Below the pieces are notes generated by a model that did no database searches, was not told the DNA's origin, and was given only the letters and a program-made list of their open reading frames with translations. A DNA stretch of 27,543 nucleotides. Origin: a virus. The stretch covers positions 1-27,543 of IMG/VR virus record IMGVR_UViG_3300025085_000144; one strand, given 5' to 3'. This document shows positions 1 to 27,543 of this stretch, in pieces. Position 1 is the first letter of the stretch. Each line of letters starts with the position of its first letter. A program made the translations under genes and the position numbers.

Positions 1-110
1 TGTTCATACACATCTAAATCTACGTTTATTTTTCCTTGATGTAGTGAGGCTAATGAATCTTTAAATGATTCAATCCCCATAAATTCTGCTATTAGTTTGT
101 TGTCTTTCAT
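1..110 (-). CDS. Small phage protein, C-terminus cut by window edge
   Basis: This is the last visible gene of the leftward cluster and it runs off the left edge; about 36 residues are visible, beginning MKDNKLIAEFMGIESFKDSL. I do not recognise a function. An in-frame ATG also exists at 134, inside the preceding gene. I prefer the start at 110 because it falls 4 nt after that gene's stop and gives the MKDNKLIAEFMG opening that I associate, from memory only, with small proteins of Bacteroidetes phages. There is no ribozyme at this junction. Confidence 0.6.
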   Translation of the reverse strand, partial: MKDNKLIAEFMGIESFKDSLASLHQGKINVDLDVYE

Positions 111-114
111 AATC

Positions 115-264
115 TTATTTATTATTAAATTCATATCTGTAAAAATCTGCAACATCTATTAATTTTTGTATTAAATCATTTTTGCTATAATATATTAATT
201 CTGATGCATCATATTCATCTGTAAGTAATCGTTCTAATTCTGTTATTATTTCTGTTCGTTTCAT
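115..264 (-). CDS. Small hypothetical protein (49 aa)
   Basis: A leftward reading frame starts ATG AAA CGA ACA and ends TAA, giving 49 mostly charged, probably helical residues (MKRTEIITELERLL... ending YRYEFNNK). It lies between two other small leftward genes with 11 nt before it and 4 nt after it, as expected in a polycistronic phage transcript. No domain is recognised. Confidence 0.6.
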   Translation of the reverse strand: MKRTEIITELERLLTDEYDASELIYYSKNDLIQKLIDVADFYRYEFNNK

Positions 265-275
265 AGTTGGTTTGT

Positions 276-458
276 TTATAATGGTAATTTATATCCTTTT
301 TCTTGCAGGCTGTCATACTTATTTTGATTTTTAATGTATTCTTCTCGATAAAGCCTCTCGTATGATTTTGTCATACTTGTTTGGTATCTTAATTGTTTTT
401 TAAGATGATATAATTCTATTCTTAATTCCTTTATCAATTTGTCTTTAGTTTCGGTCAT
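276..458 (-). CDS. Small charged helical protein (60 aa)
   Basis: The 60-residue product is rich in Lys, Glu, Tyr and Arg, with a heptad-like N-terminal half (KDKLIKELRIELYHLKKQLR) that suggests a short coiled coil. Function is unknown. It follows the 469-747 gene after 10 nt with no hammerhead ribozyme between them, so the two would stay on one processed mRNA. Confidence 0.65.
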   Translation of the reverse strand: MTETKDKLIKELRIELYHLKKQLRYQTSMTKSYERLYREEYIKNQNKYDSLQEKGYKLPL

Positions 459-468
459 AGTTTCTAAT

Positions 469-747
469 TTAGTATGCTCTCGAAGGAAGCATTTGGTTTA
501 AATCATAATCTTCTCCCAGCTCTTGCGAGAAGTATCTGCTGAGGTCATCTGCTAACTTCGTTAGCTCAGGATTGCCATACCAATCTTTGATAGTACAATC
601 GTTCTGAACACTACCTAGCATCCCACCACCAAGATAGTTGCAGTATGCAGTCATCTTTTGGTCTTTGTAGCCATAAGGCGTTAAACTAATTTCAACCCCA
701 CCACCTCGTGATGTGATTCGTTCTCTTAAGATTTCAAATTGTTTCAT
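469..747 (-). CDS. Hypothetical early phage protein (92 aa)
   Basis: A 92-residue protein with a glycine-rich stretch near residue 40 (NYLGGGMLGSV) and an acidic C-terminal third. I recognise no family. The start is fixed by context: the ATG lies exactly 21 nt downstream of the predicted cleavage site of the ribozyme at 762-828, the same spacing as at three other genes in this cluster. The gene would be the first cistron of the last processed RNA in the window. Confidence 0.7.
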   Translation of the reverse strand: MKQFEILRERITSRGGGVEISLTPYGYKDQKMTAYCNYLGGGMLGSVQNDCTIKDWYGNPELTKLADDLSRYFSQELGEDYDLNQMLPSRAY

Positions 748-761
748 AATATATAATTTTT

Positions 762-828
762 AGATTAAGACAGGTATGCAATTAGACTGCAAACCTGTTT
801 CGACCTGTGAGGTCTCGTCAGTTAATCT
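762..828 (-). ncRNA. Type I hammerhead ribozyme 1 (AGATTAA class)
   Basis: On the minus strand, in order: stem I AGATTAA; core CTGACGA (fits CUGANGA); stem II GACC-TCACA-GGTC; GAAA; a long stem III (5 bp, one T-T mismatch, 4 bp, 7-nt loop); TC; and TTAATCT closing stem I. Cleavage is predicted between C769 and T768. The upstream gene's TAA stop (822-824) is inside stem I. Cleavage leaves a 21-nt leader for the 469-747 gene. This copy has the longest stem III and the only C at the variable core position. Confidence 0.93.
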
Positions 829-1271
829 TCGTACTCATAGCCTTGCAATTCTAAAGCATACTCCATATCTTCACGTAGTTTCTCGTACACATCATCCCAA
901 AGACCAGCCATAGCCTCATCAATCCAGTCGTAGTCTAGGTCATCAATGTAAATATGGATATCATCTTTGTCACACTCTCTTATAAATTGCTCTAGCCTTT
1001 CCCCTAAATCGCTGTCGTAGTAGTGTACATCCTCCTCAATATTGTATCTGTCATAAGGTGGAACGATAGCTACCCATAACTCATAGCCATCAGCTGTCGT
1101 TTGAGAGTAGATTGCAAAGTCTGGCATCCCCCCCCAGCGATTAGCTATCTTAAAATCAAAGTGCAATTTAATGTTGTTGACCTGTACTTCAGTTCCATTG
1201 TACCACTCCCCAATACCTGTCTTTTCTAGTTTTTCAGTAATTAGTTCTTCAGTTAATTTTTTGATAATCAT
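822..1271 (-). CDS. Acidic hypothetical protein (149 aa)
   Basis: This is the largest product of the leftward cluster. It is strongly acidic, with many Asp, Glu, Tyr and Trp residues in the C-terminal half (DDIHIYIDDLDYDWIDEAMA), a composition seen in some phage inhibitors and DNA-mimic proteins, but I cannot assign a function. Ribozymes flank both sides, so processing would release it as a monocistronic RNA of about 534 nt. The start lies 31 nt downstream of the cleavage site of ribozyme 2, and the stop codon (GAT TAA) sits in stem I of ribozyme 1. Confidence 0.75.
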   Translation of the reverse strand: MIIKKLTEELITEKLEKTGIGEWYNGTEVQVNNIKLHFDFKIANRWGGMPDFAIYSQTTADGYELWVAIVPPYDRYNIEEDVHYYDSDLGERLEQFIRECDKDDIHIYIDDLDYDWIDEAMAGLWDDVYEKLREDMEYALELQGYEYED

Positions 1272-1296
1272 AATTAATTTTTTATGTCTTTCGACT

Positions 1297-1352
1297 GGTT
1301 AAGAGCCAGTATAAATACTGGCTTTCGGATAATAAATCCTCATCAGTTAACC
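1297..1352 (-). ncRNA. Type I hammerhead ribozyme 2 (GGTTAA class)
   Basis: Minus strand: stem I GGTTAA; core CTGATGA; stem II GGAT-TTATT-ATCC; GAAA; stem III GCCAGTA-TTTA-TACTGGC (7 bp); TC; TTAACC. Cleavage is predicted between C1303 and T1302. The upstream stop (1355-1357) lies 2 nt before stem I. The 31-nt leader left for the 822-1271 gene contains a small hairpin GTC-GAAA-GAC just after stem I, as in the other two copies of this class. Confidence 0.93.
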
Positions 1353-1354
1353 TG

Positions 1355-1546
1355 TTAACTTAGCAGTTCAAATTCATCTACAAAGTAGTGTACACCATTA
1401 AACTTGGTGCACCGGTTCTTCTCTAGTTCCTTACAGCATCTGATAAGTTCTGAGTAGGAGATACTATCTCTTGTTCTGTTCTGAGTATAAGCCATATCAA
1501 TCATAGCCATTGCCTCGCCTAGTGTTTTCGCTACATACATAATCAT
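1355..1546 (-). CDS. Hypothetical protein (63 aa)
   Basis: A 63-residue protein (MIMYVAKTLGEAMAMIDMAY...) with a short hydrophobic N-terminal part and one Cys pair (RCCKEL). No family is recognised. It starts 5 nt after the stop of the 1552-1710 gene with no ribozyme between them, so the two genes share one processed RNA of about 429 nt. A second in-frame ATG two codons downstream is an alternative start. Confidence 0.65.
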   Translation of the reverse strand: MIMYVAKTLGEAMAMIDMAYTQNRTRDSISYSELIRCCKELEKNRCTKFNGVHYFVDEFELLS

Positions 1547-1551
1547 AGGTT

Positions 1552-1710
1552 CTAATCGTTAGTGAAAATTTCATCCAGTAGATAGCCCTTCTTTTTCTCC
1601 AGTAAGGAGATGAAGTTATCTACGTGTCTCTCATCGTTAAATTGTCTAGTGATAATCCAATCTGTACCGAAGTCAGTCTTGAATTTTAGTGTTACCATAG
1701 TTGATTTCAT
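1552..1710 (-). CDS. Hypothetical protein (52 aa)
   Basis: The open frame extends upstream to an ATG at 1770, but that ATG lies inside the ribozyme core. The start at 1710 (MKSTMVTLKF) is chosen because it lies exactly 21 nt after the predicted cleavage site of ribozyme 3, as in the sister cassettes. The 52-residue product has a beta-like N-terminus and a charged helical C-terminus (FISLLEKKKGYLLDEIF). Function is unknown. Confidence 0.7.
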   Translation of the reverse strand: MKSTMVTLKFKTDFGTDWIITRQFNDERHVDNFISLLEKKKGYLLDEIFTND

Positions 1711-1724
1711 AATATTAAATTTTA

Positions 1725-1780
1725 AGATTAAGACTACCTCGAAAGGTAGTTTCGGTCTGTAAGACCTCATCAGTTAATCT
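1725..1780 (-). ncRNA. Type I hammerhead ribozyme 3 (AGATTAA class)
   Basis: Minus strand: stem I AGATTAA; core CTGATGA; stem II GGTC-TTACA-GACC; GAAA; stem III CTACCT-TTCG-AGGTAG, a 6-bp stem with a UUCG tetraloop; TC; TTAATCT. Cleavage is predicted between C1732 and T1731, giving a 21-nt leader for the gene starting at 1710. The TAA stop of the 1774-2016 gene is inside stem I. Confidence 0.94.
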
Positions 1781-2016
1781 CTTGTTGGATATAAGTCTTC
1801 CCATCCATCTACTGCATTATTGTTGTATACTCTTGGCTTTTTGTATGGCTCTTGTTCATAAGGCTGTACCCAAAAATCTTGACCAAACATTTCTCCCCAT
1901 CTTTCGATGCATTCCTTAGCCTCTTGCTGTGCCTCCGATGATGTTTTGAAGCCGTCTTGTTGTGTCACAATAAGACCAAATTCATCTACTGTTACTACTT
2001 TGTACATTGTTTTCAT
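1774..2016 (-). CDS. Hypothetical protein (80 aa)
   Basis: An 80-residue protein with an alternating beta-like N-terminus (MYKVVTVDEFGLIVTQQDGF) followed by a helix (SSEAQQEAKECIERWGEMFG) and a Pro/Tyr-rich tail. I do not recognise the family. The start at 2016 is supported by the invariant 21-nt distance from the cleavage site of ribozyme 4. The protein ends in Asp-stop, encoded by stem I of ribozyme 3. Ribozymes flank it on both sides, with a predicted monocistronic RNA of about 306 nt. Confidence 0.72.
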   Translation of the reverse strand: MKTMYKVVTVDEFGLIVTQQDGFKTSSEAQQEAKECIERWGEMFGQDFWVQPYEQEPYKKPRVYNNNAVDGWEDLYPTRD

Positions 2017-2030
2017 AATATTAAATTTTT

Positions 2031-2087
2031 AGATTAAGACGACTCCAATGGAGTCGTTTCGGTCTATCAGACCTCATCAGTTAATCT
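2031..2087 (-). ncRNA. Type I hammerhead ribozyme 4 (AGATTAA class)
   Basis: Minus strand: stem I AGATTAA; core CTGATGA; stem II GGTC-TGATA-GACC; GAAA; stem III CGACTCC-ATT-GGAGTCG (7 bp); TC; TTAATCT. Cleavage is predicted between C2038 and T2037, leaving a 21-nt leader for the 1774-2016 gene. The stop of the upstream mini-gene lies in stem I. Confidence 0.94.
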
Positions 2088-2191
2088 TTTATATTGGCTC
2101 TAAGTATGCTTATTATCCAAAGTTTTTCCTCATCACTTAGATTGCTATTACTTATAAAATTTATTGCATCCAATGTATTGCTATTAGTCAT
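2081..2191 (-). CDS. Mini-gene between two ribozymes (36 aa)
   Basis: The frame ATG ACT AAT AGC ... AAA GAT TAA encodes 36 residues, MTNSNTLDAINFISNSNLSD followed by EEKLWIISILRANIKD. The start lies exactly 21 nt from the cleavage site of ribozyme 5 and the stop is built into stem I of ribozyme 4, which strongly supports a real cistron despite its size. The processed RNA would be about 175 nt. Function is unknown. Confidence 0.68.
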   Translation of the reverse strand: MTNSNTLDAINFISNSNLSDEEKLWIISILRANIKD

Positions 2192-2205
2192 AATATATAA
2201 TTTTT

Positions 2206-2259
2206 AGATTAAGACTGCCTCTCGGCAGTTTCGTCCTTCCAGGACTCATCAGTTAATCT
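2206..2259 (-). ncRNA. Type I hammerhead ribozyme 5 (AGATTAA class)
   Basis: Minus strand: stem I AGATTAA; core CTGATGA; stem II GTCC-TGGAA-GGAC; GAAA; stem III CTGCC-GAGA-GGCAG with a GNRA loop; TC; TTAATCT. Cleavage is predicted between C2213 and T2212, giving a 21-nt leader for the 36-aa mini-gene. The upstream Cys-rich gene ends with GAT TAA inside stem I. Confidence 0.94.
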
Positions 2260-2369
2260 TCTTGGTCTTGGGTTTCTGTGTAAAATTCTGCAGGCTCGTG
2301 GCAACTGCCACATAAAGAATCACTAAGAAACGATGGTGCTGAACCACAGCAATTGCTATACTTTCTCAT
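2253..2369 (-). CDS. Cys-rich small protein (38 aa)
   Basis: The frame starts MRKYSNCCGSAPSFLSDS and continues LCGSCHEPAEFYTETQDQED. Two cysteine pairs (CC near residue 7 and CGSC near residue 20) plus a His suggest a small zinc knuckle or ribbon, which is inference. The stop is part of ribozyme 5 stem I. It is the last gene of a predicted 1181-nt multi-cistron RNA. Confidence 0.62.
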   Translation of the reverse strand: MRKYSNCCGSAPSFLSDSLCGSCHEPAEFYTETQDQED

Positions 2370-2375
2370 AATTTA

Positions 2376-2474
2376 TTATTTTATAAATTCTCTTACGATT
2401 GTTACTATACAAAATACTAGTACCATTACTAGCATTCCTGTCATACTGTAGTCTGTGAATTGTGTTATTGTCAT
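2376..2474 (-). CDS. Single-span membrane mini-protein (32 aa)
   Basis: Translation gives MTITQFTDYSMTG, then a hydrophobic run (MLVMVLVFCIVTIV), then REFIK and stop. One transmembrane helix with a basic C-terminus is evident. It lies 6 nt upstream of the Cys-rich gene. Such short membrane proteins are common in phage early regions but I cannot name a role. Confidence 0.55.
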   Translation of the reverse strand: MTITQFTDYSMTGMLVMVLVFCIVTIVREFIK

Positions 2475-2484
2475 CTTTATTTAT

Positions 2485-2637
2485 TTAGTTATTAATAGTG
2501 TAGTTATACTGCGTCTTTCTAGGTAGCATCCACCTTCCGTTATCTTGGATGTAAGGTCTTCCGTATTGGTCAAACTGGATGTCGTTAACCTGCTCTTCAT
2601 TGTAGAAGTACAGGGCTAATTTCTGTAATTTGTTCAT
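2485..2637 (-). CDS. Hypothetical protein (50 aa)
   Basis: The frame begins MNKLQKLALYFYNEEQVNDI and ends NYTINN-stop, 50 residues with many Gln, Asn and Tyr. No family is recognised. It is preceded by a 101-nt gap that holds the three-way-junction RNA element at 2686-2730. Confidence 0.58.
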   Translation of the reverse strand: MNKLQKLALYFYNEEQVNDIQFDQYGRPYIQDNGRWMLPRKTQYNYTINN

Positions 2638-2685
2638 TGTCAAAATGCCTGTGTTTATCGCAAAGGACTTTATGCTAGGTTAGAT

Positions 2686-2730
2686 GTGGTGGGCAATTTC
2701 GCTTTGCCTTTCGCTGTCTACAGCCACCAC
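2686..2730 (-). ncRNA. Hammerhead-like three-way junction lacking the catalytic strand
   Basis: Minus strand: GTGGTG; hairpin GCTG-TAGA-CAGC; GAAA; hairpin GGCAA-AGCGAAA-TTGCC; CACCAC. Three perfect helices meet with a GAAA linker between the second and third, as in a hammerhead, but the CUGANGA strand and the UH cleavage dinucleotide are missing. It occupies the same type of position as the active-looking ribozymes, in a gene junction. It could be a decayed or substituted ribozyme, another structured element, or chance. Confidence 0.5.
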
Positions 2731-2738
2731 TATTCTTG

Positions 2739-2882
2739 TTAATCAATATTTCCCCAAATGCCCTTCTGCTGTAGCTTTCCGAGTATATAACGCATCTCTG
2801 CTTGTGTATTACCTTCGAAGTCACTCTCGCAAAGTGATAGGGTATGAGCGATTATTTCTAGTTGGTGTTTCGTGAATTTCAT
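2739..2882 (-). CDS. Hypothetical protein (47 aa)
   Basis: The frame begins MKFTKHQLEIIAHTLSLCES and ends with KGIWGNID-stop. It is probably helical. The start is 1 nt after the stop of the preceding gene (TAAGATG), which is tight translational coupling. The rightward open frame over the same bases (2684-2875) has no such context and is taken as a shadow. Confidence 0.6.
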   Translation of the reverse strand: MKFTKHQLEIIAHTLSLCESDFEGNTQAEMRYILGKLQQKGIWGNID

Positions 2883-2883
2883 C

Positions 2884-3036
2884 TTATTGTGGTTTTATTG
2901 AGTAAATTTCTAATACTTCATATCCCTGTTCTTCAAGGATTTCTTTAATTTCGACTTCATCATCTGTTGGTAGGTCATACATATTCATAGAATATGCACC
3001 ACCTACAGCATTGAATATGCATTGATAATACTTCAT
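2884..3036 (-). CDS. Hypothetical protein (50 aa)
   Basis: A 50-residue protein starting MKYYQCIFNAVGGAYSMNMY, with an acidic helical middle (DDEVEIKEILEEQGYEVLEI). Its ATG overlaps the TGA of the 3033-3362 gene (ATGA), and the next gene starts 1 nt after its stop. Function is unknown. Confidence 0.62.
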   Translation of the reverse strand: MKYYQCIFNAVGGAYSMNMYDLPTDDEVEIKEILEEQGYEVLEIYSIKPQ

Positions 3037-3362
3037 AGCTCTATCTCGTTATTTGAAAGCCCTTGAATTAGAGCCTTTCGGTTAGTACCATCAGCTCTGT
3101 TCCAGGCTGTTTTAAAGTCTCCAATGCATACGGCTTGCATAAAGCCCCCCATACCATCCATAAGGCGTTTCTTTTTAGCTGTTCTTACATCATGCTCCCA
3201 ATCACCTCTCATATCTTCGTCTAGCATCTGCATGGCATTACTACGGCACACCCCATTTTCAGAGTAGTTAGCGATTGCTACTAGCATCGTGTAGTTAGAG
3301 TAATTAACTCCTTCCGGTAGGTATCCCTTTGGATATCCTGATTTCAATTCAAATTTGTTCAT
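3033..3362 (-). CDS. Hypothetical early phage protein (109 aa)
   Basis: The 109-residue product (MNKFELKSGYPKGYLPEGVN...) has a basic central patch (RTAKKKRLMDGMGGFM). I do not recognise the family. The start lies exactly 31 nt from the cleavage site of ribozyme 6. It opens a predicted 1181-nt RNA carrying six small genes, the longest processed piece in the array, with ribozymes only at its two ends. Confidence 0.72.
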   Translation of the reverse strand: MNKFELKSGYPKGYLPEGVNYSNYTMLVAIANYSENGVCRSNAMQMLDEDMRGDWEHDVRTAKKKRLMDGMGGFMQAVCIGDFKTAWNRADGTNRKALIQGLSNNEIEL

Positions 3363-3387
3363 AATAATTAATTTGTGGCTTTCGCCT

Positions 3388-3437
3388 GGTTAAGAGGTCT
3401 CACGACCTTTCGACTATTGAAGTCTCATCAGTTAACC
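3388..3437 (-). ncRNA. Type I hammerhead ribozyme 6 (GGTTAA class)
   Basis: Minus strand: stem I GGTTAA; core CTGATGA; stem II GACT-TCAAT-AGTC; GAAA; stem III GGTC-GTGA-GACC, a 4-bp stem with a GNRA loop; TC; TTAACC. Cleavage is predicted between C3394 and T3393. The 31-nt leader contains GGC-GAAA-GCC, a compensatory variant of GTC-GAAA-GAC in ribozymes 2 and 7. The upstream TAG stop (3437-3439) overlaps the first base of stem I. Confidence 0.93.
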
Positions 3438-3757
3438 TAGATATCATAAACACAGCCCACTGCTGAATTTTGCCACTCGAAGTATAGCCCATGCTTCTCC
3501 AGTGTTTTCTGTAGCTTCTCACTACCCCAGTACATTTCAGTATCGTAGTAATCTACCCACTGCTCTGCTTCGCACTCTTCTGCTTTTATCCAAAAATATC
3601 CTCTGTAATCTTCGTATCCTCTCTTGTTCTGATACCATATATCTATTGGGCAACCAAGTTTTTTTAACTCGATAAACGCCTTGATTGACTCCGGAGTCAT
3701 GTGGTTGATTTCTTCTTTACTAAATTCGTTGTTGAACATTTTTCTTGTGTATTGCAT
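3437..3757 (-). CDS. Hypothetical protein (106 aa)
   Basis: A 106-residue Trp/Tyr-rich acidic protein (for example IWYQNKRGYEDYRGYFWIKA near the middle). No family is recognised. Ribozymes of the same class flank it on both sides, and the predicted RNA is about 395 nt. The start is 31 nt from the cleavage site of ribozyme 7. Confidence 0.73.
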   Translation of the reverse strand: MQYTRKMFNNEFSKEEINHMTPESIKAFIELKKLGCPIDIWYQNKRGYEDYRGYFWIKAEECEAEQWVDYYDTEMYWGSEKLQKTLEKHGLYFEWQNSAVGCVYDI

Positions 3758-3782
3758 AATATTTAATTTGTGTCTTTCGACT

Positions 3783-3836
3783 GGTTAAGACCACCAATAA
3801 AGGTGGTTTCGACTATTGAAGTCTCATCAGTTAACC
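3783..3836 (-). ncRNA. Type I hammerhead ribozyme 7 (GGTTAA class)
   Basis: Minus strand: stem I GGTTAA; core CTGATGA; stem II GACT-TCAAT-AGTC, identical to ribozyme 6; GAAA; stem III CCACC-TTTATT-GGTGG; TC; TTAACC. Cleavage is predicted between C3789 and T3788, leaving a 31-nt leader with the GTC-GAAA-GAC hairpin. It lies 4 nt after the stop of the first gene of the cluster. Confidence 0.93.
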
Positions 3837-3840
3837 TAAA

Positions 3841-4026
3841 TTATTTTTTTGATTTAACGTATTCATTAATTAAAACATTACATTGAGAATCATTTAACGG
3901 AAAAATTAATTTAAATATATTTCTTATTGCTTTTCTTGTTACTTTAACATTTGATTCTTTTAATTCGATAACAATTCTTTCAATGTTATCTTGATAAATT
4001 TCGTATTGTTTTGCTGATAATTCCAT
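3841..4026 (-). CDS. First gene of the leftward cluster (61 aa)
   Basis: A 61-residue, Lys/Ile-rich, probably all-helical protein (MELSAKQYEIYQDNIERIVI...) ending VKSKK. Function is unknown. It is the first recognisable gene after the divergence region and has no ribozyme upstream, so its mRNA would keep the original transcript 5' end and gain its 3' end by cleavage at ribozyme 7. Confidence 0.65.
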   Translation of the reverse strand: MELSAKQYEIYQDNIERIVIELKESNVKVTRKAIRNIFKLIFPLNDSQCNVLINEYVKSKK

Positions 4027-4051
4027 AATTTATTGATTTTTAAAAGTTAGC

Positions 4052-4099
4052 TACCGGTACTAGTATTGCTCTAGCTAGCCTGTCGTTCAGATACCGGTA
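4052..4099. repeat. Pair of TACCGGTA palindromes 40 bp apart
   Basis: The perfect 8-bp palindrome TACCGGTA occurs at 4052-4059 and 4092-4099, exactly 40 bp start to start, just upstream of the first leftward gene. It may be a paired operator; in RNA the two copies could also pair and enclose a 32-nt insert. Confidence 0.5.
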
Positions 4100-4232
4100 A
4101 TTTGTTTGTTGCTTCACCAATAGCCCTTGAATTTTCGCCCTACCTACAGGTAGTTAAATACTTGGTTATCATAATGGCTCCCATAAGGTCTTCAGTACTA
4201 CTATTGTTCACACAACTTACGCCACAACTCGT

Positions 4233-4283
4233 TGATTATCAGTGAGATAAGTTAGTAAATTATGCTAACTTGCTGATTATCAG
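4233..4283. repeat. Repeated TGATTATCAG flanking an inverted repeat
   Basis: TGATTATCAG occurs at 4233-4242 and 4274-4283, the second as part of the 11-bp palindrome CTGATTATCAG. Between them lies a perfect 7-bp inverted repeat AAGTTAG/CTAACTT (4249-4255 and 4265-4271). A related CTGATTATCA is found at 5097-5106. The nested symmetry suggests protein binding sites. Confidence 0.5.
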
Positions 4284-4515
4284 TCTGTTATGTCTCAAAA
4301 TGTCAAAGAGCGTCTATCTCCGGTGTAAAAATAGTCTAAATCTAGATATCTCGCAAGGTTTTTTTTACTTTTTTTTCGCTGTCTCTGTAATCCCAAGTAT
4401 AACAAGGCTTTACAGAGGGGCTGTTCCCCATTATTTATTTGGGCTCGATTCACCGGAGCAGAGGCTACCCTACTTCTCGTAGCTTGTAATAAGTTTAACT
4501 TGCGTTAAAGGTAGA

Positions 4516-4552
4516 GGGGATAGGGGTTGAGGGGATTGGTTAACTGGAGGGG
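4516..4552 (+). other. G-quadruplex-prone tract
   Basis: Four GGGG runs at 4516-4519, 4523-4526, 4531-4534 and 4549-4552 are separated by 3, 4 and 14 nt on the plus strand, in an otherwise AT-rich genome. Further GGGG and GGTGG runs follow to about 4615. The tract fits the usual quadruplex pattern except for the long third loop, which contains extra GG pairs. Confidence 0.5.
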
Positions 4553-4628
4553 AGGTATATTGTAGGTGGTACACATAGGGGCTGAGGTAGTGGTGGTACT
4601 AGGGCTGAGAGCTGTAGATAAAACGTCA

Positions 4629-4654
4629 AAAAATCAGGAATAAAAATCAGGAAT
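4629..4654. repeat. Perfect 13-bp tandem repeat
   Basis: AAAAATCAGGAAT is repeated twice back to back (4629-4641 and 4642-4654). An overlapping 13-mer AAAACGTCAAAAA (4620-4632) recurs at 5139-5151 upstream of groEL, so both rightward units carry a copy in their upstream region. Confidence 0.55.
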
Positions 4655-4754
4655 CTGCACCCCCCCTGTCAATATAATTTTGCGTTTCCGTAGAGGTCAC
4701 GTGTGCGTGTGATGGCATAGAGCCCAAATACTACATATATCTAAAAAAAAATTG

Positions 4755-4771
4755 TATCTTTACCAAAAATA
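4755..4771. promoter_or_regulatory. Opposed promoter-like -7 elements
   Basis: Plus strand TATCTTTA (4755-4762, one mismatch to the Bacteroidetes -7 consensus TAnnTTTG) would start the gene at 4778 with a short leader. Minus strand TATTTTTG (4771 down to 4764, full match) points toward the leftward cluster and would give a leader of roughly 730 nt. The elements are back to back, one base apart, like those at 7938-7956. No clear -33 TTG is seen. Confidence 0.4.
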
Positions 4772-4777
4772 TACGAT

Positions 4778-4960
4778 ATGGATTTTGGAGATTACAGAAT
4801 AAAAAATGGAAGGTTAATTAACAACGCTCCTGATTTGGAGAGTGGTATAAGTAAAGCCGCACGTTTAAGACAAGAGGTTAAGCGTGGTAAACAAGTTAGA
4901 ATTATAGCAGAGGCTAATGAGTTAGCTAATGCCAACATAAATTTATTCAAGAAACTATAG
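4778..4960 (+). CDS. Small phage protein (60 aa)
   Basis: The 60-residue product (MDFGDYRIKNGRLINNAPDL...) is basic and helical in its second half (AARLRQEVKRGKQVRIIAEA). No family is recognised. It has its own promoter-like element 16 nt upstream and a rho-independent terminator downstream, so it looks like a single-gene early unit. Confidence 0.65.
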   Translation: MDFGDYRIKNGRLINNAPDLESGISKAARLRQEVKRGKQVRIIAEANELANANINLFKKL

Positions 4961-5006
4961 TTTGTTTTAGTTAGTGTTTGATGATTGACTAGTTTTAGTC
5001 AGAAAG

Positions 5007-5032
5007 AAGAGGGGTAGTTCCCTCTTTTTTTT
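5007..5032 (+). terminator. Rho-independent terminator
   Basis: A 7-bp stem AAGAGGG/CCCTCTT with a 6-nt loop (GTAGTT) runs straight into an uninterrupted T run (5025-5032). It is placed to end the 4778-4960 transcript before the groEL unit. Confidence 0.8.
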
Positions 5033-5035
5033 ATA

Positions 5036-5079
5036 TTAGTGTTAAGTTAATGTTGGTTTAGTGTTGAGTTAGTGTTGAC
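5036..5079. repeat. Four tandem 11-bp degenerate repeats
   Basis: Four consecutive 11-mers: TTAGTGTTAAG, TTAATGTTGGT, TTAGTGTTGAG and TTAGTGTTGAC. The TTAxTGTT core recurs once per helical turn, so a protein could bind all four on one face of the DNA. The pattern resembles iterons or a cooperative operator upstream of groEL. Confidence 0.55.
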
Positions 5080-5232
5080 TTTTAATAGTTAACTAACTGA
5101 TTATCAAGACTAGTGTTATAAATGTTATAAATAAAACCAAAACGTCAAAAATTTTTACATCAATAGTAATACTAAAATATATATATATATAGAGCGACCT
5201 AACTTCGACATGTTATATATAAAATTATTTAC

Positions 5233-5240
5233 TATATTTG
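5233..5240 (+). promoter_or_regulatory. Bacteroidetes-type -7 element for groEL
   Basis: TATATTTG matches TAnnTTTG perfectly and lies 26 nt before the groEL ATG, giving a leader of roughly 18-20 nt. I see no strong -33 TTG at the expected place; the tandem repeats and AT run upstream may take part in activation. Confidence 0.6.
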
Positions 5241-5265
5241 CATTGAAATTAAATACACTAAAATT

Positions 5266-6867
5266 ATGAATCAAGGATTTTCTCCAAAGGAGCTTCGCTT
5301 CGGAAATGATGGAAGGGATAAATTAATCTCAGGCATCACTCAATTATCAAATGCAGTTAAGAGTACATTAGGACCACAGGGTAACACAGTACTTATAGAA
5401 TCACAGGAACATATAGGAGGTATTACTGTCACCAAGGATGGTGTTACGGTTGCTAAGTCTATTAGTTTATTAGACCCAGTCGAGAACCTTGCGGTTCGTA
5501 TGATGAAGGAGGCTGCTGACAAGACAGCTACAGCAGCTGGTGATGGTACGACTACTGCGATAGTATTAACGGAAGCATTAGTAAAGAAGGGAACGGAACT
5601 TATTACAGACAATGTAAATAGGACCGAGGTATTGCGTAGCATGAATGAGCTAACGAAAGATATCATAAAGGGTTTAAAGCAGGAATCTAAAAAATTAAGC
5701 CAGCGAAAGATGAAGGACGTTGCTATTATCTCTGCCAACAATGACAAGGAGTTAGGTAGTACGATAGCGGATGTTTATAAGGCTGTTGGTAAAGATGGTG
5801 TTGTTACTGTGGAGAAGGCACAGAGCAGCGAGACGTATTATGAGACCACAAAAGGAATCAAGGTAGACAGGGGATATTCTAGTCCTTTGTTTATAAACGA
5901 CCAGAAGAAAGATGAGTGTGTACTAGAGGATGTTCATATTCTGGTATCTGATGCTGAGATAAGTAATATACTTCAGATTGAGGGTGTATTAAAACCAATT
6001 ATCCAGCAGAACAAGAGGTTACTTATTATAGCACCTACGACAACCAATGTTATAAACACGTTGGCTGCCAATGTGATGAAGAACAATTTAAAGATATGTA
6101 ACATAGCACCTCCGAACTTTGGTTACAAGCAGCATGAGCTTATGCAGGATATAGCCTATACGGTTGGAGCTACATATTTTTCTGAAAAGACAGGGGATGA
6201 CCTCAGCATTATAAATGCAGAAGACTTGGGTCACGCTGCCAAGGTGATAGTTGGACGTGGCTCAACAGTCATCCTGAAGGATGATTCTTCGGACCAGGAT
6301 GCTATAGATGGAAGGGTAGCTGAGTTAAAGGGTGCTCATGAGATAGCTAAGACAAAAACTGAGCGTGATTTTATAATGTCAAGGATAGCATCACTAACAG
6401 GAGGTATTGGTGTAATATACGTAGGAGGAAATACGGACCTAGAGCAGAAGGAATTGTATGACAGAGTAGATGATGCTGTATGTGCGGTACGCTCGGCACT
6501 AGAGGAGGGCATACTTCCTGGTGGTGGCATGGCTCTGTATCAGTTGGGTTATGAAATTTGTGAGCCTTGCTCACCCACAGCTGATGAGAAGATTGCAGCT
6601 AATATTATGAAGTATGCATTAGAGTCTCCTGCTAGACAGATTATAGCTAACGGAGGTAAAGACTTTAGTAAGATATATCCTAAGCCACCAATTGTAGGTG
6701 AGGGTTATGATTTAAAAAACGACAAGCATGGCAACTTAATTAATATGGGTGTAATAGACCCATTAAAAGTTACAAGAACAGCTCTACAGAATGCAGTATC
6801 TGTAGCTACAACGATATTATCTACTAATGCTATTGTAACGATGGCACGTTCATACGAAACTAAATAG
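5266..6867 (+). CDS. groEL: Phage-encoded chaperonin GroEL (Hsp60)
   Basis: A full-length group I chaperonin of 533 aa (about 548 in E. coli). It forms the ATP-driven barrel that folds proteins in the cytoplasm. Visible landmarks are TLGPQG (residues 34-39), TKDGVT (56-61), the ATP-binding GDGTTTA (92-98), an apical domain from about 190 to 375, RVDDA with the conserved catalytic Asp near residue 400, and PGGG near 418. The C-terminus ends SYETK and lacks the GGM-repeat tail, as in some divergent chaperonins. A Cys-rich gene and groES follow at once, an order opposite to the usual bacterial groES-groEL. A phage copy probably folds virion proteins such as the capsid; that role is inference. 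It has its own promoter at 5233. Confidence 0.95.
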   Translation: MNQGFSPKELRFGNDGRDKLISGITQLSNAVKSTLGPQGNTVLIESQEHIGGITVTKDGVTVAKSISLLDPVENLAVRMMKEAADKTATAAGDGTTTAIVLTEALVKKGTELITDNVNRTEVLRSMNELTKDIIKGLKQESKKLSQRKMKDVAIISANNDKELGSTIADVYKAVGKDGVVTVEKAQSSETYYETTKGIKVDRGYSSPLFINDQKKDECVLEDVHILVSDAEISNILQIEGVLKPIIQQNKRLLIIAPTTTNVINTLAANVMKNNLKICNIAPPNFGYKQHELMQDIAYTVGATYFSEKTGDDLSIINAEDLGHAAKVIVGRGSTVILKDDSSDQDAIDGRVAELKGAHEIAKTKTERDFIMSRIASLTGGIGVIYVGGNTDLEQKELYDRVDDAVCAVRSALEEGILPGGGMALYQLGYEICEPCSPTADEKIAANIMKYALESPARQIIANGGKDFSKIYPKPPIVGEGYDLKNDKHGNLINMGVIDPLKVTRTALQNAVSVATTILSTNAIVTMARSYETK

Positions 6868-6869
6868 AT

Positions 6870-7025
6870 ATGAATTGTCCAAATTGTAAAGCTCAGTTAA
6901 TATGGGGAGGTGACCATAGTTACGAAGATTATGGTAATGAAGAGGAAGAAGGAATTGTAAGCAACTATAGTTGTTCTACGGATAATTGTACAACAGACTT
7001 AATTTTATTATATCAAAGAATATGA
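6870..7025 (+). CDS. Zinc-ribbon-like small protein between groEL and groES (51 aa)
   Basis: The frame MNCPNCKAQLIWGGDHSYED continues with an acidic stretch and then CSTDNC. The CPNC and CxxxxC pairs form a likely zinc ribbon with about 30 residues between them. It starts 2 nt after groEL and its TGA overlaps the groES ATG (ATGA), so the three genes are translationally linked. I recall similar MNCPNC mini-proteins from marine phages, but no function is known to me. Confidence 0.7.
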   Translation: MNCPNCKAQLIWGGDHSYEDYGNEEEEGIVSNYSCSTDNCTTDLILLYQRI

Positions 7026-7279
7026 AGCTAATAGGAAAAAACATTTTAATAGATGTAATCAATGAGGAGATTAAAACCTCATCAGGATTATTATTATCTT
7101 CTGAGGATACATCTCAGTTTAGATATAGTAAAGGAAAAGTAGTTGAGCCAGGAACTGATGTTGATGTTATAAGTAAGGAAGATGTTATCTACTATGACAA
7201 ACGTCAGGGATACACAATGCTTATAGAGAACAAAAAATTTACGGTTATTCAAGAGAGAGATGTTGTGGTTGTTTTATGA
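7022..7279 (+). CDS. groES: Phage-encoded co-chaperonin GroES (Hsp10)
   Basis: An 85-aa protein (about 97 in E. coli GroES) that would cap the GroEL ring. IGKNILIDVINEE aligns with the GroES N-terminal strand, EIKTSSGLLLSSEDTSQFRY with the mobile loop that contacts GroEL, and SKGKVVEPG with the strand after it. The C-terminal FTVIQERDVVVVL matches the usual ending with an acidic residue before a hydrophobic tail. The open frame extends upstream, but ATG 7022 is chosen because MKLIGKNILI is the natural N-terminus and it overlaps the preceding stop. Pairing with the adjacent groEL supports the call despite low similarity. Confidence 0.85.
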   Translation: MKLIGKNILIDVINEEIKTSSGLLLSSEDTSQFRYSKGKVVEPGTDVDVISKEDVIYYDKRQGYTMLIENKKFTVIQERDVVVVL

Positions 7280-7422
7280 TGGACTGGGAATTAGAAATAT
7301 CGTTTCATTTTCCTCACGACAGATTTATGGTAGGCTGGGAATTTCTGCAACCCACAGAACAATATAATTATAGGACAATATCTTTATGTATATTTATTGT
7401 AACTATAAGTTTAAATTTTTAA
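7279..7422 (+). CDS. Small membrane-associated protein (47 aa)
   Basis: The ATG overlaps the last base of the groES TGA. The product MDWELEISFHFPHDRFMVGW continues to a hydrophobic C-terminus (ISLCIFIVTISLNF), probably one membrane segment. I recall similar aromatic MDWEL proteins in phages but know no function. Confidence 0.6.
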   Translation: MDWELEISFHFPHDRFMVGWEFLQPTEQYNYRTISLCIFIVTISLNF

Positions 7423-7424
7423 GT

Positions 7425-7487
7425 ATGTTATATGCGATTGCTTTATTGTTAATTTTAATTGGAATTTGTTGTTGGCTAAGTGATTGA
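7425..7487 (+). CDS. Twenty-residue hydrophobic mini-protein
   Basis: ATG TTA TAT GCG ... GAT TGA encodes MLYAIALLLILIGICCWLSD, a bare transmembrane helix. It lies 2 nt after the preceding stop, at the end of the groEL transcript. It is short enough that a chance frame cannot be excluded. Confidence 0.4.
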   Translation: MLYAIALLLILIGICCWLSD

Positions 7488-7507
7488 TAGTATTATTTTT
7501 TACTATC
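7486..7507. terminator. Hairpin at convergent gene ends
   Basis: A 7-bp inverted repeat GATAGTA/TACTATC with an 8-nt loop spans the junction where the groEL-groES unit and the leftward regulator gene converge. It may act as a weak bidirectional terminator; there is no long T run on either side. Confidence 0.35.
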
Positions 7508-7924
7508 TCTAATTTCTTTGTTTAATTGAATTATAAAATTTCGATACACCTTATCGGTGTATGATACATTCTTTGCAAAGATAGGATTAAATGAGTTGCT
7601 TGTAGGAATTTCTTGTCCTTCAAGTTTTTTATATATGCCACTAATTATTCTAATTGTTTTATAAGAGAGTTGATATAGTGCTTTTATATTTCTTACTCTT
7701 TTTCTAAACACTTCAATCCATCCATCTCTAAGTAGTTTATCAAAACGATTTACATCCCAGCTAAGCAGCTCATCAAATTCTTCGAACTTATCTTTTGAAA
7801 AATATTTTTCTGAATACAGAAACAAAAGAACATCAAGGTCAGCTTGGGTTAAACCGTATTTAGCTTTAATATAATATCGTATTACCCTCCAATATTTCAG
7901 GTAATCTGAACGTTGATTTGACAT
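7493..7924 (-). CDS. Winged-helix (MarR-like) DNA-binding protein, probable regulator
   Basis: A 143-aa protein. Residues about 20-75 (KYGLTQADLDVLLFLYSEKY, then an HTH-like stretch with SWDVNRFDKLLRDGWIEVFR) look like a helix-turn-helix plus wing: two helices, a recognition helix and a basic turn. The region after it (KALYQLSYKTIRIISGIYKK) resembles the dimerisation helix of MarR-type proteins. This rests on pattern, not a profile hit. It is transcribed leftward, alone, between two rightward units. Its promoter interlocks with that of the late operon (7938-7956), so it may repress or switch that promoter and its own expression. Confidence 0.65.
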   Translation of the reverse strand: MSNQRSDYLKYWRVIRYYIKAKYGLTQADLDVLLFLYSEKYFSKDKFEEFDELLSWDVNRFDKLLRDGWIEVFRKRVRNIKALYQLSYKTIRIISGIYKKLEGQEIPTSNSFNPIFAKNVSYTDKVYRNFIIQLNKEIRDSKK

Positions 7925-7937
7925 AAATTAAATTTCG

Positions 7938-7956
7938 TAACTTTGCAACAAAGATA
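7938..7956. promoter_or_regulatory. Interlocked opposed promoters of regulator and late operon
   Basis: Plus strand TAACTTTG (7938-7945) and minus strand TATCTTTG (7956 down to 7949) both match TAnnTTTG fully and are separated by 3 nt, forming the inverted repeat CTTTG-CAA-CAAAG. The plus element would start the late operon about 12 nt before the ATG at 7964; the minus element would start the regulator with a leader of about 18 nt. Polymerase could hardly use both at once. TTG at 7913-7915 and at 7918-7920 are candidate -33 elements for the rightward promoter. Confidence 0.7.
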
Positions 7957-7963
7957 ATAAATT

Positions 7964-8170
7964 ATGGGAGACAAGAAAAATGATATTAACTTTAGTAATA
8001 AAGCTATAGAAACAATTACAGCTCTTTCAAAAAAATTGGCTGCCAATCGAGAAGCTAATAAAAAGACTACTAAAAAAAAGACTAAGCCTAAGACTTCAGG
8101 TGTCAGAATATCAGGTATGGGGCAGTTAGGAAAGTTTAATAAATCTAGTAAATCAACAAGAACAGCATAA
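7964..8170 (+). CDS. Small Lys-rich protein, first late gene (68 aa)
   Basis: A 68-aa strongly basic protein with a Lys/Thr-rich centre (NKKTTKKKTKPKTSGVRISG). It may bind nucleic acid or be a virion component. It starts the late operon directly after the interlocked promoters. The next gene overlaps its stop (TAATG). Confidence 0.65.
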   Translation: MGDKKNDINFSNKAIETITALSKKLAANREANKKTTKKKTKPKTSGVRISGMGQLGKFNKSSKSTRTA

Positions 8171-8322
8171 TGGGAATAGCACTAGGTAATGGAAACGGAA
8201 TACCGTTTGTAGAAAAAAGACAACCAATTATTATAACCGATTTCATCATTACAGAGATTGATGAATTTTGTATACAAGAAACAGGTGGAGCTAATGCAAG
8301 AATGCTACCTGAAAACTCATAA
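8170..8322 (+). CDS. Small phage protein (50 aa)
   Basis: The ATG shares its A with the preceding TAA. The product MGIALGNGNGIPFVEKRQPI continues to ARMLPENS. I recall MGxALGNxxGIPF proteins next to structural genes in Bacteroidetes phages, but no function is known to me. Confidence 0.6.
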   Translation: MGIALGNGNGIPFVEKRQPIIITDFIITEIDEFCIQETGGANARMLPENS

Positions 8323-8332
8323 ATAAAAAAAC

Positions 8333-9256
8333 ATGGCAAATTTAAAATTTTCACAATTCGCAAACAAAACATTAATAACTGACGTAGATTTTCTAGTCGG
8401 ATATACTGCATTAGAAAACGTACGAATAAGCACTAGTGATTTGTTCGCTGGATTTGGTACAGGAACTGCTAATACTATTACCATGTGGAATGCCACAGGC
8501 ACAGGTATAGTTGATAGTATAATTACTCAACAACCTAATAACACAGAGATTCGAATAACAGGCGCTCTTGATGTTACCACTGGAATAACTACTGCTGGTG
8601 ATATAGAAATGTCTGCAGGTAGTATTAGTATAACTTCAGGAGACGTTACAGCTGGCGCAGGTATTGCGTCTTTTAATAGTTTTGTAAAAACAGGAGGTAC
8701 AGCACTACAGTATTTAATGGCTGACGGTTCTGTTACTACAGCTCCACCAACAGGAGTTACCACTTTTATAGAGTTAACAGACACTCCAAATAATTATATA
8801 TGCCAACCAGATAATACATTTGGTAGAGGAAAGAATGTTAAGGTAAACTCTGCAGGTAGTGCATTAGAATTTACTCCTGATTATTTTGATTTTGCTTGTA
8901 GCGATGAAGAAACTAATTTGACAGCAGGTAACAAAAAATTTACTATTGTTTTTACTAGAGCTTTTAATTGCGTATCAGAAATTAGATTTTCAGTTAGTGA
9001 AGCTCCAACAGGAGCAGATATTATTTTAGAAGTTTCAAAAAATGGAACTAGTATTTTTACAGGAAATAATTATCCTACGATAGATGCAGGTACAAGGACA
9101 ACAAATGTATCAGCATCATCTCAATTTATATCTGGAGGTTATGTAGATTTTGCTGTAGGAGATGAAATGAAAGTAGGAATAACACAGATAGGAAGCACAA
9201 ATCCAGGTATAGGACTAAAAGCAAGCATGGTATATAATAATTGTCCATGTTTCTAA
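8333..9256 (+). CDS. Tail or appendage structural protein (307 aa)
   Basis: A Gly/Thr/Ser-rich, beta-predicted protein of low charge, typical of phage fibres. The N-terminus (KFSQFANKTLITDVDFLVGY then ENVRISTSDL) resembles the N-terminal segments of the 10623 and 16828 proteins here, which I take to be an attachment module. The middle is repetitive (TTGITTAGDIEMSAGSISIT). The C-terminal half (from about residue 190, FDFACSDEETNLTAGNKKFT) may be a receptor-binding or trimerisation domain. It is the first large gene of the tail block. Confidence 0.7.
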   Translation: MANLKFSQFANKTLITDVDFLVGYTALENVRISTSDLFAGFGTGTANTITMWNATGTGIVDSIITQQPNNTEIRITGALDVTTGITTAGDIEMSAGSISITSGDVTAGAGIASFNSFVKTGGTALQYLMADGSVTTAPPTGVTTFIELTDTPNNYICQPDNTFGRGKNVKVNSAGSALEFTPDYFDFACSDEETNLTAGNKKFTIVFTRAFNCVSEIRFSVSEAPTGADIILEVSKNGTSIFTGNNYPTIDAGTRTTNVSASSQFISGGYVDFAVGDEMKVGITQIGSTNPGIGLKASMVYNNCPCF

Positions 9257-9274
9257 TATAAAATAAAATAAAAT

Positions 9275-10552
9275 ATGAATTTTTTAAATACGTTTTGGTA
9301 TAATACTTCAGGAACTTCTATTTTTGAAACTAAATGGAGAACAACACTAAACAATCAATCAATTACTTTACCTTATGTTTCTGGTGGTACTTACTCTGGA
9401 ACTATTGATTGGGGAGATGGGACTGTTGTAGCAAATACTTATGCAAACAGGTCACATACTTATATAACTTCAGGGGATTACAATGTAGTAATTGATGGAG
9501 AATGTTCAAAATGGAATTTTGCCACAACAAATAATTCTGCACAAAAAATAATTGAAGTACTAGGTTGGGGAATTTATAGTTTTGAAGAGTGTTCTTTTAG
9601 TAATTGTGGTAATTTTATTGGAGGTCCTGTTTGCAGGGATATAATAAACTTATCTCCTAATGCTAACATTTCTTTTAACAATTGTAGAGCTTTAACTACT
9701 ATTCAGAATATAGAGTTTTGGGATATTAGTAATCTGACCAGCACTCTAGGTATGTTTCAAAACTGCAGAAAATTTACTGGAGACTTATCTAATTGGGATA
9801 TGAGCAATGTAACTAATGCGTTTTTTATGTTTTTGAATGCTAGAGTTTTTAATTCAGATGTTAGTTCTTGGGACACTTCTTCATTAGCATCATGTGTATA
9901 TATGTTTGGAAATTGTGAAAGTTTTAATAGCGATATAAATTTTGACCTTACTTCAGGAAGTAATTTTTCTTATGGATTGTTTACTGGTTGTATTTCTTTT
10001 AATGGTGATGTTAGTGGAATGGACACTAGTACATTAACTTCTATGAGGGATATGTTTACTGATTGTACATCTTTAAATAATAATTCTATGATGGGCTGGG
10101 ATGTGAGTAATGTAACTGATATGGTTAATATGTTTGAGAGCTGTTCTTCTTTCAACCAAGATTTTACAACTTGGAACACAAGTAATGTAACTTCTATGAT
10201 GCGTATGTTTAGTAGTGCCACTTCTTTTAATGGTAATGTTGATGTATTTGATACAAGTTCTGTAAATAATATGGAATTTATGTTTGCTAACGCTCATGCT
10301 TTTGACAAAGATTTTAGTAATTGGGATATTTTAGCCACTGGATTATCAATGCAAGGTTTTATGTTTGGCAAAACATTTAATAATTACAGTGCTAATAATT
10401 ATGACATTTTACTTTCGAGATGTGAAAATGGCGGACTATCAAATATTACTTTAGATATGGGGACTATTAAATATACAGTTTCAGGTCAACAACGTAAAAA
10501 TTATTTAGTAAACACCAAAGGATGGACAATAGGTGATGGAGGACTCGTTTAA
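9275..10552 (+). CDS. BspA-like/DUF285 repeat protein, probable receptor-binding fibre (425 aa)
   Basis: The N-terminal 80 residues contain a PKD-like motif (GTIDWGDGTVV ... SHTYITSGDYNVVIDG). From about residue 130 to 385 there are at least eight repeats of roughly 24-26 aa of the form MFxNCxxFNxDxSxWDTSxVTSM, the signature of the DUF285/BspA-like repeat family known from bacterial surface proteins. The C-terminus (LLSRCENGGLSNITLDMGTI) also follows the ending usual in that family. In a phage tail cluster this is most likely an adhesin that recognises the host surface. There is no signal peptide, which fits a virion rather than a secreted protein. The closely spaced DNA repeats make it prone to repeat-number variation. 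Confidence 0.8.
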   Translation: MNFLNTFWYNTSGTSIFETKWRTTLNNQSITLPYVSGGTYSGTIDWGDGTVVANTYANRSHTYITSGDYNVVIDGECSKWNFATTNNSAQKIIEVLGWGIYSFEECSFSNCGNFIGGPVCRDIINLSPNANISFNNCRALTTIQNIEFWDISNLTSTLGMFQNCRKFTGDLSNWDMSNVTNAFFMFLNARVFNSDVSSWDTSSLASCVYMFGNCESFNSDINFDLTSGSNFSYGLFTGCISFNGDVSGMDTSTLTSMRDMFTDCTSLNNNSMMGWDVSNVTDMVNMFESCSSFNQDFTTWNTSNVTSMMRMFSSATSFNGNVDVFDTSSVNNMEFMFANAHAFDKDFSNWDILATGLSMQGFMFGKTFNNYSANNYDILLSRCENGGLSNITLDMGTIKYTVSGQQRKNYLVNTKGWTIGDGGLV

Positions 10553-10622
10553 ACATAAAATTTTATTAGCAGTTACATTAATAGGAATGGTAATTATTGC
10601 AATAATAACATCAAAAAAATAA
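10536..10622 (+). CDS. Single-span membrane mini-protein (28 aa)
   Basis: Reading MEDSFKHKILLAVTLIGMVI then IAIITSKK, it is a charged N-terminus plus one transmembrane helix. It overlaps the end of the fibre gene by 17 nt in another frame and ends directly before the next ATG, a compact arrangement that supports translation. Confidence 0.5.
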   Translation: MEDSFKHKILLAVTLIGMVIIAIITSKK

Positions 10623-11321
10623 ATGGCTAGAATACAAAAGTATAAGATAGATGAGAATGTATCTGGTAAAGATAAAGTTATAGGTACAGACCTAGAGACA
10701 GGTAGAGCAACTAGAAATTACACTATTGAATCTTTAGGGCACTATCTTTCTGTTACTGAGCAGATGAAATTTAAGTATGTTCAAACACCTTTATCAGGGT
10801 TAGGAACATTTTCACCTTCAGCTGGAGGAACCAACTTTAAACCTTTTAGTCAGATAACAAATTTTGTTATTGCAAAAGAAGATGAGGCTGGACAAGATGT
10901 AGTTCCTTTTATAAATTATTTAGTGGGCTCTGAAATCCTTGTAATAAAGCAGGATGACATATCCCAGTTCGGTCATTATAGTGTAATCAGCTATTCTTTA
11001 AATACATCTATTCCCAGTAATACTAGTTATTATGATTTAGCATTGGTATATATAGGCGGCAATGGGTCTCTTGAATTAGATGAGTTATATAATTTTGCTA
11101 ACTTTGTAAAAGCTGGAGACGTAGGTGACAAGACATTTATATTTGAACAGATTACTCCATCAGCAACATGGAACATTACGCATACATTAAATAAATTTCC
11201 ATCAGTTTCTGTAGTAGATACTGCAGGCACTCAAGTGTTTACTGATGTAAATTACATAGATAATAATAATATAACATTGACTTTTTCTACAGGATTTGCA
11301 GGAAAAGCATTTTTAAACTAA
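10623..11321 (+). CDS. Tail fibre or appendage protein (232 aa)
   Basis: The N-terminus MARIQKYKIDENVSGKDKVI then GTDLETGRATRNYTIESLGH is a presumed virion attachment module shared in pattern with the 16828 protein. The last 60 residues (ATWNITHTLNKFPSVSVVDT ... FSTGFAGKAFLN) form a domain I associate with the C-termini of phage fibres; the end of the 11328 protein (TVTHNLGTKDVIVQLYDT) looks like a diverged version. A structural role is likely; the exact location on the tail is unknown. Confidence 0.7.
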   Translation: MARIQKYKIDENVSGKDKVIGTDLETGRATRNYTIESLGHYLSVTEQMKFKYVQTPLSGLGTFSPSAGGTNFKPFSQITNFVIAKEDEAGQDVVPFINYLVGSEILVIKQDDISQFGHYSVISYSLNTSIPSNTSYYDLALVYIGGNGSLELDELYNFANFVKAGDVGDKTFIFEQITPSATWNITHTLNKFPSVSVVDTAGTQVFTDVNYIDNNNITLTFSTGFAGKAFLN

Positions 11322-11327
11322 AAAATC

Positions 11328-12914
11328 ATGCCAATATTTTACGACCCAATTAATTTAGCAACTAATCAATTAGAGCAAGCTCGAATTGAAAATTTAGGTT
11401 CTGACCCAGGAACAGGTGTTTCAGGACAGATATACTATAATACAGTAAGTAATAAACTAAAGTTTTATGATGGTTCAGCTTGGGCTAACATAGGTGGAGG
11501 CTCAGCAGCTAATGATTTCTTAACAGGACTAAGTTTTAATACTACCGATGGAGTATTGACTGCTACTGTTCAAAATCAAAGTAATGTTACTGTAGATTTA
11601 GATGGCAGATACGCATTAACTGGAGATATTGGAGATGGAACTTTAACAGTTCAGGGAACAGGAGCTTTAGGAGGAACAGGAACATTTACTGCTAATCAAG
11701 CAGGAAATACTACTATATCTGTAACGCATGATTCTTTTACTGATTCACAGACTACAGATACAGCTACTTTAACATTTGGAGGAACATTCCAGGCTTATAC
11801 AGATGTAACTTCAAATTCAACAGGACATGTAATAGGTCATGAGCTAACTACTTTCACACTTCCTGCAGCACCCACTGATGTAGACAACTATGTAGATAGT
11901 GTTTCGTTTAGCACCGCTAATGGTGTGTTGACACTAGGAAGAACAGGAGCGTTAGCTGATTTAACTGTGGATTTAGATGGAAGGTACATAGAAAGCTTTA
12001 CTCTTACAGGGGATTCAGGAACTGACCAAACAATCGTTAATGGCAATACTTTAGATGTAGCAGGCGGAACAAATATATCAACAGTAGTTGGAGCAGCTGA
12101 TACCGTAACAGTAAACTTAGATGATAGTGTTACATTAGCAGGTCAACTTACCGTAAGTGGCACTGGACAAAATTCATTTGTTGGTCAAGTAACTATTCCA
12201 ACAATACCTAGTGCAGGCACTGATGCTGCTTCTAAAAACTATGTAGATACAACATTGGCAGGCTCAGGAGCTTTGATATTCCAGGGAGGTTACGATGCAA
12301 CAACTACACCGCCATCAACAGGTGTAAAAGAAGGATGGACTTATGTAGTAACTACTGCAGGTAATGCTTCAGGATTTTGGACTGTTCCATTAGAAATTGG
12401 AGATTTAATTATTGCTAATCAAGATACTCCAGTAGATGATGGCGATTGGACAGAGGTAAATAAAAATGTTGACCTAGCAAGTTTAACTCAAGTAGGTATA
12501 GGTAATGTAAATGCTTCTGCAGCTGCAGCTTTAGATGGATTATCGGTAGCTTATTCTGCAGGTACTGCTACTATAGGATTAGATGTTTCTGGCTTAACCG
12601 ACTTAGGTGCAACACCAGCATCAGGAGATTCATTAATAATTTATGATACTAGTGCTTCGCAAAATAAAGAAATAACTGTTGCTAATTTATTATCAGGAGT
12701 TAACGGAGACAATACTTTTGCAGACACTATATCAGCAACTGCTACGGTAACTCATAATTTAGGAACTAAAGACGTAATAGTACAATTGTATGATACGGTA
12801 ACAGATTTAACTGTTTATGCTAGAGTAAATAGAGCTTCTACTAATACAGTTACTATAACATTTGGAACTACGCCTGCTAATAATGTAAGAGTTCTAATAC
12901 AAAAAATAGGATAA
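11328..12914 (+). CDS. Large tail fibre protein (528 aa)
   Basis: A Gly/Thr/Ala-rich beta-repetitive protein. Near the N-terminus QIYYNTVSNKLKFYDGSAW is a motif common in phage and bacterial fibre proteins. The middle has loosely repeated LxVDLDGRY segments (about residues 88, 214 and later), indicating repeated beta elements, and SAGTDAASKNYVDTTLAGSG near residue 295 is a typical tail-fibre sequence. The C-terminal domain (FADTISATATVTHNLGTKDV...) resembles that of the 10623 protein. It probably forms a trimeric fibre. Confidence 0.75.
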   Translation: MPIFYDPINLATNQLEQARIENLGSDPGTGVSGQIYYNTVSNKLKFYDGSAWANIGGGSAANDFLTGLSFNTTDGVLTATVQNQSNVTVDLDGRYALTGDIGDGTLTVQGTGALGGTGTFTANQAGNTTISVTHDSFTDSQTTDTATLTFGGTFQAYTDVTSNSTGHVIGHELTTFTLPAAPTDVDNYVDSVSFSTANGVLTLGRTGALADLTVDLDGRYIESFTLTGDSGTDQTIVNGNTLDVAGGTNISTVVGAADTVTVNLDDSVTLAGQLTVSGTGQNSFVGQVTIPTIPSAGTDAASKNYVDTTLAGSGALIFQGGYDATTTPPSTGVKEGWTYVVTTAGNASGFWTVPLEIGDLIIANQDTPVDDGDWTEVNKNVDLASLTQVGIGNVNASAAAALDGLSVAYSAGTATIGLDVSGLTDLGATPASGDSLIIYDTSASQNKEITVANLLSGVNGDNTFADTISATATVTHNLGTKDVIVQLYDTVTDLTVYARVNRASTNTVTITFGTTPANNVRVLIQKIG

Positions 12915-12918
12915 TTAA

Positions 12919-13521
12919 ATGGCAATACAATATTACGATGGAGTAAACATAGTAGGAGGTTTCAAAGTAGGAGATAGCCTTGCCTCATCATCATTTGAAG
13001 TAGAAGCAGGTGGGGATGTTTTAATTAATACTGTATTAAAAGTTTCTGATGATTTTGAATTAAGCGGAGCTTTTTACGATAGTAATGGTCAAAGTGGAAC
13101 ATCTGGTCAGATATTGAGTTCTACATCTAATGGAATTGATTGGATAGATGCACCAAGCGGAGGAAGTGGAACTGTAACTAGTATAACAGCAACATCAGGA
13201 GCTTTAGGAGGATTAACAGGCGGAACAATAACAACTTCTGGGTCAATAGCTTTAGATTATTCTGGAAATAATAATTTTATATTTGCAAGCAATTCGCAAT
13301 TAACCTCAACGGAGGATGATGATATTTTAGCTATAGTAGATGTTAGTGCAGGCAGACAGGTAAAGTATATTGAAAAATCAGATTTATTAGAAGACCAAGT
13401 GACTTCTGTAATCACAGGAGAACCAAGTGGTTCTGATTCAATTATAAATATAGTTAGTTTAACACAAGCGGAATATGATGCTGGAACACCAGTAGCAACC
13501 ACTTTATATATAATAACTTAA
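12919..13521 (+). CDS. Tail-fibre-like structural protein (200 aa)
   Basis: A 200-aa Gly/Ser-rich beta protein. SGTSGQILSSTSNGIDWIDA near residue 57 is a fibre motif often seen where a shaft is assembled. Near the C-terminus SLTQAEYDAGTPVATTLYII is a short module common at the ends of phage fibre proteins. It lies between the large fibre gene and the 13523 gene with 1-4 nt gaps, so they are co-translated. Confidence 0.68.
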   Translation: MAIQYYDGVNIVGGFKVGDSLASSSFEVEAGGDVLINTVLKVSDDFELSGAFYDSNGQSGTSGQILSSTSNGIDWIDAPSGGSGTVTSITATSGALGGLTGGTITTSGSIALDYSGNNNFIFASNSQLTSTEDDDILAIVDVSAGRQVKYIEKSDLLEDQVTSVITGEPSGSDSIINIVSLTQAEYDAGTPVATTLYIIT

Positions 13522-13522
13522 C

Positions 13523-13903
13523 ATGGCTATTTCATTAGGAAGCGGAAGTATAAGTGCTTTAAAACTAGGTTCAACTGCAGTAACCAAAGCATACCTGGGA
13601 AGCACTCAGGTTTTCCCTGCAGCTTCAGGAGTGACAGGAGTTTCTATTAATTCTGGAGGATTTATTAAAGTACCAAATGGTTCTACTGGAACCGCTAATC
13701 AATATGCAGTTGTGCCAACAGGAGGGTCTGGAGCTACTTTTACTGTTTCTATAGATAGCTTTGCGGTTACTACAGTGCAATCAATAGATACTGCTGGTTC
13801 AGGATATTCTGTAAATGATATAATAGAAATAACTATACCAGCTGCAGTGGCTGCAGGAAGAGAGTTTACTAGAGCAAAACTACAAGTAACTAGTTTAGGA
13901 TAA
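13523..13903 (+). CDS. Small virion structural protein (126 aa)
   Basis: The N-terminal part (ISALKLGSTAVTKAYLGSTQVF) is a motif widespread in phage minor tail or decoration proteins. The rest is a beta-rich Gly/Ser/Thr domain (TFTVSIDSFAVTTVQSIDTA...). The exact position in the virion is unknown. Confidence 0.65.
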   Translation: MAISLGSGSISALKLGSTAVTKAYLGSTQVFPAASGVTGVSINSGGFIKVPNGSTGTANQYAVVPTGGSGATFTVSIDSFAVTTVQSIDTAGSGYSVNDIIEITIPAAVAAGREFTRAKLQVTSLG

Positions 13904-13909
13904 ATAAAT

Positions 13910-14068
13910 ATGGCAAAAAAAGGTAGAACAAAAGGAAATAAAATTTGTCCAGCAGGAATAGCCTGGGCAAAGAGAACATTTGATAAGTATCCATCTGCGT
14001 ATGCAAATATGGCTGCTAGTAAATATTGTAAAGACCCCAACTATGGAAAGGGTAAAAATAAAAAATAA
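13910..14068 (+). CDS. Small basic protein with two Cys (52 aa)
   Basis: Translates as MAKKGRTKGNKICPAGIAWA ... YCKDPNYGKGKNKK. It is Lys-rich with a Cys near each end of the core. It is the first of a run of small basic proteins (13910-14890), and its TAA shares an A with the next ATG. Possibly DNA-binding, packaged or virion-associated; no family is assigned. Confidence 0.6.
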   Translation: MAKKGRTKGNKICPAGIAWAKRTFDKYPSAYANMAASKYCKDPNYGKGKNKK

Positions 14069-14310
14069 TGGGAGAGTTAAAGAAATGGCGTGACCAGAAA
14101 TGGGTTCGTATTGGAACTGATGGAAAGATAAAAGGTCCTTGCGGCACATCTAAGAATAAAAAAAATCCTGATAGGTGTCTACCATTATCTAAAGCTAAAT
14201 CGTTAAGTAAACGACAGCTAGCATCAACTGCTAGAAAGAAAAAGAAAGCAGGTAAAAAAGGAAAACAATTTGTTGCTAATACAGCAGCAGCTAAAGTAAA
14301 AAACCTATAA
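14068..14310 (+). CDS. Small basic protein, DUF5872-like (80 aa)
   Basis: The pattern GELKKWRDQKWVRIGTDGKI, GPCGTSKNKKNPDRCLP, then a Lys/Arg-rich helix matches my recollection of the DUF5872 family, found in cyanophages, algal viruses and marine metagenomes. Length is typical. The role is unknown; Cys-containing basic proteins of this type may condense DNA. The family name is from memory and should be checked. Confidence 0.65.
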   Translation: MGELKKWRDQKWVRIGTDGKIKGPCGTSKNKKNPDRCLPLSKAKSLSKRQLASTARKKKKAGKKGKQFVANTAAAKVKNL

Positions 14311-14311
14311 T

Positions 14312-14497
14312 ATGAAAACAAAAAGAAAATTCCCAACATTTAATAAAAAATCTGATGATACTGCGACTAGAGCAGCTAAAGCGGTTGATGAAGGAAGAGA
14401 CAGAAAAGCTGATAGATTATTTAAAAAAGCAGCTAGACAAGAAAACAGAGAGATAAGGAGAGAAGAGAGAAGAAAGAAAAATAAAAATAAAAAGTAA
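14312..14497 (+). CDS. Very basic helical protein (61 aa)
   Basis: A 61-aa Lys/Arg/Glu-rich helical protein (for example RDRKADRLFKKAARQENREI). It overlaps the next ATG by one base (TAATG). It is probably nucleic-acid-associated; the family is unknown. Confidence 0.6.
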   Translation: MKTKRKFPTFNKKSDDTATRAAKAVDEGRDRKADRLFKKAARQENREIRREERRKKNKNKK

Positions 14498-14751
14498 TGG
14501 CAACACCACGAAAAGGAAAGGCAAAAGTAAAAATTACCTCATCAGGTAAAAAGGTTAGTTATGGACAGGCAGGTAGGGCTAAAGGAGGAGGTCCAAGAGT
14601 AAAACCTGGTACATCTAAGGGTGACAGCTACTGTGCAAGGAGTTATGGAATAAAAACAAGGCTAAGTAAGAAAAAGCAAAACGACCCTAACACACCAAAT
14701 AATTTATCTAGAAAGAGATGGAAATGTGTTGGAAAGAAATCTAAAAAATAA
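14497..14751 (+). CDS. Small basic Cys-containing protein (84 aa)
   Basis: Begins MATPRKGKAKVKITSSGKKV, with GDSYCARSYGIKTR in the middle and SRKRWKCVGKK at the end. The combination of a FCAR/YCAR-type motif and a terminal RKWKC-type motif recurs, as I recall, in small proteins of cyanophages and marine phages. The role is unknown; a DNA-condensing or virion-internal protein is a guess. Confidence 0.65.
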   Translation: MATPRKGKAKVKITSSGKKVSYGQAGRAKGGGPRVKPGTSKGDSYCARSYGIKTRLSKKKQNDPNTPNNLSRKRWKCVGKKSKK

Positions 14752-14756
14752 ATTCT

Positions 14757-14764
14757 TATCTTTG
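14757..14764 (+). promoter_or_regulatory. Internal -7 promoter element
   Basis: TATCTTTG matches TAnnTTTG perfectly, 27 nt before the ATG at 14792, in a 40-nt gap of an otherwise gap-free operon. A start near 14771 would leave a leader of about 20 nt. Confidence 0.6.
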
Positions 14765-14791
14765 TAACAGAATATTAAAAAATCAACAAAT

Positions 14792-14890
14792 ATGCCAAAC
14801 GGACCAGGAACATACGGAAGTAAGGTTGGAAGACCAAAAACAAAAAAGAAAGCTACTAAGAAAAAACAAATGAAGAAAAAGAAAAAATAA
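14792..14890 (+). CDS. Poly-Lys mini-protein (32 aa)
   Basis: Reads MPNGPGTYGSKVGRPKTKKK followed by more Lys. The N-terminal MPNGPGTYGSxxGRP is a pattern I recall from other marine phages. It is the first gene after the internal promoter and stops directly before the next ATG. Extreme basicity suggests DNA contact. Confidence 0.6.
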   Translation: MPNGPGTYGSKVGRPKTKKKATKKKQMKKKKK

Positions 14891-15034
14891 ATGGGTAGAC
14901 TATTAGTAAAGTTAGGACTCTGGATGCAAGGCATTTGGTGTAAGTTTCAATGTGGATGGAATTGGTTAATAGGTAAACTTATGTTTAATGTTATTTCATG
15001 CCCCCATAAAATGTGTACTTGTAAAAATAAATAA
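14891..15034 (+). CDS. Small Cys/Trp-rich protein (47 aa)
   Basis: Reads MGRLLVKLGLWMQGIWCKFQ and ends SCPHKMCTCKNK. Five Cys, four of them in the second half with a His, suggest a metal site or membrane-interface peptide. It is packed directly between two other small genes. Function is unknown. Confidence 0.55.
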   Translation: MGRLLVKLGLWMQGIWCKFQCGWNWLIGKLMFNVISCPHKMCTCKNK

Positions 15035-15035
15035 A

Positions 15036-15191
15036 ATGAAATCAAAAGGATTAGGTGATACTATAGAAAAAATTACCACCGCAACAGGAATTAAAAAAGT
15101 AGTTGATACAGTAAGTAAGGTAACAGGGAAACCTTGCGGATGTAAAGAACGAAGAGATAGTTTAAATAGAAAATTCCCTTATACAAAATAA
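15036..15191 (+). CDS. Small phage protein with CGC motif (51 aa)
   Basis: The open frame extends upstream to 14988, but ATG 15036 gives MKSKGLGDTIEKITTATGIK and then KPCGCKERRDSLNRKFPYTK, a compact protein type I recall as common in phages near lysis and tail genes. The alternative start would overlap the preceding gene by 47 nt. Function is unknown. Confidence 0.65.
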   Translation: MKSKGLGDTIEKITTATGIKKVVDTVSKVTGKPCGCKERRDSLNRKFPYTK

Positions 15192-15194
15192 AAG

Positions 15195-15458
15195 ATGGCA
15201 TATACAAAACTTACAGCCAACAGAGCAGCTCCAGTAACACCAAGTGATACTGATTTAATTCCTAACATATCTAATCCAGATGGAATAAATAATGGGTGTG
15301 CTTTATATATTGGGTCAGCAGGAGCAGTAAAAGTTCAAACAGCAGGAGGTGATATATTAACATTTGTAGGAGCTTATGCAGGACAGTTTTTTCCTGTGAA
15401 TGTAATACAAGTTTTTAATGCAGGAACTACTGCTGGTGATATTGTTGCACTATGGTAA
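15195..15458 (+). CDS. Small beta-rich virion protein (87 aa)
   Basis: An 87-aa Ala/Gly/Thr-rich protein (SDTDLIPNISNPDGINNGCA, GSAGAVKVQTAGGDILTFVG) that resembles short phage decoration or spike-base proteins. The stop is part of TATGGTAA, which also starts the next mini-gene. Confidence 0.6.
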   Translation: MAYTKLTANRAAPVTPSDTDLIPNISNPDGINNGCALYIGSAGAVKVQTAGGDILTFVGAYAGQFFPVNVIQVFNAGTTAGDIVALW

Positions 15459-15529
15459 AAGAAACATATATACAAACTAATAGTGCTTTGATGGATATTG
15501 AAGTTACTTACGAAATTATCAAAAAATAA
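15452..15529 (+). CDS. Mini-protein (25 aa)
   Basis: ATG within the end of the previous gene gives MVKETYIQTNSALMDIEVTY then EIIKK. The TAA shares an A with the next ATG. The tight overlaps on both sides are the only support. Confidence 0.4.
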   Translation: MVKETYIQTNSALMDIEVTYEIIKK

Positions 15530-15696
15530 TGAACACTCAAGATTTGAAAATTTACGCATTTAATTTCTTAAGCCTAGCTGTCTCATTTTCTCAAGTTGAG
15601 ATGGCTCTAAAACTAATTTTATTAATAGCTTCTATAATATATACGGCTCAAAGAATATGGATTAGTTATCATGAAAGAAAAAAAACTAACAAATAA
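15529..15696 (+). CDS. Membrane mini-protein upstream of endolysin (55 aa)
   Basis: Translates MNTQDLKIYAFNFLSLAVSF followed by a hydrophobic helix (ALKLILLIASIIYTA) and a basic tail (HERKKTNK). It overlaps the endolysin gene by 26 nt. Position and topology suggest a lysis accessory protein; similar proteins occur beside phage lysis genes. This is inference. Confidence 0.6.
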   Translation: MNTQDLKIYAFNFLSLAVSFSQVEMALKLILLIASIIYTAQRIWISYHERKKTNK

Positions 15697-16066
15697 TTTT
15701 AATAAGTCTGAATTTGATTGTAAATGTGGATGCGAAATGCCAGAGGAAGTGTTTCTGGAAATTCAAAAATTAGCATGCCAACTACAACATGTTAGAGATT
15801 TTGTTAGAAAACCTATTAAGATTACTAGTTCTTATAGGTGTAAAACTCACAATAAATCTATTGGTGGAGTTTCAAATTCACAGCATATTTTAGGTAAAGC
15901 TGCTGATATTCAAGTTACAGATATTATTCCTTCTGAAGTCTATAAAACTATAGACAACTTAACTGAGCATGGACACATATTGCAAGGAGGGTTAGGTAAG
16001 TATAATACATTCACTCATTACGATATAAGAAAAACAAAATCTCGTTGGGATAAAACAATAGAATAG
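15671..16066 (+). CDS. Peptidase M15 family endolysin (131 aa)
   Basis: A zinc D,D/L,D-peptidase-like protein expected to cut peptidoglycan cross-links at lysis. SSYRC (53-57), SQHILGKAADI (70-80, metal ligands His72 and Asp79) and FTHYDIR (114-120, His116) form the M15 active-site pattern SxHxxGxAxD...H. About 130 aa is normal for the single-domain M15_3 type. It has no signal peptide, so it would need the adjacent holin to reach the wall. Sequence signature and neighbourhood agree. Confidence 0.88.
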   Translation: MKEKKLTNNFNKSEFDCKCGCEMPEEVFLEIQKLACQLQHVRDFVRKPIKITSSYRCKTHNKSIGGVSNSQHILGKAADIQVTDIIPSEVYKTIDNLTEHGHILQGGLGKYNTFTHYDIRKTKSRWDKTIE

Positions 16067-16068
16067 AT

Positions 16069-16548
16069 ATGAGCAATAATCCAAAACTAAAAAAAAACGG
16101 AGGAGAAGGTACTTTTGTTGGTAATTTATTACGAACTATAGTAGGAGTAAGTCCTGAGATATTAAATATATTAGGTACAGTAACAGGTGTAGAAGGTTTA
16201 AATAAACTAGGAGATGCTATACGAGGTAACTCAAGTATATCACAAACAGATAAAGATTTGCTTCTTAAAGAATTAGAAAAAGATATTGTAGTAGAACAAG
16301 AAATATCAAAGCGTGAAATAGAGATAAGCAAGAGATGGGAGTACGATATGAAGTTCGGAAGCAAGCTAACAAGAAACATACGCCCTTTAGTTGTTGCTAA
16401 TTTTACCATTCTTATAGATATTGTTATTATAACTTCTCAATGGGGGATGCCTTTAGCAGAGGCATACTTGCCTTTATTAACTACTATGGGAATTACTGCA
16501 ATTGGTGGATATTTTACTTTAAGAGAGTACGGCAAGACAAAACAATAG
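16069..16548 (+). CDS. Holin of the 3TM type (159 aa)
   Basis: A charged helical N-terminal half leads to RNIRPLVVANFTILIDIVII (103-121) and a hydrophobic segment near 132-150 ending GGYFTLREYGK. The RxxRP before the first membrane segment and GGYFxLREYGK after the last match my recollection of the phage holin 3TM family (HOL_3TM type). It would form pores in the inner membrane and release the M15 endolysin encoded 2 nt upstream. Confidence 0.8.
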   Translation: MSNNPKLKKNGGEGTFVGNLLRTIVGVSPEILNILGTVTGVEGLNKLGDAIRGNSSISQTDKDLLLKELEKDIVVEQEISKREIEISKRWEYDMKFGSKLTRNIRPLVVANFTILIDIVIITSQWGMPLAEAYLPLLTTMGITAIGGYFTLREYGKTKQ

Positions 16549-16564
16549 ACTTATTTTTTTTTAC

Positions 16565-16572
16565 TACCTTTG
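16565..16572 (+). promoter_or_regulatory. Internal -7 promoter element
   Basis: TACCTTTG matches TAnnTTTG perfectly, in the 48-nt gap after the holin gene and 24 nt before the ATG at 16597. It is preceded by a T-rich run that could also weaken read-through from the holin gene. Confidence 0.6.
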
Positions 16573-16596
16573 CGTTATAACTTTAATTATAATAAA

Positions 16597-16824
16597 ATGA
16601 AATCAATTACAAAAAAAGAATTAGAACGTTTACAAGAATTAAACACTAAATTCGGAGGTTTAAAAAACCAACTAGGAGATTTAGCATTACAAAAAGATGT
16701 AGTGCTTAAAGAAATAAATACTGTAAGAACAGACTTTACTTCTTTAGAAAAAAAACTTATTAAAAAATACGGAGAAGATTCCGTTATAAATCTCCAGACT
16801 GGAGAGATAAAAGAAAAAGAATAG
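16597..16824 (+). CDS. Coiled-coil protein (75 aa)
   Basis: ATG 16597 (MKSITKKELERLQELNTKFG) is chosen over the longer frame because that one would begin inside the promoter element. The product is a charged heptad-rich helix with a C-terminal KKYGEDSVINLQTGEIKEKE. It lies just upstream of a large tail protein and may be an assembly factor. Function is unknown. Confidence 0.68.
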   Translation: MKSITKKELERLQELNTKFGGLKNQLGDLALQKDVVLKEINTVRTDFTSLEKKLIKKYGEDSVINLQTGEIKEKE

Positions 16825-16827
16825 AAG

Positions 16828-19227
16828 ATGGCAAAAATTAGCAATACTTTAGCTTACCCCAATCAAAATCCAATTAATCCAGAGGATTATTTAATTGGAA
16901 CAGATGGATTATCAAGTCCGATTGAGTTACAAACTAAAACGTTTACCATAGCTGGTCTTGCTGATTATATATTAAATATTGTTACTCCTCCTGCTTCATC
17001 AGAAACATTTATTGTAAATGGGATGTTTAAAGCAATAGGAAGTAATGCAGGTGGTGGAGTTGGTCCTGAAGTTTCAAAAGATTTTTTACAATGGACATCT
17101 GCTGTTACACCTAGCACACAAGTTCCTTTATGGAGAGTTCCTGTAACTCTAAAATTAAAATTAGTTACATGGGCTTGGGTTTCGGACCGAGTTATGGCTA
17201 TTCCTCCAGGAGATACAATGACTGTATCTATAGGTGAAGTTGCTAATAATGCTATTTCTAATTTTGCTAACTATTCTAAAAAAGAAAACTTATTTGTTAT
17301 ATCTGACCTTTATGATAAATCATATCCAAGAGGGGAGGTTGATGTTTCTGATTTAAATATTGTTTTAAACGCATTTCAAAATATTGGTGTAATATGTGAA
17401 GGCAGTCTAAACTCAGGAATATCTCCAACAGATGGAGACATGGAGCTATCATTCTATTTTGAAAAAACAAACTCTATAGCACCTATAGCTCCTGTAACAG
17501 TAACATTAAATCCTTTTAATAATAACATTATAGATAATACTCCAGGCGCACCAAACTATACGTTGGCAGGTAATGAGTTAAATGACATTAAACAAGGACA
17601 ACCAGGAGTTAGCTATCAGTTTATAACAAACGGACTAGCTAATACAGGATATCAGTTTAAAGCATCCGCTCCTTTTACTGCGATTAATCCAGGAGGAATA
17701 TTTACAGTAGATGGAACTGAAACTCAGACATTAACAGGTGAGATAGAGTTAGTACCAATTACTCCTAACCCCCCAATATGGACATCCACAGACCCTGTAT
17801 CTGCAGGCACATATCCTAATTTGCAACCAAACGACACTTGGACATATAACTGGACAACAAGTGATGACAATACGCCATGTGCAGATTTAGATTATGTTAT
17901 TACAGTAGATGGGGTAGAGATATTCCCTGCTGCAGGAGCTAGTTGGTTAACTTTTACAGACAATGGCGATTGCACAGGAACGCTAACAGGACCATATCCT
18001 GGAGGAAATATTGATGTAGTGATGACAGTAACAGATAATGATGGATTGTCAGCAACTCAAGATTTTACAATATCAGGATTAACAGTAACAGGAGATACTT
18101 ACTTTACTTTTTGGCAAGATACTAGTGGTTCTTTTAATGCCTCAATTATAGAAATGGCTAAAATGACAAGTGTTCCTGAAATTTATGTAGATATGAATAA
18201 AGGATGGAATACTGGGGATAGTATAATAGAAATGTCAAGTTCAATATTCATACAAACAGGTTATGTAACTAATTCCAACGGACTAACAGCTCAAGCATCA
18301 ATGCTTGTTGAACCTGGGATGCTTGTTGAAGGAACTGGTATTCCTGCTAATACATTCGTAGGAACAATAACTTACCTTGGCTATAAACTAGACGTTACTT
18401 TAGTTGATGCTAATGGAGCAACTGTTGTCACAACTTCAGGTGATGGAGGAAATTCAGTTTGTAAATATACACGAACATCCGCTCAGAAATCTGCAGATTA
18501 TTTGAATACAACTAATTTAAGAAACTTACTTCAAGATTTCTATGCAACAGGAGGAACTGAAGCAAATGGAAATACAGACAGAGCTACTAACGGTAGTGAT
18601 GAGTATGATTCTCATATATATTGGGGGATGAGTGGTGAAGAAAGACAAATAGGAATGCTTGGTAACAAAGGGTTTGGTCAAGGAACAGGACCTGGAGAAA
18701 TATTTGAAAACGCAGATAATGTAGTAATCTTTGGATTTGGAGATGAATCTGGAGGTAGCCAATTTGTAGCTGACAATTATCAAATGGCTGCTAACGACAA
18801 TGATGCTGATTCATGGAAAAACAGGAATAATGCTACCAATGCAGCTATAATTGATGATATAACTCTTGTAAGGAATTTTATTGGAGCTGCGACATTTACA
18901 TATAGGTCTCAATTTTTCTGTGCTGTACCGAATACTCCAGGCGCACCTCTTATTGATTTACTTGGACCTAATTCTTTAGTTCCTGCAGCGAATATTAGCA
19001 ATCCTCCAGTTAGTACTAGTTATCCTGCAGGAGAACAAAGTTATCCTGCTACTATACCTGCTACTGCTTATAGTAATGTAACAATGTTAGATGATTACAC
19101 AACAAGTACTCCTAAATTAATGAGATGGAGTGACGAGTTAACTGTTCCAAATGGAAGTGCAGCTATACGTCAATTTTGGTACGACCAAATAGAAGCCTCA
19201 TTACAAGAAATGGGCTTTAATGTATAA
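16828..19227 (+). CDS. Large tail or spike protein with Ig-like and vWA-like regions (799 aa)
   Basis: The N-terminus (NPINPEDYLIGTDGLSSPIE, then TKTFTIAGLADYIL) resembles the attachment modules of the 8333 and 10623 proteins. Residues about 315-420 form an Ig/cadherin-like beta domain (DPVSAGTYPNLQPNDTWTYN ... VTDNDGLSATQDFTISG). From about residue 425 a vWA-like domain is suggested by a MIDAS-type DTSGS (431-435) after hydrophobic strand YFTFWQ, and by a later VVIFGFGDESGGS strand near 632. The C-terminus is WYDQIEASLQEMGFNV. A metal-dependent adhesion role at the tail tip is a reasonable inference; the vWA call is by pattern only. Confidence 0.72.
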   Translation: MAKISNTLAYPNQNPINPEDYLIGTDGLSSPIELQTKTFTIAGLADYILNIVTPPASSETFIVNGMFKAIGSNAGGGVGPEVSKDFLQWTSAVTPSTQVPLWRVPVTLKLKLVTWAWVSDRVMAIPPGDTMTVSIGEVANNAISNFANYSKKENLFVISDLYDKSYPRGEVDVSDLNIVLNAFQNIGVICEGSLNSGISPTDGDMELSFYFEKTNSIAPIAPVTVTLNPFNNNIIDNTPGAPNYTLAGNELNDIKQGQPGVSYQFITNGLANTGYQFKASAPFTAINPGGIFTVDGTETQTLTGEIELVPITPNPPIWTSTDPVSAGTYPNLQPNDTWTYNWTTSDDNTPCADLDYVITVDGVEIFPAAGASWLTFTDNGDCTGTLTGPYPGGNIDVVMTVTDNDGLSATQDFTISGLTVTGDTYFTFWQDTSGSFNASIIEMAKMTSVPEIYVDMNKGWNTGDSIIEMSSSIFIQTGYVTNSNGLTAQASMLVEPGMLVEGTGIPANTFVGTITYLGYKLDVTLVDANGATVVTTSGDGGNSVCKYTRTSAQKSADYLNTTNLRNLLQDFYATGGTEANGNTDRATNGSDEYDSHIYWGMSGEERQIGMLGNKGFGQGTGPGEIFENADNVVIFGFGDESGGSQFVADNYQMAANDNDADSWKNRNNATNAAIIDDITLVRNFIGAATFTYRSQFFCAVPNTPGAPLIDLLGPNSLVPAANISNPPVSTSYPAGEQSYPATIPATAYSNVTMLDDYTTSTPKLMRWSDELTVPNGSAAIRQFWYDQIEASLQEMGFNV

Positions 19228-19243
19228 TTAAATTAAATAAATA

Positions 19244-19468
19244 ATGGATATAAGAAAAATATCTGTCGGTCCTGATTATAAGTCAGGGGCTATGCATTAC
19301 ATAGTAGGACAAGACGTGCTTAGCGGAAGTCATAAGATTCATTTAATCAAATTTGATTCTGAATTAAATTCCTATAAAATATACATAGAGGACAATGATG
19401 TTGTAATTCTTTGGAAGGAGTTTAGCTCATCCATGCCTGTATCCATTGAATATAATATAAATTTTTGA
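19244..19468 (+). CDS. Small phage protein (74 aa)
   Basis: A 74-aa beta-rich protein (MDIRKISVGPDYKSGAMHYI, then VLSGSHKIHLIKFDSE). I recall this DIRKISVGxDYKxGAMHY type as recurring in Bacteroidetes phages, but no function is known to me. Its TGA overlaps the TTG start of the next gene. Confidence 0.68.
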   Translation: MDIRKISVGPDYKSGAMHYIVGQDVLSGSHKIHLIKFDSELNSYKIYIEDNDVVILWKEFSSSMPVSIEYNINF

Positions 19469-20028
19469 AATCGCCAACAGACTTTATAGTTACCCCAAAA
19501 GATAATAAGCGATACGCTAATACTAAAAATATTGGAGGTATAGACTTTCTAGTAAGCTCCTCTGAAGAGGATGCTACATACTCTAATAGATATGCAGAGG
19601 TAAAATCATTACCTGTAAATTACTGTGGTCCTATAGAAATAGGAGACACCCTTCTAGTTCACCATAATGTTTTTAAATTTTACAACGATATAAAAGGAAG
19701 ACGTAGAAGTGGGAGAAGTTTTTTAAAAGATAACTTATTTCTAGTTGATTCAGACCAGTTCTTTATGTTTAAGAAGGGAGATGATTGGTATGCTCATGAC
19801 AGGTATTGTTATGTTAAACCAATAAAAACAAAAGAAGCTATTATATTTAAGAACACAAAAGAAGAACCTCTGGTTGGCAAAATGATTTATCCAAACACTA
19901 AATTAATTAGTCAAGGTGTTTCGAAAGGAGATATTGTATCCTTTAAACCTGACAGTGAATATGAGTTTGAAGTCGATGGAGATAAACTTTATAGAATGTA
20001 TGACCACCAAATTACAATGATATTATGA
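19465..20028 (+). CDS. Beta-rich protein before terminase, TTG start (187 aa)
   Basis: No usable ATG exists near the N-terminus, so TTG 19465, overlapping the previous stop by 4 nt (TTGA), is the likely start. The protein is beta-rich. IEIGDTLLVHHNVFKFYNDI (76-95) followed by a basic disordered loop (KGRRRSGRSF) and later GVSKGDIVSFKPDSEYEFEV suggest a GroES-like barrel with a flexible loop. That could make it a second co-chaperonin or head-assembly factor beside the phage GroEL, but this is speculative. It precedes the terminase genes. Confidence 0.62.
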   Translation: MKSPTDFIVTPKDNKRYANTKNIGGIDFLVSSSEEDATYSNRYAEVKSLPVNYCGPIEIGDTLLVHHNVFKFYNDIKGRRRSGRSFLKDNLFLVDSDQFFMFKKGDDWYAHDRYCYVKPIKTKEAIIFKNTKEEPLVGKMIYPNTKLISQGVSKGDIVSFKPDSEYEFEVDGDKLYRMYDHQITMIL

Positions 20029-20168
20029 GTAGAGAGTGGGATTGGATGGATGATGATGAATTTGATAATATTCCTTTGAAGAAAGTTAAAAGAATTAAAG
20101 ATGAAATCAAAAGAAATAAAGTTAAAGATAATAGAAGCAGGGCACAGAGCGGTAGAACAACTAATTAA
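20025..20168 (+). CDS. Small acidic/basic protein overlapping the next gene (47 aa)
   Basis: ATGA overlap with the preceding stop; reads MSREWDWMDDDEFDNIPLKK and continues basic to QSGRTTN. It overlaps the probable small terminase gene by 68 nt in another frame, unusually long for this window. The acidic Trp-rich N-terminus and the coupled start favour a real gene. Confidence 0.5.
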   Translation: MSREWDWMDDDEFDNIPLKKVKRIKDEIKRNKVKDNRSRAQSGRTTN

Positions 20169-20379
20169 AGTTGCAAAAGAAGCGATTATTAAGCATGACC
20201 CTGAAGACGACTTGTCTGCAGACAGATTAAAGAATGCTGCAGCAACAAAGAAGCTGGCTATATTCGATGCATTTGAAATATTAAGTAGAATAGAAGCAGA
20301 ACGAGAAGCTCTCGATTTATCTGGTACAAATAAAAAAGTAGATACAAAACAAGGATTTGCAGAACGAAGGTCAAAATAA
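20101..20379 (+). CDS. Probable terminase small subunit (92 aa)
   Basis: A 92-aa all-helical charged protein (KSKEIKLKIIEAGHRAVEQL ... FEILSRIEAEREALDLSG) located directly before, and overlapping, the large terminase gene. Small terminases bind the packaging start site and recruit the large subunit. The call rests on position, size and helical character; no HTH is obvious. Confidence 0.5.
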   Translation: MKSKEIKLKIIEAGHRAVEQLIKVAKEAIIKHDPEDDLSADRLKNAAATKKLAIFDAFEILSRIEAEREALDLSGTNKKVDTKQGFAERRSK

Positions 20380-22606
20380 AGATTTATATAAAATATTAGA
20401 AGACTATATTCCTAAAGCTGTCCTTACTAATAAGAACAGGAATAAGAGCTGGACTTACGGCTACAATAAAAAATATGATTTTATATGTATATCAAAAACT
20501 GGAGAGCTTGGAGATATACTAAACATACAAGGCGTTATAGTTGGCTTACCGAAGCAGCTTAAACAAATACACAGTAGGTCTAAATCTAAGACAGAACAAT
20601 ACTGGGAGAGAATAGATATTCCTAAACAGCTAAGTAAAATTCAATCTATATTTCAATGGAACGAAATGCCATCTGAATTTAAAAACAATTGGGTAGATTA
20701 TATTGAGAATGAGTTTGATAGCAGAGAGATAGGTCATTGGTTTATGAATAATGGACTGCCAACGTATATAACTGGTGCTCATTATATGTATCTTCAATGG
20801 ACTAGTATTGATGTTGGGTATCCTGATTACAGGGAAGCTAATAGAATATTTTATATATTCTGGGAAGCATGCAAGGCAGATAGTAGGAGCTTTGGAATGA
20901 CATACTTAAAAATAAGACGGTCAGGATTTTCTTACATGGGGTCTTCAGAATGTGTTAATACAGGTACTCTTGCAAAAGATTCAAGAGTTGGGATATTATC
21001 TAAAACAGGTTCGGATTCAAAGAAGATGTTCACAGATAAAGTAGTTCCTATAGCTAATAGATTACCTTTCTTTTTTAAACCTATACAGGACGGTATGGAT
21101 AAACCTAAAACAGAACTTGCTTTTAGGATACCTGCATCTAAGATAACAAAAAAGAATATGTATGATTCAGACAAAGAAGAGTTGCTTGGGTTAGACACAA
21201 CAATTGACTGGAAGAATACAGATGATAACTCTTACGATGGTGAAAAACTTTTACTACTAGTACATGATGAAAGTGGAAAATGGATAAAGCCTAACAATAT
21301 ACTTAATAACTGGAGGGTTACAAAAACGTGTTTACGTTTAGGTAGTAGAATTATAGGTAAATGCATGATGGGCTCTACCTCTAATGCCTTGAGTAAGGGT
21401 GGTGGTAACTTTAAAAAACTTTACGAAGATTCAGACGCAACCAGTAGAAATTCTAATGGTCAAACTAAAAGTGGATTATATAATTTATTTATTCCTATGG
21501 AATGGAATATGGAAGGTTTTATAGATAGATATGGAATGCCAGTGTTTAGGAAACCTGAAACAAAAACAATAGGAGTAGATGGAGAGATAATAGATAATGG
21601 TGCTATTGATTATTGGGAGGCAGAAGTGGACAGTTTAAAGAATGACCCAGATGCTTTAAATGAATTTTATCGTCAGTTTCCTCGAACAGAATCTCATGCG
21701 TTTAGAGATGAGAGTAAGCAGTCATTATTTAATTTAACAAAAATATATCAGCAGATTGATTACAATGATTCTACAATAACAGAGCATCATATTACTCAAG
21801 GTTCTTTTTCTTGGAAGGATGGCATTAAAGATTCTTCTGTAGTATGGACACCTAATAATAGGGGTAGATTTAGAGTTTCATGGACACCTAATAAAAATCT
21901 ACAGAATAGAGTAATAAAACGAAACGGTAAAAATCTTCCAGGGAACGAACACTTAGGGGCTTTTGGATGTGACAGTTATGACATATCAGGAGTTGTAGGT
22001 GGAGGAGGTTCTAACGGAGCTTTGCATGGGCTTACTAAGTTTAATATGGATGATGCACCTAGCAATGAGTTTTTTTTAGAATATGTTGCTAGACCTCAAA
22101 CAGCAGAGATATTTTTTGAAGAAGTATTAATGGCTTGTGTGTTTTATGGAATGCCTATACTAGTAGAGAATAACAAACCTAGACTATTATATCATTTTAA
22201 GAATAGAGGGTATAGAGGATTTAGTTTAAACAGACCTGACAAAACATATAATAAATTATCTAGAACAGAAAAAGAATTAGGAGGTATACCTAACTCTAGT
22301 GAAGATGTAAAGCAAGCTCACGCTGCAGCAATAGAGTCTTTTATAGAAAAGCATATAGGATTAGATATGGAAAATACATTTAGAGATTCTGACCTAATGG
22401 GTACTATGCCCTTTACCAGAACTTTAGAAGATTGGGCTAAGTTTGATATAAACAATAGAACCAGGTTCGATGCCTCTATTAGTAGTGGATTAGCTATAAT
22501 GGCTTGTCAAAAGCATCTTTACACACCTGAAACAAAAAGCTCAAAAATTTCCATTAACTTTGCAAGGTATACCAACAAGGGATTAACAAGCGATATTATA
22601 AGATAG
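20357..22606 (+). CDS. terL: Terminase large subunit (749 aa)
   Basis: The DNA-packaging motor ATPase and nuclease. It is longer than the usual 450-600 aa, as in some Bacteroidetes phages. A degenerate Walker A-like loop KIRRSGFSYM lies near 184-193. Walker B LLLLVHDESGKW (about 296-307) carries the Asp-Glu pair. A nuclease-type acidic motif FGCDSYDISG lies near 536-545. The start is TTG at 20357, overlapping the upstream gene by 23 nt; no ATG lies near the N-terminus. The portal gene follows with no gap. N-terminal residues 1-100 may be an extra domain. Confidence 0.85.
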   Translation: MQNEGQNKDLYKILEDYIPKAVLTNKNRNKSWTYGYNKKYDFICISKTGELGDILNIQGVIVGLPKQLKQIHSRSKSKTEQYWERIDIPKQLSKIQSIFQWNEMPSEFKNNWVDYIENEFDSREIGHWFMNNGLPTYITGAHYMYLQWTSIDVGYPDYREANRIFYIFWEACKADSRSFGMTYLKIRRSGFSYMGSSECVNTGTLAKDSRVGILSKTGSDSKKMFTDKVVPIANRLPFFFKPIQDGMDKPKTELAFRIPASKITKKNMYDSDKEELLGLDTTIDWKNTDDNSYDGEKLLLLVHDESGKWIKPNNILNNWRVTKTCLRLGSRIIGKCMMGSTSNALSKGGGNFKKLYEDSDATSRNSNGQTKSGLYNLFIPMEWNMEGFIDRYGMPVFRKPETKTIGVDGEIIDNGAIDYWEAEVDSLKNDPDALNEFYRQFPRTESHAFRDESKQSLFNLTKIYQQIDYNDSTITEHHITQGSFSWKDGIKDSSVVWTPNNRGRFRVSWTPNKNLQNRVIKRNGKNLPGNEHLGAFGCDSYDISGVVGGGGSNGALHGLTKFNMDDAPSNEFFLEYVARPQTAEIFFEEVLMACVFYGMPILVENNKPRLLYHFKNRGYRGFSLNRPDKTYNKLSRTEKELGGIPNSSEDVKQAHAAAIESFIEKHIGLDMENTFRDSDLMGTMPFTRTLEDWAKFDINNRTRFDASISSGLAIMACQKHLYTPETKSSKISINFARYTNKGLTSDIIR

Positions 22607-25042
22607 ATGAAAGAAGTAAAAGTAAAAATTTCATCTGTAGGTTTTCCTAGTCAATTTGTGTCAGATGCAGAAAAAGCCACTGATGAGTTTGGCTTACAAA
22701 TAGGGCAAGCGATACAGTATGAGTGGTTTAAAAAAGATGGTAACGGTTGTCGTTATTATTCTCAATGGAGAGACTTTCATAAACTACGCTTATATGCAAG
22801 AGGTGAGCAATCTGTTGCAAAATATAAAAATGAATTAGCAGTTGATGGAGATTTATCTTACCTCAACTTAGACTGGACTCCAGTCCCTATACTTCCAAAA
22901 TTTGTAGATATAGTAGTTAACGGAATGTCAGACCGATTATTTAAGGTTAAGGCATACGCTCAAGATGCTCTATCTCAAGGAAAAAGAAGTAAGTATCAGG
23001 ATATGATTGAAGGTCAAATGGCTGCTAAAGATATCTTATTAGATATTAAGGAGATGACAGGAGCAGACCCTTTTACAATGGACCCTGATTCTTTACCTGA
23101 GAATGATGAGGAGCTTACTTTATATATGCAGCTTAACTATAAACCTGCTATTGAAATTGCAGAAGAAGAAGCTATAGATACTATGTTTTCTGAAAATCAT
23201 TATCAGGATATTCGTAAGCGAGTTGATTATGATTTAACAGTATTAGGAATAGGAGTTGCAAAGCATGAGTTCTTGCCAGGTTCTGGTGTAGAAGTTAAAT
23301 ATGTTGACCCTGCTAATGTAGTATATAGCTATACTGAAGACCCTCATTTTAAAGATTGTTTTTATTGGGGGGAAATCAAAAATGTTCCTATAACAGAATT
23401 ACTTAAGATAGACCCTAAGCTTACTAATGATGATTTAGAAAAAATATCTAAATACAGTCAGAGCTGGTATGATTATTATAATGTAGCACAGTATTATCAA
23501 AATGATATATTCTATAGAGACACTGTAACATTGATGTATTTTAATTATAAGACCACTAAGAAGATGGTATATAAGAAAAGAATATCAGAGAACGGTGCTG
23601 TTAAAATGATAGAAAAAGACGACCAATTTAATCCTCCACCAGAAATGATGGAAGATGGAAAGTTTGAAAAAGTTTCTAAAACTATTGATGTATGGTACGA
23701 AGGTATTATGGTTATGGGAACGGATATATTATTAAAATGGGAACTTGCAGAGAATATGGTTAGACCTAAGTCTTCTTCTCAGCATGCTCTACCTAATTAT
23801 GTAGCGGTAGCTCCAAGAATGTATAAAGGAGTTATTGAATCTTTAGTTAGGAGGATGATACCTTTTGCAGATTTAATACAAATTACTCATTTAAAATTAC
23901 AACAGGTTATAGCTAGAGTTGTACCTGATGGAGTGTTTATTGATGCCGATGGATTAAATGAAGTAGATTTAGGGACAGGTCAGGCTTATAATCCTGAAGA
24001 TGCTTTAAGGCTTTACTTTCAGACAGGTAGTGTTATAGGTAGAAGCTATACACAAGACGGAGATTTTAACCAGGCTAGAGTTCCTATTCAACAGCTTACA
24101 TCTAATAGTGGTGCTAGTAAAACACAAATGCTAATTACAAACTACAATCATTATCTTAACATGATTAGAACTGTAACAGGTTTAAATGAAGCTAGAGATG
24201 GTTCAACACCAGACCCTAATTCTTTAGTAGGATTACAGAAGTTAGCAGCACTTAATTCTAATACAGCTACACGTCATATATTACAAGGTAGTTTATATGT
24301 TTATAGAACATTAGCCGAAGCATTAACATACAGGGTGGCTGACATTTTGGAATATGCAGATTTTAAAGAAGATTTTATAAGCCAGATAGGAAAATATAAT
24401 GTGTCTATTCTAGGTGATATATCTGATTTATACATTTATGATTTCGGAGTTTTTATTGAGGTGTCTCCAGATGAAGAGGAAAAAGCTCAGCTTGAACAAA
24501 ACATTCAAACTGCTTTATCTAAGAGTGATATTAATCTTGAGGATGCAATTGATATAAGGGAATTAAAAAATATAAAATTAGCTAATCAATTATTAAAAGT
24601 TAAGCGTAAACAAAAGCAAGAGCGTGATGAAAAAAATGAGATGATGAAGCAGCAAATGTTAGCTCAGCAGCAATTAAAATCTCAACAGATGGCAGCTCAA
24701 GCAGCTATGCAAAAATCTCAAGCGGAGATGAATGCTAAGATGCAGATTAAACAAGCTGAAATTGCTTTTGAAATAGAGAAGATGAAGAATGAAGCTCAGC
24801 TAAAAAGTCAATTAATGGCTCAAGAGTTTGAGTATAATCAACAATTAAGAGATATTTCAGAACAAGCTTTAGCTAATAGAGAGGTAAGTAGAGAAAACGC
24901 AAAATCATCTCGAATAAGTCAACAGAACTCTGAACAATCTAAGCTTATAAATCAACGAAAAAATAATTTACCTCCTCAAAGATTTGAGTCTAATGAAGAT
25001 AGCTTGGATGGCTTTGATTTAGCTGAATTTGACCCAAGGTAA
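22607..25042 (+). CDS. Portal protein (811 aa)
   Basis: A large portal, the dodecameric ring at the head vertex through which DNA is packaged. Support: position directly after terL and before scaffold and capsid; an N-terminal YSQWRDFHKLRLYARGEQSV and WTPVPILPKFVDIVVNGMSD region typical of portals; a central VSPDEEEKAQLEQNIQTALS segment. Residues about 665-775 are a long Gln/Met/Lys-rich coiled coil (QQMLAQQQLKSQQMAAQAAM), which may form the crown or barrel extension into the head. 811 aa is at the large end of the family. Confidence 0.8.
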   Translation: MKEVKVKISSVGFPSQFVSDAEKATDEFGLQIGQAIQYEWFKKDGNGCRYYSQWRDFHKLRLYARGEQSVAKYKNELAVDGDLSYLNLDWTPVPILPKFVDIVVNGMSDRLFKVKAYAQDALSQGKRSKYQDMIEGQMAAKDILLDIKEMTGADPFTMDPDSLPENDEELTLYMQLNYKPAIEIAEEEAIDTMFSENHYQDIRKRVDYDLTVLGIGVAKHEFLPGSGVEVKYVDPANVVYSYTEDPHFKDCFYWGEIKNVPITELLKIDPKLTNDDLEKISKYSQSWYDYYNVAQYYQNDIFYRDTVTLMYFNYKTTKKMVYKKRISENGAVKMIEKDDQFNPPPEMMEDGKFEKVSKTIDVWYEGIMVMGTDILLKWELAENMVRPKSSSQHALPNYVAVAPRMYKGVIESLVRRMIPFADLIQITHLKLQQVIARVVPDGVFIDADGLNEVDLGTGQAYNPEDALRLYFQTGSVIGRSYTQDGDFNQARVPIQQLTSNSGASKTQMLITNYNHYLNMIRTVTGLNEARDGSTPDPNSLVGLQKLAALNSNTATRHILQGSLYVYRTLAEALTYRVADILEYADFKEDFISQIGKYNVSILGDISDLYIYDFGVFIEVSPDEEEKAQLEQNIQTALSKSDINLEDAIDIRELKNIKLANQLLKVKRKQKQERDEKNEMMKQQMLAQQQLKSQQMAAQAAMQKSQAEMNAKMQIKQAEIAFEIEKMKNEAQLKSQLMAQEFEYNQQLRDISEQALANREVSRENAKSSRISQQNSEQSKLINQRKNNLPPQRFESNEDSLDGFDLAEFDPR

Positions 25043-25070
25043 ACTAAATAATTTATATTGTTTAATGTAC

Positions 25071-25078
25071 TATATTTG
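25071..25078 (+). promoter_or_regulatory. -7 promoter element before scaffold and capsid genes
   Basis: TATATTTG matches TAnnTTTG perfectly, in the 53-nt gap after the portal gene, with the scaffold ATG 17 nt downstream. It would give extra expression of scaffold and capsid, which are needed in many copies. Confidence 0.6.
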
Positions 25079-25095
25079 TACTAAAATTTAATCTA

Positions 25096-26184
25096 ATGGA
25101 AATAAAAGTAAAAGAAGTAGGTGTTATTGAAGAAAAATCAGCAATAGAAGTAGAGGAAGCTCTACTAGAAAACGCAGAACAACAACACGAAAAAGAATCG
25201 CAACAAGAAGTTGTAGATAACAGTACGTCACAAGATGAAACTAAAAGTGATGAATTAAAAGAAGAAGACGTTCTTAATTTTATTAAGAATAGATATGATA
25301 AAGACATATCATCGGTAGGTCAATTATTTGATGAAAAACAAAACAACGAAGAATTACCTGAAGATGTGTCAGCTTATTTTGAATATAAAAAGAAAACTGG
25401 TAGGAGTATTGAAGACTATGTTAAGTTAAACAGAGATTTTGATTCTCTAGATGGAGACCAGATTTTAACTGAGTATCTTTTAGCAACAGAAGAAGGCATT
25501 GATAAAGAAGATGTTGAATTATTAATGGAAGATTATTTATTTGATGAGGATATAGATGATGAGACAGATGTAAAAAGAGCTAAGTTAAAAAGAAAGAAGG
25601 CAATTGTAAAAGCCAAGAAGTTCTTTAACGAACAGAAAGAAATGTATCACCAGCCACTTGAGTCAAGTAGTGCAGGTATTTCTAATGATAGTGAAGAATA
25701 TAAGGCTTATAAACAATACGTTGATAATGCAAAAAATCAGGAAGAGGAAACTCAAAGAAGGTCTGAGTTTTTTTTACAAGAAACAGACAAGGTTTTAAAT
25801 CAAGATTTTAAAGGTTTTAAGGTCAGTATTGATGAAGCTAACTTATTGTATAATCCTGGAGGAACTGCGGAAGAAATTAAAAACACTCAATCGAGTATCA
25901 AGAATTTTATTGATAGACATTTGGATGATAGTGGATTAGTTAAAAACGCAGCTGAATATCACAAAGCATTATCAGCAGCAATGAACCCTGATAAGTTCGC
26001 AAGGTTTTTTTACGAACAAGGAATGGCAGCAGCAACAGAGGACGTGACAAGAAAAATAAAGAATGTCAATATGTCCACACGTTCTGCTCCTGAAGTTACT
26101 TCAAAAGGAGGAACTCAGTTTCGTGCAATGAACCCAAGTACTGGAAAAGGTTTAAAAATTAGAAGTATAAAAAATAAAAATTAA
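25096..26184 (+). CDS. Probable scaffolding protein (362 aa)
   Basis: A highly acidic, helical protein with few aromatic residues and no clear enzymatic motif, lying between portal and capsid genes, as scaffolds usually do. The N-terminal 60 residues are Glu/Gln-rich (EEALLENAEQQHEKESQQEV). The C-terminus is basic (GKGLKIRSIKNKN), the usual capsid-binding end of scaffolds. 362 aa is a normal length. Confidence 0.72.
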   Translation: MEIKVKEVGVIEEKSAIEVEEALLENAEQQHEKESQQEVVDNSTSQDETKSDELKEEDVLNFIKNRYDKDISSVGQLFDEKQNNEELPEDVSAYFEYKKKTGRSIEDYVKLNRDFDSLDGDQILTEYLLATEEGIDKEDVELLMEDYLFDEDIDDETDVKRAKLKRKKAIVKAKKFFNEQKEMYHQPLESSSAGISNDSEEYKAYKQYVDNAKNQEEETQRRSEFFLQETDKVLNQDFKGFKVSIDEANLLYNPGGTAEEIKNTQSSIKNFIDRHLDDSGLVKNAAEYHKALSAAMNPDKFARFFYEQGMAAATEDVTRKIKNVNMSTRSAPEVTSKGGTQFRAMNPSTGKGLKIRSIKNKN

Positions 26185-26202
26185 CATTTTAAAAAATTAA
26201 AA

Positions 26203-27543
26203 ATGGCAGGACAATTATTAGGACCAAATACTAACCCAGTAGGTCCAGGATTTCAATTACAGCCAGCACCACAACAAGTGCCGTTGGCTACTAATTACAT
26301 TACTGATTTCAACTTTTTGAATCAGTACTTACCAGATACGTACGAGAAAGAATTTGAGCGTTATGGTAATAGAACTATCTCTTCTTTCTTACGTTTAGTA
26401 GGAGCAGAGTTACCAAGTAACTCTGACTTAGTAAAGTGGGCAGAGCAAGGTAGATTACACACTAAATATGCACAGTGTGGTACAGCAGCGGTAGTTGCTG
26501 GAGACAATGTAACATTTGATATTAACGATGCGTTAGTACCAGACCGAGCTGCAACTGGCTTAACTGCTGGAACAATTGCAATTCGTGTAGGTCAAACTGT
26601 TGTAGTTTCTAAAAATGACGGAACAGGAGAATTTAAAGGTATTGTTACTGCAGTAGGTGTAGCAGGTGGCTTAAACGCTAACCAAGTTACAATTGCTTTT
26701 TACAATGCTCAAGGATTTACAGGTGGTACAGGAGCAGGAAATGCTGATGCAACTATCTTTATCTATGGTTCTGAATTTAAAAAAGGAAGCAATGGAATGC
26801 AAGGTTCTTTAGAGGCTGAAGATGAAATCTTCGATAACTCTCCAATTATCATCAAAGATAAGTACGCAGTATCTGGTTCAGATATGGCTCAAATCGGATG
26901 GATTGAAGTAACTTCAGAGAATGGAGCTTCAGGATACTTATGGTATTTGAAGTCAGAGCATGAAACAAGATTACGTTTTGATGACTATTTAGAAACAGCA
27001 ATGATTGAAGCAGTACCAGCTGAAGCAGGTTCTGGAGCAATTGCAGCAGGTGGAGATGTAGGAAACAAAGGTTCTGAAGGTGTATTCCATGTAGTGGAAA
27101 ACAGAGGAAACGTATGGGCAGGTGGAAACCCAACAGCTCTAGCGGATTTTGATACTATCATTTCTCGTTTAGATAAGCAAGGGGCGATTGAAGAAAACGT
27201 ACTTTTCTTAAACCGTCAGTTTGGATTTGACATTGATGATATGTTAGCTGAGCTTAACGGTTCTGCTCAAGGTGGTGGAGCTAATGGTACTTCTTATGGT
27301 TTATTTGATAATGACCAAGAGATGGCTCTTAACTTAGGATTTACAGGATTCCGTAGAGGATATGACTTCTACAAGTCTGACTGGAAATACCTAAACGACC
27401 CAACAATGCGTGGAGGGCTTACTGGAACTGGTGCTGTAAACGGTATGTTAGTTCCTGCTGGTTCTACTACTGTATATGACCAAATCTTAGGAAAGAATGC
27501 TAAGCGTCCTTTCTTACATGTACGTTACAGAGCTTCTGAAACA
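26203..27543 (+). CDS. Major capsid protein, 3' end beyond the window
   Basis: 447 codons are visible with no stop. It begins MAGQLLGPNTNPVGPGFQLQ, with an N-terminal arm (NYITDFNFLNQYLPDTYEKE) and an alternating helix/beta core with SLEAEDEIFDNSPIIIKDKY, typical of HK97-fold capsid proteins of Bacteroidetes phages. Its codons are better balanced and its DNA richer in GC than the neighbours, as in highly expressed genes. Position after the scaffold supports the call. I recall similar proteins in Cellulophaga and crAss-like phages, but cannot place it further. Confidence 0.8.
   Translation, partial: MAGQLLGPNTNPVGPGFQLQPAPQQVPLATNYITDFNFLNQYLPDTYEKEFERYGNRTISSFLRLVGAELPSNSDLVKWAEQGRLHTKYAQCGTAAVVAGDNVTFDINDALVPDRAATGLTAGTIAIRVGQTVVVSKNDGTGEFKGIVTAVGVAGGLNANQVTIAFYNAQGFTGGTGAGNADATIFIYGSEFKKGSNGMQGSLEAEDEIFDNSPIIIKDKYAVSGSDMAQIGWIEVTSENGASGYLWYLKSEHETRLRFDDYLETAMIEAVPAEAGSGAIAAGGDVGNKGSEGVFHVVENRGNVWAGGNPTALADFDTIISRLDKQGAIEENVLFLNRQFGFDIDDMLAELNGSAQGGGANGTSYGLFDNDQEMALNLGFTGFRRGYDFYKSDWKYLNDPTMRGGLTGTGAVNGMLVPAGSTTVYDQILGKNAKRPFLHVRYRASET

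Follow-up and report, generated by a model that had tools for sequence, protein, structure and literature searches.

Seven type I hammerhead ribozymes at the gene boundaries of a leftward phage gene cluster and their proposed role in processing its transcript

In the tRNA punctuation of mitochondrial transcripts, structured RNA at gene junctions sets the cut sites that give rise to single-gene mRNAs, with the cutting done by RNase P and RNase Z. The elements described here are instead predicted to cut themselves, and tRNA-like elements occupy some of the junctions of related phages. Among self-cleaving RNAs, the theta ribozymes of gut phages act in RNA processing in phages of Bacteroidota and others, but their fold is HDV-like and they are located at the 3' trailers of tRNAs instead of between protein genes (PMC10879173). 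The closest precedent is that of Perreault et al. 2011, who found hammerhead clusters flanking genes in prophages of Agrobacterium tumefaciens, Azorhizobium caulinodans and Clostridium scindens, observed cleavage of tandem arrays in vitro and of a triple array in E. coli as well, and already proposed such processing by clustered phage hammerheads (PMC3088659). What hammerheads do in bacteria and phages has been called an open question (PMC6155905, PMC10085705), and we found no test in the literature of operon-transcript cutting by hammerheads during phage infection.

We analysed a 27,543-nucleotide stretch of viral DNA (IMG/VR record IMGVR_UViG_3300025085_000144; hereafter the window), which probably comes from an uncultured phage with a host in the phylum Bacteroidota. 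An earlier note made from the sequence alone had described seven type I hammerheads in this DNA, and we find all of their cores, stems and connections on the minus strand between 762 and 3837, as seven complete elements in one cluster, each at its own gene boundary (Table 1). The CTGA(T/C)GA cores lie at plus-strand coordinates 3830, 3431, 2252, 2080, 1773, 1346 and 821, and every copy continues with a stem II of 13 nt whose first pair is G-C, followed by GAAA, stem III, and then U and C17, so that the core CUGANGA ... GAAA ... UH with the correct three-way connectivity is present in all seven. The cleavage triplet is GUC in five copies and CUC in two (cores 3431 and 1346), in agreement with the NUH rule. 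Both the predicted cut sites and the resulting fragment sizes (395, 1181, 175, 306, 429 and 534 nt) agree exactly with those given in the earlier note, to which we add two features: a stem I of 6–7 bp in each copy, and placement of the upstream stop codon within the 5' strand of stem I or in the bases just before it.

Table 1. Hammerheads and genes of the leftward cluster in the window (cut sites are predicted).
Feature	Position	Strand	Remarks
Hammerhead 1, type I	3782..3837	-	cut 3789/3788; between 61-aa and 106-aa genes; GAAA mini-hairpin after stem I
Hammerhead 2, type I	3387..3438	-	cut 3394/3393; CUC triplet; start of stem I shared with upstream TAG stop; GAAA mini-hairpin after stem I
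Hammerhead 3, type I	2206..2259	-	cut 2213/2212; TAA stop of 38-aa gene within stem I
Hammerhead 4, type I	2031..2087	-	cut 2038/2037; TAA stop of 36-aa gene within stem I
Hammerhead 5, type I	1725..1780	-	cut 1732/1731; TAA stop of 80-aa gene within stem I
Hammerhead 6, type I	1296..1353	-	cut 1303/1302; CUC triplet; GAAA mini-hairpin after stem I
Hammerhead 7, type I	762..828	-	cut 769/768; TAA stop of 149-aa gene within stem I; core CTGACGA
First gene of leftward cluster, 61 aa	3841..4026	-	no assigned function
106-aa gene	3437..3757	-	a hammerhead at either end; in L147 (92%) and L148 (45%) the related gene is likewise followed by a hammerhead
109-aa gene	3033..3362	-	no assigned function; homologue in L147 likewise has a hammerhead before it
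Five small genes (50, 47, 50, 32, 38 aa)	2253..3036	-	no internal hammerheads; with 109-aa gene form the predicted 1181-nt cut RNA
36-aa gene	2081..2191	-	between hammerheads 3 and 4; 175-nt RNA
80-aa gene	1774..2016	-	between hammerheads 4 and 5; 306-nt RNA; in other phages, related genes lie beside different RNA elements or none
Two small genes (52, 63 aa)	1355..1710	-	between hammerheads 5 and 6; 429-nt RNA
149-aa gene	822..1271	-	between hammerheads 6 and 7; 534-nt RNA
92-aa gene	469..747	-	after hammerhead 7
Further leftward genes to contig end	276-458, 115-264	-	continuation of cluster past 92-aa gene

The minimum free energy fold is the hammerhead secondary structure in all seven copies, with z-scores from -1.2 to -4.3. 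Mononucleotide shuffles of 1.17 Mb of hammerhead-bearing loci yielded zero hammerheads, and the seven elements therefore exceed chance expectation. A covariance model (R2) built from 40 sequences that included neither the window nor its near relative L014 gives exactly seven matches in the window (E 6.5e-13 to 1.5e-10), the next match having an E-value of 0.53, and neither this model nor our other searches found further hammerhead copies elsewhere in the window. The core is invariant across 77 aligned sequences; a U and an A in loop II and an A beside stem I are also conserved, which hints, though only suggestively, at a tertiary contact between loop II and stem I. On the evidence of sequence and structure, covariation, position and broad conservation, and with Mg2+-dependent cleavage as a prediction, the identity of the elements as ribozymes is near certain.

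The covariation seen by the earlier note among seven copies holds up over hundreds of related ones. A first count, in which 13 of 16 pairs were altered on both sides, drew on sequences chosen for pairing and is thus not independent; two unselected sets were run as a correction. Of 136 matches from IMG/VR, 130 have a stem III of 4 bp or more and 108 a stem II of that length, the failures being mostly one-base register shifts, and in a second set of 81 sequences stem II is paired in 80 and stem III in every one. The cultured Flavobacterium phage groups elemoA and elemoC differ at 4 of 120 bases, and these four amount to two compensatory pairs in stem II. The active-site rules hold: all 276 copies have C or A at position H17, although the detection rule itself bars G, and N7 is free.

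The layout is uniform across the relatives, which come from well over a hundred records. In the set of 276 related copies, 245 of 269 have the upstream stop codon within or shortly ahead of the ribozyme, at -16 to +13 of the core, and the distance from the cut to the next ATG has a median of 22 nt (18–27 nt in 208 of 269); the median gap is 67 nt at hammerhead junctions versus 5 nt at the other junctions of the same loci. Arrays in one orientation between co-directional genes comprise seven copies in the window and in G008 and nine copies, the largest number, in G006, and three cultured phages have one hammerhead each (Flavobacterium phage elemoA, Cellulophaga phage phi19:3 and Pelagibacter phage HTVC019P). 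In MW202828, the nearest phage by terminase, there are zero such hammerheads. A scan of genome contigs returned only five with hammerheads, and as all five are from MAG assemblies they give no firm hosts. Operon proteins compared with Pfam and PHROGs returned no usable function.

These clusters resemble those of Perreault et al. in that several hammerheads border individual genes or short runs of genes in phage DNA, and the earlier note's view that phage hammerheads were known as single copies, and that dicing of an operon seemed new, is contradicted by the clusters and array cleavage already reported there (PMC3088659). The differences are that the largest arrangement in the text of that study is a triple, whereas here seven to nine copies of one type occur per cluster; that the module here is fixed, with the stop in or beside stem I and the ATG about 22 nt past the cut, over well over a hundred records; and that the array phages here are related to Flavobacterium and Cellulophaga phages. 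What is new is the scale, the fixed module, the cultured examples and the interchange with other elements, which is less than was first thought.

All genes from 4026 to 115 point leftward. We considered and dropped both intrinsic terminators within the cluster, there being no run of six or more T on the coding strand from 1 to 4100, and separate promoters for each gene, as TANNTTTG promoter boxes occur twice in the cluster against 1.8 expected, which is not above chance. With co-directional genes, no such terminator and promoter boxes at chance level, processing of a single operon transcript is the best reading, and the presence of the same layout in hundreds of relatives suggests that the long message of the cluster is probably cut into smaller ones. 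We thus consider it likely, from the sequence, that the operon RNA cleaves itself into mRNAs of one or a few genes that carry a 5'-OH leader and hairpins at the 3' end. The small accessory genes would be transcribed leftward as one RNA, and the hammerheads at the seven junctions would fold once made and cut it. Each downstream mRNA would then begin with a 5'-OH leader of about 20–30 nt before its start codon, and each upstream mRNA would end just past its own stop codon with the stem II and III hairpins and a 2',3'-cyclic phosphate. As a likely benefit, each message would gain protected ends and a stability of its own and be uncoupled from those on either side. A ribosome that terminates at the upstream stop codon, placed within or next to stem I and the core, should obstruct folding, and cleavage would therefore probably occur ahead of or between ribosomes. 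We infer cleavage in the window phage, its protective role and the gating by ribosomes, and likewise the purpose of the arrays; cleavage could equally reduce expression. In favour of the processing reading, orthologous junctions in other phages have, in some cases, other RNA-processing elements, either a type III hammerhead or tRNA-like elements; L159 has tRNA-like junctions, and acceptor/T-arm minihelices also occur. Uncut multi-gene blocks, such as that at 2253-3362, remain and count against this reading, as does the lack of hammerheads in MW202828. The orthologues of some flanking genes have no cutting element at all, so these genes do not require processing. A more tentative and broader possibility is a general RNA punctuation in this phage group, in which type I hammerheads, type III hammerheads and mimics of the tRNA top half directed at host RNase P and RNase Z would be interchangeable cutting elements at accessory gene junctions, and the stop codon, placed inside or next to the ribozyme core, would let the last ribosome gate the cut. 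The uniform layout, the arrays of up to nine and the single-copy cultured phages make the processing hypothesis directly testable.

An alternative explanation is that the ribozymes are regulatory switches, with cleavage tuning expression of neighbouring genes up or down in response to upstream translation or a ligand and not simply separating messages. Most copies have the stop codon overlapping or directly adjoining stem I or the core, so that termination must interfere with folding, and three window copies have a GAAA mini-hairpin right after stem I whose stem covaries (GUC/GAC, GGC/GCC); but this hairpin is present in just 9 of 276 copies, we found no other conserved ligand-binding domain among them, most have stems II and III of minimal size, and the arrays lie at many different genes, which argues for a generic role. 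We regard a switch as rather unlikely. That the elements are inert look-alikes or decayed copies is scarcely credible given the invariant core, an H17 that is never G (which the detection rule excludes), stems that covary over hundreds of copies, and compensatory double changes between close phages.

It is also very unlikely that paired ribozymes serve to free circular mRNAs in the manner of retrozymes, through religation of the 5'-OH and 2',3'-cyclic phosphate ends by the ribozyme or RtcB. As stem I varies little between copies, the 5' end of a released piece can pair with the ribozyme at the other end of that piece for 38 of 55 pairs of neighbours, but five other arrays (L008, L015, L106, L116 and L130) have neighbouring stem I sequences that do not fit one another while each self-pairing is intact. 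A search of 26 phage records found RtcB and RNA ligase in a single record, which has both, although host RtcB could act, and Perreault et al. sought circular or spliced products and found none (PMC3088659). Circularisation as a general purpose is thus unsupported by the stem I cross-pairing test and the ligase search. Hammerhead 5, which has stem II of one L147 hammerhead and stem III of another, both identical, prompted the proposal that the ribozymes are recombination junctions for gene-module exchange, at which the conserved core and stem I provide homology and keep chimeras active. Gene order does differ between the window and L147 while genes retain their hammerhead, but one-sided homology is found at 302 of 420 hammerhead-free junctions (72%) and at 34 of 46 with hammerheads (74%), and stems II and III track the upstream or downstream gene weakly. 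Since hammerhead junctions show no excess of one-sided homology, we dropped this proposal, which we consider highly improbable.

In a search with Rfam Hammerhead_1 (RF00163), named as a check in the earlier note, the window copies do not reach the cut-off; the outside-built model R2 recovers all seven. The best RF00163 score is 19.3 bits (at the E-value limit used) against a gathering score of 34, which is a library threshold and not a structural property; fold and core are alike, and the low scores perhaps reflect a stem I that is short and open together with small loops. The top matches of RF03152 (RAGATH-1-hammerhead) are four window copies at 26 to 34.8 bits, below its gathering score of 56.3. 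The copies share with it a type I arrangement in which stem I is open, the CUGAUGAG core, a short stem II and a similar stem III, but have no convincing counterpart of its conserved 5' hairpin and have a longer stem I. Most copies checked are not recovered at Rfam cut-offs, and phage hammerheads are thus probably more abundant than has been estimated; four relatives in the same role (L150, L171, L172 and L174) do pass the Hammerhead_1 gathering score (35.9 versus 34).

Seven junctions of the window's leftward gene cluster each carry a complete type I hammerhead, and the minimum-energy fold of each copy is the hammerhead. These elements and their predicted cut sites and fragment sizes (395, 1181, 175, 306, 429 and 534 nt) agree with the earlier note, which had proposed that an operon transcript is diced by the ribozymes. 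We trained a covariance model on 40 sequences from other phages, excluding both the window and L014, a close relative; this model gave exactly seven matches in the window (E ≤1.5e-10), with the next match at E 0.53. Rfam models match the seven only below cut-off. Three copies have a 3-bp GAAA hairpin after them, as do six hammerheads in relatives (stem variants GUC/GAC, GGC/GCC and GCC/GGC); the hairpin would lie close to the 5' end created by cleavage. The window is an entire IMG/VR record, a linear fragment of 27,543 bases. Between 4026 and the left end of the contig, all assigned genes are on the minus strand, and rightward genes, including GroEL, terminase and portal (named by resemblance to annotated relatives), begin near 4778. 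The terminase shares 77% identity with its counterpart in MW202828, an uncultured podovirus from Manatee Spring, and 45% with the terminases of the Flavobacterium phages elemo.

Related elements were collected with a search pattern in which only the core and inner stem I are fixed. It matched more than 119 IMG/VR DNA stretches, a lower bound on abundance. Of 136 distinct matches, none of them chosen by whether stems II and III pair, 130 have a paired stem III and 108 a paired stem II, the remaining cases being mostly one-base register shifts; a second, independent scan added 81 elements, of which 80 have a paired stem II and all 81 a paired stem III. The total comparison set is 276 distinct elements at 164 loci, the metagenomic records among them without firm hosts and flanking genes taken from simple ORF calls. 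The cleavage-site base H17 is C in 260 elements and A in 16 under a detection rule that also permitted T, and N7 can be any base, as expected of active hammerheads. Elements from phages elemoA 7-9A and elemoC 14-1A have four differences in 120 nt around the hammerhead, all in stem II and together constituting compensatory changes of two pairs (A-U to G-C and C-G to U-A); similarly, stem III of the hammerhead after the 106-aa gene is ACGCUGUGAAGCGU in locus L171 and ACGCCGAGAGGCGU in L172. We regard the sequence, fold, covariation, orientation and position of these hammerheads as established. Copy number ranges from nine, seven and six in the whole phage records G006 (51 kb), G008 (83 kb) and G033 to one in each of the named isolates Flavobacterium phage elemoA (MT497017), Cellulophaga phage phi19:3 (KC821608) and Pelagibacter phage HTVC019P (KC465901).

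The placement of the elements relative to genes is uniform. A same-strand upstream gene ends close by in 269 of the 276, and in 245 of these its stop codon lies between 16 nt before and 13 nt after the first core base; in a first set of 139 elements, the stop is the stem I TAA 38 times and the core TGA 22 times. A downstream ATG is present for 269 elements, at a median of 22 nt past the cut (18–27 nt in 208); in the window this distance is 21 nt for four copies and 31 nt for the three with the extra hairpin. For small genes of the same loci the median gap is 67 nt at hammerhead junctions versus 5 nt elsewhere, indicating that, in a compact genome, the ribozyme occupies all of the space between neighbouring genes.

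If the elements behave like characterised hammerheads, they would cut 3' of C17 and produce 2',3'-cyclic phosphate and 5'-OH ends, and their positions suggest that the products would be mRNAs of one or a few genes, each with a short leader and a hairpin at the 3' end. Protection of the cut mRNAs from decay, and gating of cleavage by the terminating ribosome, are speculative. The earlier note's view that operon self-dicing is new does not hold: Perreault et al. 2011 (PMC3088659) described hammerhead clusters that flank prophage genes, with tandem arrays cleaving in vitro and a triple array doing so in E. coli, and already proposed RNA processing by such clusters. A 2017 review (PMC6155905) still termed the prokaryotic role open, and a 2023 paper (PMC10085705) described the biological reason for ribozyme clustering near phage genes as unknown. 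We found no published description of the window-type family in the open-access full texts searched, a set that leaves out most subscription journals.

Pairs of hammerheads could instead serve to produce circular mRNAs, and neighbouring stem I strands could indeed cross-pair in 38 of 55 pairs. However, in several arrays neighbours' strands do not cross-pair even though each member pairs within itself, and RNA ligases are nearly absent from the hammerhead-bearing phages examined; circular mRNAs are thus unlikely as a general purpose. One hammerhead-bearing 88-kb record, G021, has genes for RtcB and for a protein with an RNA ligase domain. The idea that gene modules are swapped at the ribozymes, suggested by one chimeric hammerhead, was rejected since no enrichment was seen when tested with a control.

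In record G006 (locus L147), nine window genes have homologues, partly reordered, and several of these retain a hammerhead on the same side. In other phages, relatives of the 80-aa gene mostly lack a type I element; the one in L158 is immediately preceded by a type III hammerhead, and in L159 two tRNA-like elements with acceptor and T arms, lacking normal anticodon arms, flank the orthologue, one directly before its ATG and one between it and the next gene. The presence of different cutting elements at junctions of the same gene supports junction cleavage as the feature under selection, on few cases and with several orthologues having no such element.

Coordinates of elements and genes in the window and related phages
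Record or locus	Positions	Feature	Remarks
Window	3782-3837; 3387-3438; 1296-1353 (minus strand)	Hammerheads with GAAA hairpin	Hairpin just 3' of stem I
Window	5266-7279	GroEL-like protein	Span includes a neighbouring, probably GroES-like protein; both so annotated in MW202828
G021	32961-34061 and 3274-3777	RtcB and RNA ligase domain protein	
L133	5968-6075	elemoA hammerhead	Annotated as opposite-strand hypothetical protein QLF85237.1, probably a spurious gene call
L149	G008:72000-82750	Six detected hammerheads	Conserved ~30-nt stretch after each, e.g. AAAAGTCAGGTGCAGACTATAACAGGC
L135 (also L142-L145)	2944-3012 (L135)	Pelagibacter phage hammerhead	Upstream of MarR-type regulator and integrase; stretch mostly without annotated genes
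L158	4916-4964	Type III hammerhead	RF00008 35.6 bits, below cut-off 48.5
L301	4731-4787	Type III hammerhead	Hammerhead_3 44.4 bits, below cut-off 48.5
L159	4896-4998; 5227-5311	tRNA-like elements	Rfam tmRNA model E 9e-12 and 5e-7 (501-base search), below gathering score
L276	7397-7443	tRNA top-half element	
L277	11982-12028	tRNA top-half element	
L171	2438-2485	tRNA top-half element	
L152	4412-4458	tRNA top-half element	
L171 (likewise L170, L172)	793-840 (L171)	Structured RNA upstream of 106-aa gene	Outer stem TCGGTA/TACCGA

Other structured RNAs were seen in these phages. The tRNA top-half elements, of which the table gives four among others, have a 7-bp acceptor stem, a D-loop-like linker AATGGTTG(C/T)AA and a T-arm with a TTCGATT loop, with no anticodon arm. 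Both stems pair in 32 of 35 unselected AATGGTTG matches, with 27 different acceptor sequences, and many of the elements are at gene junctions; no Rfam family scored above cut-off for them in the loci scanned. L301 carries one such element and two tRNAs as well as its type III hammerhead. The structured RNA upstream of the 106-aa gene gives a weak match to DUF2693-FD RNA (18.2 bits), and its inner stem covaries (TAGG/CCTA versus CGAG/CTCG).
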